From: Candidatus Methanoperedens sp.
Lineage (GTDB): Archaea > Halobacteriota > Methanosarcinia > Methanosarcinales > Methanoperedenaceae
Assembly (NCBI GenBank): GCA_012026795.1
Contig: VEPM01000008.1
Coordinates: 62,001 to 126,000 of the forward strand
DNA length: 64,000 bases
Direction: 5' to 3'
Shown here: positions 1 to 64,000 of the stretch, one piece after another
Layout of the letters: every line of letters begins with the position of its first letter
Numbering within the stretch: position 1 is the stretch's first letter
The notes under the pieces: generated by a model
Seen by the model: only the letters and a program-made list of their open reading frames with translations
The model's database searches: none
What the model was told of the DNA's origin: nothing
Made by a program: the position numbers and the translations under genes

Positions 1-559
1 TTATTTTAAGTTCCATGGCGCTTTCGATGTTTATTGAATTCGCCACCGAATCGATCACGATCTTATTACTCCCGGTCTTATCAACTATCTCGATCTTTTC
101 CTGGCCTGATGAGTCATCAAGCACTATCTTATGTTTCCCTTTAGTATGGATCTCGATTTTTTCCTTCATTGCGGTATCGTCATCATTAAAAATTATTTCA
201 TGTCCGCTTCTTGATTTGATCTTCCTGATATTATTCTTCCCATCGCTGTTGGTTTCGGGAGGTTTATCCTTTCCATTCCAGAGAGATCCGATGACATATG
301 GCTGGTTTATATCCCCGTGCTCAAATGCCACCAGCACTTCGTCATCAACTTCAGGATAAAAAACCATACCTCTTTCGTTTCCTGCCATGGGGCTTGCGAT
401 TCTTGCCCAGTAGCTTTCATCCTTTTCTCCTCTCCATGGAAAATTGATCTTGATCCTGCCGAGTCCTTCTGTATCCTGGTTGCTTGTGACCACAGCTATT
501 ACCACGCCATATATGTGACTGTCCTGCTGTGGACGCGGCAGCAGGTCTTGCATGCTCAT
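1..559 (-). CDS. eCIS spike/baseplate V protein (gpV/gp5/VgrG-like), partial
   Basis: This gene is open at the left edge; about 186 codons are visible. Its ATG (557-559) overlaps the stop of the upstream hub gene in an ATGA arrangement, so the two are translationally coupled. The N-terminal part (residues about 15-95) reads as the OB-fold of phage baseplate assembly protein V: YGVVIAVVTSNQD, LGRIKINFPW, YWARIASPMAG, GMVFYPEVDDEVLVAFEHGD and YVIGSLWNGKD are the usual signature runs. After it come short repeats alternating Lys/Glu and hydrophobic residues (for example IEIHTKGKHKIVLDD), as in the triple-stranded beta-helix of VgrG/gp5 spikes. The likely role is the membrane-piercing central spike under the hub. 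The C-terminus lies outside the window, so a fused effector or PAAR domain cannot be judged. Confidence 0.9.
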   Translation of the reverse strand, partial: MSMQDLLPRPQQDSHIYGVVIAVVTSNQDTEGLGRIKINFPWRGEKDESYWARIASPMAGNERGMVFYPEVDDEVLVAFEHGDINQPYVIGSLWNGKDKPPETNSDGKNNIRKIKSRSGHEIIFNDDDTAMKEKIEIHTKGKHKIVLDDSSGQEKIEIVDKTGSNKIVIDSVANSINIESAMELKI

Positions 560-1629
560 AAAATACTCCTTCGCACAGTGATGGTGGTTTTATAACCCGC
601 ATCGCCTATGGAATGCGTCGCTTTTGTTATGTAATATACGCCGCTGAACCGTTTCCCGACTTTTTCAATATTTACCGTTATTCCGGGCCGGAGTGAAGAA
701 TCACCGATACATTCAAGCATACCTTCAATGAAACCTTTATTCCTTCTTTTTAATTCTGCTTTTGCAAGGTTCTTTGCTTCTTTCTGGGATCGTACAAGCC
801 TTCCTTCAAGCTTTACATCCACTTTTGTTCCATTGGACTGTTCTATGATGCTATCAAAATCAGGGTTCCCAACGCTGCTCTTGATATCACTGATCGTGGC
901 GGATTCGGAGATACTTTCTTTATCCTTTATGTTCCAGGCCGTTACATGTACTTCATTTACAAGCGATGCAGTGGTCATCCGCGGATTGAAATTGATGAAA
1001 TTTTTCCTGAACTCGAAAGTAAAATCTCCCCCGATGTTATCTCTGGGCTCACGAAAGTACAATTCTTTATTCCTGATGAAAAATTCATAACCAATCTCAT
1101 TAGAAAGCCTTTTTAAGAGATCATAATCCGTTTCATTTTTTATCCGTTCAACCTTCCCATGAGTTATTTCCGTGGGATCCACCTTTGCCGAAAGGCCATT
1201 TGCCTGTGCGATCTCCTGTGCGATCGTTGAGTAAGTTACTTCCGTATCAGTAAATTTTTTTGCTGTCTTTTGCATATCGTGTGAATGATCATAACCTTCA
1301 ACGCTAAGCGTTGGATTGCCGGTTGACTGGAAACCGGGTGTAAGTGCCTTGATTTTTCCTTTCATCATACCCTGTTTCTTTGATGTCGCATACCCGAAGA
1401 AAATCTCTACCTCTGTTCCGGGTTTGATCTTATCATCATCAAGCCACCTGAATTGCTGCGTCCGGATGTTGATCTCTTCATTTAATGACAGCCGGAACAT
1501 CGCAGGACTTTCCAGGTCTTCATCTATCTCAATATTTAAGATGCTCTCTTTTGGCGGGTATTCCTCGCCATTTTGTTTTATCTTAAATACGGGCGCATAA
1601 ATATCCATGCCTGAAATCGCTGTTGCCAT
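556..1629 (-). CDS. eCIS hub protein, phage late control gene D (gpD/gp27)-like
   Basis: This 357-aa protein belongs by pattern to the phage late control D / VgrG N-terminal (gp27-like) group. Characteristic stretches are FFGYATSKKQGMMKGKIKAL, SVEGYDHSHDMQKTAKK, the NETDYDLLKRLSNEIGYEFF segment and the closing GVYYITKATHSIGDAGY. In contractile systems such proteins form the trimeric hub joining the inner tube to the spike. In Afp/PVC systems gp27- and gp5-like parts are fused in one protein (Afp8/Pvc8); here they are two genes, as in P2-type phages. A good Shine-Dalgarno (GGAGTGAT) lies just upstream of the ATG at 1629. The gene sits 15 bases after the LysM gene and overlaps the spike gene by 4 bases. 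Function is inferred from family and position. Confidence 0.88.
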   Translation of the reverse strand: MATAISGMDIYAPVFKIKQNGEEYPPKESILNIEIDEDLESPAMFRLSLNEEINIRTQQFRWLDDDKIKPGTEVEIFFGYATSKKQGMMKGKIKALTPGFQSTGNPTLSVEGYDHSHDMQKTAKKFTDTEVTYSTIAQEIAQANGLSAKVDPTEITHGKVERIKNETDYDLLKRLSNEIGYEFFIRNKELYFREPRDNIGGDFTFEFRKNFINFNPRMTTASLVNEVHVTAWNIKDKESISESATISDIKSSVGNPDFDSIIEQSNGTKVDVKLEGRLVRSQKEAKNLAKAELKRRNKGFIEGMLECIGDSSLRPGITVNIEKVGKRFSGVYYITKATHSIGDAGYKTTITVRRSIL

Positions 1630-1644
1630 ATCATCACTCCAACA

Positions 1645-2280
1645 TTATTCCAGCGGCGGGATTGCCAATTCCGTACCCGGTTTTAAAGACCGTGGGTTAT
1701 AAATATTATTTTTTTCCGCAATAGGTCTCCACATATCAGGGTCGCCGTATTCCCTGTACGCTATAGCCCAGAGGCTGTCGCCCTGCTTTGCTATATACAC
1801 CTTTGTTTTATCAGGTGATTGGAGCTCCCTTTCCCGGCTGTTTAGCTGCATCTTGAATTCTTTCAATGTGATATTCAGTCTTGCCCTGACCGGTACCCCA
1901 TCGGAGTTGAACATTGTGAACTTTTTTGTCACCCGTTCAAGTACGCAATTAAAAGGTTCTTTAGGATCAAGCCCCCAGATAAATTGCAGGGGAGGCGGAG
2001 CATGGATCGTGGGATCGATATTTAAAAGATCAGTAAGCTGGCTGGTAATTTCCCTTACATCTGTTCCTTTTTCGTAAGTATCATAGAAAACCTCAATCGT
2101 GATCGTTCCGGCGTTTCCTTTTACAAACTGGAGATAAGGAGATTCAAGTCCCGGTATTGCTATTTCTGAGAATGTATTGCTCCTTTCCAGGGAGTATTCC
2201 GGAGGAAAATAGAGTATCTCTATCTGCTTACCCTTTTTATTCCCATCAAGTATTTTAATAAAACCTTTTTTCGGCTCCAT
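1645..2280 (-). CDS. eCIS LysM-domain tube/hub adaptor (Afp7/Pvc7-like)
   Basis: This is a 211-aa protein. The N-terminal 150 residues resemble the CIS tube-type domain of Afp7/Pvc7 (KGFIKILDGNKKGKQIEI, PPEYSLERSNTFSEIAIPG, LQFIWG, then FNCVLERVTKKFTMFNSDG). The C-terminal 50 residues are a LysM motif (VYIAKQGDSLWAIAYREYGD, WRPIAEKNN and a closing PGTELAIPP). In related particles such a protein caps the inner tube and connects it to the gpD hub. The LysM suggests a peptidoglycan/pseudomurein-binding ancestry, although LysM also occurs as a structural module in phage tails. Its ATG follows directly on the stop codon of the 564-aa repeat gene (TAA then ATG), so translation is probably coupled. 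Confidence 0.9.
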   Translation of the reverse strand: MEPKKGFIKILDGNKKGKQIEILYFPPEYSLERSNTFSEIAIPGLESPYLQFVKGNAGTITIEVFYDTYEKGTDVREITSQLTDLLNIDPTIHAPPPLQFIWGLDPKEPFNCVLERVTKKFTMFNSDGVPVRARLNITLKEFKMQLNSRERELQSPDKTKVYIAKQGDSLWAIAYREYGDPDMWRPIAEKNNIYNPRSLKPGTELAIPPLE

Positions 2281-3975
2281 TTAAATATACCCCCGTCTTT
2301 CTTTTTCAATAGTTATTTTCCTATCTAATAATTGATATACCTGGTCAGAAAGCTGCTTAATATCTATTTTACGCTTTATTTCCTCATCATGTAAAGTATG
2401 AACTGAATTTAACCTGTCTGTCACTGTCTGTTTTGCTTCCAGGGCAATCCTTTTTATTTCTTCTATTTCATATTTGATATTCTTATTTGTCTTAAAATGA
2501 AGATCAGAGTCATTTACAGGGATGCCTGGTTTTGCTACAGGTTCAGGATTTGCCTTTGCAGATAATGGCAGGTTAGTTTTGATAATTGATTTTGCGGATA
2601 CCCCTGATTTCGTGAAATCTCCTGCCTTCGTGAATCCTCCTGCTTTTGTGAAATCTCCCGGTGGAGAGATCTGGAGCATAGTTACCATACCAGGAACAGT
2701 CAGGCATGTTATTGATTTTAAAAATGATTTCAAATGTGAAAATATCCCTGTGTGTGAAATTCCTGAAAAATGATATTTTAATAATAAATGATTTACAGGA
2801 TTTGTGACCTGTTTATTCGTGACCCGGATATTTGCTGGTTGGTTATTTGTATATTGGATATTTGCAGGTTGGATAATTGTGGATTGGATATTTGTGTGCG
2901 GGACATTTATGTGCCGGATATTAACGGGGTGAATATGCATCAGGTTAATATTATCATCACCTGTAAGTTCATGGTCTGCTAATTCAATCCCCGGGAAAGA
3001 ATAATACGATTCCTGACGACCAGAACTTGTTTTGAAAAATTCCTGGGAATTTAAAGCGCCACCAACCATTGTCATGTTGTTTAGCAATAAATTCACCTGC
3101 GGTAAGATAACCTGGTATTTATTTTCCAATGTTGAATAGTTATCCGAGTTTAAAACCTTCATATTATTCCCATAATTTGTAAGCTGCTTTTTTACATTTT
3201 CAGACCTGGAAAAACCAAAGAAATCCTTAGTATACAAAGCACTGTCAACTGTTGTCATGCTGTTTAGCAATAAGTTCACATGTGGTAAGGTAACCTGGTA
3301 TTTATTTCCCAATATAATATAATTATTCAGGTCTGAAAAGTCCATATTATTCCCATAATTTGTAAGCTGCTTTTTTACATTTTCATGCCTGGAAAAACCA
3401 AAGAAATCCTTAGAATATAAAATACTGTCCATTGCCATGTTTTTTAGCAATAAATTCACATGTGGCAGCATAACATATTTAAATTGCGGGGTAGATATAT
3501 AATCGAATTCCGGTTTAGACCCATATCTGGATTCCGGGAAAAAACCCTGATGGAATTGATAATAGGATCCAGGAAATCGGGGATTTATTTTTTGAACAAT
3601 ATTATCCCTGCCGGAAAAAGAATTGTTTACAATCAGCTTTGAAACAATATTATGAAAATCCTTCCTATTAATGCCGCATTTTGATATTTCCGTTCTGTTA
3701 TAAGACGATAATATATTCCGGAAGTATTTTCCAATTCCGGACAACTTGAACACATTATTTATTCCACGTCCTGTTATCTGTGAAATTTTCAGATTATTTT
3801 TAGTATTGAATTGCAGGAGAACATTCAAATTTATCTTATTGGATATTGATTGCCCCTGGTTTTTGAAAAATATCATCAAAGGAAAGTCGTATGGATTTCT
3901 TTTGCTTTTATGATATCTGCCGGTGATCATGCGATGAAAATCCGGATCACTTAAATTGATCACTGGTTTAGCCAT
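2281..3975 (-). CDS. Repeat-rich 564-aa eCIS-operon protein of unknown function
   Basis: I do not recognise this protein. It lies inside the eCIS operon, 5 bases after tube protein 2 and directly before the LysM hub gene. Four zones are visible: a Lys/Asn-rich N-terminal 165 residues; three tandem units of 60-61 residues (about 168-335) built around HVNLLL, KDFFGFSR and NVKKQLTNYGNNM, the third degraded after its first 25 residues; a stretch of short Asn-Ile repeats (about 350-395: HTNIQ, ANIQYTN, ANIRVTN); and a short FTKAG repeat (GDFTKAGGFTKAGDFTKSG). The last 70 residues are charged and helical, probably a coiled coil. No signal peptide or membrane segment is seen. It is AT-rich, and the repeats look recently duplicated. 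A baseplate-peripheral or tube-associated structural role, or a cargo, are guesses from position only. Confidence 0.75.
   Translation of the reverse strand: MAKPVINLSDPDFHRMITGRYHKSKRNPYDFPLMIFFKNQGQSISNKINLNVLLQFNTKNNLKISQITGRGINNVFKLSGIGKYFRNILSSYNRTEISKCGINRKDFHNIVSKLIVNNSFSGRDNIVQKINPRFPGSYYQFHQGFFPESRYGSKPEFDYISTPQFKYVMLPHVNLLLKNMAMDSILYSKDFFGFSRHENVKKQLTNYGNNMDFSDLNNYIILGNKYQVTLPHVNLLLNSMTTVDSALYTKDFFGFSRSENVKKQLTNYGNNMKVLNSDNYSTLENKYQVILPQVNLLLNNMTMVGGALNSQEFFKTSSGRQESYYSFPGIELADHELTGDDNINLMHIHPVNIRHINVPHTNIQSTIIQPANIQYTNNQPANIRVTNKQVTNPVNHLLLKYHFSGISHTGIFSHLKSFLKSITCLTVPGMVTMLQISPPGDFTKAGGFTKAGDFTKSGVSAKSIIKTNLPLSAKANPEPVAKPGIPVNDSDLHFKTNKNIKYEIEEIKRIALEAKQTVTDRLNSVHTLHDEEIKRKIDIKQLSDQVYQLLDRKITIEKERRGYI
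2990..3475 (-). repeat. Three tandem ~180-bp coding repeats in the eCIS repeat protein
   Basis: Three in-frame units with a period of 180-183 bases start near 3471, 3291 and 3108 (minus strand). Units 1 and 2 are nearly identical over the KDFFGFSR...QLTNYGNNM part at DNA level (compare 3166-3226 with 3346-3406). Unit 3 keeps the VNLLLNNM start but then diverges. The length stays a multiple of three, so selection for an open frame is plausible. Confidence 0.85.
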
Positions 3976-3980
3976 TATTC

Positions 3981-4415
3981 TTAGCCCTTCTTGATACCGT
4001 GATGTGCAAGTTCAATAGTCTCAAATGCGACAGTATTACTGTCTGCTCTTAATTCCGGGCCTGTCCACTTGACCGGATATGCCTGTTCGAAATTCCAGCA
4101 CCATTTATCTTTGCCTGTGACATCCTGCAGGACAACAGTACCGTTTTTCTTCTTAAACTTACCACTTACCACTTCCTGGTACCATTTCCACATATCATCA
4201 AGATCAGAAATACCTCTTTTCAGGGTGATGTGCTGGTATTTTGTCCTTTTAGGAAGCAGGTGCACATAATCATTAACACCGCCCTCTTCATAGGATTCAG
4301 TTTCAGTTTCAAGTATAAGCCCTGTTACCTCTGTAACCTGCGCGACAGTAATTCCTCCGATCTCGATCCTGAACCTGAATGAAGTATATGGATATGGTTT
4401 ATTACCTGTTGTCAT
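3981..4415 (-). CDS. eCIS inner tube protein 2 (T4 gp19-like; Afp5-type)
   Basis: This 144-aa protein is of the phage tail tube family. It has the opening PYPYTSFRFRIEIGGI, the central YQHITLKRGISDLDDMWKWY and the ending AFETIELAHHGIKKG, all typical of contractile-system tube subunits. It is clearly homologous to the 147-aa tube protein at 5010-5453, with the same layout of beta-barrel strands but different loop residues. Having two tube paralogues, one next to the sheath (Afp1-like) and one nearer the hub genes (Afp5-like), matches eCIS loci, where the second paralogue forms the tube layer at the baseplate. No strong Shine-Dalgarno is visible before the ATG at 4415. Confidence 0.92.
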   Translation of the reverse strand: MTTGNKPYPYTSFRFRIEIGGITVAQVTEVTGLILETETESYEEGGVNDYVHLLPKRTKYQHITLKRGISDLDDMWKWYQEVVSGKFKKKNGTVVLQDVTGKDKWCWNFEQAYPVKWTGPELRADSNTVAFETIELAHHGIKKG

Positions 4416-4444
4416 AAATCAAACTTTAACCGGGACATTCTCCC

Positions 4445-4630
4445 TTAGACCTCAAGAATGCTTTTCTGTTTTTCTCCACTCAAACGCTGGTTTATCCTGG
4501 ATATCTCCTCGCACCACCTGTGTCTTTCTTTGTGTTCCATATTCAGGATATCTTCAGATGGCCAGTGGAAATGATATGCAATAAAAGCTACCTCCTCGTA
4601 CAACCTGTCAAGGGGGTAGCCTGCTATTCC
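4445..4630 (-). CDS. DUF6760-type small eCIS protein, in -1 frame to gpE, no canonical start
   Basis: An open frame encodes about 61 residues with the DUF6760 pattern: GYPLDRLYEEVAFIAYHFHW, then PSEDILNMEHKERHRWCEEI, ending KQKSILEV before TAA at 4445-4447. The conserved part begins at once after the gpE stop region, yet between the upstream in-frame stop and GYPLDRLYEE there is no ATG, GTG or TTG (codons read GGT AGA ATC CCG GGG GGA ATA GCA GGC). The first canonical start is a TTG at 4601-4603, which would cut off the conserved GYPLDR. The frame is -1 to that of gpE and joins it at a run of six G. I therefore read it as either the frameshift extension of gpE or a gene with an unusual start (ATA at 4625-4627). 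Confidence 0.75.
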   Translation of the reverse strand, partial: GIAGYPLDRLYEEVAFIAYHFHWPSEDILNMEHKERHRWCEEISRINQRLSGEKQKSILEV

Positions 4631-4638
4631 CCCCGGGA
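4624..4638 (-). promoter_or_regulatory. Possible -1 ribosomal frameshift site between gpE and DUF6760
   Basis: On the minus strand the last gpE codons are TCC CGG GGG GAA TAG. The six-G run is 4629-4634. A tRNA on GGG can slip one base back and re-pair perfectly, moving translation into the DUF6760 frame just before the stop. The layout recalls the gpE/gpE+E' and G/GT frameshifts of phage tail chaperones. A seventh G would fuse the two ORFs outright, so a homopolymer assembly error is the main alternative. Confidence 0.5.
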
Positions 4639-4989
4639 TTCTACCTCAAATTCAAATTGGTGCTGGCATTTGGGGCATTCTGTTTTTATTTTACCTGATC
4701 CGTTTTCATTGATACGCCTGTAGAAATCCTGCAGGTAAGATAAATCTGATGCAAACAGGTTCTCGATCACCTTTGTATTTATTGCCTTTATATCTCCCAG
4801 CTTTGTGATAACTCTTGAAAATAATATCACAGTCAGATAAGCCGGGTTTGTCTGCACTCTTGCATCCTTTAAAGGAAGGATCTCATCAGCGGCGGTTGCA
4901 AGACGCATAATGCCTTTCTTATGGAGATTCCCATCCTCATCTACATACCCTTTCGGTAAGGTGAACTCAAATTCTGTCTGAAACGCCAT
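4624..4989 (-). CDS. eCIS tail assembly chaperone-like protein (gpE/gp41 type)
   Basis: This 121-aa protein follows tube protein 1. The N-terminal half has the pattern of phage tail assembly chaperones E/41/14: FEFTLPKGYVDEDGNLHKKG, MRLATAADEILPL, then NPAYLTVILFSRVITKLGDI and LFASDLSYLQDFYRRIN. The C-terminus carries a CPKCQHQFEFE segment, a CxxC knuckle that could hold half a zinc site. In P2-like phages this protein is made in two forms through a -1 frameshift and assists tail-tube or tape-measure assembly; the same is possible here because of the adjoining DUF6760 frame. It starts 20 bases after tube protein 1. Family assignment is by sequence pattern; the chaperone role is inferred. Confidence 0.82.
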   Translation of the reverse strand: MAFQTEFEFTLPKGYVDEDGNLHKKGIMRLATAADEILPLKDARVQTNPAYLTVILFSRVITKLGDIKAINTKVIENLFASDLSYLQDFYRRINENGSGKIKTECPKCQHQFEFEVESRGE

Positions 4990-5009
4990 AATGTTACCTG
5001 CTCATTTTT

Positions 5010-5453
5010 TCATTTGACCCGTTTAAATCCTTCGTGGACTATTTCAAGGGTTTCTATCGCAACTTCATTTCCCTTCCCGCTGAAATCAGGCGGATCATAT
5101 TTGCTTGGCCATGCAGACTCGATATCCCACCGGGATTTATCTGACCCTGCTTCATCTATCAGGGTTATGGATATGTTTTTCCGTTCTTTTTCCGCCCCTG
5201 CGTCTATAACTCTCTGTCTCCATTGATACAGGTCCATCGAATCAGTAATACCCCATTTGAGGGTGATGTTCCCGTATTTTGTTAATCCCGACAGTTTCCG
5301 GAATCGCGGGGGCTCATTTCCTTCACGGTATTCAACAGGATCTGTTGTTGTGTCAGCAAAAGTACATTCGCTAAAACCTGCCTGTGAAATTCCATCTATC
5401 TCAACACGGAACCTGAACTGCCTGTACGGATCTTTCCTATCTCCAGTAGCCAT
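5010..5453 (-). CDS. eCIS inner tube protein 1 (T4 gp19-like; Afp1-type)
   Basis: This 147-aa phage tail tube family protein opens with DPYRQFRFRVEIDGISQAGF and SECTFADTTTDPVEYREG, continues with KYGNITLKWGITDSMDLYQW and ends ETLEIVHEGFKRVK. It is the expected main inner-tube subunit, stacking as hexameric rings inside the sheath. A strong Shine-Dalgarno (GGAGGATAAAT before ATG) fits high expression. It lies 57 bases downstream of the sheath gene, the usual partner. Length agrees with Afp1/Pvc1-type tubes. Confidence 0.93.
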   Translation of the reverse strand: MATGDRKDPYRQFRFRVEIDGISQAGFSECTFADTTTDPVEYREGNEPPRFRKLSGLTKYGNITLKWGITDSMDLYQWRQRVIDAGAEKERKNISITLIDEAGSDKSRWDIESAWPSKYDPPDFSGKGNEVAIETLEIVHEGFKRVK

Positions 5454-5510
5454 ATTTATCCTCCATAGTTTTATTATTTATTTTCATTTTTATTTTCATT
5501 TTTAACATCG

Positions 5511-7064
5511 TTACTCAGTAGCAGAAGAGCCTCCAGCCCATTGAGCGATACGGAATATTACGAACTCTGCGGGCTTGACAGGAGCGATGCCGATAATGCA
5601 GATCAGTCTTCCGTTATCTATATCGTCCTGCGTCATGGTAGTCCTGTCGCATTTGACAAAGAACGCTTCTTCAGGTTTTGTTCCCATGAGTGCGCCATCT
5701 CTCCATACGCGTGTGAGGAACTGGGTTATTGTTGCCCTGATCCTTGCCCAGAGTTTTTCGTCATTGGGTTCAAATACTACCCACTGTGTGCCTTCTTCTA
5801 TGGATTCCTCTACAAAGATGAACAGGCGCCGGACATTTATATACTTCCAGAGAGCATCGCTTGATAGTGTCCGCGCTCCCCATATGCGTATCCCTCTTCC
5901 CGGAAATGCACGAATCACATTTACCCCGCGGGGATTAAGGATACCCTGTTCTCCTTTTGTTATCTGGAACTCAATATCCATTGCCCCGCGAACCACTTCA
6001 TTTGCCGGGGCTTTATGTACGCCGCGTTCAACATCGCTGCGGGCATATATCCCTGCCATGTGACCTCCTGGCGGGATTAACTTACTCTTACTAGTCAGGG
6101 GATCAATGACCTTTATCCATGGATAATAGAACGCAGCATATTTTGTGTCAAAATTATCACGGGGCTTAATATTACCTACATTACTGCTCCCGTCATCAGT
6201 ATCTATGATAGCGAAACGATCCTTCAGTTCTTCACAGTGGCTTATGAGAGCCGAAACAAGACCTGATACCGAATTTGCATCGGGAGAATAAACAATGGAA
6301 ATTTCATCTATCTCTTTAAAAGCCGTTAATCCTTTTCTGCTGCCAGGAATATTATCTTCATTCGAGTCGCGCAAATAATCATCTATACCCAGGGCAGTCC
6401 CATCAAGATCAGTTCCTCCCAGGGGTGTTACCGCAACCGGGCCATTTGGCAAATTCCCGGAATCACCAGCCTGGCTGGAAATGGTAATCAAACTGGATAT
6501 CCCGTTAATCTTTTTATCATAGTGGTCAGGCGAAGCATGATCTATTGACAGGTTGTCATAAAATTCGACCTGTGCAGGCTGAGGCTTTGATTTTTTATCT
6601 GTTTCCGGATCGAACAAAGTCGATGGGACCGCATCTTTCCAGTAGAATACAGAAAGTTTGAACAATGGTTTTGCTGCCGTATTATCTGTTCCTGTTCCCA
6701 CTTTGACAACTATCCTTTTTCCCCACTCGCCTTCCCCGATCGCATCTATTGTCAGCGCATTTGCGCCTGCGCTGGTAAGTTTAAGGGATGCTTTTGCGGC
6801 ATCATTTGCAGCCACTCTCCCTATAAAGCATCGCTGGCCCCCGTTCATAAAAAAACCATCTACGGCATAGGGTAGATATGAACCTGCGATATAGCTTCCA
6901 TACATTCTCTGGAATTGGAGCCAATTTGTGACCAGTTGGGGAGTGGTGGGTCCGCGTTCGGTTATCCCGAGGAATCCAGCTGTACTTGTGCTGACCCCTT
7001 CTATCGGTTTTGCTCCTATCTCAAATTCTTCTACATATACACCCGGTGTTAAATATTCTGGCAT
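5511..7064 (-). CDS. eCIS contractile tail sheath protein
   Basis: This 517-aa phage tail sheath protein starts with the classical LTPGVYVEEFEIGAKPIEGV and STSTAGFLGITERGP. It has the middle block YYPWIKVIDPLTSKSKLIPP followed by GGHMAGIYARSDVERGVHKA, and ends in the conserved C-terminal core (NVRRLFIFVEESIEEGTQW, FEPNDEKLWARIRATITQFL, GALMGTKPEEAFFVKCDRTT). Sheath subunits wrap the tube and drive injection by contraction. Only one sheath gene is present in this window, while Afp/PVC systems carry three. A very strong Shine-Dalgarno (AGAAGGAGG) precedes the ATG, and an AT-rich stretch upstream could hold its own promoter. Confidence 0.96.
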   Translation of the reverse strand: MPEYLTPGVYVEEFEIGAKPIEGVSTSTAGFLGITERGPTTPQLVTNWLQFQRMYGSYIAGSYLPYAVDGFFMNGGQRCFIGRVAANDAAKASLKLTSAGANALTIDAIGEGEWGKRIVVKVGTGTDNTAAKPLFKLSVFYWKDAVPSTLFDPETDKKSKPQPAQVEFYDNLSIDHASPDHYDKKINGISSLITISSQAGDSGNLPNGPVAVTPLGGTDLDGTALGIDDYLRDSNEDNIPGSRKGLTAFKEIDEISIVYSPDANSVSGLVSALISHCEELKDRFAIIDTDDGSSNVGNIKPRDNFDTKYAAFYYPWIKVIDPLTSKSKLIPPGGHMAGIYARSDVERGVHKAPANEVVRGAMDIEFQITKGEQGILNPRGVNVIRAFPGRGIRIWGARTLSSDALWKYINVRRLFIFVEESIEEGTQWVVFEPNDEKLWARIRATITQFLTRVWRDGALMGTKPEEAFFVKCDRTTMTQDDIDNGRLICIIGIAPVKPAEFVIFRIAQWAGGSSATE

Positions 7065-7225
7065 TATATATCCTCCTTCTAATATTTATTATATATTTTA
7101 AAATTTAAATTTATTATTAAGATCTGTCTGGTTTCCGCAATTCTATTCTACAACACTTTTGCAACTTGTCTATACCTCTCTGGTTATTGACATTCAAACC
7201 TCCTTTTTATAAATTTAAATATTTA
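7065..7225 (-). promoter_or_regulatory. Largest gap in the eCIS operon: likely internal promoter and mini-ORF
   Basis: This 161-base gap is the only sizeable one among the eCIS genes. On the minus strand the part nearest the sheath gene is extremely AT-rich, with TATA-like ATTTAAAT (7103-7110) about 40 bases before the ATG, followed by the sheath Shine-Dalgarno. Further upstream a perfect AAGGAGGT (7198-7205) precedes a seven-codon ORF (7170-7193, MSITREV then TAG). This may be a leader peptide or the remnant of a lost gene. Promoter strength is not provable by eye. Confidence 0.4.
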
Positions 7226-7816
7226 TTATGGAAAAGCTATTTTCCCCAGCGATACGGTTTTTCCTTCATCTAAATTTGTTTTTACTGTTTTTGATTTTCC
7301 GTCTTTCTTAAATTCAATCGTAATTTTTTTATTTTTGACATCCTTGAAATACAGGACGAATTCCCCATTAGCATCAGAAATAGTTTCTATTTCAGGCTTT
7401 ACTGCTTTAATATTTACATTTGCGGTCAGGTTCATATCGGGATTAGACAACAATCCCCTGGCAAGGGTTGCATTAGCCGGGAAAGGATAGGATGGCAGGG
7501 GTTTAAGTAATATTTCAAGGACAGGATTTTTTGGATCAAGAAGAGAGGGATTCACGGTCAATTCCCGGGAATAGTATATTTTTGATTTTACGCTAACTGT
7601 ATTATTACCAGCAGGCATATCCGTAAAAATATAATACCCACCGGGATTTTTTATCGCTTTTTGATTTTCTTCCCCGTACATCACTTCTATATAACCGATC
7701 GGCTCTTCTCCGGTGTAATCATCCTTAAGACGGATTGCAAGAGAAAGGCGTGTGATAATGATATCGCCTTTATAGGAAACAAATGTATCCGTAATATAAG
7801 GCTGGACAGGAAGCAT
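7226..7816 (-). CDS. eCIS-operon protein with carboxypeptidase-regulatory-like beta-sandwich domains
   Basis: This is a 196-aa protein with no signal peptide. Its body reads as two beta-sandwich modules. The first (about 25-105) has GGYYIFTDMPAGNNTVSVKS, typical of the carboxypeptidase regulatory-like fold. The second (about 115-190) has ISDANGEFVLYFKDV and a DEGKTVSLGKIAF ending. It lies between the cap gene and the sheath gene, with its ATG directly after the cap stop, so it is part of the operon. In a particle it could decorate the outer end or the cap, but this is inference. No catalytic residues are visible. Confidence 0.75.
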   Translation of the reverse strand: MLPVQPYITDTFVSYKGDIIITRLSLAIRLKDDYTGEEPIGYIEVMYGEENQKAIKNPGGYYIFTDMPAGNNTVSVKSKIYYSRELTVNPSLLDPKNPVLEILLKPLPSYPFPANATLARGLLSNPDMNLTANVNIKAVKPEIETISDANGEFVLYFKDVKNKKITIEFKKDGKSKTVKTNLDEGKTVSLGKIAFP

Positions 7817-8407
7817 TTATTCATGTCTCCTTTTTAAAACCATTTCATTATATCCGGTTTCCTTTGAAACTACCCTCTGTATGCTTATTTCATGTTGAGA
7901 GCCTATCCTGACAGGTGATACAAGATAACATGCTGTGGGCTTGAAAGGTTTGCCCTGGAAAGTGCTCCATATTTTGGTCATATCATCGATGTTTAAATTC
8001 TCAATTGTAATGCGCAGTTCTTCATTCCCGGATTTCAGGCTGCCTTTTAAAACTGAACCGGAAAGGATGGCATTATCATAAAAAACCTGCATTGCCCTGC
8101 CCAGTAACAAATGTGCCTCCAGTGTTTTCTCGGTATTTTCCTGGGAAGGGTGCGCAGTCAACATATAGGACAGGTCAAGGGCAAGAGGCGGGAATCTCAT
8201 GGTTTTTGGTCCTGCCTGCTGCATTTCCTGGTTCTTCAAATGAATATTATCCTGGATCCTGTACAGGAACAGGGATATCCTGGTGTCGCTCTTGATCTCA
8301 CCCGGAGAGCCCAGCACAATAGAACCATCAGGTAGATCTTTCATATTGTCAATTAATAAGCTTATTAAGGTATTCCCCACGTCTTTAATCGCTGTATTGT
8401 CTGCCAT
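7817..8407 (-). CDS. eCIS tail terminator/cap protein (DUF4255, Pvc16_N-like)
   Basis: This 196-aa protein has the DUF4255/Pvc16 N-terminal pattern: AIKDVGNTLISLLIDNM, VLGSPGEIKSDTRISLFLYR, PPLALDLSYMLTAHPSQENT and LLGRAMQVFYDNAILSGSVL, then TKIWSTFQGKPFKPTACYLV and SPVRIGSQHE. In Afp/PVC particles Afp16/Pvc16 forms the hexameric cap that ends tube and sheath growth. It follows the AAA+ ATPase gene by 21 bases, the common Afp15-Afp16 neighbourhood. This gene and the ATPase separate the locus from an ordinary phage tail cluster. Confidence 0.92.
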   Translation of the reverse strand: MADNTAIKDVGNTLISLLIDNMKDLPDGSIVLGSPGEIKSDTRISLFLYRIQDNIHLKNQEMQQAGPKTMRFPPLALDLSYMLTAHPSQENTEKTLEAHLLLGRAMQVFYDNAILSGSVLKGSLKSGNEELRITIENLNIDDMTKIWSTFQGKPFKPTACYLVSPVRIGSQHEISIQRVVSKETGYNEMVLKRRHE

Positions 8408-8428
8408 TATCGGTTTCCTGTGATTGGT

Positions 8429-10603
8429 TTAAGTTAATATCTTATAATATTCCCCGAAATCTTCCTTTGTGCACAGCTTTCCTATTTTCTGGAATTCCCT
8501 TTGTGTTCCCTTTATGATATGTTCCATCTTTATGACACCACAATCATCTGCTGCAAGGAAAGCCGCTGAGAGCGCAATATTTTTCATATTCCCGCCTGTG
8601 ATCTTGAACATGGACAGGAAGCTGTAATCAATATTATCTGCCAGCGGTGTCTTTCCGGGGAAAATATTCCTCCATATCTTTTCTCTCAGTTTCTCATCGG
8701 GAGATGGGAAATTAATTTTGAAGTGCAACCTGCGCAGGAACGCCTCATCTATATTATTGCTGAAATTCGAAGCCAGGATCACTATCCCTTCATATTCTTC
8801 CATTTTCTGCAGGAGATAATTTATCTCGATGTTTGCATACCTGTCGTGTGAATCCCTGACTTCCGACCTCTTCCCGAAAAGGGCATCAGCCTCATCAAAG
8901 AAGATGATAGCATTGGTTGTTTCTGCCTCTTTGAAGATCCTGCTAAGATTCTTTTCGGTTTCACCTATATACTTACTTACTACATTTGAGAGGTCAATTT
9001 TATAAAGATCAAGTTTAACTTCATTGGCAATAATGCCTGCCACCATGGTTTTACCAGTTCCGGACGGACCGGAAAAAAGGACATTCAATCCTTTTCCGAG
9101 GGATAATTTTTTATCAAATCCCCATTCTGCATATATTGTTCCTTTATATTTTATATAACCGCACACTTCATTTAATTGCTTCTTCGTATCATCAGGAAGA
9201 AAAATATCATCCCAAGTATTGGTAGACTCGATCTTCCTGGCAAATGATATGAGCTTCTTATTGGATTGTGCCCTGCAGCCTTCAAAAAGGTCTTCTGTTG
9301 AGAGTTTTGAACCTTTGTTTTTTGCTATTGAAATATTCTGTGACGCTGTTATTGCATCTTTTATCAGGCCGCCGCTAAAGTTGAACTTGCCTGCAAGAGC
9401 GCCAATATCAACATCATTCGAAATATTCCCATTCATTAATGATTTCCATAACTCTTTGCGATGCAAATAAGAAGGCATCTTAAATCCAAAGCTTATAAAT
9501 CCACGGTCTTTCAATATGCTGCCCAGTTCAATGTCAGCTTCTCCGGATAATATTATCCAGCCAGGATACCGGTCTAATTCCCGGATAATATATTTAGCCG
9601 CATTTCCTGCATTTTCATCGCTAAATAATGAATCAAAATCTTCAAGATACAACAGCGAATCCTGCAAAAGCGCTTCACGAATGATTATTTCCCGGATTTC
9701 GAACGATTCATTTTTTAAAAGTGTTTTTGAATCAACCACGAACAAAGACACGCCAAGTTCCTTTGAAATTGCCTCAGCAGCCATCTTTTTTCCTGTACCG
9801 TAAGGTCCCCGGAAATATAATACCGGAGGATTTTTATTAGAATATTTTTTTACCAGTCCGGCTATTGGCCGGGTTATCTCATCTGCAAGTATCAGTTCAC
9901 TCAAAGTCCTCCTGGGTTTTACCAGGAATGAGTGGCGCTTTATCCTGTGGTCGATCTCGTTTGTACCCAGGAGAAAGTCGATTATTTTATCGTCTGTCCT
10001 TACGGATCTGGATAATAGTAACTGTGAGCTGTCTTCATTTGAGAAATAGATTAACCTGTTACTCAAAAGTGTTGAACTGTTTGAAAAATATTCTCTTGCC
10101 CTGATCCTGTCTCTGATCGAAGAATACAGGAGCCTGATAATAAGATCCACTGTCGGGCGCTTTTTAGTAACATCGTTTTGAAGGTAGGAATAAAGCTTCT
10201 CATATCGCAGATCAAGTTCCGGGGCAAGACATATAAGGAGCACATTCTCCTCAAAGGGTGAAAGATGAAATATTTTTGATAAAGCAGGAAGAAGCAATTT
10301 CTTATTTTGTTTTATGCTCTCATTTTTCTTGGCAATTATTTCCTTTGTTATTGTTTCTATTTTTTCGGTCCAGTGATCTGTGCTTTCATCAGTCTTTTTT
10401 TGATGGACTGGGGTTTGAAGAATTGAATTTACTTCATCTTCCGAAATGAACAAACCACGAAAATCATCTATCCCATAGTTGCTTTCTGACCTAGATTTAT
10501 CAAGGCTTTTATGTAATAAAAGGTCAATTCTTTTAAGCTCATCAAGAAGATACTCGATGTTAGTTTCATAAACATTCATATGCTTCACCGGGAAAATTAT
10601 CAT
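8429..10603 (-). CDS. eCIS AAA+ ATPase (Afp15/Pvc15-like)
   Basis: This 724-aa protein has two AAA+ domains. The first (about 230-450) has a changed Walker A (GPYGTGKK, near residue 264, Lys in place of the usual Thr/Ser) and a Walker B-like LLYLEDFDSLF, so it is probably weakly active or structural. The second (about 475-720) is intact: GPSGTGKT near 511, IIFFDEADALFGKRSEV near 566, a sensor ASNFSNNIDEAFLRR arginine segment and INFPSPDEK. Pvc15-type ATPases are needed for assembly or stability of eCIS particles. The ATG at 10603 overlaps the upstream stop (ATGA). A second ATG at 10579 has GGTGA five bases before it and may be the true start, giving 716 aa. Confidence 0.93.
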   Translation of the reverse strand: MIIFPVKHMNVYETNIEYLLDELKRIDLLLHKSLDKSRSESNYGIDDFRGLFISEDEVNSILQTPVHQKKTDESTDHWTEKIETITKEIIAKKNESIKQNKKLLLPALSKIFHLSPFEENVLLICLAPELDLRYEKLYSYLQNDVTKKRPTVDLIIRLLYSSIRDRIRAREYFSNSSTLLSNRLIYFSNEDSSQLLLSRSVRTDDKIIDFLLGTNEIDHRIKRHSFLVKPRRTLSELILADEITRPIAGLVKKYSNKNPPVLYFRGPYGTGKKMAAEAISKELGVSLFVVDSKTLLKNESFEIREIIIREALLQDSLLYLEDFDSLFSDENAGNAAKYIIRELDRYPGWIILSGEADIELGSILKDRGFISFGFKMPSYLHRKELWKSLMNGNISNDVDIGALAGKFNFSGGLIKDAITASQNISIAKNKGSKLSTEDLFEGCRAQSNKKLISFARKIESTNTWDDIFLPDDTKKQLNEVCGYIKYKGTIYAEWGFDKKLSLGKGLNVLFSGPSGTGKTMVAGIIANEVKLDLYKIDLSNVVSKYIGETEKNLSRIFKEAETTNAIIFFDEADALFGKRSEVRDSHDRYANIEINYLLQKMEEYEGIVILASNFSNNIDEAFLRRLHFKINFPSPDEKLREKIWRNIFPGKTPLADNIDYSFLSMFKITGGNMKNIALSAAFLAADDCGVIKMEHIIKGTQREFQKIGKLCTKEDFGEYYKILT

Positions 10604-10914
10604 ATGACATTATAAAATGCTTTAATAATTATTTCATTATCCGTGAGATTTCCTGTGCTCTTTAATTTATCAACTTCAAGAAGAAATTTTTCAGTTTTCT
10701 CGATTTCAAAATTATTCTTTTTGGCAAATGCCATCGAAAGCATTTTCAGTTCGATCTTTGAAGAATATTTTTTTGATTGCTTCTGGTCTATAAAATTAAA
10801 TATATGACCGCATTTTTTGTGACCTATTGTTGGAGTTGACGGGTTTGCTGATGTTTTTATGTAATCCTTAAACGTATTCCCGTCTATGATTTCTCCGCAC
10901 TCGCATAATATCAT
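10600..10914 (-). CDS. Small Cys-rich protein at the head of the eCIS operon
   Basis: This is a 104-aa protein if it starts at ATG 10914; an upstream TTG would add 12 residues but has no better ribosome site. It opens MILCECGEIIDG and has a second KKCGHIF segment, so Cys5, Cys7, Cys and His could bind one zinc. The rest is a charged helical region (KIELKMLSMAFAKKNNFEIE). It overlaps the ATPase by 4 bases, which ties it to the eCIS operon as first gene. I do not recognise a family; a regulator or an assembly partner of the ATPase are both possible. Confidence 0.7.
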   Translation of the reverse strand: MILCECGEIIDGNTFKDYIKTSANPSTPTIGHKKCGHIFNFIDQKQSKKYSSKIELKMLSMAFAKKNNFEIEKTEKFLLEVDKLKSTGNLTDNEIIIKAFYNVI

Positions 10915-10959
10915 GTTATCCAACCACCGATTTTTCAAAATATTTTCCAATATGCTAGA

Positions 10960-11085
10960 GGTTTCATCGCAGATTAGCTCGCCCCTTATCAGTATTCATG
11001 ACCACACATCATATTCATATAGATACTTATCATGAATACGTACATCATGTACATGTAGATACTCATATATAAATGTTCTGAATGT
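10960..11085 (-). promoter_or_regulatory. eCIS operon promoter region with palindromes
   Basis: Read on the minus strand, TTTATATA (about 11070-11077) is a good TATA box for the operon. Just downstream come overlapping palindromic and repeated elements: two copies of a GTATCTA(C/T)AT-type word (near 11057 and 11020) around ACATGTACATGATGTACGT, with a further ATTCATGA word repeated. Their place at and after the expected start site suits a repressor operator. A 5' untranslated region of more than 100 bases would precede the ATG at 10914. Basis: pattern only. Confidence 0.45.
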
Positions 11086-11141
11086 TAAATTTAGAATGGA
11101 TTATTTCAATTCGTTTTATGACAGGAATAAAAAATACCTTA

Positions 11142-11247
11142 TGCGGCTGCCGGGATTTGAACACGGGTTAGAGGCTGTTTCCTGATTTTTGCAGTGCCTG
11201 CAAAAGCTCTTGGGAAGCCCCTGTCATAGCCGCTAGACCACAGCCGC
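11142..11247 (-). tRNA. tRNA-Gly (CCC) with a 34-base intron
   Basis: The acceptor arms GCGGCTG and CAGCCGC pair perfectly, with discriminator A at 11142. The D arm, the anticodon stem GGGGC/GCCTC, the T loop TTCAAAT and the anticodon loop TTCCCA+A give anticodon CCC. Between positions 37 and 38 sits an intron of about 34 bases whose core is a perfect 8-bp hairpin (TTTTGCAG GCA CTGCAAAA), consistent with an archaeal bulge-helix-bulge substrate. One T-stem pair (position 52-62) is mismatched. CCA is not encoded. Confidence 0.88.
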
Positions 11248-11332
11248 ATTATGAACCGATTTTCAAGGTATTGGTTCAAACCTAATACATTGTTATTGTT
11301 TATTTAACTTTTTGTCAGGATACAATTTCGGA

Positions 11333-12658
11333 TCACATACCTGGCCTTGATCTTAACCATTCGTTAATGATTTCTTCAAGTTTTCCATCCACTTCCTCGA
11401 TCGTGTATCTGACCCGGATAACAGGTTTATTAAGCTTTAACAGCCTGCCAAGGTCTATGGGCGTCCCTGCTATGACTATATCGCAATCCGAAGCATTGAT
11501 CGTATCTTCCAGTTCTTTGATCTGGTCGCTGCCGTACCCCATAGCAGGAAGCACAGCGCCAATATGCGGGAAATCCTGGAAAACATTATGGATAGAACCT
11601 GCAGCATACGGACGGGGGTCGATGATCTCTTTTGCCCCGAATTTTTTTGCAGCAATTATACCTGCACCATATGACATTCCCCCGTGGGTGAGCGTGGGGC
11701 CGTCTTCCACGACAATAACCCGCTTCTGTTTGATCGCTTCCGGGTCTTTGACCGTTATAACAGACCTGGCTTTTATGATCCTTGCATTATTATTTATGGA
11801 TCTTACATTCCTGATCACTGTTTCTACATCTTCTTTCCGGGCTGAATCCACTTTATTAACGATCACTACATCTGCGAGGCGAACATTCACTTCCCCCGGA
11901 TAATAAGTGAGTTCATGTCCCGGCCTGTGCGGATCAGCAATAACGATATGAAGGTCGGGTTTGAAAAATGGGATGTCATTATTCCCGCCATCCCATATGA
12001 TAATATCAGCTTCATCCCGGGCAGCTTCAAGGATTTTCTGGAAATCAACTCCGCTATAAACAACGGTTCCGCAGCAGATATAGGGTTCATATTCTTCCCT
12101 TTCTTCTATTGTGCATTCGTTCTTCACGCAATCTTCCATTGATGCAAATCTCTGGCACTCCTGTTTCAAAAGGTCGCCATACGGCATCGGATGGCGCACA
12201 ACCACTGCCCTGATACCTTTTTCCCTGAGTATATCCACCAGTTTCTGCGAAGTGGGGCTCTTACCCGAACCTGTCCTGACCGCGCATACCGAGATAATCG
12301 GTTTTTTTGAAATTAGCATCGTGCTTTTTGTTCCCATCAGCCGAAAATCCGCACCTGCTGCAAGGACAAGAGAAGCTTTTTGCATGACTGTCTCATGAGA
12401 GAGGTCTGAATATGCAAGTATAACCTGGTCTATGCTATTCTCTTTAATGAGCTGTGCCAGTTTGTCTTCGGGATATATGGGTATGTCTTTCCCATACAAC
12501 CGCCCTGCCAGTTGCCTGGGGTAACTGCGACCGGATATGCCTGGTATCTGTGCTGCTGTGAAAGCCACTACCTCGTAATCACTATTATCCCTGAAAAAAA
12601 CATTAAAGTTATGGAAATCGCGCCCTGCAGCTCCCATAATTATTACTTTTGTTCTCAT
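11333..12658 (-). CDS. Cyclic 2,3-diphosphoglycerate synthetase-like GTPase (COG2403 type)
   Basis: This 441-aa protein has an N-terminal Rossmann-like part (MRTKVIIMGAAGRDFHNFNV), a P-loop-like ICAVRTGSGKSPTSQKL segment written in this sequence as SVCAVRTGSGKS near residue 150, an IIIWDGGNNDIPFF acidic segment and a DVVIVNKVDSA nucleotide-specificity motif. The pattern is that of the predicted GTPases related to cyclic 2,3-diphosphoglycerate synthetase of thermophilic methanogens, an osmolyte/thermoprotectant enzyme. In mesophiles the family may do something else, so the exact substrate is open. It stands alone, 85 bases upstream of the tRNA-Gly gene on the same strand. Confidence 0.75.
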   Translation of the reverse strand: MRTKVIIMGAAGRDFHNFNVFFRDNSDYEVVAFTAAQIPGISGRSYPRQLAGRLYGKDIPIYPEDKLAQLIKENSIDQVILAYSDLSHETVMQKASLVLAAGADFRLMGTKSTMLISKKPIISVCAVRTGSGKSPTSQKLVDILREKGIRAVVVRHPMPYGDLLKQECQRFASMEDCVKNECTIEEREEYEPYICCGTVVYSGVDFQKILEAARDEADIIIWDGGNNDIPFFKPDLHIVIADPHRPGHELTYYPGEVNVRLADVVIVNKVDSARKEDVETVIRNVRSINNNARIIKARSVITVKDPEAIKQKRVIVVEDGPTLTHGGMSYGAGIIAAKKFGAKEIIDPRPYAAGSIHNVFQDFPHIGAVLPAMGYGSDQIKELEDTINASDCDIVIAGTPIDLGRLLKLNKPVIRVRYTIEEVDGKLEEIINEWLRSRPGM

Positions 12659-12716
12659 AGACTAACCTCATGATAAAGATTGGTCTCTTATCATTTAAGG
12701 ATAATGGAATTTGAAC

Positions 12717-13478
12717 TTACCTGGAAAAAGAACTTCTGTCGTCCTTTTCATTCATCTGTCTCATGATCTCCTCATACTCAAGAGGATGTTCGTGTTTCAT
12801 CTGTTTCTCTGAAAGGTTGCCTGTAAGCCATGCTTTTGACATGGGAAATACTTCAGGGCTATAATGAACGTTCCACCAGTGGACAATAAAGATAAACAGC
12901 GTAGCCAATAATGCTTCATCTGTATGAACGATAGTTGAAAGATGCACATAAGCATAAGGAATCACTTCCATAGCCTGGAATGGGAATAACATTATCAACC
13001 CGGTTACGCAAAGCATCACCATTCCCCAGAATGCACCCCAGTAATCGAATTTCTCTTTCCAGCTATACCTTCCATATTTTGGCGCCTGCGCTTTTCCAAG
13101 GTAGAACATTATTGTCTGCCAGAAATCCTTTGCGTCTTTTAAAGTCGGCCAGACTTTTCTATCAAGCAAGGATTCCTTATCAACAAAAATATGATAAACA
13201 ACATGATACACTCCAAGGATGACCATACCTATCCCTGCAGCATGATGTATCTGTGTCCTCATTGCAAATCCCCCGAGGAGATTGATTATAACCGGAGACC
13301 ACCACGCATCCGGGAATTTCAGGGGCATTCCACTTATTACTAAAAGCATGAACGTAACTATCATTGCCCAATGCTCTGCAAGTTGATTGAAAGTAAATCT
13401 TTTAAAATAAATTTCACCCATATTTCTTTCTCCATTTTTATTAGATTCTAAAGCTTCAATTATTTTTTGCCTGGACAT
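12717..13478 (-). CDS. Membrane cytochrome b subunit (hydrogenase/formate dehydrogenase cyt b type)
   Basis: This is a 253-aa integral membrane protein with four to five transmembrane segments. His residues suited to bind b-type haems are in FNQLAEHWAMIVTFMLLVIS, QIHHAAGIGMVILGVYHVVY and LFIFIVHWWNVHYSPEVF. It lies three bases downstream of a multiheme cytochrome c gene, forming a two-gene unit that probably passes electrons between the quinone pool and extracytoplasmic cytochrome c. A second possible start (MGEIYFKRF, residue 20) has a GGAGAA ribosome site. Substrate and direction of electron flow cannot be told. Confidence 0.85.
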   Translation of the reverse strand: MSRQKIIEALESNKNGERNMGEIYFKRFTFNQLAEHWAMIVTFMLLVISGMPLKFPDAWWSPVIINLLGGFAMRTQIHHAAGIGMVILGVYHVVYHIFVDKESLLDRKVWPTLKDAKDFWQTIMFYLGKAQAPKYGRYSWKEKFDYWGAFWGMVMLCVTGLIMLFPFQAMEVIPYAYVHLSTIVHTDEALLATLFIFIVHWWNVHYSPEVFPMSKAWLTGNLSEKQMKHEHPLEYEEIMRQMNEKDDRSSFSR

Positions 13479-13481
13479 ATC

Positions 13482-14435
13482 CTAAAACCTCCTCTGGATC
13501 TTGAGTCTTGATAAGAAATCAAGAATCACCATTCCAGTAAAGAAACCTATCACGGTAGTTGTCAATATCTTGAAAAATATTGCTATCCAGTAAGCAAGGT
13601 CAAATGGGCCGAGGAAATAGTCTTTCATATTGGAATCCATGCCCGTTTTATTCCACTTAAGCTCGCCGGTATGCAAAGACTCTTTATCATGTACGAGCCC
13701 TCCTGCTACCTTGGCATCAAAATTCACTCCCACGTGACAATTCTCTTTTCCGCATGTTTTAGGAATATTTTCAGGATAAGTGCTTGAAGTGGGATCCGTA
13801 TGGGACTTGGTTTTATGGTTCTCATGGCAATCGGCGCATGTTGCAACCAGTGTATAGCCTTTATCAAGCGCCCTCCAATGGAATGATTCTTTATATGTAT
13901 CGAATCGGTCTGCCTTAATACCATAATACCATGCGCTCATCATTTCGCTGTTTGAATGGCACTTGGCACATGTCGCAGGGCTGTTTTGATGATTAGAAGA
14001 TGAGTTAGGATCTTTTATGGCCCTGATCTCATGTATCCCATGGCAATCCGTGCAGGTTGCAGCCTCAGGATGGCCTTTCTCAATCGCATCCCAGTGAATG
14101 CTTGTCTTATAATCTTCAGTTTCCTTTATATGACATTTAGAGCAAATATCCGTAATATTATTTCTTGTTGGCCTGCCCACAAAATCTCCTGACATTACAG
14201 TATTGGAGATCAAACTGGAATTGGATTTTTCTGCCCCGCCGTGACAACTTGCGCAGTTAAATCCTTTATCATAATGAATATTGTTCCTGAATTCAGTCAC
14301 AACTTTAGTGTGGCAATGATAACATGAAATATCTTCCTGGGCACCGGCAATACCGATAAATATCGATAATATAACCATTAAAATCAATATATATTTATTT
14401 TTAAATAGTGAATACACATTATTGCTTAGAGACAT
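13482..14435 (-). CDS. Membrane-anchored multiheme cytochrome c (7 haem motifs)
   Basis: This 317-aa protein has an N-terminal signal/anchor segment (YILILMVILSIFIGIAGAQE) and a C-terminal transmembrane helix (IAIFFKILTTTVIGFFTGM). Between them are six CXXCH motifs (CYHCH, CASCH, CSKCH, CTDCH, CAKCH, CADCH) and one CX4CH (CGKENCH), plus many spare His that could be distal ligands (for example IHWDAIEKGH, FHWRALDKGY). It is the first gene of a pair with a cytochrome b. The likely place is the outer face of the membrane, taking electrons from the cytochrome b. It resembles NapC/NrfH- and tetrahaem-type cytochromes only in general layout. Confidence 0.9.
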   Translation of the reverse strand: MSLSNNVYSLFKNKYILILMVILSIFIGIAGAQEDISCYHCHTKVVTEFRNNIHYDKGFNCASCHGGAEKSNSSLISNTVMSGDFVGRPTRNNITDICSKCHIKETEDYKTSIHWDAIEKGHPEAATCTDCHGIHEIRAIKDPNSSSNHQNSPATCAKCHSNSEMMSAWYYGIKADRFDTYKESFHWRALDKGYTLVATCADCHENHKTKSHTDPTSSTYPENIPKTCGKENCHVGVNFDAKVAGGLVHDKESLHTGELKWNKTGMDSNMKDYFLGPFDLAYWIAIFFKILTTTVIGFFTGMVILDFLSRLKIQRRF

Positions 14436-14587
14436 TCAGTAATACCTCTCTTAGTCTATCTATCCTTTCCTTTTAGCCCGTTTTTAATAAGTTACTTCTA
14501 TCGTAATGCTTTATATAAGTTATCATTTTTTTTATCATTATTTTATATGTTATAACTATTTATCTTCAAGAGCTGATTTAATCAATA

Positions 14588-15265
14588 ATGAACGCAGTTG
14601 ATATTGAAAATGAAATAGAGTATATTTATTCATTTCCTGACGAAGTTTATATTAAAATAATCCGTGATGTGGGGTTTGATTGTGATTTCTGCGGTAAATG
14701 CTGTAAGAGTGAATTTAATGATCACGTCTTCCTGCTCGACGATGATGCGCAAAGGATAATCGAAATTGTGGGGCGGGAATTTCTCAGACCTGCGCCATAT
14801 TTTGATCTATGTGACAACCTCGGGAGATTTTATGTAATGGGTTATGCCCTGAAAACCAAACCGGATGGGGACTGCATATTCTATACTGGCACAGGATGCG
14901 AACATTATGAAGTTCGTCCCCGGATATGCAAAATATACCCATATATGCTTCACAGGGAGCCGGATGAAGAAGGAAATATTGAATTCAGGCAAATAAGCGG
15001 CCTGGATATGCATGGATTGTATCACAATGAAATAAGTGATAAGATATGCGAAGAGATAATAAAATCAGTAAAGGATTATGAATCCGGATTTCTCAGGCAA
15101 AAACTTGGATTTATCAAAGAAATCGAAAGATATTTCAAAGAAAATAATTTAAGAAACAGCAAGCAGATGTATGACCGGATGATGAGGCAGTATGAGAAAG
15201 GTAAAGCAATAGACGTATATGTATTCTTCCATGGAGGATTTAAAAAAGAAGTAATAGCCAAATAA
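14588..15265 (+). CDS. YkgJ-family cysteine cluster protein
   Basis: This 225-aa protein has the YkgJ-type Cys cluster: CDFCGKCCKSE near residue 31, then CIFYTGTGCEHYEVRPRICK and IYPYM further on. The eight or so conserved Cys are thought to bind Zn or an Fe-S centre; function is unknown for the family. It is transcribed away from the cytochrome pair, with 152 bases between them that must contain two promoters, and is followed 50 bases later by the rhomboid gene, possibly in one transcript. Confidence 0.85.
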   Translation: MNAVDIENEIEYIYSFPDEVYIKIIRDVGFDCDFCGKCCKSEFNDHVFLLDDDAQRIIEIVGREFLRPAPYFDLCDNLGRFYVMGYALKTKPDGDCIFYTGTGCEHYEVRPRICKIYPYMLHREPDEEGNIEFRQISGLDMHGLYHNEISDKICEEIIKSVKDYESGFLRQKLGFIKEIERYFKENNLRNSKQMYDRMMRQYEKGKAIDVYVFFHGGFKKEVIAK

Positions 15266-15315
15266 ATTATTAACCCTGAGTGATATTAAGAGTAATCAAA
15301 TTTGAATGAGTATCT

Positions 15316-16125
15316 ATGACAAAAGAATGTTATTATTGCGGTTTCAGGGACCCTATGCCGTTCACATGCAAATTCTGCGGTAATTCCTATTGTTACAACC
15401 ACCGGCTTCCTGAATCACACAATTGTCCGGGGCTTTTAGAATATAAATCGAGATCAAGAGATACCGGGATCATTTATAAGACGGATTCTGTGGTAAGACG
15501 GAAACATAGTCCCTTCTTGAATTCATTAAATAATATTATGTCTGCTGTTAAAAGTAATTATTCTTTGATGATTCTTTTGATCGTTCTTATTTCTTATGTG
15601 TTGCAGTATATTATTCCCGGATATTTTTCTTATCTGGCTCTTTCACCCTACTATATTTTTTCCAGGCCATGGATACTTATCACACATATATTCCTGCATT
15701 CCGGACCTATACATCTTCTTTTCAATATGATGTTTTTATTTTTCTTCGGGCCTGAGCTTGAGCGAAGGATAGGAGGAAAAAGATTCCTCTTTGTATTTTT
15801 CATTTCCGGGATTATTGCTGCGATCGGCTATTCATTGTGGTCGGTTTTTATTTTGAAACAATATTCGACAGCTGTGGGTGCAAGTGGCGCATTGTTCGGG
15901 ATATTTGCATGCCTAGCTGTTCTTGCGCCGGATATCGAGGTCGGTTTGTTCTTTTTTATTCGCATGAAGATAACATATGCATTGATATTTTTTGCTCTTT
16001 TTGACCTTTTGTTCATAGGCTCAAGCGGCGACCTGGTAGCAAGAAGTGCTCACTTAAGTGGAGTGATAGCTGGTCTTGCTTTTGGGAAATACATAAAAAA
16101 GACAGGAAATTACATCCGTTATTAA
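15316..16125 (+). CDS. AN1-type zinc finger fused to a rhomboid-family intramembrane protease
   Basis: This is a 269-aa protein. Residues 4-41 form an AN1-like zinc finger: CYYCGFRDPMPFTCKFCG, YCYNHRLPESHNCPG. From about residue 75 there are six transmembrane segments of the rhomboid fold, with the HSGPIHLLFNMMFLFFFGPE loop, the catalytic serine in GASGALFGIFA (near 193) and the catalytic histidine in SAHLSGVIAGLAFG (near 247). It should cleave membrane proteins within the bilayer. The finger, on the cytoplasmic side, may select substrates. The fusion is known from archaea, but its substrates are not. Confidence 0.9.
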   Translation: MTKECYYCGFRDPMPFTCKFCGNSYCYNHRLPESHNCPGLLEYKSRSRDTGIIYKTDSVVRRKHSPFLNSLNNIMSAVKSNYSLMILLIVLISYVLQYIIPGYFSYLALSPYYIFSRPWILITHIFLHSGPIHLLFNMMFLFFFGPELERRIGGKRFLFVFFISGIIAAIGYSLWSVFILKQYSTAVGASGALFGIFACLAVLAPDIEVGLFFFIRMKITYALIFFALFDLLFIGSSGDLVARSAHLSGVIAGLAFGKYIKKTGNYIRY

Positions 16126-16151
16126 GATATTATTTAAGATATTATATTTCT

Positions 16152-16321
16152 CCGGGCCCTGAGCCCATCCATTAATTCCAACTTTCTGAACTGCATGCTA
16201 TTTTTAAAGGCTATAACCAGCCAATAGACAGGATTCACAGGATCGACAGGATAGATTTCTGGCAATTCATCCTGTCAATCCTGTTATCCTGTCCATTTAT
16301 TGGATGGGTTCCCGGGCCCTG
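16152..16321. repeat. Nested inverted repeat (~170 bp) overlapping a lipoprotein 3' end
   Basis: Outer arms: CCGGGCCCTGAGCCCATCCA (16153-16172) against TGGATGGGTTCCCGGGCCCT (16301-16320). Inner arms: CCAATAGACAGGATTCACAG and following (16221-16252) against ATCCTGTCAATCCTGT through TTATTGG (16268-16302). The inner arms are built from repeated ACAGGAT words. The right arm runs into the last codons of the lipoprotein gene and provides its C-terminal ITGPGNPSNKWTG. It looks like a small non-coding mobile or palindromic element. Confidence 0.75.
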
Positions 16322-16649
16322 TTATTCTTTTATAATCGCTATGGTATTCGTATGACTTATCTCCGGCTTTTAAGATGATTTTGAAACCGGGTGTAATTAC
16401 CTGTGCATACATCATGCCTTTTTCAGGATAGCCAAGGCTGGTGTCAGGCCACTCAACCGCTTCTTGTTTAACCAGCTGAATATTTTCAACAGGAATTTTT
16501 AATCGTTCAGAAAGATCTTTTTTGGCTAAATCCACCACCGGAGAATATTCAGGGATGACTGAATTATTATATATAGACTCATTTTGACTTTGTTCCACGC
16601 AACCCGTAAAGTAAACTGATACTAAAAAAAGAACCATTAATAGTTTCAT
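16284..16649 (-). CDS. Small lipoprotein of unknown function
   Basis: The chosen start is the ATG at 16649, giving 121 aa. It opens with a lipoprotein signal (MKLLMVLFLVSVYFTGCVEQ, lipobox FTGC). An upstream ATG would place 18 hydrophilic residues before the signal, which makes no sense. The mature part has AKKDLSERLKIPVENIQLVK and VEWPDTSLGYPEKGMMYAQV ITPGF-type text (a motif also seen in small secreted proteins with a PDTSLGCP-like patch). The C-terminal dozen residues are encoded by the arm of an inverted repeat, so the original C-terminus may have been replaced. Exported and lipid-anchored by prediction; role unknown. Confidence 0.7.
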   Translation of the reverse strand: MKLLMVLFLVSVYFTGCVEQSQNESIYNNSVIPEYSPVVDLAKKDLSERLKIPVENIQLVKQEAVEWPDTSLGYPEKGMMYAQVITPGFKIILKAGDKSYEYHSDYKRITGPGNPSNKWTG

Positions 16650-16751
16650 AATATTATATCTTTCTTGAACATATTTAATATGATTGTAATCACATTGAAT
16701 CATTATATTGAAAATATATTTATATCAAATAGACCATATCAAACGTCTATA

Positions 16752-17717
16752 ATGAACGGAGAATTTGCGGAAATAATTGTAGCATCAAGACCCTCTGTGG
16801 CCGTAATCGGACTCGGGGGCGCTGGAAGCAATATAATAACCTTTCTTTCGGATAAAAACATTGCCGGTGCAAAAGTAATTGCGGCAAATTCGGATATCAG
16901 CCATCTTGTCCTCCAGAGGGCAGATAAATTATTGCTGCTGGGAAAAGAAAGAAGTAAAGGCAAAGGATGCGGTGGATTCCCGGAAGTTGGCGCAGAATGC
17001 GCACAAGAAAGTAAGGATGAGATCCAGAAAGAACTTGAAGGAGCAAATATTGTGTTTATTGTTGCAGGTCTTGGGGGAGGGACAGGCACAGGCTCGGCTC
17101 CTGTGGTTGCAGAGATTTCACGTTCGATGGGCGCACTCACAATAGCCTGCCTGACAATGCCTTTTGAGATCGAGGCGTTGAGGCGTGAAAACGCCAAAAA
17201 AGCGATCCGTGCTCTTTCGCAAACCTGCGATTCCGTCGTTTTGATAGATAACACAAAACTCAGGCAGGTCGCAGGAAACCTGCCCCTTAAGACGGCTTTT
17301 GCTGTTGCCAATTCATTAATAGGGGAATTTATTAAAAGTATTACAGAAACCATCACTCTCCCCAGCCTTATGAATCTTGATTTTGCAGACTTAAAAGCTG
17401 TGCTTGAAAATAAAGGTATTTCCTCATTCGGGATCGGGGAATCAGAAGGTCCGGACCGCGTGAAAAAAGCAGTATTAAAAGCAATATCTGCCCCTCTTCT
17501 TGATATTCCTGATCTTGGGTCTGCACACGGTCTTTTGATCCATATCAATGGCGGGCAGGACCTGACACTTGAAGAAGTGGCGCATGTTGATGAATTGATG
17601 GCGCAACAGGTTCCCGGCACAAAAAGAATAATCTGGGGTGCAAACGTGGATGAGACAATGACAGGGCGAATCCGCATTATGGCATTGTTCGCAAGTGTCG
17701 GCAACCCTTTTGAGTGA
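16752..17717 (+). CDS. ftsZ: FtsZ-family cell division GTPase
   Basis: This is a 321-aa protein from ATG 16752; a longer start would overlap the lipoprotein promoter and adds non-conserved residues. It has the tubulin/FtsZ signature GGGTGTGS near residue 97, the nucleotide-binding VIGLGGAGSN near residue 20, the AANSDISHL segment, the MPFEIEALRRENAKKAI helix and the catalytic-loop-containing NLDFADLKAVLENKGISSFG. The features fit FtsZ proper rather than CetZ. It would polymerise into the division ring. It lacks a long C-terminal tail with the usual conserved peptide, so membrane linkage may use another contact. It diverges from the lipoprotein gene. Confidence 0.9.
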   Translation: MNGEFAEIIVASRPSVAVIGLGGAGSNIITFLSDKNIAGAKVIAANSDISHLVLQRADKLLLLGKERSKGKGCGGFPEVGAECAQESKDEIQKELEGANIVFIVAGLGGGTGTGSAPVVAEISRSMGALTIACLTMPFEIEALRRENAKKAIRALSQTCDSVVLIDNTKLRQVAGNLPLKTAFAVANSLIGEFIKSITETITLPSLMNLDFADLKAVLENKGISSFGIGESEGPDRVKKAVLKAISAPLLDIPDLGSAHGLLIHINGGQDLTLEEVAHVDELMAQQVPGTKRIIWGANVDETMTGRIRIMALFASVGNPFE

Positions 17718-17883
17718 TTTAACTGTAAGCTGGTAAACCGACTGTAATCGTTTTAATTTCAAAATTTTTTATCATAATCATAACTATTACAATCATTTTT
17801 TAAATCTTTAAACTGCAATAATTATAAGTAGATAGTAGTCCAATATTAAAATAATCATCCAAGATAGGTCGTTTGACTATTTA

Positions 17884-18105
17884 TTGGGTGAACCGAGATA
17901 TGGAGAAAAAGAAATGATACATGAGAAATTATGGAATAGGATGTTATTCTGTATATTAATATCAATCCTACCGGTGATGCTGCTTGTTCCTTTATGAGCC
18001 GCACAAAAAGGATTCTTTGATTTTCCCGTAAGTTTTTTTGCTTTCTTGCATTTTGCAGAAGCAGGTTTATATCTTATTGAAATAGATACGTCTAACCCGA
18101 AAAAT
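17884..18105 (+). pseudogene. Hydrophobic ORF with in-frame TGA upstream of mptG (possible broken gene)
   Basis: The 388 bases between ftsZ and mptG hold no clear gene, but one frame reads like protein: a TTG (17884) or ATG (17914, GGAG eight bases before it) opens a run MIHEKLWNRM and LFCILISILPVMLLVPL, stops at TGA (17995-17997), and continues in the same frame as KGFFDFPVSFFAFLHFAEAG to the mptG start. Together it would be a small protein with two membrane helices. It may be a decayed gene, or a 27-aa membrane peptide; coincidence is also possible. Confidence 0.35.
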
Positions 18106-19050
18106 ATGCTCGAAATAACAACCCCCTCCCGCCTGCATTTAACACTTATCGATATGAATGCCAGTATCGGGCGCGTTGATGGAAGCATCGGCCTGACTCT
18201 TGATAATCCTGTAATAAAAATTAAAGCCCGAAAATCGGATATTATTGAAATAACAGGCAAGAACGAGCATATTGAACGCATAAGGAATAGCGCAAAGTCC
18301 CTGCTTCCTGACGGCGAGGGAATACAAATCTCAATCGAAGAAGATTATCCGTCACATATTGGCCTTGGTTCAGGCACCCAGGCAGCTCTTGCGGCAGGCA
18401 TGGCTGTCAGTGAATTATATGACCTTGGCCTGTCTGTTCATGAGATCGCAATAAAAGTGGGACGGGGAGGCACAAGCGGCATTGGCGTTGCTGCATTTGA
18501 AAATGGCGGGTTCATACTTGACGGTGGTCACAAATTCAGCCAGAAGAGGGCATTTCTTCCCTCAGCTGCAAGCAAGCTTCCTCCAGCACCGGTTTTATTA
18601 AGAAAAGATTTCCCTGATTGGGATATCGTTATAATCGTGCCTGAACAGAAAGGTGCATCGCAGCAAAGTGAAGTGGATATATTCCGGAAAGAATGTCCGG
18701 TTCCGCTCAAGGAAGTAGAGGCACTATCCCATGTGATCCTGATGCAGCTTCTTCCTGCGCTTTTTGAGAATGACATCATTACATTCGGGAAAAGTATCTA
18801 TGCGATCCAGGAACTGGGTTTTAAAAAACGGGAAGTTGAATTGCAGCCCGCTTCATTTGATTTGATACAGGCTTTAAGGGATGGCGGCGCCAGTGGCGCA
18901 GGGATGAGTTCATTCGGGCCAACCGTGTATGCTTTTGGGGAGGATACAGAAAACCTCAAGAAAATCGCAGGTGAACTCCTTGATGGCAAAGGGCTGGTAT
19001 TTAGTACCAGAGCGAGGAACAGGGGAGCGATTATTGATAAATGTCGATAA
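18106..19050 (+). CDS. mptG: Beta-ribofuranosylaminobenzene 5'-phosphate synthase
   Basis: This 314-aa GHMP-kinase-fold protein belongs to the archaeal beta-RFAP synthase group. It condenses p-hydroxybenzoate/p-aminobenzoate-type substrate with PRPP, the first committed step to tetrahydromethanopterin. Visible features are the opening MLEITTPSRLHLTLIDMN, the glycine-rich HIGLGSGTQAALAAGMAVSE near residue 85, VGRGGTSGIGVAAFENGG and a closing GASGAGMSSFGPTVYA. The ATG at 18106 is preferred over the upstream TTG because the family starts at this strand. It overlaps the next gene by 10 bases. Presence of the gene says the host uses H4MPT/H4SPT C1 chemistry. Confidence 0.88.
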   Translation: MLEITTPSRLHLTLIDMNASIGRVDGSIGLTLDNPVIKIKARKSDIIEITGKNEHIERIRNSAKSLLPDGEGIQISIEEDYPSHIGLGSGTQAALAAGMAVSELYDLGLSVHEIAIKVGRGGTSGIGVAAFENGGFILDGGHKFSQKRAFLPSAASKLPPAPVLLRKDFPDWDIVIIVPEQKGASQQSEVDIFRKECPVPLKEVEALSHVILMQLLPALFENDIITFGKSIYAIQELGFKKREVELQPASFDLIQALRDGGASGAGMSSFGPTVYAFGEDTENLKKIAGELLDGKGLVFSTRARNRGAIIDKCR

Positions 19051-19826
19051 GAACCAGTGTATTAAAACATTATGAAAGTCTTTCCAGGGACTATGATCAT
19101 AGATTTGATAATCCCCGTATCAATTATATGAGGTCTGTAGAGAAAATAGTTCTCCTGGACAGCCTGAAGATGGGATTAATACTTGATATTGGCTGCGGAA
19201 CAGGAGAGCAATCTTTGTTCCTGGCTGAAAAAGGATATCGGGTACTGGGTGTAGATATATCTAAAGAGATGATAAAAATAGCAAAAGAGAGGATAAAAGA
19301 TGCCAGATTCAAAGACAATCTGTCTTTTGTTATTGCATCAGCCGAGTTTCTTCCATTTCGCGATAAAAGTTTTGACGGCATAATTTCCATCTTTGGGATA
19401 TTTAATCATATCCCAAACGTCGATTATGCCTTCCGGGAGACATCCAGGGTTTTAAAAACCGGCTGCCAGGCCATCTTTACAGTTGTTAACAGGTGGAACC
19501 TGACATGGTGGGTCAACGCTTTTATAAAATGTAAGGGAAGCTGGATAATATCTTCCCTGAGAAGTAAAGAGTATGTAGTGAATGGATTGTGGACGTATTA
19601 TTTTTCAAGAGGGGACCTGATAAACAAACTTAAGGATGTCGGATTCAAAGCAAGAATTGGAAGTTTGTTACTGTTTGTGTACCCATTTAGCCCAAGGAAA
19701 TTATTATTGCATGAAAAAATATTCATTCGTTTTGAGGATGCAGCCCGGTGGTATTACCCATTCAATAGCCTGGGTTATTATCATCTTGTCATAGTAGAAA
19801 AAGATGCAGTTTGGAAAGGTATTTAA
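19041..19826 (+). CDS. Class I SAM-dependent methyltransferase
   Basis: This 261-aa protein has methyltransferase motif I LILDIGCGTGEQSLFLAEKG near residue 50, motif II VLGVDISKEMIKIAKERI, motif III ASAEFLPFRDKSFDGI and a C-terminal aromatic-rich part. It overlaps the mptG 3' end by 10 bases, so the two are probably co-expressed. A link to pterin synthesis is possible but rests only on that overlap; the general fold is shared by small-molecule and lipid methyltransferases. Confidence 0.85.
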   Translation: MSIRTSVLKHYESLSRDYDHRFDNPRINYMRSVEKIVLLDSLKMGLILDIGCGTGEQSLFLAEKGYRVLGVDISKEMIKIAKERIKDARFKDNLSFVIASAEFLPFRDKSFDGIISIFGIFNHIPNVDYAFRETSRVLKTGCQAIFTVVNRWNLTWWVNAFIKCKGSWIISSLRSKEYVVNGLWTYYFSRGDLINKLKDVGFKARIGSLLLFVYPFSPRKLLLHEKIFIRFEDAARWYYPFNSLGYYHLVIVEKDAVWKGI

Positions 19827-19907
19827 TATCCTACCCCCATAATGGGTTGCCTTCGCTTATAAGAATTTGAAAATCAATTGGAAATAATAATTATCGGAGA
19901 AAATTAA

Positions 19908-20363
19908 ATGGCAAGAATGCACACACGTAAAAAAGGCCAGGCAGGGTCCACAAAACCGATCAGGACGGAGCCCCCTAAGTGGTCGAACACCAACAAGGAT
20001 GAGATCGAGAGTACTATAGAACAGCTTGCAACGAGTGGTAATTCCTCAAGCAAGATCGGTATGATCTTAAGAGACCGTTACGGCGTCCCTGATGTCACAC
20101 TTGTGACAGGCAAGAAAATAGGAACCATAATGAAGGAAAAGAATGTTTCTTCAAAAGTTCCGGAAGACATTCATAATATTATAACCGATGTACTTGATCT
20201 GAATAAACACCTTTTAAAGAATCCTAAAGATATGCATAATAAGCGTGCGCTTAATAATAAGATCTCAAAAATAAGGAGACTTGAAAAATATTATCGCCGT
20301 GAAGGTGTACTTCCGGAAGACTGGAAATTCTCTATCCAGAGAGCAGAAATGCTCATTTCATAA
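19908..20363 (+). CDS. rps15: 30S ribosomal protein S15 (archaeal/eukaryal S13e type)
   Basis: This is a 151-aa protein, the usual archaeal length. It opens MARMHTRKKGQAGSTKP, then PPKWSNTNKDEIESTIEQLA, LRDRYGVPDVTLVTGKKIGT and KISKIRRLEKYYRREGVLPE DW, the S15/S13e core that binds 16S rRNA. It is followed by the recJ-like and pcc1-like genes, a gene order common in Euryarchaeota. An 81-base spacer upstream is AT-rich and has TATA-like words. Confidence 0.97.
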   Translation: MARMHTRKKGQAGSTKPIRTEPPKWSNTNKDEIESTIEQLATSGNSSSKIGMILRDRYGVPDVTLVTGKKIGTIMKEKNVSSKVPEDIHNIITDVLDLNKHLLKNPKDMHNKRALNNKISKIRRLEKYYRREGVLPEDWKFSIQRAEMLIS

Positions 20364-20369
20364 GTCCCG

Positions 20370-21689
20370 ATGACTGATGGACAGGAAAGCCTCGCTGAAC
20401 TTGAGGCTCTTAGCAGGCAGGTAGCAGAAGCCATATTGGAACATGATATGGTTCGGCTTATTTCGCATAACGATGCTGATGGCTTATCTGCTGCCGGTAT
20501 CATGTGTAACGCCCTTCACAGGAAGGGTATACTTTTTCATGCTACGATAGTCAGCCAGTTTGACCAATCAACATTGGACTTAATTGAAAAAACATCCTAT
20601 GGACCTGTAATTCTTTGCGACATGGGAAGCGGCCAGGTCGAACTGACTTCCAGGATAAAAGAAGCCATTATAATTGACCACCACAAACCAACAGGGAAAC
20701 TGGAACATATCCAGTTCAACCCGCATCTTGTGGGTATTGATGGCTCGACCGAATTATGCGCTTCATGCGGCGCTTATATGATAGCCCGCCAGATGGGCGA
20801 TAATACCGACCTTGCAGGACTTGCTATTGCAGGGGCGACCGGGGATAAACAGCCAATGAAAGGCGCAAATAAATCTATCCTCGATGAAGCCATCGCCAGC
20901 AGGACAGTAACTTCCAGTAAAGGGCTTCGAATCGGGGATGGGCCCTTAGCTGAAATTTTTGAAAATAGTATAGATCCTTATCTTGATATAACCGGTGATA
21001 AGGATAAGATCAAGGTCTTCCTGGATAGTCTTGGAATAAAAGGCGAATTGCGAAATCTTTCAGAAGAAGAATTGACGAAACTTTCGTCTGTGATAATATT
21101 AAAGCTTGTGAAGCAGGGAAGCCTCCCGGCTATTGATACCCTTATAGGTGACAACTATCACCTTAACAGGGAAGTTGTACAAAACATATATGATTTTGTA
21201 AATATCCTGAACGCTTGCGGTAAAGATGAAAAAGCAGGAATTGCACTTTCACTGTGTATGCGGGATGAGTCGGTCATTGATGAGGCAAAGATCATAGCGC
21301 GGGAGAACCAGCGCGCTTTGATCAGCGTAATTAAAAAGGCACAGGCCCGGATCAAGGCAGCCCGGAGTTTCAGGTATGTGCTCCTTGAGGATTCAAGCGG
21401 CACTGGAATAATTGCAGGAACGATGACGCGATACTTATATCCGGATAAGCCTTTCCTCACATTTAACGAAATTGAGGGAAAGATCCGTGTTTCAGGCCGC
21501 GGGACAAGGAAATTGGTAGGCGCCGGACTTGATCTTGCAGCGGCTATGAGGGAAGCGTCAGCAGCTGTGGGAGGCATGGGCGGGGGGCATGATGTTGCAT
21601 CAGGCGCCACAATACCCGTTGGAACCGCAATGAAGTTCATAGATCTGGTTGATCCAATAATCGAAAAACAATTAAAACCAAAAGCATGA
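20370..21689 (+). CDS. Archaeal RecJ-like DHH-family single-stranded-DNA exonuclease
   Basis: This 439-aa protein has the DHH phosphoesterase motifs: HNDADGLSAAGIMCNAL near residue 32, VILCDMGSGQ near 72, IIIDHHKPTG near 93 and the DHHA1-type nucleic-acid motif GGMGGGHDVASGATIP near 395. Archaeal RecJ homologues (GAN, RecJ1/2) associate with GINS or act as 5'-3' exonucleases; which type this is cannot be told without alignment. It lies six bases after rps15 and overlaps pcc1 by 4 bases, so replication, ribosome and tRNA-modification functions are on one transcript. Confidence 0.9.
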   Translation: MTDGQESLAELEALSRQVAEAILEHDMVRLISHNDADGLSAAGIMCNALHRKGILFHATIVSQFDQSTLDLIEKTSYGPVILCDMGSGQVELTSRIKEAIIIDHHKPTGKLEHIQFNPHLVGIDGSTELCASCGAYMIARQMGDNTDLAGLAIAGATGDKQPMKGANKSILDEAIASRTVTSSKGLRIGDGPLAEIFENSIDPYLDITGDKDKIKVFLDSLGIKGELRNLSEEELTKLSSVIILKLVKQGSLPAIDTLIGDNYHLNREVVQNIYDFVNILNACGKDEKAGIALSLCMRDESVIDEAKIIARENQRALISVIKKAQARIKAARSFRYVLLEDSSGTGIIAGTMTRYLYPDKPFLTFNEIEGKIRVSGRGTRKLVGAGLDLAAAMREASAAVGGMGGGHDVASGATIPVGTAMKFIDLVDPIIEKQLKPKA

Positions 21690-21937
21690 AGATAGAAGGA
21701 AAATTAACATTCAGAGGTGAAAAATCAGGAGAACTGGTTAATATTATTGCAGAATCCCTGGCGCCGGATAATGTTCCTGGAATAAAGACAATTATCGGGG
21801 ATGGTTCTGCGGTCGTTTTATTCGAAGGAGAAAAGGTGGGCACGATCCTTGCTTCGGTTGATGATTACCTGATGAATGCAAAAATCGCATATGAAATGAT
21901 AAATTTATGTCTCTTCCATTTGATGATACACTATTGA
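21686..21937 (+). CDS. pcc1: KEOPS complex Pcc1-like subunit
   Basis: This 83-aa protein has the Pcc1 pattern: a beta-alpha-beta fold with KLTFRGEKSGELVNIIAESL, APDNVPGIKTIIGDGSAVVL and a helix VDDYLMNAKIAYEMIN. Pcc1 is the dimerisation subunit of KEOPS, which makes t6A37 in tRNA. Its ATG overlaps the recJ-like stop (ATGA). The last ten residues (LCLFHLMIHY) run into the next gene, so the C-terminus may be recently changed. Confidence 0.82.
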   Translation: MKIEGKLTFRGEKSGELVNIIAESLAPDNVPGIKTIIGDGSAVVLFEGEKVGTILASVDDYLMNAKIAYEMINLCLFHLMIHY

Positions 21938-22368
21938 TCAAACACGTTAACCGACTGCTGCAAAGCTACTTACGCTGGACAGGGCAGGAGCTTATTCCTC
22001 CTGGTAGGCCACAGGAGCGCGCCAGGGCACTATTTTATCAACCTTTCGTTGTTCTCTCGCATGGGATACAGGCAGACCCTGTTTTGAACTATGGTAACCA
22101 GGCAGCGCTTGACCTGTGGGAGATGACATGGGAAGAATTCATTAAAATGCCATCACGCCTTACTGCAGAACCTGTTAATCGCGAAGATCGTGAAAGACTC
22201 CTTGAAGAGGTCAGGCGCAATGGGTATATCGACACGTACCGCGGAGTACGCATATCTGGCACAGGTCGGCGCTTCCTGATAGAGCGAGGTACTGTCTGGA
22301 ATATCGTTGATGAGAATAATAAATATGCCGGACAGGCAGCGACTTTTAGCAGATGGACATATTTATAA
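21907..22368 (+). CDS. MEKHLA (PAS-like) domain protein
   Basis: This 153-aa protein has the MEKHLA pattern throughout: LLQSYLRWTGQELIPPG, ARALFYQPFVVLSHGIQADP, VLNYGNQAALDLWEMTWEEF, LPSRLTAEPVNREDR-like SRLTAEPVNREDRERLLEEV and YRGVRISGTGRRFLIERG. The fold is related to PAS domains. Stand-alone forms are common and of unknown function. It overlaps pcc1 by 31 bases in another frame, a long overlap suggesting late insertion next to pcc1. Confidence 0.85.
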   Translation: MSLPFDDTLLIKHVNRLLQSYLRWTGQELIPPGRPQERARALFYQPFVVLSHGIQADPVLNYGNQAALDLWEMTWEEFIKMPSRLTAEPVNREDRERLLEEVRRNGYIDTYRGVRISGTGRRFLIERGTVWNIVDENNKYAGQAATFSRWTYL

Positions 22369-22410
22369 TTCATTTGACCTTGATATTGAGGCTGTAACAA
22401 AAGAAATTTC

Positions 22411-22809
22411 TTAAGAATTCAACAGGAAGTAAAGATTGTTAAAATTAATAAACAAATACATGTATATCATTCCTAACATTGCGCCTTTTGCCATCCTTCG
22501 GTTTTGAACAGGAATTCGATACATTACTAACATTATGAGAAAAACTATTGTCAATTTGAACGGGACGAACCATTCCTGGTTATACAGGGGATTGAGTTCT
22601 TTGTTCTGTGGGTTTTGAAGCGCAAAATACGTGATCGTCAGGTCTGATATTTGCAGTATTGTGAATAATATCCCGAATAATATTATAAATCGTATGTATC
22701 CTGAGTTACCACCGATCAAAGATTTAAATCTATAAAGGAAATTGTACTTAATCTCACTTTTTGTATCCTGATTTTCCAGGTTATTCACGTGATATTTTGA
22801 ATCGGTCAT
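22411..22809 (-). CDS. Small integral membrane protein (DUF5658-like)
   Basis: The chosen start is MTDSKYHV (22809), giving 132 aa; an upstream ATG adds eight residues. After a polar N-terminus come three hydrophobic segments: FIILFGILFTILQISDLTIT, LTIVFLIMLVMYRI and GMIYMYLFINFNNLYFLL. The DLTITYFALQNP...ELNPLYN segment (near residues 65-85) matches the DUF5658 membrane family, of unknown function. It converges with the MEKHLA gene. Confidence 0.65.
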   Translation of the reverse strand: MTDSKYHVNNLENQDTKSEIKYNFLYRFKSLIGGNSGYIRFIILFGILFTILQISDLTITYFALQNPQNKELNPLYNQEWFVPFKLTIVFLIMLVMYRIPVQNRRMAKGAMLGMIYMYLFINFNNLYFLLNS

Positions 22810-23000
22810 CTCATACACACCAATTCTAAACAAGACCTTTATCTATTTAAATATATCTAATTAATTGAATAATTATAATCGTGATTATCATAAGATATAT
22901 TCCAGATTAAAATTCACACAATCATATGTAATAAAAATCCTGGTTGATAATCTTTAAATAATATGAAGAATAATGTTTATTAAATTAACAATGTTTATTT

Positions 23001-23663
23001 ATGGGAATAAAAGAAAGAAAAGAAAACGAAAAATCTGAGATGAAAGAGCTGATCTTAAAGACAGCAATGAAGTTGTTCCTGGATAAGGGGTTCAATAACA
23101 TAACCATACGAAACATTGCAGAAAAAATTGAATACAGTCCGGCGACTATTTATCTCTACTTCAAAAATAAAGATGAAATCCTTTACACTCTTCGAAAGGA
23201 AGGATTTGAAAAACTATATGAATGGCAGAAAACGTCACTTAATATAAATGATCCTCTTGAACGTCTAATCAAACATGGGGAGGCATATGTTTTATTTGCC
23301 CTTGAAAATCCTGAATATTATGATCTGATGTTTATGATGAGAAGTCCTGTAAAAAATACAACAGAGACAAATTTTTATGATATCGGTCTGAAATCATATG
23401 AACTGCTCAAGAATAATGTGAATGAATGTATGATACTGGGATTGTTCCCCCGGATGAACGTGGATATAGTCGCATTCTCATTATGGTCTTACGTCCATGG
23501 AGTCGCTTCATTAATAATTCGCAGCAGAGGCATTATGTTCCCTGAAGAACAAGTAAATAATATAATTAAAGGGTCCCTTGATTTTATGCTGAAGATAAAT
23601 CGTAATAAAATATGGAATATTAATAATGAATTAAGAAATACGAAACCGGAGATAAATAAATGA
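23001..23663 (+). CDS. TetR-family transcription regulator
   Basis: This 220-aa protein has the TetR N-terminal helix-turn-helix: ILKTAMKLFLDKGFNNITIR, NIAEKIEYSPATIYLYFKNK and DEILYTLRKEGF, then a helical ligand-binding part with a C-terminal TetR_C-like YVLFALENPEYYDLMFMM. It is the first gene of an operon with an exported protein and an ABC exporter (overlapping the next gene by 4 bases), so it likely represses its own export operon in the absence of a ligand. Confidence 0.93.
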   Translation: MGIKERKENEKSEMKELILKTAMKLFLDKGFNNITIRNIAEKIEYSPATIYLYFKNKDEILYTLRKEGFEKLYEWQKTSLNINDPLERLIKHGEAYVLFALENPEYYDLMFMMRSPVKNTTETNFYDIGLKSYELLKNNVNECMILGLFPRMNVDIVAFSLWSYVHGVASLIIRSRGIMFPEEQVNNIIKGSLDFMLKINRNKIWNINNELRNTKPEINK

Positions 23664-24859
23664 AAAATTATATAATTGCGCTATTTTTAACATTAGCACT
23701 GGCCATGAACGTACAGGCTGACCCTTTCAATGTAACAACTGTACTTTCTGTTCCTCACCTGACGCCGGGTGACAGGAACATCGGGCTTGAATTCACGATA
23801 CAAAATAATCAGGATACTTCCCTTAGTAATGTCAAAGCATATCTTTTTTTAAGATATCCATTTTCTGCATCCTACTCTCCAAATAATAAGCTCGGTGAAA
23901 TAAATAATCCGGGGTATCTTATCAGCGCAGGAGGATCTGGAGATGAATATACACCTTATTTTGACCTGTCTCCGCACATGTCTCGAAAAACCTTTTTCAA
24001 GATAGATATTGACAGGGACGCAAAATACGGGGTTTATGACCTACCTTATACAATTTTTTATGATGATAAGGAATATAACGGAAAGATCACACTAACGATC
24101 AAAGGGGATACACTGATAGAGATAAAAAATGTATCAGTGGCCTCAAACAATAGCCAGGTCGAGCCAGGGGAAGTCTTTAAAATACAAATCTCTCTTGAAA
24201 ATGTGGGAGATAACGAAATTAAATGGCTAAAAGTCAGCCTGAACCCGGAAGATAAAGCACTCATCCCTCTCTCCTCGGATTCGGAACTGATCTTTAAAGA
24301 TATGCCACAGGGCTCACAGACAAATTCAGAGATATGGTTTTCCCTGGAAAAGGATGCCTCTATCAAAAATTATCCGATCAATCTTGAGCTTAATTATCTT
24401 GACGAAAGAGGTATAGAGTATAACGAGAGCAAACTTGTGGGCATAGTTGCCTCAGGAAGAGCGAATATGGACATCGCCAAAAAGACCACAGAACCCGCAA
24501 GATTAATAGAGAAACAGCCTTTTACCCTTACTATAAAGATCGAAAATACCGGCACAGGAGATGCAAAAGGAGTTACGGCACGTCTTGAATCTGCACTTTC
24601 CGGGGATAATCTTGCTTATCTCGGGGAAATAAAAAAGGATGATTATTCAAATGCGCTCTTTACACTGGATGCTGACCGCAGCGGGAAACAAACCGGTGTT
24701 TTGCATATAACTTTTGAAGATGACTTTGGAATACAGGAGATACAAAAAGACGTGATCATTGTTGTGAACCCGGCAGAAAGCCAGAACCTCCTGCCGATAT
24801 TAATCGGGATAACAGCAATAGGTGCTATAATACTTTACCTGAAAAGAAGGAAACACTGA
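23660..24859 (+). CDS. Exported, membrane-anchored protein with NEW3/CARDB-like repeats
   Basis: This 399-aa protein has a signal peptide (IIALFLTLALAMNVQADPF), three beta-sandwich modules of the NPCBM-associated NEW3/CARDB/COG1361 S-layer type (for example LTPGDRNIGLEFTIQNNQDT, VEPGEVFKIQISLENVGDNE, LIEKQPFTLTIKIENTGTGD) and a C-terminal transmembrane helix with a basic end (LLPILIGITAIGAIILYLKR). Such proteins accompany MacB-type ABC exporters in archaea and probably act like an extracytoplasmic adaptor. It sits between the TetR gene and the permease. Confidence 0.85.
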   Translation: MKNYIIALFLTLALAMNVQADPFNVTTVLSVPHLTPGDRNIGLEFTIQNNQDTSLSNVKAYLFLRYPFSASYSPNNKLGEINNPGYLISAGGSGDEYTPYFDLSPHMSRKTFFKIDIDRDAKYGVYDLPYTIFYDDKEYNGKITLTIKGDTLIEIKNVSVASNNSQVEPGEVFKIQISLENVGDNEIKWLKVSLNPEDKALIPLSSDSELIFKDMPQGSQTNSEIWFSLEKDASIKNYPINLELNYLDERGIEYNESKLVGIVASGRANMDIAKKTTEPARLIEKQPFTLTIKIENTGTGDAKGVTARLESALSGDNLAYLGEIKKDDYSNALFTLDADRSGKQTGVLHITFEDDFGIQEIQKDVIIVVNPAESQNLLPILIGITAIGAIILYLKRRKH

Positions 24860-24861
24860 TT

Positions 24862-26031
24862 ATGAAAGCCTGGCTGTTCCTTGCCATAAAGGATATGTCA
24901 AAAAGAAGGCGTGAAACACTGATGGTCATCCTGGCCATAACGATAGGGGTCGTTGGGCCGCTTTTTACTACAGCGTTGAATAACGGGATGCAGGATGCTT
25001 TTGTAGGGAATACTGTTAATGTTTACACAGGGCATCTGCAGATCCAGCCAAATACCGGCGATAACGTCATTCCGAAATCAGAAAGCGTGCTTTCGAAGGT
25101 AACGGGGATAAAAGGCATAGTAGGTGCCGCTCCACGAATGACAGGTGGAGTAGATATCGAATCAAGGACTGAAAAAATCGGAATTGCAATATTCGGGGTA
25201 AAACCATCACTTGAAGAAAAAGCCTCCACACTATCAAGAACAGTTGAAAGAGGAGAATTCCTTGATGATAAGGATAAAAACGAACTGCTGATAGGCACCT
25301 CTCTTTCTGAAGTAATGAAAGTGGATGTTGGTGATATGGTTCTTCTTACATACCAGGATAGAAAACCTGTTGAATTCAGGATAAAGGGCATTATCAGTAC
25401 AGGTACATTTGAACTTGACAGGTATGCCATTATAGCTGCATATGATACAGTAAAGGAACTCATAGAAAAAGATGAAGCCAGTAATATCATTATCCGGCTT
25501 GAGAAGCCTGAAGAATCCACAAAGTACAAATTAATTCTCCAGAAAGAGACCACGCTTCCTAATGTCAAGACCTGGCAGGAACTTTCAGCAGGAATGGCAG
25601 GGATGATCGAGACATTCGGGGCAATATCCACGATGACATCAGGCATTTCCATATTTGTTGCCGCGATAGCAATCAGCCTTATAATTTACACGACCGTAAA
25701 AAATAAGATCCGTGAAATCGGTGTCATAAAAGCAATAGGCGCAAGGGGCGAAATGATTTTAAAAATATATCTTGCAGAGGCTTTATTCATTGGCATTATC
25801 GGGACAACACTCGGTACTTCTATAGGTTTAATCCTGATACATGGAATGCAGCAAAATCCGCTTATCATGACTCCTGAGTATGGTATGAAACTCATAATCA
25901 TGCCACGGATATCAAATATTTCAATAATGGCGGCCGATCTGTCAATACTTATCACATGTATCATCGGCGGCATCTTCCCTGCAATTATCGCCGCGCGGAC
26001 AAATATTATAAAAGCAATATGGAGCGGATAG
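24862..26031 (+). CDS. ABC transporter permease, MacB/FtsX type
   Basis: This 389-aa protein has an N-terminal helix (KRRRETLMVILAITIGVVGP), a large extracytoplasmic MacB-like periplasmic core domain (about 45-235) and three C-terminal helices, with the FtsX segment VKNKIREIGVIKAIGARGEM just after the second. MacB-type permeases do not form a channel but transmit ATP-driven movement to the outside. It starts two bases after the NEW3-like gene and overlaps the ATPase gene by 13 bases. Confidence 0.93.
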   Translation: MKAWLFLAIKDMSKRRRETLMVILAITIGVVGPLFTTALNNGMQDAFVGNTVNVYTGHLQIQPNTGDNVIPKSESVLSKVTGIKGIVGAAPRMTGGVDIESRTEKIGIAIFGVKPSLEEKASTLSRTVERGEFLDDKDKNELLIGTSLSEVMKVDVGDMVLLTYQDRKPVEFRIKGIISTGTFELDRYAIIAAYDTVKELIEKDEASNIIIRLEKPEESTKYKLILQKETTLPNVKTWQELSAGMAGMIETFGAISTMTSGISIFVAAIAISLIIYTTVKNKIREIGVIKAIGARGEMILKIYLAEALFIGIIGTTLGTSIGLILIHGMQQNPLIMTPEYGMKLIIMPRISNISIMAADLSILITCIIGGIFPAIIAARTNIIKAIWSG

Positions 26032-26684
26032 TTTTGATCGAGACCGAAAACCTCAGGAAAATATATTATATGGGTAAAATTGAAGTTCATGCTTTACGGG
26101 GAGTTGATATTAATATCAGGAAGGGTGAATTCGTTGCTCTTATGGGTCCGTCCGGCAGCGGAAAATCAACTCTTTTAAATATGATCGGCCTTCTTGATAC
26201 TCCAACATCGGGGAGAATCGTTATCGACGGGATCGAGGTATCTTCTCTTAATGATAATGAGAGAGCTGATTTCCGTCTCAGGAAAATGGGGTTTGTTTTC
26301 CAGTTCTTCAGCCTGCTTAAGGAACTGAATTCGCTTGAAAATGTTGCACTGCCGATGATAATGGATGACCGGAAATATGACCGTGCCTCTTCACTTCTGG
26401 AGCTTGTGGGAATAGGCGACAGGGCCGATCATTCTCCAAGTGAGCTTTCGGGCGGGCAGCAGCAGCGCGTAGCAATTGCCCGGGCTCTTGCGAATGAACC
26501 TGCAATCCTTCTTGCGGATGAACCCACGGCAAATCTTGATACGGAGTCTTCAAACCAGATAGTCGGACTATTTCGCGAATTGAACGAAAAAGGACAGACT
26601 ATTGTTATGGTGACGCATGAACCTGAGCTTGGCGAGAAAGCTGACAGGATAATCAGGATCAAGGATGGGAAAGTGGTTTTGTGA
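26019..26684 (+). CDS. ABC transporter ATP-binding protein, MacB/LolD type
   Basis: This 221-aa protein starts at ATG 26019 ([19 protein letters not shown]). It has Walker [10 protein letters not shown], the Q-loop [15 protein letters not shown], signature [15 protein letters not shown], Walker [13 protein letters not shown] and the H-loop [16 protein letters not shown]. It completes the TetR-adaptor-permease-ATPase operon. Substrate is unknown; relatives move macrolides, peptides or lipoproteins, or only do mechanical work. Confidence 0.95.
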
Positions 26685-26835
26685 ATATAAAATAATCTAT
26701 AAAAATAACCTGTCAATTTCATATCAATTTATTAAAATTTACATGAGCATGTCGATGATCCGGTAAAAAAGTAAAAAGATTAGTGAACTATATGTGTGTG
26801 TAAAATATAAAGTTCCGTGGAAGGAACATTATATT

Positions 26836-28707
26836 ATGGCCAACGATAAAAACGTAAAATTAAAGGCCCTCCTGAATATTGCTTCAATAGATACCACCTC
26901 AGGATTAGATGAAATCCTCCAAAAAATACTGAACGTTACATGTGAATCCATAAATGCAGATTATGGAGCAATAATATTGGTCGATGAAGGGACATGTGAG
27001 TCCAGGATGGCCTCGTCGTTCGGCCTTCGGGAAGATTATATTGAGCAGGTTCACAGGGCAGCAAGAGAAGCAGGCGTGCCATTTTCCTCAAGCCTGGCAA
27101 AAATGCACAATATCAGATCTCAACTACTCATTCCCATGAAAAATGGAATGGAAGTTATCGGTCTCTTAAATGTCTATATGTCAAAAGTGCATGACTTTAC
27201 CGAAGAAGAGATTGATTTCATAACTATCGCCGCGTCACAGGCGTCATTCATTGTCCAGAATTCCAGAATGTGTACTGAAGATAGAATAAAAGAAATATAT
27301 GGTAAATTATATAATTCAGAAAAATATCTTAAAACAATAATTGATTCATCCCTTGATGGGATCGCTGTCGTTAATATGCAGGGTGAAATAGAATTTGGGA
27401 ACGATTCTTTTTTCAATATCGTGGGCTGGCCGAAAGATGAGCTACTAGGACAATCTTTCGTTAAAATACTACCACAGGATACAAAGGAAGCCTACATCAA
27501 AATATGGCATGAAACTCAAAATAACCTGAATAGCGGAAAAATTGCAGATGCTAAAATAATCACTAAAAAAGGCGAGATACGATATTTATTAAAGTCTCGT
27601 GCTGAAATGATTTTTGACGGAGTAAAAAAATTTTTATTCATAGCTAAAGATATTACAAAACAAAAGAAAACTGAGCTGGAATTGGAGGAATCTGAGGCAA
27701 AATTCCGGGATCTCTTTGAAAATGCTAATGATTTTATCTATACACACGACTTGAATGGAAATATCCTGAGTATTAACAAAATCGGATTGGAATTACTTGA
27801 CGTGACCAAAGAAGAAATAATCGGGACAAATGTATTAAATTGGGTAACGCCTGAAAGTGCTAAAAAAATTGAAGACCGTTTCAAGAAGATTTTCTTAAAC
27901 CAGCCTTTAGAGCCGACTGTTGTCATAGAAGCAATAAACAAGAAAGGGGAACATCAATGGGCCGAAGCAAGAACCAGGCTTATTAAAGATGGGGATAAAA
28001 TAATCGGTGTACACGGCATAATGAGGGATATAACTGAGAAAAGGAAGCTGGAGAAGGAACTCAGGGAGTCCGAAGAAAAATACCGTGACCTCTTTGAAAA
28101 CGCCCAGGATGCTATGTACGTACTCGATTCCAGAGGCAATTTTTTGAAGATGAACAAGGTTGGGCTTAAAACACTCGGATGTAAAAAAGAGGACGTTATT
28201 GGTACTAACATTAATAAATGGGTCACAGCAGAGAGTTTGAAAATAGTCGAACAACGGCGGAAAAAACGTCTCTCCGGGGAAAAGGTGGACCATATGGATA
28301 TACTCGGAATTGTATGCAAGAATGGGGAGCGCCGATGGGCCGAGATAAGAACGAGGGAAATAAAATACTCAGATGGGACAGTAGAAATTCATGGCATAGC
28401 CAGGGATATTACTGAAAACAGGTTATTGAAACAGGAACTCAGGAGATCCAATAAACGACATAAGCTGCTATGTTATCTGATTAAAGGCACACGTGGAGGA
28501 AAGACAAGGGCATTGATCCTGAAACATCTTTCTGATAAATCTTATAACGCAAATCAATTAGCAACGGCTGTGAATAAGGATTATAAGACTATCAGGCATC
28601 ATCTGAATGTCCTGATTAAGAATGGAATAATTGCAAAAAGTAACGATGGATATTCCGATTTATATTTCATTCCAGATAATATAGACGTGGATGAAATTGA
28701 GGATTAG
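26836..28707 (+). CDS. GAF-PAS-PAS-PAS sensor with C-terminal winged helix (one-component regulator)
   Basis: This is a 623-aa protein from ATG 26836; an upstream GTG-type start would add 14 residues. The order is GAF (about 15-155, DEILQKILNVTCESINADYG), PAS 1 (about 165-285), PAS 2 (about 290-410, DLFENANDFIYTHDLNGNIL) and PAS 3 (about 415-535, DLFENAQDAMYVLDSRGNFL), each with PAC ends like IARDITEN. Then comes a winged helix (about 545-620: ALILKHLSDKSYNANQLATA, KDYKTIRHHLNVLIKNGIIA). There is no histidine kinase domain. It should link a sensed signal directly to transcription. It has no signal peptide or membrane segment and sits alone. Confidence 0.9.
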   Translation: MANDKNVKLKALLNIASIDTTSGLDEILQKILNVTCESINADYGAIILVDEGTCESRMASSFGLREDYIEQVHRAAREAGVPFSSSLAKMHNIRSQLLIPMKNGMEVIGLLNVYMSKVHDFTEEEIDFITIAASQASFIVQNSRMCTEDRIKEIYGKLYNSEKYLKTIIDSSLDGIAVVNMQGEIEFGNDSFFNIVGWPKDELLGQSFVKILPQDTKEAYIKIWHETQNNLNSGKIADAKIITKKGEIRYLLKSRAEMIFDGVKKFLFIAKDITKQKKTELELEESEAKFRDLFENANDFIYTHDLNGNILSINKIGLELLDVTKEEIIGTNVLNWVTPESAKKIEDRFKKIFLNQPLEPTVVIEAINKKGEHQWAEARTRLIKDGDKIIGVHGIMRDITEKRKLEKELRESEEKYRDLFENAQDAMYVLDSRGNFLKMNKVGLKTLGCKKEDVIGTNINKWVTAESLKIVEQRRKKRLSGEKVDHMDILGIVCKNGERRWAEIRTREIKYSDGTVEIHGIARDITENRLLKQELRRSNKRHKLLCYLIKGTRGGKTRALILKHLSDKSYNANQLATAVNKDYKTIRHHLNVLIKNGIIAKSNDGYSDLYFIPDNIDVDEIED

Positions 28708-28745
28708 TATCTAAATAAATGCTGGAATACTCAGAAAAGGAGGTT

Positions 28746-29135
28746 TTATGACAGCTTCTTTCCCGTCTTTTCAAGATAATCCTTGATCGCTGCGTGTAAT
28801 CCATCCGCTGCAAGATTGGAGCAATGCAATTTAACCTGTGGAAGCCCATCAAGCGCATCTGCCACATCCCCGCGTGAGATTTTAAGCCCTTCCTCAAGCG
28901 TCTTACCTTTTGCAAGTTCAGTGATCATGCTGCTTGTTGCGATCGCAGCCCCGCAGCCGAATGTTTTGAACTTGACATCTTCAAGTATGTTATCCTTAAC
29001 TTTGATGTAAATCCACATCAAGTCACCACATACTGGATTTCCAACCTTTCCTATTCCATCAGCATCAGGTATCTCGCCAACATTTCGCGGATTGGCAAAA
29101 TGGTCCATTACTTTTTCACTATATCCTTCAGTCAT
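28746..29135 (-). CDS. iscU: Fe-S cluster scaffold protein IscU/NifU N-terminal type
   Basis: This 129-aa protein has the three scaffold cysteines in GNPVCGD (near residue 35), KTFGCGAAIATSSM (near 61) and KLHCSNLAADGLHAAI (near 104), with the preceding DHFANPRNVGEIPDADG segment of archaeal IscU/NifU proteins. It lies two bases after the cysteine desulfurase gene, its sulfur donor, so the pair makes a minimal ISC module. There is no NifU C-terminal domain. Confidence 0.94.
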   Translation of the reverse strand: MTEGYSEKVMDHFANPRNVGEIPDADGIGKVGNPVCGDLMWIYIKVKDNILEDVKFKTFGCGAAIATSSMITELAKGKTLEEGLKISRGDVADALDGLPQVKLHCSNLAADGLHAAIKDYLEKTGKKLS

Positions 29136-29137
29136 TT

Positions 29138-30289
29138 TTACCTCGAAAGCGGAGATATCATCCGCAGTTTATTAACAATACCAGGCAGCACCGAAATCAC
29201 ATAATCGACATCTTCCTGTGTATTTTCCCGTCCAAGCGTTAATCTCAGTGAGCCATGAGCTTCCTCTGGCCGAAGACCGATAGCCATTAACACATGAGAT
29301 GGTTCAAGGGAGGTGGATGAACACGCAGAACCGGTTGAAGCTGCCACCCCGTTCATATCAAGATTCAATATCATGGATTCGCCTTCTATAAAGCTAAACC
29401 TGAAATTTGCATTATTGGGGAGGCGTTTTGTCGGATGACCATTTAAATATGAATCCCCTATCTCAAGAATACCTTTTATTAGTGAATCCCTGAGAACTGC
29501 TAAATCTGACTCCCGGGGCAATCGTTCTTTTGCAAGTTCGCTTGCTTTTCCGAAACCAACGATCCCCGGAACGTTTTCTGTACTTGAACGGATGTTTCTT
29601 TCATGTCCGCCCCCGTGCAACTGGGGTTCGATAGGAGTTCCTTTTCTCAGGTAAAGCGCGCCAACGCCTTTTGGCCCATATATTTTATGGGCGCTAATGG
29701 ATAACATTGAAACACCAAGGGCATCAACATTCACAGGGATTTTTCCTGCTGTCTGTACAGCATCAGTATGGAACGTGACCTGTTTTTCTTTTGCGATCTT
29801 TCCTATTTCCTCAATGGGCTGGATGGTTCCAATTTCATTATTTGCATGCATTATCGTGATCAGAATTGTTTGTGGGGTTATGGCCTTTTCAACATCAGCC
29901 GGATTCACGATCCCGTCTTTGCTTACAGGAAGATATGTAACTTTGAAACCGTTTTTTTCAAGGTATTTACAGGTATGAAGAACCGCATGATGTTCGATCG
30001 AACTTGTTATGATATGGTCGCCTTTTCCCCGGTTCCTGAATGCGGTTCCTTTTATCGCAAGGTTATCGGATTCTGTTCCGCTGCCTGTGAATATGATCTC
30101 TTCTTTCTTTGCGCCTATAAGGTCGGCGACTTTTTGTCTTGCTTCCTCTATAGCTCTTCTTGCCTGCCTGCCTATCGTGTACAGGCTTGAGGGATTCCCG
30201 TATTTTTCAGAAAAATAAGGCAGCATAGCCTCAGTGACCGCAGGGTCAGTAGCAGTTGTGGCGCTGTGATCCATATAAACTTGTTTCAT
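29138..30289 (-). CDS. iscS: Cysteine desulfurase, IscS/NifS type
   Basis: This 383-aa PLP enzyme has the opening YMDHSATTATDPAVTEAMLP, the PLP lysine in SISAHKIYGPKGVGALY (near residue 203) and the active-site cysteine in ASTGSACSSTSLEPSHVLMA (near 322). It removes sulfur from cysteine and hands it to the IscU encoded just downstream. No nitrogenase genes lie nearby, so the general Fe-S role is the natural reading. Confidence 0.95.
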   Translation of the reverse strand: MKQVYMDHSATTATDPAVTEAMLPYFSEKYGNPSSLYTIGRQARRAIEEARQKVADLIGAKKEEIIFTGSGTESDNLAIKGTAFRNRGKGDHIITSSIEHHAVLHTCKYLEKNGFKVTYLPVSKDGIVNPADVEKAITPQTILITIMHANNEIGTIQPIEEIGKIAKEKQVTFHTDAVQTAGKIPVNVDALGVSMLSISAHKIYGPKGVGALYLRKGTPIEPQLHGGGHERNIRSSTENVPGIVGFGKASELAKERLPRESDLAVLRDSLIKGILEIGDSYLNGHPTKRLPNNANFRFSFIEGESMILNLDMNGVAASTGSACSSTSLEPSHVLMAIGLRPEEAHGSLRLTLGRENTQEDVDYVISVLPGIVNKLRMISPLSR

Positions 30290-30398
30290 AATGTTTAATC
30301 CTATGACTTAAATCGGAATATACTTAACGATGCAAACCCTATCCTGCCGCTGTAAGGTTCCACAATTTTTGCATTGATAATCTTTTCACGGAATCTGT

Positions 30399-30848
30399 TC
30401 AATAGTTTTCAAGGAATCTGAGGTTAAAACGTTTAATCAGCTCCTGTATGTTTGGCTTCATCTCACTTTCTAAATTCTTAAACAAAACAGTTGTATTATC
30501 ATGTTCGGATATAGCGAGCAAAAAGCTATCTGATAATGCAATATTATATCCGGATTTTATAATCCCTGCTTTCAGGCAAAGTTCATAATCCGGATTTTTA
30601 ACTTCAACGTGCGGATGATAATATATGAAATCATATAGTTTCTTTGCAAGAATTTCAGATCGGGACTGTGTATATACTTCCTGATAAACCCTTTGTGCAA
30701 CATAATATATTTCAGCCAGTGTCAATGGGGTCAAAATTGCAGTAACTTTTCCCTGATTCACGGAATCAACAACTGCTTTTGCATGGTGATGCAGCACCCC
30801 ACGGGTATTAATGTATTCTATCCAGACCCCGGTATCTATTGCGATCAT
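30399..30848 (-). CDS. PIN-domain toxin (VapC-like)
   Basis: This 149-aa PIN-domain ribonuclease-like protein shows acidic residues expected at the metal site: AIDTGVWIEY (Asp5), TPLTLAEIYYVAQ (Glu) and NIALSDSFLLA (Asp). The fourth acid near TTVLFKNLESEM is less clear. It overlaps the antitoxin gene by 4 bases and is translated after it, the usual order of such pairs. The likely role is growth control by RNA cleavage. Confidence 0.88.
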   Translation of the reverse strand: MIAIDTGVWIEYINTRGVLHHHAKAVVDSVNQGKVTAILTPLTLAEIYYVAQRVYQEVYTQSRSEILAKKLYDFIYYHPHVEVKNPDYELCLKAGIIKSGYNIALSDSFLLAISEHDNTTVLFKNLESEMKPNIQELIKRFNLRFLENY

Positions 30849-31105
30849 TTAATTCCCAGGTCATCAAGAAGTCTTTTAATTTTTGCCTCATCAATTTTGT
30901 GTGATGTTTTCATGGCATTATCAACCGCATGGGGTGAGGCACTTACAAATAATTCCGAGGGCTTCGTTTCTGGTTCTGTTTCAAGGATTATCTTCTTGTT
31001 TTCCTGGAAAACCTTCAGCTTTTTTCCCATTGTTAAACCAAGCATTTCCCTTAATTTTTTAGGAATTACTATCTGCCCTTTGCTTGAGATTGTTACAGTT
31101 GTCAT
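30845..31105 (-). CDS. AbrB/MazE-family antitoxin
   Basis: This 86-aa protein has an N-terminal AbrB/SpoVT swapped-hairpin domain (TVTISSKGQIVIPKKLREML and GKKLKVFQENKKIILE) and a C-terminal helical tail (IDEAKIKRLLDDLGIK) suited to bind the PIN toxin encoded next. It should bind its own promoter upstream of 31105, where AT-rich DNA with a TCTTACATTC-type repeat (AAGACT words at 31108-31140) is found. Confidence 0.9.
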   Translation of the reverse strand: MTTVTISSKGQIVIPKKLREMLGLTMGKKLKVFQENKKIILETEPETKPSELFVSASPHAVDNAMKTSHKIDEAKIKRLLDDLGIK

Positions 31106-31194
31106 GAGAGAATGTAAGACTGTTGTCTTATTTAAGTCTTACTATTACATCAAATAACTAAATAATTAAATGAATTAAAATATGCAGCCAGCTC

Positions 31195-32427
31195 CTACGG
31201 ACTGAACAATCCGATCGTCTTCCCCAGAGTATCCACAAACTTCTTCGCTTCATCCTCAGTATTATACAAATATAGCGAAGCCCGCACCGCAGCCCCGCAT
31301 TTCCTGTAATTGAACCAGGAATGCACGCAGAATGCACCCGAGCGCACTTCTATGTTCTCGGTCTCATCAAGAATAAGGGCAATATCATGTGCATCACCGC
31401 CTTTTGGCATATCGACAGTAAATGAAATGATGCCTCCCCTCAGGTTCGGGTCTTCCGGGCCTATGATCTTTAATCCCGGCATGTCTTTTATTCCTTTTGT
31501 GATAATGGTATTGAGCCGCTTTTCATGCTTCTCGATATTCGGCAATCCCACGCCGCAGATATAGTCAACTGCCGCGCCCCCTCCTATGATGCCAGCATAA
31601 TCCTGGAGACCTGCCTCGAATTTCTCAGGAGTGGGCAGGAATTTCGCACTTTCATACGTTGTGTCACTAACCGTATCCCCGCCAACGATGAAAGGTGCTA
31701 TCTCTTCAAGCAGGTGATGTTTACCATAGAGCACACCCATGCCTGTCGGTCCTGCCATCTTATGTACTGAAATAGCGAAAAAATCAACATCAAGCGCCTT
31801 TACATCTACAGCTTTGTGAGGTGCGCTCTGGGCTCCGTCAAGCATCACAAGAGCATCGTGGTCATGGGCGATCTGTATGATCTCTTTTGCAGGTATGGTA
31901 TAGCCGTCAAGGTTCGCGGTATATACCATGCTCACAAGCCGTACGTTCTTGTTTTTATCGAATAGTCCGCAAAATCCCTCAAGATCGAAGGTATTATCAG
32001 GATTTGAATGGACAATAATATGCTTTATCCCTCTTTTATGCGCCTGCACCTGCCAGGGAACGAGATTTGAATTATGTTCCCTGTCTGTTGTTAGTACGAT
32101 GTCGCCGTTTTTAAAATCCATCGAATTGGCAACAAGATTCAATCCTTCGGTTGTGTTTCTTGTGAAGATTATCTCTTCAGGACAGGACGCCCCAAGGAAC
32201 TTCCGGAACTTCTCCCTGCTTTGAGTGACCTTCTCATCCACTTTTTTTGCCATCTTGTGAATGGAACGCCCACCGCATACTGGATATTCCGTATAATATT
32301 CATTCATCGCATCTATTACAGGCCTTGGCTTCAGGGTCATGCATGCATTATCAAAATAGATGGGGTATTTACCATTCCATTTTTTCCCCAGTGCCGGGAA
32401 ATCACGGCGGATTTTCTGGATGTCCAT
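31195..32427 (-). CDS. Class V aminotransferase / SufS-like cysteine desulfurase
   Basis: This 410-aa PLP protein has the class V opening YFDNACMTLKPRPVIDAM, FTRNTTEGLNLVANS, DREHNSNLVPWQ, VMLDGAQSAPHKAVDV, the PLP lysine in FFAISVHKMAGPTGMGVLYG and the SufS-type cysteine in VRSGAFCVHSWFNY. No SufB/C/D or SufE lies nearby, so whether it feeds Fe-S assembly or another sulfur pathway is open. It is a second desulfurase, in addition to IscS at 29.1-30.3 kb. Confidence 0.88.
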   Translation of the reverse strand: MDIQKIRRDFPALGKKWNGKYPIYFDNACMTLKPRPVIDAMNEYYTEYPVCGGRSIHKMAKKVDEKVTQSREKFRKFLGASCPEEIIFTRNTTEGLNLVANSMDFKNGDIVLTTDREHNSNLVPWQVQAHKRGIKHIIVHSNPDNTFDLEGFCGLFDKNKNVRLVSMVYTANLDGYTIPAKEIIQIAHDHDALVMLDGAQSAPHKAVDVKALDVDFFAISVHKMAGPTGMGVLYGKHHLLEEIAPFIVGGDTVSDTTYESAKFLPTPEKFEAGLQDYAGIIGGGAAVDYICGVGLPNIEKHEKRLNTIITKGIKDMPGLKIIGPEDPNLRGGIISFTVDMPKGGDAHDIALILDETENIEVRSGAFCVHSWFNYRKCGAAVRASLYLYNTEDEAKKFVDTLGKTIGLFSP

Positions 32428-32790
32428 TATAATACTCCAATGCTAAAATCAAATATATAGTTAAAATTTCCAAAACTAACCTTTATTTTTTTCTTATTCT
32501 ACAGCTATTGATTTTTTGCACTTTACTCGTTATTGATTTCATGTAATTACTTCCATAGTTCATTTATAGGTTTATACACGTTTATAAGCCTTTCAGAAGC
32601 TTACTTCTTATGCAGGATAAACGATCTATACCCTTTCAGGGTATATCCATACCACCTTTAACTTAGGGGTTACACAATTTTTGATGATTTTGTTGCATCT
32701 GGCATATTAACCGCAGATGAACACAGATGAACACAGATACGCATCATGATTTTGGGCGCACAAGAATTTATATATTTCATATTTTCTAAA
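32428..32790. other. Gene-free stretch between SufS-like and site-2 protease genes
   Basis: I see no convincing ORF in these 363 bases. It is AT-rich, and on the minus strand it must hold the promoter of the desulfurase gene. It contains a perfect small hairpin ATACCC-TTTCA-GGGTAT (about 32628-32644) and, at 32707-32742, direct repeats of the word CAGATGAACACAGATGAACA, similar in style to the repeats near 16.2 and 47.85 kb. Confidence 0.6.
32707..32742. repeat. Tandem GATGAACACA-word repeat
   Basis: The sequence ACCGCAGATGAACACAGATG is followed by AACACAGATACGCATC: the word CAGATGAACA occurs twice in a row with a third partial copy. The same vocabulary (GAACACAGATTG, ATCCGTGT) recurs in the inverted repeat at 47824-47906, so these look like copies of one dispersed intergenic family; a partner arm is not visible here. 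Confidence 0.6.
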
Positions 32791-34482
32791 TCAAAACCCA
32801 TGAGCTGCGTATGGTGCTATCGTCACGAACACAAAAGACAAAAGAATCAATAATGCAAATACCAGTACGATCGCATTGGATATCCTTTCTACTTTCTCGC
32901 CATCTCCGAACACCTTTGAAAGGAATGAAGTCATAACATCGCGGAACACATGCCCGCCATCAAGAGGTACTGCAGGAAGGCAATTAAATAGCCCGGCATA
33001 GAAATTCATCCAGCCGATCCATAACAGGGAATTTAATATCCAGAACACAACTACACCGAATACTGCCACCCAGCCTGTGGGCTCATAAAAATTCATTAGC
33101 ATGCCGCTAAAGCCAGGGAATCCTTCACCTGCAAAGCCAAATATTGGAAGGCCAAATATAATTACCCATCCATATATTCCGGTCATTAACGATGGAATAC
33201 TCTTCAACATATCAAGATATGTTTTTGCCTGGAATTCACCTATCCCTATTCCGATGGAATAACTTACCGCTCCCTGCTCAGGCGAATACGACACACCAAG
33301 GAAACCTTTATTGGCATTCACAGGAGAGGGATTTTTTCCAAGTTCAATAGCCTTGAATACTTCAGTTGAAGCATCAAGAGAGCTGTTACTTAATAAATAA
33401 ACATCGATTTTTTGTCCCTCTTTTGTGGAATTCATGAAATTGATGAAATCGTTGAGCTCTTTGATTTCAGTATTATCTATCCTGACTATTATCATGCCTT
33501 CTTTTATCCCGGCTGCCCCGGCAGCCGAACCTTCTGTTACGCTCAATACCTTTACACCTGCACGCGTAACATTTTTCCCTGATGCAACCAGATGTATTTC
33601 TTTCGGTACACCGTTCTCAACTAGGTTTAATTTTACATTGCTGCCAGGTGCGATCGTACTGGCATAAGAAAGAAAATCAGACGCATTATTGACTTTAATA
33701 TCATTTATTCCTGTCAATATCATACTCTCATTAACCCCGGCAAGTTGCGCAGGAGAGCCGGGGATAACCGTTGTGATCATTACATCTCCCACTGTTGAAA
33801 TAGAGCCAAGCAGTGTGAAAAACAGGATAAAAGCAATGATTGCCGTGACAAAATTAGCCATTACTCCTGCTGTTAGCACCCGCACGCGCTCGCTGCGTGT
33901 GGCTATGCGCTTTGGTTCAGAAGGCTGTTCTGTTTCGGTTTTTTCTTCTTTTTTCCCCAGCAATTGTTCTTCATCAGGTTCTGCAAAACCACCTACAGGG
34001 ACAAGAGCCAGCAATATTCCCATGGATTTTACCTTTATACCTTCCACTTTGCAAAGGATTGCATGGGAAAACTCATGTACCATGAGAGTTACGATCAGTG
34101 CAATTGCCCCCCAGTAAAGCGGGATATATTCATTAATCCCGGGGATAAGGAAAATATTTCTGGGTTCGTTGAATTTGGTGGGCTGGGGTACTGTCTGGGT
34201 CTGGAATGATGTTATCAGTGAGTAATCGATGAACAGTATCAGTAGAAACATTATCAGCATACCGAGAAGCATAGCAGGCAGCCCGATATTTGCAAATGTT
34301 CTCCAGAATGTTTTATGAACTGCAAGCCTGTCCAGGAATTCCTGTCCTTTCGTTGTGCGGATCATCAGTATCGGGCCAAATGCAGATATATTATGTTTTG
34401 CCAGTGTCCCGCGCCTGTTGAGGATCATCACAATAAGCCAGTAGAATAAGAACAGCGGCAATAAAAGATCAGTGTAATTCAA
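32791..34482 (-). CDS. Site-2 protease family (M50) membrane metalloprotease with PDZ domains
   Basis: This 563-aa protein has several membrane segments, the zinc motif HEFSH in TLMVHEFSHAILCKVEG (near residue 143), two PDZ-like domains (about 235-310, PGSPAQLAGVNESMILTGIN; about 320-380, EGSAAGAAGIKEGMIIVRID) and the third metal ligand motif LDGGHVFRDV (near 508). Such enzymes cleave transmembrane segments of regulators and remnant signal peptides. It stands alone, converging with nothing and divergent from cutA. Confidence 0.93.
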   Translation of the reverse strand: MNYTDLLLPLFLFYWLIVMILNRRGTLAKHNISAFGPILMIRTTKGQEFLDRLAVHKTFWRTFANIGLPAMLLGMLIMFLLILFIDYSLITSFQTQTVPQPTKFNEPRNIFLIPGINEYIPLYWGAIALIVTLMVHEFSHAILCKVEGIKVKSMGILLALVPVGGFAEPDEEQLLGKKEEKTETEQPSEPKRIATRSERVRVLTAGVMANFVTAIIAFILFFTLLGSISTVGDVMITTVIPGSPAQLAGVNESMILTGINDIKVNNASDFLSYASTIAPGSNVKLNLVENGVPKEIHLVASGKNVTRAGVKVLSVTEGSAAGAAGIKEGMIIVRIDNTEIKELNDFINFMNSTKEGQKIDVYLLSNSSLDASTEVFKAIELGKNPSPVNANKGFLGVSYSPEQGAVSYSIGIGIGEFQAKTYLDMLKSIPSLMTGIYGWVIIFGLPIFGFAGEGFPGFSGMLMNFYEPTGWVAVFGVVVFWILNSLLWIGWMNFYAGLFNCLPAVPLDGGHVFRDVMTSFLSKVFGDGEKVERISNAIVLVFALLILLSFVFVTIAPYAAHGF

Positions 34483-34552
34483 AAATTTGTCTCCGGGAGC
34501 ATTATCAGTAAATTATTAAGCTCATTATACATATTAAGCTTTGGGTGACTTA

Positions 34553-34867
34553 ATGTTTTCAATAATATATATAACCGCCGGGGATCTGGCAGAAGCGAGG
34601 ATGATCGGCCGCAAACTTGTCGAGGAGCGCCTTGCTGCCTGTGCGAATATTTTTCCTATCACTTCCATTTTCAGATGGAAGGGGGGCATAGATGAGGCAA
34701 ACGAATTCGGGATAATCATAAAAACAAGATCGGATAAAGTAAAGGAAATCGAAAAGAGAGTAAAAGAGATCCACAGCTATGAGGTTCCATGCGTTGTGTC
34801 GTTCAAGATCGGGGAAGGTTTGACAGATTACCTTAATTGGATAGATGAGTCTGTGAGAGACCAATAG
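34553..34867 (+). CDS. cutA: CutA divalent cation tolerance protein
   Basis: This is a 104-aa protein from ATG 34553, which has GGGTGA four bases before it; an in-frame TTG four codons earlier is less likely. CutA features are YITAGDLAEARMIGRKLVEE, RLAACANIFPITSIFRWKGG and KEIHSYEVPCVVSFKIGEG. It forms trimers and is linked with copper/divalent metal tolerance, though its molecular role is unsettled. It diverges from the site-2 protease gene. Confidence 0.93.
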   Translation: MFSIIYITAGDLAEARMIGRKLVEERLAACANIFPITSIFRWKGGIDEANEFGIIIKTRSDKVKEIEKRVKEIHSYEVPCVVSFKIGEGLTDYLNWIDESVRDQ

Positions 34868-34880
34868 AGTTATGATACAT

Positions 34881-34922
34881 CGGGGTTAAAAAAGAAAAAA
34901 AACGGTATGCTGTGGGCATACC
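34881..34922 (-). terminator. Hairpin plus T-tract terminator of the secreted-protein gene
   Basis: On the minus strand GGTATGCCCACAGCATACC forms a 6-bp hairpin (34904-34922) followed by a long T-rich tract (the complement of AAAAAAGAAAAAAAAC). It lies 35 bases after the stop of the 566-aa gene and is oriented for it. T-tracts also end transcription in archaea without a hairpin. Confidence 0.75.
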
Positions 34923-34956
34923 CAGTAGCATACTCGTTAACTCACGGAATTTAAGG

Positions 34957-36657
34957 TTAAGGTATTCCGGGCAAAGTTGGCTGGTTCCAGTATACTTTTG
35001 CTGCTACGGATTGAGATTTTTTCGGATCTGCTTTTCCATTAATGTACCCGGCCGAGAAAGGCTGGTTGCTTCCTCCATTGTTAAAGGTATCCAGCAGGGA
35101 TTTGGACGTTAACATAGCATTCTTATCCGTACCGCAGAAGTTTGTTCTGGCATCATTAAGAACCGTGCCGCCTGGATCGCTGCCAAAAGCCTGGTTGTTA
35201 AGTATGGCTGCCAATAGCTGGAATGCAAGCTGCATCCTTGCCTGGTCTACCGGAGTTCTTTTTTGTTTATTTGTCTCATATGATATACTGGACCAGAACC
35301 CACCTTCCAATCTGGCTGTAGTATTTACAATGAAGCTTTCAGGTGCACCGCATTGCAGAGCATTACCGGCAGCAACTACTTTTGCCCATTCCCTGTCTGC
35401 CTCCACATAGTGCGTCTGCCAGTATCCCGGTGTTCTTGTTACCAATGTCTTTGCTTTACCATAGTAATGGCTCGGATCTGTCGCAGTCACGGTCTTGCTG
35501 CCGTTTGTTCCGGAGGCTGTGCCATTATTTTCGTACTGGCCTGCCACAGCAGTACCTGAGGCCGTGCATGTCATTGATTCACCAACTGCCAGTGCAGTCT
35601 TCGGGCATGTTACTGTAACGCCTTTATCATCGGTGACAATTACATCTGTCAGGTCCACGTTACCGGTGTTAGTGACAATGTAAGTCCATATAACAGGATT
35701 ACCTGTTGTTAAATAAGGACCTGGCGCGGTATCGGCATCACTGCCATTAGTGTATTTCTTAATTGTGATCGCAGGATTTGTCATAAGTACCGAAAGGCTG
35801 GCTGCTGTCCATGTCAATGAAGCAGGAAGATTTCCGGATGTATAATCGTCCCGTGAAAATGCCTGGACGGTCAAATTCGTTGCTCCCGGTGGGATGATGA
35901 CAGGTAAATTCAGGGAATCCCACTGTGGTCCGTCGATACTTGCAAGTAAATTACTATGAACCGTTTTTATTCCCCCCGTAACGACTTCAATGGAATTCGG
36001 TCGGCCATTACTGGATACACTTCCAAAAAACATGGCGAGGTTAGCAGTCCTGGAGACTGTATCAGGAGTAAATTTTAAAGTCTGGGGAACCGTACTTTTA
36101 CGTGGTTCAGGGAAATCAATGAATGCTAAATCAATCCCATCTTTCAGGCTGATTTCGGCGTTATCTACGCCATTATCATAAATTACCAGTATGCCGGCAC
36201 CATTGTTCTCATCACCCCCAAAGTCCATACCTTCTATCGTAAGAGAATTTAGTCCCTGACTTACAAGATTTAATCCTGTTATGTCCTTTCGATAGCTTGA
36301 AAAATAATAATTTATATTGTATGTGTAAAAAAAGGCTGGCCCACCGATTAGCGTCCCTGTTACCGGAGTTCCATTTACCGTAATGGTATCATCACCAATA
36401 ACTGCATTATTGCCTCCACCTGACCAGTAAAGCAATACCTGTTTTACAGTTCCGGGAACATTTATATTAATCGTTCCGGGTTGTGTTTCCATACCGGTTC
36501 CCGCAACCACAACCCCGGAACCCGGAGAAAGTGATATGCCTACCGGATCACCTAAGGTTTCTGTTCCATCAGCCAAAACATTATTAGCTGAAATTCCAAA
36601 AAAGAGTACAATCAACACTGTTGTTAGTAATACTCTAATCAAAAAACTGTTCTTCAT
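34957..36657 (-). CDS. Secreted protein with DUF11/CARDB-like domain
   Basis: This 566-aa protein has a signal peptide (VLLTTVLIVLFFGISANNVL then ADG). Residues about 30-290 form a large beta-rich domain (LYWSGGGNNAVIGDDTITVN, GILVIYDNGVDNAEISLKDG). A DUF11-type module follows (about 305-395, YIVTNTGNVDLTDVIVTDDK; CPKTALAVGESMTCTASGTA), then a C-terminal part opening TRTPGYWQTHYVEADREWAK. There is no C-terminal anchor, so it is probably released or bound in the cell envelope. The pattern of the first domain (a DUF3344-like or adhesin-like fold) is widespread in secreted archaeal and bacterial proteins. Function unknown. Confidence 0.75.
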   Translation of the reverse strand: MKNSFLIRVLLTTVLIVLFFGISANNVLADGTETLGDPVGISLSPGSGVVVAGTGMETQPGTININVPGTVKQVLLYWSGGGNNAVIGDDTITVNGTPVTGTLIGGPAFFYTYNINYYFSSYRKDITGLNLVSQGLNSLTIEGMDFGGDENNGAGILVIYDNGVDNAEISLKDGIDLAFIDFPEPRKSTVPQTLKFTPDTVSRTANLAMFFGSVSSNGRPNSIEVVTGGIKTVHSNLLASIDGPQWDSLNLPVIIPPGATNLTVQAFSRDDYTSGNLPASLTWTAASLSVLMTNPAITIKKYTNGSDADTAPGPYLTTGNPVIWTYIVTNTGNVDLTDVIVTDDKGVTVTCPKTALAVGESMTCTASGTAVAGQYENNGTASGTNGSKTVTATDPSHYYGKAKTLVTRTPGYWQTHYVEADREWAKVVAAGNALQCGAPESFIVNTTARLEGGFWSSISYETNKQKRTPVDQARMQLAFQLLAAILNNQAFGSDPGGTVLNDARTNFCGTDKNAMLTSKSLLDTFNNGGSNQPFSAGYINGKADPKKSQSVAAKVYWNQPTLPGIP

Positions 36658-36811
36658 AAATTTCCTCCTAAATCAAATTAAGATTTTTACTATATATATT
36701 TATTGAATTTATTGTATAATAATTGTTATAATAATACTCAGGAGGATTATCATACTTCGAACCAGATAGGTATATTAGTATCGGAAATTATGTTATGATT
36801 GGGGAATTTTA

Positions 36812-39070
36812 ATGAGAATGCTCATAGTTTCAAATCGGCTGCCTTTCACTGTTGTTGAAAAAGAAGGTACTTTCAGGTTTCAGGAAAGCGTAGGCGGCAT
36901 GGTGTCAGGTCTTTCAGCATATCTTGATTCAATGAAAACCTCTTCGTTTACAGAGTCAGAATATATCTGGATTGGATGGCCGGGGATAACAGTTGAGGAT
37001 ATAAAACAAAAAGAACAATTAAAATTAAAAGCGCTTTCTGATTTCCATGCATATCCCATTTTTCTTTCCGAAAAAACCATGGATAAATTCTACCATGGAT
37101 TCTGCAATAAAACCATCTGGCCGCTATTTCACTATTTTCCGTTTTATACAATATATGATGAGGATTCATGGATATGTTATAAGCATGTAAACGAAATGTT
37201 CTGTGAAGCTATTACGGAAATCATAAAACCGGATGATATAGTCTGGGTTCATGATTATCATCTCATGCTTCTTCCCGGGCTCCTGAAAAAAAAGTTCCCT
37301 GAAAACCAGGTCGGATTTTTTCTCCATATTCCTTTTCCTTCGTTTGAAATATTCAGGATGCTGCCCAAAAAATGGCAAAAGGAATTACTGGAAGGGATAC
37401 TGGGAGCTGACCTGGCCGGATTCCATACACATGAATATACCCAATATTTCTTAAGATGTGTTCTGCGCATATTGGGTCATGAGCACAATATGGGAAAGAT
37501 TATCACGAAGAACAAGATAGTAAGAGCTGATACATTTCCCATGGGTATTGATTTCCCAAAATTCAATGGTCATACAAACAATATGCAGGCTCAGAAAGAA
37601 GAAGATACATTCGACAGGACGCTTGCAAACTACAGAATAATTCTTTCTATCGACAGACTGGATTATACTAAAGGTATTATCAACCGTCTTCGCAGTTATG
37701 AAATTTTCCTTGAGAGATATAAACAATGGCATAAAAAATTAATACTTCTCTTAGTAGTTGTTCCTTCACGCATAGGAGTAGAGCACTATCAGCTGAATAA
37801 AAAAGAAATAGATGAGCTTGTCGGCAGGATAAATGGGAGATTCGGCAGCATCGACTGGACTCCAATATCCTACCAGTACAGGTTCCTGCCGTTCAGTTCT
37901 CTTATTGCACTTTATAAAAGAAGCGACGTTGCATTGATTACGCCTTTAAGGGATGGTATGAACCTCGTATCAAAAGAATATATAGCAGCAAGAACCGATA
38001 AGACAGGTGTTCTTATACTCAGTGAAATGGCAGGCTCTTCAAAAGAACTTGGAGAAGCCATCATCATAAATCCCAATAATACGGAAGAAATGACCGAAGC
38101 ATTAAGGGAGGCGCTGGAAATGCCTCCGGAAGAGCAGATCAAGAGGAACCATATCTTGCAGGAGAGACTCAAATGTTATGATGTTGTGAAATGGGCGCAT
38201 GATTTCCTTAATGATCTGATTTCCGTAGGTGAGGAACAAAAAAGGTTCGATGCAAGATTATTAAATAGCAAAGTCAAACAAGAAATGAAAGTAGATTTCA
38301 ATAAAGCCAGAAGAAGGCTTATATTATTGGATTATGATGGGACGCTTGTTCCCTTTGCTCCAAAACCTGAGATGGCAGTACCGAGCCAGGACATCCTGAA
38401 TCTCCTTACGAGTTATTTAAATGATATGCGAAATGAAGTTGTTCTGTTAAGCGGTCGGGACAAAGATACTCTTGAGCGATGGTTTGGATTGCCGAATATA
38501 AACATTGTGGCTGAGCACGGGACATTGATCAAGGAAAAAAACTGTGAATGGAGCATAGCTAAACAATTGAATGATCAATGGAAACCCAGGATACTTCCTT
38601 TACTCAGGTTATATGTAGACAGGGTCCCCGGATCCTTCATAGAGGAAAAAGATTTCTCTACTGCATGGCATTACCGCAAATCTGACCCTGAACAGAGTTC
38701 CGGGCAGGCAAAAGATCTGATGGATACCCTGGTAAATCTTACTGCGAATATAGACGTCCAGGTAATGCAGGGTAATAAAGTTGTGGAAATCCGGAACGCA
38801 GGCTTTAACAAGGGCACAGCCGGAATGCGCTGGATATCAAAGAACGAATATGATTTCATTCTTGCGATAGGCGATGATTTCACAGATGAGGATCTGTTTA
38901 AGATCCTTCCTGATACTGCTTATTCAATCAGGGTCGGGATTACCCAATCATATGCAAGGTTTAATCTTCATAATTATGTGGAAGTTATAGAGCTTCTCAG
39001 GCAATTGGTTGAAGTTAATGTGATATCGGATATCATTAATAAAGAGATTCATAATGAAATTCCCAGTTAA
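36812..39070 (+). CDS. Bifunctional trehalose-6-phosphate synthase/phosphatase
   Basis: This is a 752-aa fusion. Residues 1-475 are a GT20 OtsA-type synthase (opening MRMLIVSNRLPFTVVEKEG, WVHDYHLMLLPGLLKKKFPE, LSIDRLDYTKGIINRLRSYE, TPLRDGMNLVSKEYIAA). Residues about 490-740 are an OtsB-type HAD phosphatase (ILLDYDGTLVPF near 505, LLSGRDKDTLERWFG, NKGTAGMRWI, AIGDDFTDEDLFKILPD). The enzyme would make trehalose from UDP/ADP-glucose and glucose-6-phosphate, as an osmolyte. The MFS gene overlaps its end by 17 bases. Confidence 0.95.
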   Translation: MRMLIVSNRLPFTVVEKEGTFRFQESVGGMVSGLSAYLDSMKTSSFTESEYIWIGWPGITVEDIKQKEQLKLKALSDFHAYPIFLSEKTMDKFYHGFCNKTIWPLFHYFPFYTIYDEDSWICYKHVNEMFCEAITEIIKPDDIVWVHDYHLMLLPGLLKKKFPENQVGFFLHIPFPSFEIFRMLPKKWQKELLEGILGADLAGFHTHEYTQYFLRCVLRILGHEHNMGKIITKNKIVRADTFPMGIDFPKFNGHTNNMQAQKEEDTFDRTLANYRIILSIDRLDYTKGIINRLRSYEIFLERYKQWHKKLILLLVVVPSRIGVEHYQLNKKEIDELVGRINGRFGSIDWTPISYQYRFLPFSSLIALYKRSDVALITPLRDGMNLVSKEYIAARTDKTGVLILSEMAGSSKELGEAIIINPNNTEEMTEALREALEMPPEEQIKRNHILQERLKCYDVVKWAHDFLNDLISVGEEQKRFDARLLNSKVKQEMKVDFNKARRRLILLDYDGTLVPFAPKPEMAVPSQDILNLLTSYLNDMRNEVVLLSGRDKDTLERWFGLPNINIVAEHGTLIKEKNCEWSIAKQLNDQWKPRILPLLRLYVDRVPGSFIEEKDFSTAWHYRKSDPEQSSGQAKDLMDTLVNLTANIDVQVMQGNKVVEIRNAGFNKGTAGMRWISKNEYDFILAIGDDFTDEDLFKILPDTAYSIRVGITQSYARFNLHNYVEVIELLRQLVEVNVISDIINKEIHNEIPS

Positions 39071-40646
39071 GGATTCGTTAACAGAAGGAGAATTAAAATC
39101 CGGTCTTAACAATGTGATAATGGACGGCCTCACAACACAGGCGATCGCAACGCTGACTGGCGGAGTGTTTCTCGTGGCTTTTGCGCTAAAGCTTGGGGCT
39201 TCAAACCTGACTATCGGTATTCTCTCAGCCATCCCGCCTCTGGGACAGCTGATCCAACTACCTGCGATATATATTGTGGAGAAATACAGGGTCAGGAGAG
39301 AAATCTGTATCTTGAGTACGGGAATAGGCAGGTCATTCTGGCTGCTGATAGCTATGCTCCCTTTCTTAGTTTTTATCAAGGACCCCCTGACCCTGCTCAT
39401 TATCGTTCTAATAATAAATGCAGCATTCTCTGCTATCGGAGCCTGCAGCTGGAACTCATGGATGCGCGATCTTGTTCCTATGAATCAAATGGGATCTTTT
39501 TTCAGTAAACGAATGCTATATGCAAGTATAGTAGGGATTTTATTCAGTCTTATTGCCAGTATATTTATAGATTACTGGAAACAGCTATATCCTGACAATG
39601 AATTATATGCATATTCATATATTTTTTTCATCGGATTCCTGGCAGGTATGGCAGGACTGTATTTTCTTTCAAAGATACCTGAGCCTCGTATGATGGTCAT
39701 CAAAGAAAGGATCAATTTCTCCAGGCTGCTTTTCCAGCCTTTCAAGGATACCAATTTTAAAAACCTGATAATTTTTCTTGGATCGTGGAATTTTGCCGTG
39801 AACCTGGCGGCCCCTTTTTTCACTGTTTACATGCTTACAAGATTGAATCTTGATATGGCAACTATTATAATTCTTATGCTATTGAATCAGGTCACCAGTA
39901 TTGCATTCTTACGTTTGTGGGGAAAATATGCTGATAGATATAGCAACAAATCGATCCTCAGTATAAACGGTCCTTTATTCATAATATGCATTCTTGCATG
40001 GACTTTCACTGCAAGACCTGAGAAATACATATTTACTATGCCATTATTGGTAATTATACATACGTTGATGGGTATTTCCTCAGCAGGAATAACCCTTTCA
40101 TCCGGGAATATCGGGCTCAAATTAGCACCACAAGGACAGGCCACGTCATATTTAGCAGCAAACAGTTTTATTAATTCGTTAGCGGCGGGAATTGCACCCG
40201 TGCTTGGTGGTTTATTTGCAGATTTTTTTGCAGACCGCAAACTTTCACTGGATCTCCACTGGGAAAGTCCGGTAAGGAATCTGTATATTCAAACTCTGTA
40301 TTTTCAATCATTGGATTTCTATTTTCTCTTTGCATTCCTGATAGGTTTTTATTCCATACACAGGCTGGCAATGGTAAAAGAAGTCGGAGAAGTTGAGGAA
40401 AAGATCGTAATAAATGAACTTATTTCTGAAGTAAGAAAAGATATGAGATCATTTTCCACTGCAAGTGGTTTGCGAAGCACGATGCAATTTCCATTTTCTG
40501 TTATGAGAAGCACTGTGCAGAATACAGATGTTCTGAATAATTTCAGATGTTCGCTCAACAGTTACAACAGACGGCGGGCAATTAAAAATGCTATGTTCAG
40601 ATCTGCATTTAAAAAGCGTTTAAGGAGTATTCAAGAAGAGAGATAA
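39054..40646 (+). CDS. MFS transporter linked to trehalose synthesis
   Basis: This 530-aa protein has about twelve hydrophobic segments; the first are IATLTGGVFLVAFALKL and LTIGILSAIPPLGQLIQLPA, followed by the MFS-typical YIVEKYRVRREICI loop. The last 100 residues are charged and cytoplasmic. It overlaps the trehalose gene by 17 bases, so they are coupled. A role in moving trehalose or a related sugar is inferred from position. Its 3' end overlaps that of the convergent glycosyltransferase gene by 27 bases. Confidence 0.88.
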   Translation: MKFPVKDSLTEGELKSGLNNVIMDGLTTQAIATLTGGVFLVAFALKLGASNLTIGILSAIPPLGQLIQLPAIYIVEKYRVRREICILSTGIGRSFWLLIAMLPFLVFIKDPLTLLIIVLIINAAFSAIGACSWNSWMRDLVPMNQMGSFFSKRMLYASIVGILFSLIASIFIDYWKQLYPDNELYAYSYIFFIGFLAGMAGLYFLSKIPEPRMMVIKERINFSRLLFQPFKDTNFKNLIIFLGSWNFAVNLAAPFFTVYMLTRLNLDMATIIILMLLNQVTSIAFLRLWGKYADRYSNKSILSINGPLFIICILAWTFTARPEKYIFTMPLLVIIHTLMGISSAGITLSSGNIGLKLAPQGQATSYLAANSFINSLAAGIAPVLGGLFADFFADRKLSLDLHWESPVRNLYIQTLYFQSLDFYFLFAFLIGFYSIHRLAMVKEVGEVEEKIVINELISEVRKDMRSFSTASGLRSTMQFPFSVMRSTVQNTDVLNNFRCSLNSYNRRRAIKNAMFRSAFKKRLRSIQEER

Positions 40647-41768
40647 TTCCCGGTATATATTTAAATATTTTTCAACCATTCTATCTGCCGTGAATTTATT
40701 TTTAACATGATCAAAACAGTCTTTTGGCTCTATCTCATCTATTCTCTTTATTGCTTTTACCAGTTCTTTTATGTTTGGCTTCCCGTCTTTATTACGCGGC
40801 CGGACAAAAAAACCGGTTTTGCCATTTATAACTATTTCAGGAATTGCCCCGCATTCAAAAGCGACCAGAGGCGAACTGCAAGCTCCGGCTTCAATAGGCA
40901 CCAGGCCAAAAGGTTCTCTCCATAAAGATGGAAAAATCACTCCTGCTGTTGCATTGAGCAGCTTAATTTTTTCTTTATCGCTTACCTCGCCAGCGTACTC
41001 CACTACACCTTTTTGTAAGCGCGGTTCTATGCGTTCCTCGAAGAATTCTTCTTCCTTACCAGGGTGTTTTCTTCCGGCTATAATAAGTTTCATGCCAGAT
41101 TTTTCCGCTGCATCGATAGCATATTCTATCCCTTTATGAGGGTCAATCCTGGAAAGACACAGGAGCGTGTCGTTTTTTCTCTTCAATCGCTTTTTGGTTT
41201 TATAATTGGAAAGATCAATCCCGTTATGTACAATATCTTTGTAATGCAATCCTGCATCATCATGTATTGTCTGTGATTTGCTGATAGCAACAAAACGATG
41301 GCGTTTCCTGTTTTTTGCATACCTGTATAGCATAATGTTTCCCCAGCCCATGTCTTTGGCACTCATACTATTGTGTATCGTGCTCAGTACCTGGACCCCT
41401 GATCCATTTAATGAAGAAGTTACAAGCGGATCAGCATATACATGTGAATGTATAACTTCAAAATTCTCTTCGACTTCCATAGCCTTCCGCAAGCTCAGCA
41501 GATTATCAGTTATATCGTTCCAGGAAACGCTATTTTTACCGTTTTGCCCGTTCTTATTATTATCCTGCCTAAGAACAGAACAGGGATATGTGGGTACCAG
41601 TTTTGCCGAAGTTTTTGAGTCTCCAGTGGCAAATAAGGTAACATCATGACCCCATTCTACCAACTTCTCACATAACCAATAAACAATTTTTTCTGCCCCG
41701 CCATATTTTGATTCATGCGGGGGAGCTATCCTGTACCAGACTGAAGGAGCAACTATTGCAATTCTCAT
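40620..41768 (-). CDS. Glycosyltransferase family 4
   Basis: This 382-aa GT-B protein opens MRIAIVAPSVWYRIAPPHES and KYGGAEKIVYWLCEKLVEWG, has the acceptor-side HSHVYADPLVTSSLNG, the CLSRIDPHKGIEYAIDAA and the nucleotide-sugar motif EPFGLVPIEAGACSSPLVAF. Substrates are unknown. It runs towards the MFS gene and diverges from a second GT4 gene, with which it shares the same opening pattern. Confidence 0.9.
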   Translation of the reverse strand: MRIAIVAPSVWYRIAPPHESKYGGAEKIVYWLCEKLVEWGHDVTLFATGDSKTSAKLVPTYPCSVLRQDNNKNGQNGKNSVSWNDITDNLLSLRKAMEVEENFEVIHSHVYADPLVTSSLNGSGVQVLSTIHNSMSAKDMGWGNIMLYRYAKNRKRHRFVAISKSQTIHDDAGLHYKDIVHNGIDLSNYKTKKRLKRKNDTLLCLSRIDPHKGIEYAIDAAEKSGMKLIIAGRKHPGKEEEFFEERIEPRLQKGVVEYAGEVSDKEKIKLLNATAGVIFPSLWREPFGLVPIEAGACSSPLVAFECGAIPEIVINGKTGFFVRPRNKDGKPNIKELVKAIKRIDEIEPKDCFDHVKNKFTADRMVEKYLNIYRELSLFLNTP

Positions 41769-41902
41769 TTTGTCTTCCCCACTAAACTTTTAAATTCTTT
41801 ATCTTACTATTTTTGTACTAACGCCCTAATTTCATATATGTAACTTCACATATTTATGCACATGGATAAGACTATATATCAAAGTTCTCCAAATAATAAA
41901 TT

Positions 41903-42973
41903 ATGCGCATTGCCATGTTTTGCAGTGGTTTGATGACCACACCCCCGGCAAACAAAGAAAACATAATTCATGCCCCGCTTCATCTGACAGCAGTCCTGGC
42001 CTCTGAGATGGTAAAACGCGGTCACTCTGTGACACTATTTGGTGCTAAGGGTACAAAGTCAAAGGCGAAGGTCATTGATTTAAATCTACCACCATTGTTT
42101 AACCATCCGCATATAGGTGATTCAACAGATTTGAAAAATCACAATGCTATAAATTTTTATGAGCAGGTATTTATCGCGGATATTTATCGCAGGGCTGCAG
42201 AAGGAGAATTCGACATCATACATATCCATCCGGTTGATCTGTCAATCAACTTTGCAGCCAATTGCAAAGTTCCTACCGTTTTCACCTTGCATGATCCTCT
42301 TTCCGAGTGGCGGTGCTTTATTTATAACATACACAAAACGAATAAGAATATTTATTATGTATCAATCAGCGATTCCCAGCGCCTGCCCTTTAAAGATCTA
42401 AATTTTATAGATACGATCCATAATGGTATTGATCCAGGCAGGTATCAGTTCAATTCTCTATCCGGGGATTATTTATTATCCGCATCGAGATTGGTTCCGG
42501 AAAAAGGGGTCGATATAGCAATCAAGGTTGCAAGGAGAACAGGTTTTCCACTGAAAATAACCGGGGAGCCAGCTTCCGATAATAACAGCTACTGGATGGA
42601 AAAAATAAAACCTGAAATAGGAGGAAAGATCAGTTATGAAGGAATGGTTTCCACACGGCGCATGTTAAACATTTATAAAAATGCTGCCGCCCTTCTTTTT
42701 CCAATAAAATGGGAAGAATCATTCGGCATGACAATGATCGAGGCTATGGCCTGCGGCACACCTGTGATCGCTTTTAACCGCGGTTCAGTCAGGGAGATCA
42801 TAAAGGATGGAAGGACAGGTTTCATAGTTGATGACATGGACGGGATGGCCGGGGCAGTTAAAAAAATCAGTTCTATCGATCGAAAAGAATGCCGCTGCCA
42901 TGTCGAAGAGAACTTCAGCCTCCGAAAAATGGTGGATAAATATGAATTGGTATATGAGAAAATCTTAAAATAA
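41903..42973 (+). CDS. Glycosyltransferase family 4 (second copy)
   Basis: This 356-aa GT-B protein opens MRIAMFCSGLMTTPPANKEN, then SEMVKRGHSVTLFGAKGTKS, IHIHPVDLSINFAAN, SASRLVPEKGVDIAIKVA and the C-terminal ESFGMTMIEAMACGTPVIAF. It is related to the 382-aa GT4 on the other strand; the two genes share a 134-base divergent promoter region. Together with the trehalose genes they point to glycan or osmolyte metabolism; the product is unknown. Confidence 0.9.
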   Translation: MRIAMFCSGLMTTPPANKENIIHAPLHLTAVLASEMVKRGHSVTLFGAKGTKSKAKVIDLNLPPLFNHPHIGDSTDLKNHNAINFYEQVFIADIYRRAAEGEFDIIHIHPVDLSINFAANCKVPTVFTLHDPLSEWRCFIYNIHKTNKNIYYVSISDSQRLPFKDLNFIDTIHNGIDPGRYQFNSLSGDYLLSASRLVPEKGVDIAIKVARRTGFPLKITGEPASDNNSYWMEKIKPEIGGKISYEGMVSTRRMLNIYKNAAALLFPIKWEESFGMTMIEAMACGTPVIAFNRGSVREIIKDGRTGFIVDDMDGMAGAVKKISSIDRKECRCHVEENFSLRKMVDKYELVYEKILK

Positions 42974-42999
42974 CTAATGAGGAATCTAAAAAGTCTCTG

Positions 43000-45534
43000 T
43001 TACTTTACCCTGATATTAAGTATCTTGAACCACAATACGCTGGAAACCCCTGCCAGGAACACGATCATCAGGTCACCATAATGAAGTTCTGAAAAATGGA
43101 ACAGGTTCCTTAAAACAGGAATATTCAGGACAAGAAGAAGGCTGCCAAGCGCTCCTGCGATCATAATCCACAATGCCTTATTTTCCGGATTGACCCTTAT
43201 CAGGCTTGTTTCCCATGAAAGGCCTGCAATGATCAGTGTAAGATTGGCTATTACAAGAGTGGCAAAAGTGAGGCTTCGGGCTTCTGTGTCACTTTTTCCC
43301 ATCGTTAAAGCTAAAAGAAAAACAAAAAAAACAACAACAAGCACACTGACGCCCTGTAATAAACTACCGAAAACATTTTTTTTGCCAAATAATTTCTCTT
43401 TTAAATCCCTGGGTGGTCTTTTCATAATGTTTTTTTCTTCAGGCTCTGCTTCAAATACAGTAGAACATGCAGGATCAATTATCAATTCAAGAAATGCAAT
43501 GTGCGCAGGCAGGAGTATCAGGGGCAGGTTGAACATTACAGGAAAAAGTGCCAGACCCGCAATGGGTACGTGAACTGAAAAAATATATGATATTGCTTTT
43601 TTAAGATTATCAAATATCCTCCTGCCCATCCTGACAGCTTCAACGATAGATGAAAAATCATCATTTAACAATACTATTGCTGCTGATTCCCTTGCAACAT
43701 CGGTTCCCCTTTCACCCATCGCAATACCGATATGAGCTGACTTTAATGCAGGGGCATCATTAACCCCGTCGCCTGTCATTGCAACGATTTCCCCGTTGGA
43801 TTTGAGCGCTTCTACGATGGCCAGTTTTTGTTCCGGTACTACACGCGCAAAAATATTGATAGTTTTGATCTTTTCCTGTAATTCTGTTTTTTCCATTCCT
43901 GAAAGTTGGGCGCCGGTCAAATAATTTCCGGGATTTTCTAAACCTATCTGGCGCGCAATATGCTGCGCTGTCCCCGGATAATCCCCGGTTATCATAATAA
44001 CTCTTATTCCTGCAAAATAGCAATCGGAAAGTGCTTTATTGACACCAGGACGAACATTATCCATGAAACCCAGCAAACCAATGAATTCAAATCGGAAATC
44101 ATGCTGCTTTTCGGGAAAAGCATTCTCGGTAAAGCTTGATTTTGCAACACCCAGAATCCTCAATCCCATATCTGCCATTTTCTGGACACAGGCCAGTAAT
44201 TTATCTTTTTCTTTACCGTCAATATGACATAGATCGATTATTGCCTCAGGCGAGCCTTTTGCAGCGATCACATGCTTTCGTTTGTCATGTGATTCCCATA
44301 CATTTGAGAGTGCAAGTAAATTCCTGGAAAGCGGATATTCCCTTACAAGCTTCCAGTTATCATGAACGTGTTCGGATTTTGAAAGGAATTTTTCCGTGCC
44401 TGTCTTTATTTCCTTTTCGACAGGATCAAAAGGGTCTTTCTGGCTTGCAAGATTTGAAAATTCAAGCAATTCATGGAATTTCTCAGGAAGCGGGATGTTC
44501 CCGTTTTTTTCAAGATCGTAATATTCACCATTTGAAAATATGGTATTCAGGATCATCCTGTTCATTGTCAGGGTCCCGGTCTTATCAACGCACAGGACTG
44601 TTGCCGAGCCAAGCGTTTCAATAGCAGGCATGCGTCTTGTCAGGACCTTCCTTTTTGACATGCGCCACGCGCCCATTCCAAGGAATATGACAAGTACCAC
44701 TGAAAATTCTTCCGGGATCAGTGCCATGCTCAAACCAAGGCCCGCAAGTATCCCGTTCAGCCAGTCACCCCTTGTATATCCGTATATGATCGCAACGATC
44801 AGGCAGAGTATCAATCCGCCGATAGCGAAATTACGGACAACTAACCGTGTTTCTTTTTTCAGCAGGGTTTCTTCCGCGGAAATTGTTTCAAGGGCTTTTC
44901 CGATCCTGCCCATCTCGGTATATCCGCCTGTAGCCGTAACCCTGGCGATCCCGTGTCCCTGGACAACCAGCGTTCCTGAATAAACAAACGGCAGATCGTC
45001 GCCGCCAGGCTGGTTTGACTTTACCTTACCATCCCATTCGCATTTTCGAACTGCAAATGACTCACCTGTCAGCATTGATTCATCTATAAGGAGATTTGAA
45101 CATACGTGCAAAACCCCATCAGCAGGGACGCGGTCTCCTTCTTTTAAGACCAGGATGTCATCCCTTACGACCTCCCGTCCGGGGATTCTTTTTTGAACGC
45201 CATCCCTGATCACAAGAGCCCTGGGGCTTGAAAGATTCTTTAATGCCTCTAATGCCCTTTCAGATTTTCTTTCCTGGTAACAAGTTATTCCTACAACCAC
45301 AAAAACAAAAAAGAGCAGCATTATTGCATCATTTACCTCACCAAGAAGCAGATAAATGATACCCGCACCTATTAGCAGAAGCAGCATCGGTTCTTTAAGG
45401 ATGTTTATGAATATGGTAAGAATGCCCTGTTTTTTCCTGGATGGGATCTCATTATATCCATTGTCTTTTAATTTTTTTGTTACTTCTGCTTCCGAAAGTC
45501 CGGTAATATTTTCCTGATCGAAGGGTTCTTCCAT
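43000..45534 (-). CDS. Cation-translocating P-type ATPase (P2-like)
   Basis: This is an 844-aa protein from ATG 45534; a longer start is possible 30 bases up. It has the N-terminal cation-ATPase segment (GLSEAEVTKKLKDNGYNEIP), LLIDESMLTGES in the actuator domain, the M4 motif SMALIPEEFSVVLVIFLGMG (PEEF in place of the PEGL of Ca2+ pumps), the phosphorylation site CVDKTGTLTMNRMIL and the hinge MTGDGVNDAPALKSAHIGIA. The set of ten membrane segments is of the P2 group. The ion is unknown; the PEEF variant is shared by a separate bacterial/archaeal subgroup. Confidence 0.92.
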   Translation of the reverse strand: MEEPFDQENITGLSEAEVTKKLKDNGYNEIPSRKKQGILTIFINILKEPMLLLLIGAGIIYLLLGEVNDAIMLLFFVFVVVGITCYQERKSERALEALKNLSSPRALVIRDGVQKRIPGREVVRDDILVLKEGDRVPADGVLHVCSNLLIDESMLTGESFAVRKCEWDGKVKSNQPGGDDLPFVYSGTLVVQGHGIARVTATGGYTEMGRIGKALETISAEETLLKKETRLVVRNFAIGGLILCLIVAIIYGYTRGDWLNGILAGLGLSMALIPEEFSVVLVIFLGMGAWRMSKRKVLTRRMPAIETLGSATVLCVDKTGTLTMNRMILNTIFSNGEYYDLEKNGNIPLPEKFHELLEFSNLASQKDPFDPVEKEIKTGTEKFLSKSEHVHDNWKLVREYPLSRNLLALSNVWESHDKRKHVIAAKGSPEAIIDLCHIDGKEKDKLLACVQKMADMGLRILGVAKSSFTENAFPEKQHDFRFEFIGLLGFMDNVRPGVNKALSDCYFAGIRVIMITGDYPGTAQHIARQIGLENPGNYLTGAQLSGMEKTELQEKIKTINIFARVVPEQKLAIVEALKSNGEIVAMTGDGVNDAPALKSAHIGIAMGERGTDVARESAAIVLLNDDFSSIVEAVRMGRRIFDNLKKAISYIFSVHVPIAGLALFPVMFNLPLILLPAHIAFLELIIDPACSTVFEAEPEEKNIMKRPPRDLKEKLFGKKNVFGSLLQGVSVLVVVFFVFLLALTMGKSDTEARSLTFATLVIANLTLIIAGLSWETSLIRVNPENKALWIMIAGALGSLLLVLNIPVLRNLFHFSELHYGDLMIVFLAGVSSVLWFKILNIRVK

Positions 45535-45831
45535 TGGTTTTCCTTTAATAAAATTGGAACACAATATACTGGGAATTATATTTCCTATAGTTATATTGCA
45601 AAAAGAATTACTTAAATTGAACTATTTTATGTGACCGTTTCAATTCATGTTGGTAATCCCCCTAATGTGCAACACATTTCTTCATACTTTATGTAATCGA
45701 TGAATTTAAAGATTTCAAATCTCATCTTGGTCTTTTACCTTTATATAATATTTTTTAACTTTTATCTTTTTATTGATTGATTAAGGAAATTTATTTAAGT
45801 GTAAAGTCGCATCAGGCATTAGTGATATGAT

Positions 45832-46074
45832 ATGATAACTGGTAATGAAGCTTCTTTGAAAGCAAGGGATTATTTTGAAAGTGTGATGGGTGTGAATGCT
45901 GTTATTGGCTTCATGGTTATGTCTTTGAAAAAGGATCTTCTTGGGTCGGAATGGGTGGTTAATTGCAGCTTTTTTCCAAGTGTTGGAGCAAGACAACGTG
46001 TTGGTTATATAGTTAAGGTTGATTCAGAAGATGGTTCTATTAAAGAAACGGAAGCAATCGTTGTCAAAGATTGA
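45832..46074 (+). CDS. Small protein, candidate antitoxin of the downstream PIN protein
   Basis: This 80-aa protein has a helical beginning (NEASLKARDYFESVMGVNAV) and a beta-rich remainder (EWVVNCSFFPSVGARQRVGY, IVKVDSEDGSIKETEAIVV). I recognise no family. Its stop codon touches the ATG of the PIN-domain gene (TGA then ATG), and such tight pairs are usually antitoxin-toxin. There is a TATA-like TTTATTTAAG about 40 bases before it. Nothing in it resembles AbrB, RHH or Phd. Confidence 0.6.
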   Translation: MITGNEASLKARDYFESVMGVNAVIGFMVMSLKKDLLGSEWVVNCSFFPSVGARQRVGYIVKVDSEDGSIKETEAIVVKD

Positions 46075-46566
46075 ATGAACAAAAAGTTTTTTTCAGCTAA
46101 TAATATTGCAATCGATACGGGTCCTCTTTTCATTCACGCCGTGGGTGTTTTTGATTGCAAGAAACTCCAAAATGTTTGTCTTTGTTCCGAACCGGATGAA
46201 GAATTTGAATTTTTAGACAAACTTTTTATTTCCCGTAAGACCTTTTATATTACTCCCTATATTTTAAGCGAACTTTTTTACCAGATAAGAAAAATATTTA
46301 AATTTGATGATAAAAAAACAGAGGAATTTTTCAACATCTATGGGGAATTTCTAAAAAAAATAGGGGAGATTCAAGTAGAAAAAGAAAAAATAATAACCCA
46401 TGAGAAGATAAAATTCGGATTAGCCGATATATCTTTGATACTGGCAAATAGAGAAAGGCAGTCTTTAATCTTTTCTAGTGATGGGGCTTTTTGTAAATTT
46501 TGTGAACATGAGAAAATTGAATTTATCGACTATAGAAGCTTCTTTTGGAATCGAAGTTTTATGTAG
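46075..46566 (+). CDS. PIN-domain protein (possible toxin)
   Basis: This 163-aa protein has a PIN-like layout with the four expected acids: NNIAIDTGPLFIHAVG (Asp), TPYILSELFYQIRKIF (Glu), GLADISLILANRE (Asp) and IFSSDGAFCKFCE (Asp). The middle holds two extra Cys and a Lys-rich helix. It is AT-rich compared with its neighbours. It begins right after the small upstream gene, with which it may form a toxin-antitoxin pair; the family match is weaker than for the 30.4-kb PIN protein. Confidence 0.7.
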   Translation: MNKKFFSANNIAIDTGPLFIHAVGVFDCKKLQNVCLCSEPDEEFEFLDKLFISRKTFYITPYILSELFYQIRKIFKFDDKKTEEFFNIYGEFLKKIGEIQVEKEKIITHEKIKFGLADISLILANRERQSLIFSSDGAFCKFCEHEKIEFIDYRSFFWNRSFM

Positions 46567-46655
46567 CATTTTAATGTTCATCATTTTATTCGATAAAATG
46601 TGCTGTCAATCATAGTTAATTTAATTACCTGACAGGGAATTCAGAAGGGAAAATT

Positions 46656-46682
46656 ATGGTGAAATTAGAGGACATTATATGA
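46656..46682 (+). promoter_or_regulatory. Eight-codon upstream ORF coupled to the dehydrogenase start
   Basis: A ribosome site AGAAGGGA (46642-46649) precedes ATG at 46656 of a tiny [11 protein letters not shown] then TGA. Its stop overlaps the dehydrogenase ATG (ATATGA). GAGG inside the tiny ORF is the ribosome site for the main gene. It may be a coupling or leader peptide; the Leu/Ile content is too small to claim attenuation. Confidence 0.4.
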
Positions 46683-47806
46683 CACAATACAAAATCCCTG
46701 TGATCCCCGGTGATGGTATCGGCCCTGAAATAATAAGAGAAGGACGAAAAGTCCTTGAGACTGCGGGTGAAAAATTCGGTTTTGATATCGAATGGATCGA
46801 ATATCCGCATGGAGCTGACCATTATCTTGAAACAGGAGAGCTGATATCCGAAGATACGCTAAAAGATCTTTCAAAATACAGGGCGATCTATTTCGGGTCA
46901 ATCGGAGATGACAGGATAAAGCCCGGGATACTTGAAAAAGGAATTCTCTTGAATATCAGGTTCTATTTTGATGAGTATGTAAACCTCCGTCCTGTGAAGC
47001 TCCTTGAAGGGGTCTGGACCCCATTAAAGGATAAGACTGCAAAGGATATTGATTTTGTAGTAGTGCGGGAAAATACGGAAGACTTCTATATCGGCATCGG
47101 CGGGCGTGCTAAAAAAGGTAAGAGCAAAAAAACGCTTGAAGTCATAAGGAATATGTATAATGTAAAATTCGGCCTTGATATCACATCCGATAGCGATGAA
47201 ATAGGCTACCAGCTTGGCCTTATCAGTAAAGAAGGCACACGCAGGGTAATACGCTATTCATTTGAGCTTGCAAAGAACAGGAATAAACATCTGTCTTCAG
47301 TGGATAAGGCAAATGTATTATCTGATATCTACGGTTTCTGGCGGGAAGAATTCACGTCAATAGCTTCCGGATATCCGCAGGTAAAAACAGATTTCAATTA
47401 TGTGGACGCTGTAACCATGTGGTTTGTCAAGAATCCTGAGTTTTTCGATGTTGTTGTCTCACCAAATATGTTCGGTGACATAATAACCGATCTTGGCGCA
47501 ATGATCCAGGGAGGTCTTGGACTTGCCCCCGGCGGGAATATAAATCCTGAAGGCACAAGCATGTTTGAACCCATCCACGGCAGCGCTCCAAAATACAAGG
47601 GACTGAACAAGGTTAATCCGATCGCAACCATCTGGGCAGGGGCGCTGCTTCTTGACCAGCTGGGTGAAAAAGAGGCTTCCGCACAGATCGTGCAGGCTAT
47701 CGAGAAAAATATCGTTAACAATAAAGTGAAAACATACGATATGGGCGGCTCGAATACGACATCGGATGTCGGGGACGATATTGCGCGATTATTGAAGGAA
47801 ATATAA
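46679..47806 (+). CDS. Isocitrate/isopropylmalate-family beta-decarboxylating dehydrogenase
   Basis: This 375-aa protein starts [20 protein letters not shown], has [17 protein letters not shown], the [20 protein letters not shown] Lys/Asp substrate region, the family signature [20 protein letters not shown] and a [23 protein letters not shown]-site loop. It could be isocitrate, 3-isopropylmalate, homoisocitrate or D-malate dehydrogenase; the [20 protein letters not shown] stretch is compatible with the isopropylmalate/tartrate side. It stands alone, without leuC/leuD or aksD/aksE neighbours, so context does not decide. Confidence 0.85.
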
Positions 47807-47823
47807 GGAAAAAATTTGCGATA

Positions 47824-47906
47824 GAACACAGATTGCGCGGATGACGCGGATGCGCACGGATAAGGAAAAATCCGTGAATATCCGTTAGATCCGTGTCATC
47901 CGTGTT
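47824..47906. repeat. Inverted repeat of GGAT/ATCCGTG words after the dehydrogenase gene
   Basis: Left arm GAACACAGATTGCGCGGATG (from 47824) and right arm ATCCGTGTCATCCGTGTTC (to 47906) pair with a few mismatches around an inner perfect hairpin CACGGAT/ATCCGTG (47855-47861 and 47870-47876). It lies 17 bases after the dehydrogenase stop and could act as a 3' structure. The sequence style is that of dispersed intergenic repeats. Confidence 0.75.
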
Positions 47907-47964
47907 CTTTTTGCTTAAATTACAAATCAGGATGATTTTTAAATTTTAAAAATATCTGCGATAA

Positions 47965-48642
47965 ATGGAAAAAAGCGATTTAATTGAAACCGGGCTTGAT
48001 AATTCTTTTATTTTTATTTCAGATAGTTCAAAAAGATTAATTACCAAAAACCTTGTTCCTGGAATAAGAGTTTATGATGAAAAACTCATTAATATTGAAA
48101 ATGAAGAATATCGCATCTGGGATCCGTTTCGAAGCAAGCTTGCAGCCCTGGTATTAAAAGGTTCACAAATCTCGATACAGAAACATAATAGTGTTCTTTA
48201 TCTTGGCGCGGCAAATGGAACGACTGTAAGCCATGTTTCAGATATTGTTTCTGAGGGTGTTGTTTTTGCCGTAGAATTCTCGCCACGGGCGATGAAAGAT
48301 CTCATTAATGTCAGCACTTCAAGGATGAATCTTGTTCCCATATTGGCGGACGCAAAAAATCCGAAATCTTATCAAAATATGGTTTCCGAAGTGGATGTTA
48401 TTTATCAGGATGTAGCGCAAAAAGATCAGGCTGGGATCGCTATCAGGAATGCCCGGATGTTCCTAAAGAATGAAGGGATCCTTGTTTTAATGATAAAAGC
48501 AAGGAGTATTGATTCAACAAGCAATTCCAGGGATGTGGCATTTACTGAAATGAAAAAGCTGGAAGGAATTTTTAAGATTAAAGAATTAGTAAATATAGGA
48601 CAATATCATAGTGATCACTTTGCAGTAGTGGCACAAAAATAG
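47965..48642 (+). CDS. flpA: Fibrillarin-like rRNA/tRNA 2'-O-methyltransferase
   Basis: This 225-aa protein has fibrillarin features: IWDPFRSKLAALVLKG, the SAM site VLYLGAANGTTVSHVSDIV near residue 75, VFAVEFSPRAMKDLINV, PILADAKNPKSY and VDVIYQDVAQKDQAGIAIRN. It is the catalytic subunit of archaeal box C/D sRNPs, guided 2'-O-methylation of rRNA and tRNA. The usual partner gene nop5 is not next to it in this window. Confidence 0.95.
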   Translation: MEKSDLIETGLDNSFIFISDSSKRLITKNLVPGIRVYDEKLINIENEEYRIWDPFRSKLAALVLKGSQISIQKHNSVLYLGAANGTTVSHVSDIVSEGVVFAVEFSPRAMKDLINVSTSRMNLVPILADAKNPKSYQNMVSEVDVIYQDVAQKDQAGIAIRNARMFLKNEGILVLMIKARSIDSTSNSRDVAFTEMKKLEGIFKIKELVNIGQYHSDHFAVVAQK

Positions 48643-48677
48643 TAGTGTTTCTATCATCATACCCGAAAGAACAGATA

Positions 48678-49268
48678 CTATGCCCTTTTTTTAGCTATCC
48701 GGCGGACGATCAATATTGAAGCTACTAAAAAGACAAATATAATTACTACGAAAAAGAATCGAATTGAATATTCAGAAACGCTGAATGGGTTATCCGGGTG
48801 CATAATCCTTCCTGCTCTTATCATTAATACCCACACAGACAATGCCAGCCCTGTTCCGAGAAAAGATATCATTTTAGGATTCTCCGAGGCAGAGGATATA
48901 AAATAAATACTTATAGATATTAGGGAAATAATAATCGTAGCCTGAAGCCGCGGCTCACCCCAGAAGACTCCGCCCCATGCAAGTTGTGATGATACATTAC
49001 CTGCTATAGTAGCTGCAACCCAGAATACAACAGCCGTTTTTTCAACAGCAAAGAGCAAAGAAAAGTCTGAACTTTTCCTGAAAAGCGATATTAGACTTAC
49101 CAGACCCGCACTGGTGAATAGAAAGAGACCTGCGGCTATCAAAGCTCCGTGAAGGTATACTAACTTCAACACCGATCCTAACTCCTTATCCTCAGGTGAC
49201 AGCCAGATCAATATGATTCCAATGAGGAGTGATATTATTATTCCTGCTGGCAACTTTTTCAGATTCAC
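48678..49268 (-). CDS. CcmC/CcsA-like membrane protein (cytochrome c maturation?)
   Basis: This 196-aa protein has about six transmembrane helices (IIISLLIGIILIWLSP, LVYLHGALIAAGLFLFTSAG, TAVVFWVAATIAGNVSSQ, IIISLISISIYFIS, ISFLGTGLALSVWVLMIRAG, FFFVVIIFVFLVASILIV). It has SQLAWGGVFWGEPRLQATI, which resembles the tryptophan-rich haem-binding loop of CcmC/CcsA proteins in a reduced form, and an IMHPDNPF histidine loop. CcmC handles haem for cytochrome c synthesis, which this organism must need. Family match is moderate. Confidence 0.65.
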   Translation of the reverse strand: MNLKKLPAGIIISLLIGIILIWLSPEDKELGSVLKLVYLHGALIAAGLFLFTSAGLVSLISLFRKSSDFSLLFAVEKTAVVFWVAATIAGNVSSQLAWGGVFWGEPRLQATIIISLISISIYFISSASENPKMISFLGTGLALSVWVLMIRAGRIMHPDNPFSVSEYSIRFFFVVIIFVFLVASILIVRRIAKKRA

Positions 49269-49678
49269 GATAACACCTATGCTATGAGATATATTATTCT
49301 ATATACTTTAGCATATATTCTTGCGATGAGCTGATTTAACTTTAATAGCCTGGAAAGAATATCAGCATAGGCAAATATGCATAATGATGCTTTCATAACA
49401 TTAAATGTCCATCCATCACCACATTATCCCCAGAGCAAGTCCATGGCTGCAATCTTTTATTGAAAGGGTTTTCGAACAATAAAGGAAGAATTCTTAAATT
49501 TGATATGGATTGGGGATTGGAAAAAAATGACTTATTTACCCCAGAAGGTTAGTGGACACTAACCCTAATTCTGTCCCACAGCCCGATAAAATGAAAGTTT
49601 AAATAACATATAAATCGTATAAGAACCGATAAATCGAAATCAATATCTTCAGATCAATAATTTATGGGACTTAAGACT
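49269..49678. other. Gene-free stretch upstream of serS
   Basis: These 410 bases lack a convincing gene. A 25-codon ORF (49405-49482, MSIHHHIIPRASPWLQSF and so on) and following open stretches look like protein remnants, but I cannot name them. Nearer serS there is AT-rich DNA with TATA-like TTTAAATAACATATAAATCG (about 49599-49618) that probably holds the serS promoter. Confidence 0.5.
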
Positions 49679-51187
49679 ATGGAACCTTACTTTCACCTAA
49701 AAGGAAGCTACAAAACAAGCGCTGACGTAAAAGCTGCAGGTGCAGAGATTGAAAAATTCATTGAAGAATCAAAAGCGACCATCCTCCAGAAAGGCGTTCC
49801 GGCCGGGAAGGGCGCGAAAATCATAAACTGGGAAATCCGTGATAACAGTATATTTTTTGATATCGAATCTGACCGGTATCTGCGGGCGCACGACGCATTT
49901 ATAAGGCTCAGGAAGCCTCTGGCTGGCGTTATTGGAAAGGCATATAAGATCGGTGTCAGGGGTGTTGAAGTTGAAGAGTTCATCGTAAAAATGCCATCAG
50001 AACAGCCGCTGCACCAGCAAAAGATACCTTTTGTAAAATCAGTTGGATTTGAAGACGGGATGATCACTCTTTCACTTGAGGTGGGTGAAACGCAGCTTGA
50101 GAATAAGATCCCTGACAGGATAATTTCACTCATTGAGGACAAAATAGCAGCACAAAGCTTTGGTGGAAAAACAGAGCACTGGAGCCTTCTCTGGGAAAGC
50201 CCTAAAAGGGAAATGAAATTCAAGGGCGACCCCACGGTTGAAGCGGAAAAGCGCGGATGGATAAAACGTGCTGCAGGCCGGGGGCAGTGGATATATGGCC
50301 CCCAGATGACACGAGTTTTCAGGACTTTTGAACAAATCGTGCTTGAAGAAGTCATAAAGCCTCTTGGCTATGTTGAAATGATCTTCCCCAAGCTTGTTCC
50401 ATGGGATGTGTGGAAACATTCAGGTCATGCGAAGGGTGTATATCCGGAAATATACTACGTCTGCCCTCCCAAAACCAGAGACCCTGCATTCTGGGAAGAA
50501 GTTATAGATAATTACAAGGTCACACTGGAAGTCCCCATTGACCTGATCGCAGAGAAGATCGATAAGCCTCTTGGCGGCATGTGCTATGCACAATGCCCCT
50601 CGTTCTGGCCATTCATGCAGGGAAAGACCGTATCTGATGAATCTTTCCCTGTAAAAGTGTTTGACCGCTCGGGCACATCACACAGATATGAGAGCGGCGG
50701 CATACATGGTATGGAAAGAGTGGATGAATTCCACAGGATCGAACTCCTGTTCATTGGGACGCCCGAGCAGGTTCTCGAACATTCAAAGCAGATGCAGGAG
50801 TGCTATAAGCATGTTTTTAATGATATCCTTGACCTTGAATGGAGAATGGCATGGGTCACGCCCTGGTTCATGGCACAGGAAGGACTCACGGGACTTGCAG
50901 GACAAAAAGGTGTGGGAACAATTGACTTTGAGGCGCCGCTACCTTACCGCGGGAAGGATGGGGAATGGCTTGAGTTCCAGAACCTGAGCGTTAATGGGGA
51001 TAAATATACAAAAGGATTCAATGTGAAGCTGCAATCGGGAAAAGACTTATGGAGCGGCTGTTCGGGAATCGGGCTTGAGAGATGGGCCAGCACGTTTTTT
51101 GCCCAGAAAGGATATGATGAAAAGGACTGGCCTGAGGCGTTCAGGGAAAAGATCGGGAATATGCCGACGGGCATTAAATTCATGTGA
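49679..51187 (+). CDS. serS: Seryl-tRNA synthetase, type 2 (methanogenic form)
   Basis: This is a 502-aa protein from ATG 49679 ([16 protein letters not shown], matching the family start; a GTG/ATG five codons earlier is less likely). The N-terminal tRNA-binding domain (about 1-160) and the catalytic core match the unusual zinc-dependent SerRS of methanogenic archaea: [36 protein letters not shown], the zinc/substrate regions [15 protein letters not shown] and [55 protein letters not shown] and the motif 3-like [18 protein letters not shown]. Type-2 SerRS is limited to certain Euryarchaeota, which helps place the host. Confidence 0.95.
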
Positions 51188-51252
51188 ACAACTTAATAAC
51201 AGCCGAAAGATTTAAAATATATGAAATAATAGATTTGGCTGGAGGTGAAAAA

Positions 51253-51390
51253 ATGGTTGGACTAGAAAGTTCAATGGATAACGCAACGGCAGCAAAAAAA
51301 GTAAAAGCAAAAGAAGATCCTGCCGAGAAAAAGAGATTAGATGCGTTTAATGCAAAACTGAGAGCCCGCAAAGGACCTCAGCCTAAATGA
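51253..51390 (+). CDS. Small basic protein of unknown function
   Basis: This 45-aa protein starts at ATG 51253 with a strong ribosome site (GGAGGTG, six bases before). It opens MVGLESSMDNATAAKKVKAK and ends in a basic tail (RLDAFNAKLRARKGPQPK). No known family. The clear ribosome site and in-operon place after serS support a real gene. Helical, cytoplasmic, possibly nucleic-acid-binding from its Lys/Arg content. Confidence 0.6.
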   Translation: MVGLESSMDNATAAKKVKAKEDPAEKKRLDAFNAKLRARKGPQPK

Positions 51391-51511
51391 AGAAGAGAAT
51401 TGTATAAACATATCAACAATTCTTATATCTGTGAGGTATGAGGAGTGGTTTACTTTTTTCCATGTTGCATCGCATAATAAAACAAAGCAGTATAGATTAA
51501 GGAGGTTAATT

Positions 51512-51793
51512 TTGATTGCCCATTGCAGCCGGAAGGTCAAAGAAGGAAAAATCGTAAAAGTAGAAGTGGAATTCGATGATGTCATCAAAAAGCTCAGGAT
51601 TACCGGGGATTTTTTCCTGCATCCCGAAGAGGTTCTGGATGATATAGAAAAAAGTATGGTTGGCTTGAAAAAAAATGTAAGCTCTGACGCTATGGTCATC
51701 AAAATCCGCAATATTGTAAGGGATTACAATACGCAGATGATCGGTATAAGCCCTGAATCTATCGCCGAAGTCTTGAAGGAGGCGTTGAAATGA
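51512..51793 (+). CDS. lplB: Lipoate-protein ligase accessory subunit (LplB, C-terminal domain type)
   Basis: I choose the TTG at 51512 as start, because AAGGAGGTTAATT lies directly before it; an ATG at 51431 would add 27 residues with no ribosome site. The 93-aa protein fits the archaeal LplB/CTD: EGKIVKVEVEFDDVIKKLRI, TGDFFLHPEEVLDDIEKSMV, then MIGISPESIAEVLKEAL. In archaea the ligase is split, with LplB needed for lipoate activation by LplA. It overlaps lplA by 4 bases. Confidence 0.88.
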   Translation: MIAHCSRKVKEGKIVKVEVEFDDVIKKLRITGDFFLHPEEVLDDIEKSMVGLKKNVSSDAMVIKIRNIVRDYNTQMIGISPESIAEVLKEALK

Positions 51794-52536
51794 AATGGAG
51801 AGTAATAGGGCTTGAAACCCATGATGCCTACCTCAACATGGCTCTTGATGAAGCAGTGAGCGAAGGCGTAAGAGCAGGCTCATCCCTGCCCACCATACGA
51901 TTTTATAACTGGAAACCGAACGCCGTTTCCATAGGCTATTTCCAGGGCATAAGAGATGAGGTCAATCTTGATGTATGCAGGGAACTGGGTGTGGACTGCA
52001 TAAGGCGGTGGACAGGCGGAGGGGCGGTTTATCACGATTTTGAAGGGGAGATAACATACAGCGTGATAGCGCCTGCAAACATATTCCCGAAAAACATAAT
52101 AGAGTCATACAGGCTGATATGCGGCTGGCTTGTCAGGGGTCTTGGAAGCCTTGGGATTGAAGCCGAATTCAGGCCGGTTAACGATATTCTTGTTAAGGGT
52201 AAAAAAATCTCAGGAAGCGCCCAGACAAGGAGAGGCGGGATATTGCTCCAGCACGGCACCCTGCTTTACGGGCTTGATCTTAAAACAATGTTCAGTGTGC
52301 TTAATGTGAGCAGGCAGAAAATTACAGATAAGATGATAGAGAGCGCCCAGGAGCGGGTCACATGCGTTCGTAATCACAGCGATGCAGGAAAGATGGAGGT
52401 TTATGATGCTCTCATTTGTGCTTTTACAGAAGGAAAGGATTATGAGTATGGCACATGGAGCATGGATGAACTTGCAAGAGCTAAGGAGCTTGCTGGAGGA
52501 AAATATAGGAGCGATGAGTGGATGTATCTGAGGTGA
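51790..52536 (+). CDS. lplA: Lipoate-protein ligase A (catalytic subunit)
   Basis: This 248-aa biotin/lipoate ligase-fold protein has the family motifs RRWTGGGAVYHDFEGEITYS near residue 72, NDILVKGKKISGSAQTRRGG with the catalytic lysine near 138, and LLQHGTLLYGLDLKTM. With LplB it attaches lipoate to acceptor proteins such as GcvH or E2 subunits; no acceptor gene lies in this window. The gene follows lplB with a 4-base overlap. Confidence 0.92.
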   Translation: MKWRVIGLETHDAYLNMALDEAVSEGVRAGSSLPTIRFYNWKPNAVSIGYFQGIRDEVNLDVCRELGVDCIRRWTGGGAVYHDFEGEITYSVIAPANIFPKNIIESYRLICGWLVRGLGSLGIEAEFRPVNDILVKGKKISGSAQTRRGGILLQHGTLLYGLDLKTMFSVLNVSRQKITDKMIESAQERVTCVRNHSDAGKMEVYDALICAFTEGKDYEYGTWSMDELARAKELAGGKYRSDEWMYLR

Positions 52537-52561
52537 TTTTACGGGATTTCAAAATAAGACG

Positions 52562-53227
52562 GTGATCGTTACAGGAAGCGGAAGGGGCATCGGGGAATAT
52601 ATTGCGAAAAGATTGGGAAGGGAAGGGGGGAATATAGTTGTAACAGGAAGAACAACAAAAGATATAGAAAGAGTAAGCAAAGAAATAAATAATGAAGGTG
52701 GTAGTTCGATTTTCATTAAAGGGGATGTCACAAGAGAAGAAGATGTGAAAAAAGTTATACATGGAGCTATCAAAGAATTCGGGAAAGTTGATGCTGTTGT
52801 GAATAATGCAGGGATCGGATTAAAAAAATATATATGGGAAACCGGTGTCGAAGAATTTGGGGAATTAATAGATGTGAATGTAAAAGGAGTTTTCCTTTAC
52901 ATGAAGCATATTATCCCGGAAATGAAAATAAATGGAGGTTTAATAGTAAATATTTCATCAGGTGCCGGGAAGGAGGGGATTCCAATGCTGGGCGCATATT
53001 GCGCATCGAAATTTGCAGTGATCGGCCTTACCGAATCTGCTGCTGCCGAAGTCAATAATATCAAAATAGTTGCATTATGCCCTGGAAGCGTGGATACAGG
53101 GATGTTCAAGCGGCTATTCCCGGATGAAAAGGCAGACCTCAAACCTGATGAAGTCGCGCAAAAAGTGGCGGATATCTGCATCAATCCGGAAAAATATCGC
53201 CAGGGGCAATCTATTGAACTTTATTAA
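52562..53227 (+). CDS. SDR-family oxidoreductase
   Basis: This 221-aa Rossmann protein has the nucleotide motif TGSGRGIGEYIAKRLG, VNNAGIG, the serine NISSGAGKEG and the catalytic YCASK pair. The start is unusual: from the stop at 52529-52531 to GTG 52562 no ATG, GTG or TTG exists, though the untranslated frame reads FQNKT just before VIVTG, as SDR proteins do. GTG 52562 then makes a protein that begins inside the first beta strand. It follows lplA by 25 bases. Substrate unknown. Confidence 0.88.
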   Translation: MIVTGSGRGIGEYIAKRLGREGGNIVVTGRTTKDIERVSKEINNEGGSSIFIKGDVTREEDVKKVIHGAIKEFGKVDAVVNNAGIGLKKYIWETGVEEFGELIDVNVKGVFLYMKHIIPEMKINGGLIVNISSGAGKEGIPMLGAYCASKFAVIGLTESAAAEVNNIKIVALCPGSVDTGMFKRLFPDEKADLKPDEVAQKVADICINPEKYRQGQSIELY

Positions 53228-53239
53228 AAATGATGGAGG

Positions 53240-53264
53240 CACAGAGCTTTTTTAAGTCTCTGTG
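53240..53264. terminator. Hairpin between converging SDR and NrfD genes
   Basis: CACAGAG (53240-53246) pairs with CTCTGTG (53258-53264) around CTTTTTTAAGT. It lies in the 55-base gap between two converging genes and probably ends both transcripts. Confidence 0.6.
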
Positions 53265-53282
53265 TCAATGAGGCTTTATATA

Positions 53283-54461
53283 TTAATTATGTTCTTGGGT
53301 TTCTTCCTCCATATCTTTCCACGGCGGCAGGATAGCTGTTACAACTCGCAGTATTATGAATGGAAGCATAAATATTATTATTGCAGGTAAAACTCCTTCC
53401 TGGCTGAAGAATTCAGGAACATAAGTAAGTGTTCCTACAAGACTCTTTGAAATTTCCTGGCCTCCGATAACTACATTCCATCTCATGGCAAATACGCCTA
53501 TTACGACAAAAATGCATGAAACGGAAATCATTATCAATTTCAGCGTATCCCGTTTCTTGATAAGGCTGACCAGGAGCAGAAGAATAAATGGTATAAATAT
53601 GCCAAGAGTCAGTTGAATACCCCAGAAAGTAAAGCCGATTTTATCCGAAAGCAGCCTGTTAATAATATCGATATCCTCACGCGAAGCATATTTCATGCTT
53701 ATTATCTCAAGTAATTCCAGTGTTACATCAAGGATCAGGAAGATCCACAGGTAATGTGCAAGTGATTGGAGACATTTATGGTCAATAGCATGTTTCCTGA
53801 TTTTCATTGCGGCAATATAAAGTAAGATCAACAGGGCGATCCCTGATACTATAGCTGACATAAGGAATATGATTGGCATAAGCGGAGTTGACCACCATGG
53901 GTTTGCCTTGATGCCTCCAAATATAAAGCCAACATACCCGTGCAGGAACGCTGCTGAAGGAATGCCGATTATTGCAAGCTTTCTCGCAAACTTTTCATCA
54001 TTGTGCAATGTTTCTTCAGAAATATCAAATGAAAACAGTGCAAGACTTGAATATAACAATTCTTTCCATCCATGTGAACTCAGGGCCTTTTTGACAATAT
54101 CTTCCCTGAAAGAAAGCCATATCTCAAGAACCACAATTATCAGATAGAATGAAAATATGTAACCAAAACCCGACATCGCAGATGTAAGATGTGGGGTGAA
54201 CATGATTTCAATACCACGCTCAGGACGTCCGAGATGAACAAGCAGAGGCATCATTGCGACAAGCAGGAATGACAATGCCGTAAGAAGGGCGAATCTTGCC
54301 ACAGGCTTGATCTCCTTCTTGCCGAAAACATGGTATAATGATGAAGCAATGAAAGCGCCGGCTACAAGACCCGTAATATAAGGATACAATACGATTAATA
54401 TACTCCATTGTATTTCAGATTCATTGGGATAAACATAACCCCATATCAGATTGTCTAACAT
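53283..54461 (-). CDS. NrfD-like quinone-interacting membrane subunit
   Basis: This 392-aa protein has about ten transmembrane segments. It shows the NrfD/PsrC pattern: LIVLYPYITGLVAGAFIASS, MMPLLVHLGRPERGIEIM, then LHGYVGFIFGGIKANPWWST and VIGVFAMRWNVVIGGQEISK, the last two as in other NrfD proteins. NrfD exchanges electrons with quinones. Its start overlaps the Fe-S protein stop by one base (TAATG). The operon reads multihaem c, tetrahaem c, Fe-S, NrfD, a plausible quinol:cytochrome c oxidoreductase. Confidence 0.92.
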   Translation of the reverse strand: MLDNLIWGYVYPNESEIQWSILIVLYPYITGLVAGAFIASSLYHVFGKKEIKPVARFALLTALSFLLVAMMPLLVHLGRPERGIEIMFTPHLTSAMSGFGYIFSFYLIIVVLEIWLSFREDIVKKALSSHGWKELLYSSLALFSFDISEETLHNDEKFARKLAIIGIPSAAFLHGYVGFIFGGIKANPWWSTPLMPIIFLMSAIVSGIALLILLYIAAMKIRKHAIDHKCLQSLAHYLWIFLILDVTLELLEIISMKYASREDIDIINRLLSDKIGFTFWGIQLTLGIFIPFILLLLVSLIKKRDTLKLIMISVSCIFVVIGVFAMRWNVVIGGQEISKSLVGTLTYVPEFFSQEGVLPAIIIFMLPFIILRVVTAILPPWKDMEEETQEHN

Positions 54462-55252
54462 TATCTCACTTCCCGGTCTAAGCCGATATAGAATACCTTG
54501 GGTTTTGTTCCAAGATCAGGTTTAAGAAGATTGATCCTTTCTTCGTCAATTATTTTATTCACTTCACTGTTTTTATCCTTCATGTCTCCGAATTTTCGTG
54601 CCCCTGTAGGACAGGCCTGGACACATGCAGGTAATAAACCTTTAGTTATCCTGTGATAGCACCATGTGCATTTGTCAGCGGTTCCCTTCTCAGTATTAAA
54701 GTACCTTGCCCCATAAGGACATCCCTGAATACAATACCTGCACCCGATACAATATTCATAATCCACAAGAACAACACCATCTTTTGTTGTATATGTCGCA
54801 CCCACCGGGCAAACCTGGACGCATGGTGGATTGTCGCAGTGATTGCAGATCTTTGGTACAAAAAAAGCTTTTTTGATCTCTTCCGCGGGTATGTCATCCT
54901 CGAATCCTTCTATCCCCCCGTCCGGAGAATCGATTACAACTTCTTCTTCCCTTGTTTCAAGTGATGTTTTTTTCACCCTGTATCGTTCGATCCATGTCCT
55001 GTACACTTCTTCATCAAATGGTACCTTGTTTTCCAGTTTACATGCGTTGGCGCACCTTCCACAGCCGATACATTTGCGTGTGTCCACGACATAGCCCCAG
55101 AAATGTTCCTCCCAATTATACCCACCCTGCACAGGTGAGTTTTCAGCTGCAACGGTGTTTATAATAAAAGGTTCTACAATCGCAGCCCCGGCAGTTGCGC
55201 CTATAATGATTTTGCATCCGATCTTAGTAAATTCTCGCCTTGATAAATTCAT
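54461..55252 (-). CDS. Four-cluster [4Fe-4S] electron-transfer protein (NrfC/HybA-like)
   Basis: This is a 263-aa protein. The N-terminus carries a Tat-type signal (SRREFTKIGCKIIIGATAGA), so it acts outside the membrane. Four Cys groups follow: CIGCGRCANACKLE, CNHCDNPPCVQVCPVGA, CIGCRYCIQGCPYGA and CTWCYHRITKGLLPACVQAC, the arrangement for four cubane clusters. It should relay electrons between NrfD and the multihaem cytochromes encoded upstream. Confidence 0.93.
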   Translation of the reverse strand: MNLSRREFTKIGCKIIIGATAGAAIVEPFIINTVAAENSPVQGGYNWEEHFWGYVVDTRKCIGCGRCANACKLENKVPFDEEVYRTWIERYRVKKTSLETREEEVVIDSPDGGIEGFEDDIPAEEIKKAFFVPKICNHCDNPPCVQVCPVGATYTTKDGVVLVDYEYCIGCRYCIQGCPYGARYFNTEKGTADKCTWCYHRITKGLLPACVQACPTGARKFGDMKDKNSEVNKIIDEERINLLKPDLGTKPKVFYIGLDREVR

Positions 55253-55264
55253 ATTATGCCTCCT

Positions 55265-55714
55265 TTATACAAACCACGGCTTATGCGGATTATGACAATA
55301 TACGCATCTTAGATCCTCACCGTGTGTTTCCGGATCGACCTGCGGGAATTCTTCCGGTCTTGCTATCTCCTTAAAGTGGCATTTACCGCAATATTCTCTT
55401 GACTCGTTCGCTTTTTCCAATGGTTCCCTGGCATTAAGAACATGTTTTTCAGCAGGACCATGACATGTTTCACAATTTACAGTTTTATGCCTGTCCTTTA
55501 CCCAGACCGAATAAATTATTTTATGACAATCCTCTTCACCGCAACTTGTCGAACCTGCATAATTGACGCTAAGGTTCCTGATCTCATTTACAGAATCTCC
55601 CCTGTACCATCCGTATTGTCCAAATGAGTCGGGGACAAGCAGGGACCTTACGAGAATAAAAGCAATTATTACAAGAGCTAATAATGTGAAAGCTCTTTTT
55701 AAATGTGGCTGCAT
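55265..55714 (-). CDS. Small tetrahaem cytochrome c
   Basis: This 149-aa protein has an N-terminal membrane anchor (FTLLALVIIAFILVRSLLV) and four haem motifs, CETCH, CGKCH and CVYCH of the normal type and CGEEDCH of the CX4CH type. It lies 12 bases before the Fe-S gene in the same operon. By position it would take electrons from, or give them to, the Fe-S subunit. Spare His (DRHKT, ETHGED, HNPHKP) could be the distal ligands. Confidence 0.9.
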   Translation of the reverse strand: MQPHLKRAFTLLALVIIAFILVRSLLVPDSFGQYGWYRGDSVNEIRNLSVNYAGSTSCGEEDCHKIIYSVWVKDRHKTVNCETCHGPAEKHVLNAREPLEKANESREYCGKCHFKEIARPEEFPQVDPETHGEDLRCVYCHNPHKPWFV

Positions 55715-55763
55715 TACTTATCACCTTTCTATAACTGGATATCGTTTCATTGTTTTTTGGCCT

Positions 55764-56741
55764 TTATTTTTTTCTCAGAATATAGAACACAGCTATCAAC
55801 GAAACTAGTCCAGTCAAACCTATGAATCCAGGTACCTGGGGCGATTCAGTTCTGGTTGGCAAAGGTGTGGGTTTCACGATATCTTCGGCTTTTTTTACTT
55901 CCATATTGGCTGAATCTATTATATCCTCAAAATGTGTGAGATTGAATTCATGCCACATCGGAGCAAGGTCCTGGTATGTTTTCAGGGCATTGTCAGTATA
56001 TTTTTCTGCAAGTCCTACATCTGTTCCGTTCTTCTTTGCCCAGAAAATATCCTCTCTCGCATTTTCTATATTGAATTTTAACTTGTTTACTTTCCTTAGC
56101 ATATCCTCTGCCTTGAGCGGTATGTCGTAAGGCGCTACTTTTTTATAAACGGAATGACAGTTACCGCAGGAGTTCCTGAAATCTTCAGGGTTAAGAACTG
56201 TGAAAGTATGTGGATGATGGCATGTTGTGCATGTCGGAGCAAGCTCCAATGATTCAAGCTTTTTATAATGTGTACTGTTTTCAAAATTATCAAGTTCTTT
56301 TGGATGGCATTTGCCGCAGGTCTTTGGAACATTAGTATAATAAACGGGGCTTTCAGGGTCGGTAATGTTCCTGAAAGTGTGCGCTTTTTCTTTAGTAGCC
56401 TGTTTGACGTCTCCTCCATGGCATTGCTCACATGTTACTCCTTTCACAGCATGAAGCGATTCCTGCCATTGCTGGTAATTGGCGGTCGCAAGCTGTCTTA
56501 CCCTGTCTTCATGGCACTCAAGGGAACACTGGGCATTTCGTTCAAGATGCTGTATCCTTATCTGGTTAAAGCGTTTTTGCTCTTCGATAAAAGGAGTTAA
56601 CGTTTTATGACAATCAATGCATGAATTTTCAGATGCATTCGCTCCTGAGAGAAATACCGAAATTCCTGCTAAAATTAGTAATACAATTATGATTTTATTA
56701 AATAATACTATTCGCATTTTATTCTTACCTTCCGTTTTCAA
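55764..56741 (-). CDS. Multihaem cytochrome c with PGF-CTERM-like anchor
   Basis: This 325-aa protein may start at residue 9 (MRIVLFNKIIIVLLILAG). After the signal peptide are five CXXCH motifs (CIDCH, CEQCH, CGKCH, CTTCH, CGNCH) and one CX3CH (CSLECH). A helical part (about 205-290) has a possible coiled coil. The C-terminus, TESPQVPGFIGLTGLVSLIA followed by a basic end, is a PGF-CTERM-like sorting signal handled by archaeosortase, which would fix the protein to the cell surface. It is the first gene of the NrfD operon. Confidence 0.9.
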   Translation of the reverse strand: MKTEGKNKMRIVLFNKIIIVLLILAGISVFLSGANASENSCIDCHKTLTPFIEEQKRFNQIRIQHLERNAQCSLECHEDRVRQLATANYQQWQESLHAVKGVTCEQCHGGDVKQATKEKAHTFRNITDPESPVYYTNVPKTCGKCHPKELDNFENSTHYKKLESLELAPTCTTCHHPHTFTVLNPEDFRNSCGNCHSVYKKVAPYDIPLKAEDMLRKVNKLKFNIENAREDIFWAKKNGTDVGLAEKYTDNALKTYQDLAPMWHEFNLTHFEDIIDSANMEVKKAEDIVKPTPLPTRTESPQVPGFIGLTGLVSLIAVFYILRKK

Positions 56742-56863
56742 ATTGTTTTTTAATTTATACCCTTTATACCGTTTTAAATCTATCGTTTTTCTAATTTCAA
56801 CTAACCCGTTATTTCGATATTTATATCTTTTGGTTTTAATTTTCTACCAGATCCAATAAATTT

Positions 56864-57892
56864 TTAAAGTTTTCCTTTCTTCCTTAGAAGCTCAGCATTC
56901 AGGACACTTGCACCTGCTGCGCCTCTTATGGTATTATGGCCCATGCAGATGTATCGTATGCCTGGCCGTATGCGTCCGACAGAAACTGTCATGCCCCCTC
57001 CGATATTCCTGTCCATGCGAGGCTGCGGTCTGTCTTTTTCTTCCTTTACTTCGATCACTGGTGTGGGTTCTGTCGGCAATTCGGATAAACCTGGATCAAA
57101 ATCAAGGAATGCCTGTTTAACGTCATCAATTGAGGGATTATCTGCCATTTCCACCCATACAGCCTCAGTATGCCCATCTATAACCATAACACGATTGCAG
57201 CTTGCGCTTACCTTGAATGGTGCATCAATTACCTCACTGCCGTTAAATTCTCCAAGCAGTTTCTTTGTCTCGGTTTCAACCTTTTCTTCTTCCTGGCCGA
57301 TATAAGGAATAACATTATCAAGGATTGCCATTGATGGAACCCCATCATAACCTGCTCCCGAGATTGCCTGCATGGATGCAAGATATATTTTTTCAATATT
57401 AAATCTGGCAAGCGGCCTCAGCGTGACGGCCATCATTATAGTCGTACAATTGGGATTTGTGACAACATATCCGTCCCATTTACGCTTATCCTGCTGAATA
57501 TCTATCAGGCCAAGATGCCCGGGATTGACTTCAGGAATGACAAGAGGAACGTCTTTCACCATACGTAAAGCGCTTGCATTACTTGCGACAACAAAACCCG
57601 CTTTTGCAAATTCAGGCTCGACAGTTTTGGCAAGGTCAGTGGGAAGAGCAGAAAAAACAATATCTGCATCAACCTTCTTTGGATCAACAGGCACAACTTC
57701 CATATCGCCGACGTTTTCAGGGATTTTACTTTCAAGCCTCCAGCTGGCAGCATCACCATATTTTTTTCCTGCGCTTTTGTCTGAAGCTGCCAGAGATGTC
57801 AATTCAAACCATGGATGTTTGCTCAACAGTTCTATAAATCGCTGTCCTACATTGCCTGTTGCTCCAAGGACTCCTGCTTTTATTTTTTGCAT
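56864..57892 (-). CDS. asd: Aspartate-semialdehyde dehydrogenase (archaeal type)
   Basis: This is a 342-aa protein from ATG 57892 ([20 protein letters not shown]). The catalytic cysteine lies in [19 protein letters not shown] near residue 150 and the NADP motif in [10 protein letters not shown]. It catalyses the second step from aspartate to lysine, threonine, methionine and, in methanogens, other products. It directly follows the ferredoxin gene (one-base gap), so they are probably translated together. Confidence 0.95.
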
Positions 57893-57893
57893 A

Positions 57894-58067
57894 TCATTCC
57901 ATCGAAATAGCACTGCTCGGGCAGGCATCAACACAGGTGCCGCATTCGGTGCACTCTTCCGGGTCTACTTTTGCCTTGTCATCTTTCAGTTCGATCGCAG
58001 TTGCAGGGCATTCATCAACGCATGTTCCACAACCGGTACATTCATCATTGTTTACTTTTGCTGCCAT
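57894..58067 (-). CDS. 2[4Fe-4S] ferredoxin
   Basis: This 57-aa protein has two cluster motifs, [18 protein letters not shown] and [17 protein letters not shown], each CxxCxxCxxxCP, so it is a small bacterial-type ferredoxin. It sits just before asd on the minus strand and diverges from the aminotransferase gene (101 bases between). The ATG at 58065-58067 follows an AGGTGA ribosome site. Confidence 0.95.
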
Positions 58068-58168
58068 TTAAGTCACCTTTTGCCTACCATTGAATACGTA
58101 AAATATAAACATAACGGTTTGACTCAAATGAAAGTCTAAATATACACCAAAGTCTTTTTAAGTGGTCT

Positions 58169-59314
58169 ATGTTAGCCCGCAGAACCGGTTATTTTGTCGA
58201 GTCGGTCATTCGAGATATGACACGCCTTTCATTAAAACATAATGCAATCAATCTTGCGCAGGGGTTTCCCGACTTTCCTGCCCCGATTACGCTAAAGCAA
58301 GCAGCAGCCACCGCGATCATGGAAGATTATAACCAGTATTCTGTCACCTGGGGAGCAAAAGACCTGAGGGATGAGATATCACGAAAAGCACGGGAATATA
58401 ATCATATCGAAGCGGACCCTGAAAGTGAGATCACTCTGACTTGCGGGTCTACCGAAGCAATGATGGCATCAATGCTTGCCCTGATAAATGAAGGCGACGA
58501 AGCAATAATATTTGAGCCATTCTACGAGAACTACGGGCCGGATGCCGCTGTTTCGGGGGCTGTTCCGAGATTTGTGCCCCTTAATGATGATAACAGCATC
58601 GATGAAGATGCCCTTGAATCTGCATTCAACAGGAAAACACGTGTCATAATCCTCAATACGCCCAACAATCCCTGCGGAAAGGTTTTCACAAAAGGCGAGC
58701 TGAAAATGATCGCCGACCTTTGCGTTGACAATGATGTCATTGCGGTTACTGATGAAATATATGAACACATCCTTTATGACAACAGGAAGCATATCAGTAT
58801 CGCGTCCCTTGATGGTATGAGAGACAGGACAATAACGATAAGCGGGTTCTCAAAAACCTACAGCGTCACAGGATGGCGTATCGGCTACGCCCTTGCTGAA
58901 AAGAGTCTGACATCCGCAATAAGGAAGGTGCATGATTTTCTCACAGTCGGCGCACCTGCACCGCTCCAGCATGCATGCGTAACAGCATTGAGATACCCTG
59001 ATTCTTATTATAAGGAGCTTGCAAGTATGTATGACGAAAAACGAAGGTTCCTCCATAGCGCTTTAATAAAAGCCGGATTCAAGTGCAATATGCCCGAAGG
59101 TGCATATTACATATTAGCTGACATCCCCGAAGGCGTAAATATGGATGATATGGCTTTTGCAAAATATATGGTAAGTGGAATCGGTGTGGCTGCTGTTCCC
59201 GGAAGCAGTTTCTACAAGAGCGAAGCAGGGAAACATAAATTACGCTTTACCTTTTCCAAAAAGGATGAGACGCTCATGGAAGCGGCGCAGCGGCTTGATA
59301 AGCTGGAGATTTAA
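58169..59314 (+). CDS. Class I/II PLP aminotransferase (aspartate aminotransferase-like)
   Basis: This 381-aa protein has the class I/II pattern: INLAQGFPDFPAPITLKQAA, VILNTPNNPCGKVFTKGEL, VITDEIYEHILYDNRKH-like AVTDEIYEHILYDNRKHISI, the PLP lysine in ISGFSKTYSVTGWRIGYALA near residue 232 and RFTFSKKDETLMEAA at the end. It probably transaminates aspartate or an aromatic/branched substrate. Its position opposite asd and ferredoxin fits amino acid synthesis. Confidence 0.9.
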   Translation: MLARRTGYFVESVIRDMTRLSLKHNAINLAQGFPDFPAPITLKQAAATAIMEDYNQYSVTWGAKDLRDEISRKAREYNHIEADPESEITLTCGSTEAMMASMLALINEGDEAIIFEPFYENYGPDAAVSGAVPRFVPLNDDNSIDEDALESAFNRKTRVIILNTPNNPCGKVFTKGELKMIADLCVDNDVIAVTDEIYEHILYDNRKHISIASLDGMRDRTITISGFSKTYSVTGWRIGYALAEKSLTSAIRKVHDFLTVGAPAPLQHACVTALRYPDSYYKELASMYDEKRRFLHSALIKAGFKCNMPEGAYYILADIPEGVNMDDMAFAKYMVSGIGVAAVPGSSFYKSEAGKHKLRFTFSKKDETLMEAAQRLDKLEI

Positions 59315-59529
59315 TAAAATAAGTGTTTTTAATAGAAGAACATTTGGTTTCTGTTCTTAAAAAAGTTTGTTTCAGAACAGTTCACTAAAGGTTTCTATAC
59401 TACAATTGTAGCTCGTCAAGGCGCAACTTAATGAACTGCGATTGTTTGGACTCAAAAATTTAGAAACTGATTAATACCATAGAAAGAACACTCATAAGCT
59501 ATTTGTATAATAATATTAATCTTGTTGGC

Positions 59530-61446
59530 GTGAAGCTACTTTCATTTGAGATCAAAAATTACAAGTGCATTGAATCGGTTATAGTTCCCGAATGCTTAAA
59601 TTTGACAAATTTCATTGGCAGAAATAGTGGTGGAAAAACTAGCATTTTTGAAGCTCTTAAATATATCAGGAAAATTCACCAACCTCTTGAAGAAGCTGTC
59701 ATGAGAGAGATTGTTCATGGAGGTATTGGAAAGTATGATAGTAAATTTATAATTATATCTTATTTATTTGAAATTCCTGAAAACTTAAGAAGGGAATATA
59801 TCATTCATTTCCTTAACGTTGCTGAAAGTGCTTATACAATCCTTGTTGGTACTAATCTTTTTAAAAAAGTAGAAATTAAAATCAAATTAAGAGTAAGAGG
59901 AACCGAAAATCCCCTAACAAGTTTAGATAATATGTTTATATTAGATTCAATGAATATTTCTAATTCAAAAGGTGAATTTGTTCCCATTTTTATAGACTAT
60001 ATTCCAGATCAACAATTGATACGTTTTAGCTTATTTCAATTTATCCAAAATCCACAACCACGTCAGTTAACTTCGGCGATAATTGATAATGAGCTTAGAG
60101 AAGCTTTAGGGAAAAAATCTGGAAATAGAATAGATCAAAGATTAGGGAGTAGTTCATCTCTGCAGGGAAAAATAATTCACGAAATTATTAACACTATAAA
60201 ATCGATCAGTGCAATCAGAGAGAGCAACAAACGAATTGGCATGGAATTTAAGGAAAATGTGGGGGAACGAGGAAGCGACCTTGTTGGATTAATGGATACA
60301 TTATTTAGAAAAAATCATAATAGGTTTCTTCATATCGTGGATATATGTAAAAAAATCTTTCCCGATATTATCGATATACATCCTGATCCACTCCCAGGTA
60401 ATCAAGTTAGGATTGTAGTGAAAAAAAGACTTCTTCAAAATGAAATTGATTTGGCACAAGAAGGTTCTGGAATAGATCAGCTTTTTATAATAATCTGGTC
60501 AATTGCCACCGCTGAAAAGGGTACTATATGGTTCTTGGATGAACCAGAATTGCATTTACATCCAGGAGCGCAGAAATTATTATATGACTTTTTCCACGAA
60601 GAATCTGAAAATGGAAAACAAATATTAGTAGCTACACATTCAATGGTCTTTATTCACAACAGTAAACCCGAAGAAATTTACATGATGGTGGATAACGAAG
60701 GCAAAACACAAGCAATTCGAATGTCTGATTTAGTTCCACCTGAACGAAGGACCTCAACAGAGGGTATAAATAAAATTAGAAATGAGATTTATAAAGTTCT
60801 TGGTTATGAGCCAATATTTTCATTTGAACCTAAAACTGTCGCCTTCATCGAAGGCTCTGCAGATGAAGGTATTATAAAAGCATTTGCCAAAACATTATTT
60901 AATAAAGAGATTGATGAAAATTCATCACGATTTGTAATTGCAGGAAGCTCCGGTGCCTTAGAATCTTATGGGCCGATGCTTGTTTATGCAATGATGGGGA
61001 AAAAAGTAATAATAATTAGAGATAACGATACAGCAAAATCGACAGAATTAAAAGATAAAATGCTTCGATTAGAAACACAATATAGAAAACAAGCAAGAAT
61101 TAATACACCAATCTTATCCGATGAAAACTTTTATTTTTACCCTGATAACGTAAGTTCGATTGAATATTACTTATTAGATGCAAAGGCTATTGTTGAATCA
61201 TACAATTTACCAGAACCAGAGAGAGAAGTAAAAATTAAAGAAATTTCAGATGAAATAGAGAGAACAAAAAGAACCCCAAGGCAAGGAAAATTCAGGGCGA
61301 AAACTTTTTTAGATTCATTATGTAAGCAATATTTTGGCTCATATAAAGAGGTTGATAACGCTATAGCTATTGCTGAGAGGATACCTAAAGAGGTTATAGA
61401 AACATATCCAGAACTTGTTACATTAATAAATAGAATATGCAGTTAA
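59530..61446 (+). CDS. OLD-family ATP-dependent nuclease (AAA plus TOPRIM)
   Basis: This is a 638-aa protein; the GTG at 59530 (VKLLSFEIKNYKCIESV) is the natural start, though a TTG nine codons earlier is open too. The SMC-like ATPase half has Walker A IGRNSGGKTSIFEALKY near residue 30 and IWFLDEPELHLHPGAQKL (Walker B) near 335. The C-terminal TOPRIM half has VAFIEGSADEGIIKAF and IIIRDNDTAKS, the acids of the metal site. OLD nucleases act in defence and recombination. It is plainly more AT-rich than its neighbours. No Gabija-like helicase is adjacent. Confidence 0.92.
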   Translation: MKLLSFEIKNYKCIESVIVPECLNLTNFIGRNSGGKTSIFEALKYIRKIHQPLEEAVMREIVHGGIGKYDSKFIIISYLFEIPENLRREYIIHFLNVAESAYTILVGTNLFKKVEIKIKLRVRGTENPLTSLDNMFILDSMNISNSKGEFVPIFIDYIPDQQLIRFSLFQFIQNPQPRQLTSAIIDNELREALGKKSGNRIDQRLGSSSSLQGKIIHEIINTIKSISAIRESNKRIGMEFKENVGERGSDLVGLMDTLFRKNHNRFLHIVDICKKIFPDIIDIHPDPLPGNQVRIVVKKRLLQNEIDLAQEGSGIDQLFIIIWSIATAEKGTIWFLDEPELHLHPGAQKLLYDFFHEESENGKQILVATHSMVFIHNSKPEEIYMMVDNEGKTQAIRMSDLVPPERRTSTEGINKIRNEIYKVLGYEPIFSFEPKTVAFIEGSADEGIIKAFAKTLFNKEIDENSSRFVIAGSSGALESYGPMLVYAMMGKKVIIIRDNDTAKSTELKDKMLRLETQYRKQARINTPILSDENFYFYPDNVSSIEYYLLDAKAIVESYNLPEPEREVKIKEISDEIERTKRTPRQGKFRAKTFLDSLCKQYFGSYKEVDNAIAIAERIPKEVIETYPELVTLINRICS

Positions 61447-61498
61447 TTATAATAAAATAACCCTTTAAGAATAAAATAAACTACACAATAGGAACAAA

Positions 61499-62110
61499 AT
61501 GAAAACCATTATCATCGACTATGGACTCGGTAACCTTCGAAGCATCGAAAAAGCCCTTCAATACGTTGGCGCAGAGGTTGAAATATCAAAAGAAGCACAC
61601 GTAATAGACAAGGCCGATGCACTTATTCTTCCAGGTGTAGGTGCATTTCGCGATGCTATGATGCATTTTTCAACGCTTGAACGTGTGGTAAAAGACGCGG
61701 TTGATGAGGGAAAACCGCTTCTCGGGATTTGCCTGGGAATGCAAATGCTGGCCACAGAAAGTGAAGAAGGGGGCCTGCATAAGGGCATTGATATAATCCC
61801 GGGGCGCGTAACTCGTTTTCCCGCTTCTGAATTAAAGGTACCGCACATGGGATGGAATTCTCTTATCAAAAAGAAGGACATACCATTATTGAGAGGGATT
61901 GATAATGGTTCATTCGTATATTTTGTGCATTCGTTCCATGTGAGTACTGATGAAAAGTATGAAGTTGCCATGTGTGACTACGGGCTTCAATTCCCGGCGA
62001 TTATTGCCAGCGAAGCAGGAAATGTGATCGGGACACAATTCCATCCGGAGAAAAGCGGTGTAACAGGACTTCGGATGCTTCGTAATTTTGTGGAGAATTA
62101 TGGACATTGA
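61499..62110 (+). CDS. hisH: Imidazole glycerol phosphate synthase, glutaminase subunit HisH
   Basis: This 203-aa class I glutaminase has the nucleophile Cys in LLGICLGMQMLA near residue 81 and the His/Glu pair in TQFHPEKSGVTGL near 182. It supplies ammonia to HisF in histidine biosynthesis. It opens MKTIIIDYGLGNLRSIEKAL. HisF and other his genes are not in the window. Its end overlaps the AIR-synthase-like gene by 11 bases. Confidence 0.96.
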   Translation: MKTIIIDYGLGNLRSIEKALQYVGAEVEISKEAHVIDKADALILPGVGAFRDAMMHFSTLERVVKDAVDEGKPLLGICLGMQMLATESEEGGLHKGIDIIPGRVTRFPASELKVPHMGWNSLIKKKDIPLLRGIDNGSFVYFVHSFHVSTDEKYEVAMCDYGLQFPAIIASEAGNVIGTQFHPEKSGVTGLRMLRNFVENYGH

Positions 62111-63419
62111 AGGATACGCAAAACGCGGTCTGATTCGTGGTGATAAGTCGTTAAAAGAGAAGCTTATACAAAGGATCCTTGAAATAAAAAATATCTCACA
62201 AAAGCATGCCGATGAAATAGCAAGTGCAGTAATAGTTGAGGCCAGAGCTACCCTTGATCCGAAATCTGAAATCATAAAACCCATATATTCCGGTGTAACA
62301 ATGGGAGATTTCGGTGTGGGCTCACGCGGCATGGGGGATTTCTATACTCATGAGAAGATTGCGGAAGTGATAGGAAAGACCTCGGCTGTTGTGGATTCAT
62401 CGCATCTTGATGATTCAGGGGTTGTGCGGGCCGCAGGGCAGTATCTTGTGGTCACGATCGACGGGATGCATTCGCGCCTTTCGGATTTTCCTTTCCTTGC
62501 AGGATTCCATGTTGCCCGTGCAGCGCTTCGTGATGTATATGTGATGGGCGCGCGTCCTGTGGCGATGCTTTCAGATATACATGTGGCAGATGATGGGGAT
62601 GTGGCAAAGATCTTCGACCATATTGCCGGAATTACTACTGTTTCAGGATTGACAGGCATTCCTCTTATTACAGGCAGCACTCTGCGAATAGGCGGTGACA
62701 TGGTGATCGGTGAACGGATGACAGGCGGGGTTGGCGCTGTTGGTTTGGCAGAGAAGCTCACTGCACGCATCCAGGCAAAGCCCGGAGATATCATAATCAT
62801 GACAGAAGGAGCAGGAGGAGGTACTATTTCTACGACTGCGCTTTATTACGGGATGCATGAGCTTGTGGATGAGACTGTTAACCTCAAGTTCATAGATGCC
62901 TGCGAGGCGCTCCTTGATGCAGGATTGGTTGAAAAAATACATGCAATGACCGATGTGACAAATGGCGGAGTACGCGGGGATGCTAAGGAAATAGCAAGAA
63001 CAGCACAGGTTAAACTCGTTTTTGAAGAAGAGAAATTACGTGCGCTTGTGAATGAAAAAGTGCTTAAGATGCTTGAAAAGCTTGAAATAGATTATCTTGG
63101 GGTTTCGCTTGATGCGCTTTTAATAATAGCGCCGCCTGAGTATGCTGATAATATCCTGGAATGCGTGCAAAGAAAAGGTGTTGCTATTGATATTGTCGGA
63201 AAAGTCGTGGATGGGGAAGGGGCAGAACTGATAGTAGATGGCAAACCAAATGATTTCACACCGCGCTTCCGGGAATCTGCATATACGCCAATAAAGAAGC
63301 TGGTTGGTGAGAAGACCCCGAAGAATTTTGATAAGATGAAGAAAGCAGTAGATGAGGCTGCGGTGCAGGCCATTGAGAAGAAGAAACGTGTTGTGGAAAT
63401 ATTGGAAAATAAAAGATAG
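62100..63419 (+). CDS. AIR synthase-like (PurM/HypE/SelD-fold) protein
   Basis: This is a 439-aa protein from ATG 62100 (MDIEGYAKRGLIRGDKSLKE; GTGGAG ribosome site). After an N-terminal helical 60 residues (absent from PurM) it has the family pattern: VTMGDFGVGSRGMGDFYTHE, VVTIDGMHSRLSDFPFLAGF, MGARPVAMLSDIHVADDGDV, GDIIIMTEGAGGGTI and TDVTNGGVRGDAKEIA. It uses ATP to activate an amide or acid. The extra N-terminal part sets it apart from HypE; the substrate is unknown. Overlaps hisH. Confidence 0.85.
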   Translation: MDIEGYAKRGLIRGDKSLKEKLIQRILEIKNISQKHADEIASAVIVEARATLDPKSEIIKPIYSGVTMGDFGVGSRGMGDFYTHEKIAEVIGKTSAVVDSSHLDDSGVVRAAGQYLVVTIDGMHSRLSDFPFLAGFHVARAALRDVYVMGARPVAMLSDIHVADDGDVAKIFDHIAGITTVSGLTGIPLITGSTLRIGGDMVIGERMTGGVGAVGLAEKLTARIQAKPGDIIIMTEGAGGGTISTTALYYGMHELVDETVNLKFIDACEALLDAGLVEKIHAMTDVTNGGVRGDAKEIARTAQVKLVFEEEKLRALVNEKVLKMLEKLEIDYLGVSLDALLIIAPPEYADNILECVQRKGVAIDIVGKVVDGEGAELIVDGKPNDFTPRFRESAYTPIKKLVGEKTPKNFDKMKKAVDEAAVQAIEKKKRVVEILENKR

Positions 63420-63513
63420 ATATGTATCAAAATATATATTACTTTATATATTACTTTTACTGTTTTACCAACCTCAAAACTTATGATAGTAATGATTGAT
63501 TTAATATTGATGA

Positions 63514-64000
63514 TCATACCGTTCTCCCGCCTTTTGCCGACCACACGAACACGCCCGTTATTACGAGCGCAAGCACAAAACTCGCATAAAAGCCGGCAGC
63601 GAACCCTGCCACTGTAATGATCATACCGGTCACGAGCGGGCCTGTTGAGTGCCCGATATCCATCGTCGATGACAATGCCCCCATGGATGCGCCGATCTCT
63701 TCCCTTCTGGCAATATCGGCGACATACGCGCTTGTAGCTACAGTGGACAGTGAAATGCCAAGGCCTGTCCCGATACTGATCGCGATGAACTGGGGGAAGG
63801 ATGAAGAGAGAGAAATGGCCCCAATAGATATCCCTGACAGGAGGAGACCTGTGCATATCTGCATGCGCTTATCAATGCGATCAGCGATCCAGCCGAATAC
63901 TGGTTTTGTGGTTGCGATCAGTAACACCTGCACCGCAAAGATGATGCCTGTTTGATAAGGATCAATACCCCTGGATGCGAGGAATAACGGCAGGAATGTT
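63514..64000 (-). CDS. MFS transporter, partial at right edge
   Basis: The stop is at 63514; the frame stays open to 64000, where the beginning is cut off. Visible are about 161 residues: FLPLFLASRGIDPYQTGIIF and QVLLIATTKPVFGWIADRID (the MFS loop), GISIGAISLSSSFPQFIAIS, STVATSAYVADIARREEIGA, and STMDIGHSTGPLVTGMIITV with a FVLALVITGVFVW ending. It is the C-terminal half of a twelve-helix transporter. Substrate unknown. Confidence 0.88.
   Translation of the reverse strand, partial: TFLPLFLASRGIDPYQTGIIFAVQVLLIATTKPVFGWIADRIDKRMQICTGLLLSGISIGAISLSSSFPQFIAISIGTGLGISLSTVATSAYVADIARREEIGASMGALSSTMDIGHSTGPLVTGMIITVAGFAAGFYASFVLALVITGVFVWSAKGGRTV

What the first reader, a model, noticed from the sequence alone, without database searches (positions are those of the whole stretch)
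2281..3975. Repeat-rich 564-aa protein between tube 2 and LysM hub
This gene sits in the core of the particle operon but resembles no eCIS protein I know. It has three 60-aa tandem units that are nearly identical at DNA level in part, short Asn-Ile and FTKAG repeats, and a C-terminal coiled coil. Tandem repeats of multiples of three suggest that length is being tuned, perhaps a peripheral ring, a tube-associated ruler or a cargo tether.
Basis: partly seen in the sequence, partly recalled or inferred. Interest (0 to 1): 0.68.

Follow-up and report, generated by a model that had tools for sequence, protein, structure and literature searches.

The report
Likely missing injection-tube length ruler
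This repeat-filled gene encodes a widespread but unrecognised part of a microbial protein syringe; its position, partner genes and elastic length suggest it is the long-missing "tape measure" that sets how long the syringe is, though this has not been tested in the laboratory.

Summary
In detail: window 2281-3975 (minus strand) is an intact 564-aa ORF between tube protein 2 and the LysM tube-initiator gene. It has internal in-frame tandem repeats (two and a half 61-aa units, plus 5- and 6-aa motifs) and a C-terminal helix.

It is not an orphan. Nearly every archaeal contractile injection system (CIS) of this type examined has a counterpart in the same slot, and family lengths run from about 250 aa (shortest bacterial form) to 2,319 aa (Haloferax larsenii). 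Only an N-terminal motif and the last ~40 residues are conserved. The C-terminal profile also finds Nostoc, Paenibacillus and Rhizobium slot proteins. Streptomyces CIS carry a 970-1,434-aa protein in the same gene region, but sequence homology there is not significant.

Gene order matches the phage P2/Mu tape-measure slot. The likely chaperone partner DUF6760 occurs in all 38 X-bearing archaeal genomes tested and is absent from short-plug loci. No Afp14-type tape measure reaches its cut-off.

S. coelicolor CIS are uniform, with 60 tube rings (231 nm). Relatives' slot proteins (1,300-1,357 aa) give 0.17 nm per residue, close to phage tape measures.

Best reading: the tape measure recent CIS papers report as missing, perhaps also the spike plug. 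Function is inferred, not shown.

The parts
2281..3975 (-). Gene X: 564-aa variable-length protein, proposed tape measure/plug
   Evidence: ORF; family in the same slot in 28 archaeal loci
3853..3939 (-). Conserved N-terminal motif of X (aa 13-41, FHRMITGRYHKSKRNPYDFPLMIFFKNQG; family pattern FxxxIxxKY...lPxLIFxR)
   Evidence: alignments
3066..3465 (-). 61-aa tandem repeat array (TRF period 183 nt, 2.2 copies); one 58-aa block is missing in the closest relative
2813..2922 (-). 5-aa Asn-Ile-type repeats (TRF periods 15/30 nt)
2603..2658 (-). 6-aa FTKAG-type repeats (TRF period 18 nt, 3.1 copies)
2287..2484 (-). C-terminal helix of X (aa 498-563)
   Evidence: AlphaFold2 single-sequence model
2284..2370 (-). 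Conserved C-terminal core KIDIKQLSDQVYQLLDRKITIEKERRGYI (aa 536-564); V546 and E557 invariant among the relatives aligned; the stop codon abuts the LysM start codon
1645..2280 (-). Tube initiator with CIS_tube (weak GpU similarity) and LysM domains (Cis7)
   Evidence: Pfam; PDB relatives 7b5h, 9gtp, 7aeb
556..1629 (-). Baseplate hub (YQBQ/GPD-like)
   Evidence: Pfam
2..559 (-). Start of spike gene; continues past the window edge, followed outside the window by PAAR, gp25 and baseplate J genes
3981..4415 (-). Second tube protein (gp19-like)
   Evidence: Pfam
4445..4603 (-). DUF6760 gene (TTG start, 52 aa), weak similarity to Phage_P2_GpE; proposed second half of the tail-assembly-chaperone pair
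4624..4989 (-). gp41-type tail assembly chaperone
   Evidence: PHROG_508 'tail assembly chaperone' E=5e-8; Gp41_Mu E=0.02
5010..5453 (-). First tube protein
   Evidence: Pfam
5511..7064 (-). Sheath
   Evidence: Pfam

Best explanation
Gene X encodes the tape measure of this class (clade II) of contractile injection systems. Its C-terminal helix is fixed at the base of the tube, in the hub/tube-initiator cavity where the short plug protein (Cis6/Alg6) sits in other systems. The gp41/DUF6760 chaperone pair loads it. Gain or loss of in-frame repeats changes the length of the syringe. Shown here: the slot, the conserved ends, the elastic middle, the charge, the co-occurrence with chaperone-type genes and the absence of a recognised Afp14-type tape measure. 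Inferred: lumen location, chaperone binding and length control.
For: Gene order: sheath - tube1 - gp41 chaperone - DUF6760 - tube2 - X - CIS_tube/LysM - hub. Phage P2 runs sheath FI - tube FII - E/E' - T ('putative tail length determinator') - U - D; Mu runs sheath - tube - tail assembly chaperone - tape measure. The LysM gene weakly matches P2 GpU (E=0.005) and DUF6760 weakly matches P2 GpE (E=0.028). DUF6760 is in 38/38 X-bearing archaeal genomes tested, absent in the short-plug genome G042 and in 7 genomes without X; gp41 and DUF6760 are also absent in loci L123, L126 and L127, two of which have a short plug and one no slot gene. X length varies (CV 0.26) while neighbours do not (0.01-0.09); tandem arrays occur in 17/28 X genes versus 6/167 neighbouring genes. 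Close relatives differ by whole blocks: 58 aa (window vs L071), 104 aa (two loci in one genome), 110-166 aa (haloarchaea). X is on average the most basic protein of its locus (median), and in haloarchaea is more basic than LysM in 20 of 20 loci; tube lumens are negatively charged (PMC8894135, PMC8894136). PF19268 (Afp14-type tape measure) is over cut-off in 0/42 CIS genomes. S. coelicolor CIS have 60 tube layers and identical 268-nm length with no recognised tape measure (PMC12237407); rise 3.85 nm (PMC10066040) gives 231 nm; relatives with 92-97% identical Cis7 carry 1,300-1,357-aa slot proteins, i.e. 0.170-0.178 nm/aa. In phage TP901-1 the tape measure needs its N- and C-terminal ends, and deletions in its repeat middle shorten the tail in proportion (PMC5099701).
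Against: No sequence match to any known tape measure. Homology between archaeal X and the Streptomyces slot protein, which carries the length argument, is not significant (hhalign P 0.002-0.016; HMM search no better than background), and S. coelicolor's own gene was not available. The middle is Ser/Thr/Pro/Asn-rich, unlike helical phage tape measures. The S. coelicolor structure models no such protein (PMC12237407), and the tube lumen looked mostly empty in a cargo mutant whose particles were otherwise normal (PMC10066040). H. borinquense contracted sheaths of 220 nm (PMC11566945) would need about 2,900 aa at 0.17 nm/aa, more than any haloarchaeal X seen (up to 2,319 aa); its own X was not available. 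A 1,064-aa eCIS_core protein downstream matches PHROG tape-measure families (E=5e-12).
Confidence: 0.6

Rival explanations
1. X is an enlarged spike plug: both ends are anchored at the hub/tube initiator, as in Cis6/Alg6, and the long loop only fills the tube lumen or tethers cargo; tube length is set otherwise.
For: Same slot as Cis6 between Cis5 and Cis7; in AlgoCIS the plug is an N-terminal strand, flexible loop and C-terminal helix touching Alg7/Alg8, and in tCIS a Cis6 loop reaches into the tube lumen. Short plug-like genes in the same slot: L126 59 aa, L123 70 aa, archaeal L067.
Against: Does not explain the strict co-occurrence with gp41/DUF6760, the absence of another recognised tape measure or the 0.17 nm/aa agreement. 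No sequence link to solved plugs was found.
Confidence: 0.22
2. The tape measure of this system is the downstream eCIS_core (DUF4157) protein, and X is an accessory.
For: L061:1014-4208 (1,064 aa) matches many PHROG tape-measure families, best E=5e-12; S. davawensis Tme is a comparable DUF4157 protein proposed to be tape-measure-related (PMC11126660).
Against: DUF4157 proteins are usually taken as cargo; the S. coelicolor triple cargo mutant (sco4256-4258) makes otherwise normal particles (PMC10066040). The gene is far from the chaperone genes. Long amphipathic or hydrophobic helices give unspecific tape-measure matches.
Confidence: 0.1
3. X is an injected effector or structural cargo that fills the lumen.
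For: Long, poorly structured, fast-evolving, possibly lumenal.
Against: One copy in the core structural operon of these loci; conserved ends; no toxin or enzyme domain; in the order set its end lies within 0-4 nt of, or overlaps by 1 nt, the tube-initiator start in 27 of 28 loci.
Confidence: 0.05
4. Decaying or mis-assembled gene whose repeats are neutral.
For: Two of 28 relatives (L075, L076) are split by a stop or frameshift; ends shared, middle poorly conserved.
Against: Intact up to 2,319 aa in many genomes; repeat periods almost all multiples of three; dN/dS 0.3-0.6 in close Methanosarcinales-type pairs.
Confidence: 0.02

Closest known systems
Phage tape measure proteins (P2 gpT, Mu gp42, TP901-1 TMP)
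   Same: Slot after the tail-assembly-chaperone pair and before the GpU/hub genes; conserved termini, variable repeated middle; about 0.15-0.17 nm per residue if the Streptomyces slot protein counts
   Different: No sequence similarity; middle is Ser/Thr/Pro/Asn-rich and not confidently helical; one extra tube gene between chaperones and X outside Streptomyces
Afp14 / CIS_TMP (PF19268), tape measure of AFP-type eCIS
   Same: Proposed role in length control
   Different: Different sequence and slot (next to the ATPase); not over cut-off in 42 archaeal CIS genomes
Cis6 / Alg6 / Afp6 spike plug
   Same: Same slot between second tube protein and LysM tube initiator; N-terminal element, flexible middle, C-terminal helix
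   Different: Known plugs are short; no sequence match found; X is about 250-2,319 aa and accompanied by chaperone-type genes
Tme, tape-measure-related DUF4157 effector of S. davawensis
   Same: Tape-measure-like protein proposed in a Streptomyces CIS
   Different: X has no DUF4157 or nuclease domain; the window's operon has separate DUF4157-type proteins

Membership tests
Phage-type tape measure protein | Encoded after the tail assembly chaperones, before tail-tip/hub genes | tested here: met
Phage-type tape measure protein | Conserved termini with length-variable, often repeated middle | tested here: met
Phage-type tape measure protein | Length proportional to tube length (about 0.15 nm/aa) | tested here: inconclusive
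   0.170-0.178 nm/aa from slot proteins of S. coelicolor relatives; homology of that protein to X not proven; H. borinquense may not fit
Phage-type tape measure protein | Sequence-profile match to known tape measures | tested here: not met
Phage-type tape measure protein | Mostly alpha-helical chain in the tube lumen | tested here: inconclusive
   Only the C-terminal helix is modelled with moderate confidence; single-sequence model; composition argues against helix elsewhere
Phage-type tape measure protein | Changing its length changes tail length | not testable with these tools
   needs an experiment
Afp14 / CIS_TMP (PF19268) | Pfam CIS_TMP match | tested here: not met
Cis6/Alg6 plug | Gene between Cis5 and Cis7 | tested here: met
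Cis6/Alg6 plug | Sequence similarity to solved plugs | tested here: inconclusive
   No hit for the X C-terminal profile or Nostoc X, but short plug-like proteins also hit nothing, so the search may not reach plug chains at all
Cis6/Alg6 plug | Trimer sealing the spike cavity | not testable with these tools
   no complex prediction available
Tme-type DUF4157 tape-measure-related effector | DUF4157/eCIS_core domain | tested here: not met
   no such domain in X

The most novel reading that the evidence does not exclude
A new class of tape measure: one chain that is both spike plug and ruler, largely unstructured and basic instead of helical, spread over archaea and several bacterial phyla, whose repeat number sets the length of the injection machine and which explains how clade II CIS can have fixed lengths without Afp14.
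Probability: 0.4. Interest if true: 0.8.

Novelty: new variant of a known kind. Interest (0 to 1): 0.68.

Why it matters
Papers on S. coelicolor and haloarchaeal CIS state that no tape measure (and for archaea no plug) was found, although S. coelicolor particles are identical in length (PMC10066040, PMC11566945, PMC12237407). A gene in a fixed slot turns that open question into a simple deletion/duplication experiment in a harmless laboratory strain, and would let particle length be predicted from sequence. It also flags an under-annotated gene: in the H. larsenii record the 2,319-aa frame is not listed as one gene.

Tried and rejected
Protein-family searches of X and of its C-terminal alignment and the PDB profile search: nothing. 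tblastn in phages: nothing. PDB searches with short plug-like proteins to reach Alg6/Cis6: no hit. Nostoc X against PDB: no hit. Attempt to prove Streptomyces-archaeal homology by HMM and profile comparison: not significant. Attempt to find H. borinquense among haloarchaeal genomes or plasmids for a second length test: not found. A peripheral ring and gene decay were considered and dropped. G042's short-plug locus has a 713-aa gene next to the ATPase that looks Afp14-like by eye, but Pfam gives no match, so it is not counted as evidence.

Full report
Observation. The ORF at 2281-3975 on the minus strand is intact, 564 aa, ATG start. Six of the nine tandem-repeat rows of the 64-kb window lie in it, all with periods divisible by three. 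The large unit is present two and a half times, not three. The neighbours are sheath, two tube proteins, a CIS_tube/LysM tube initiator and a hub. X itself has no match in Pfam, PHROGs, NCBIfam or phage genomes.

The family. Searching 100 relatives, the same set with the LysM gene, and a sample of 393 genomes of the phylum with a C-terminal profile showed that X is one member of a family fixed in one slot. In 28 loci of the order set (window included) the order is sheath - tube1 - gp41 - (DUF6760) - tube2 - X - LysM - hub wherever the contig reaches. Complete copies there are 371-905 aa. In haloarchaea and other members of the phylum the slot ORF is 366-2,154 aa, and a 2,319-aa frame sits in Haloferax larsenii, where the record lists only short pieces. 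Two fetched loci gave no candidate. In the order set the X stop is adjacent to, or overlaps by 1 nt, the LysM start in 25 of 28 loci.

Conserved ends, elastic middle. The N-terminal motif (FxxxIxxKY......lPxLIFxR) and the last ~40 residues (..INxIADxVYxxIERRIxIEKERRG) are shared; V546 and E557 are invariant. The middle is different in each lineage. Lengths vary with a coefficient of 0.26 against 0.01-0.09 for six neighbouring genes, and tandem arrays occur in 17 of 28 X genes against 6 of 167 neighbour genes. The closest relative, with a 96%-identical LysM protein, lacks a 58-aa block; two CIS loci in one genome (G083) differ by a 104-aa unit; haloarchaeal relatives differ by blocks of 110-166 aa. 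dN/dS is 0.3-0.6 in the order-set pairs and up to 0.79 in one haloarchaeal pair, versus 0.06-0.18 for LysM and hub: relaxed but constrained, not decay.

Spread. The archaeal C-terminal HMM finds the slot proteins of Nostoc (4e-15), Paenibacillus (6e-12) and Rhizobium (1e-10), and weakly Embleya (0.001). Streptomyces and Actinomadura CIS carry a 970-1,434-aa Pro/Ala-rich basic protein between DUF6760 and the second tube gene, ending in LDELxxRLxGxxxRLLRTELRxDRERxGRLRD. It looks alike, but the similarity is not significant, so I treat it as a counterpart by position.

Why a tape measure. In P2 the order is FI, FII, E/E', T, U, D, and T is annotated as putative tail length determinator; in Mu the tape measure follows the tail assembly chaperone. 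Here gp41 matches PHROG_508 tail assembly chaperone, DUF6760 has a weak P2 GpE match, the LysM protein a weak GpU match, and the hub a weak GPD match. Tail assembly chaperones act with tape measures in length determination (PMC5099701). DUF6760 is present in all 38 X-bearing archaeal genomes tested, and absent from G042, which has only a short plug-like gene in that slot, and from seven genomes without X. Loci with short plug-like genes in Streptomyces clavuligerus and Cereibacter, and a Treponema locus with no slot gene, also lack both chaperone genes. The Pfam family of the AFP-type tape measure reaches its cut-off in none of 42 CIS-bearing archaeal genomes, G042 included; the Cereibacter short-plug locus has a sub-threshold CIS_TMP hit next to its ATPase.

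Length test. S. coelicolor particles are 268 nm, all identical, with 60 tube layers; the authors note the missing tape measure gene (PMC12237407). At 3.85 nm rise (PMC10066040) the tube is 231 nm. Species whose Cis7 is 92-97% identical to the S. coelicolor protein and whose locus is complete have slot proteins of 1,300-1,357 aa: 0.170-0.178 nm/aa. TP901-1 deletions (347 aa, 53 nm) give about 0.153 nm/aa. This is one data point and uses relatives. H. borinquense may not fit: 220 nm contracted sheaths (PMC11566945) would need about 2,900 aa under the same rule, but lengths there were heterogeneous and its X was not read.

Plug link. The slot is that of Cis6. In AlgoCIS the plug is an N-terminal strand, a flexible loop and a C-terminal helix, trimeric, in contact with Alg7 and Alg8 and needed for assembly (PMC8894135); in tCIS a Cis6 loop reaches into the lumen (PMC8894136). 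X has the same plan with an enormous middle. No sequence link was found, so 'X is a Cis6' stays unproven.

Charge. X has the highest median net charge of the genes compared in the order set (+0.046 per residue against -0.005 to -0.032), and in acid-rich haloarchaea it is above LysM in 20 of 20 loci. That suits a chain lying in a negatively charged lumen, but does not show it.

Organism. CIS-like clusters (PLTS) in such archaea are already known (PMC9012536).

Verdict. Ruler 0.6; long plug or tether without ruler function 0.22; downstream DUF4157 protein as the real ruler 0.1; cargo 0.05; decay 0.02. The function claim is an inference from position, partners and form; no step of it has been shown by experiment.

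Noticed in passing
window 4445-4603 (minus): Small DUF6760 gene with TTG start, weakly similar to P2 GpE; co-occurs with long X and is a candidate second half of a tail-assembly-chaperone pair. No paper in the held library mentions DUF6760.
   Followed up: partly
L061 1014-4208 (same genome, outside the window): 1,064-aa eCIS_core protein with tape-measure-like region (PHROG E=5e-12) and a sub-threshold Ntox1 match; candidate cargo.
   Followed up: partly
L061 7558-11094: 1,178-aa fibre-like protein with CarboxypepD_reg domains and C-terminal tandem peptide repeats (CLAGKPDNTIT, VVDRP).
   Followed up: no
L066 and L070 (genome G083): Two near-identical CIS loci in one assembly whose X genes carry about 2 and 3 copies of a 104-aa repeat.
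   Followed up: partly
L122 1860-8819 (Haloferax larsenii pHl5678-1): 2,319-aa open frame ending next to the LysM gene start that the record's gene table shows only in fragments.
   Followed up: partly
L124 6419-8961 (Paenibacillus cellulosilyticus), L075, L076: X split by a stop or frameshift; sequencing error or real inactivation not resolved.
   Followed up: no
L067/L232 (genome G042): Archaeal two-sheath CIS with a short plug-like gene, no gp41/DUF6760, and an unassigned 713-aa gene beside the ATPase.
   Followed up: partly
window 7226-7816 (minus): CarboxypepD_reg protein between the cap (Pvc16-type) and sheath genes; a counterpart is also listed in the Nostoc and S. clavuligerus loci, role unknown.
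   Followed up: no
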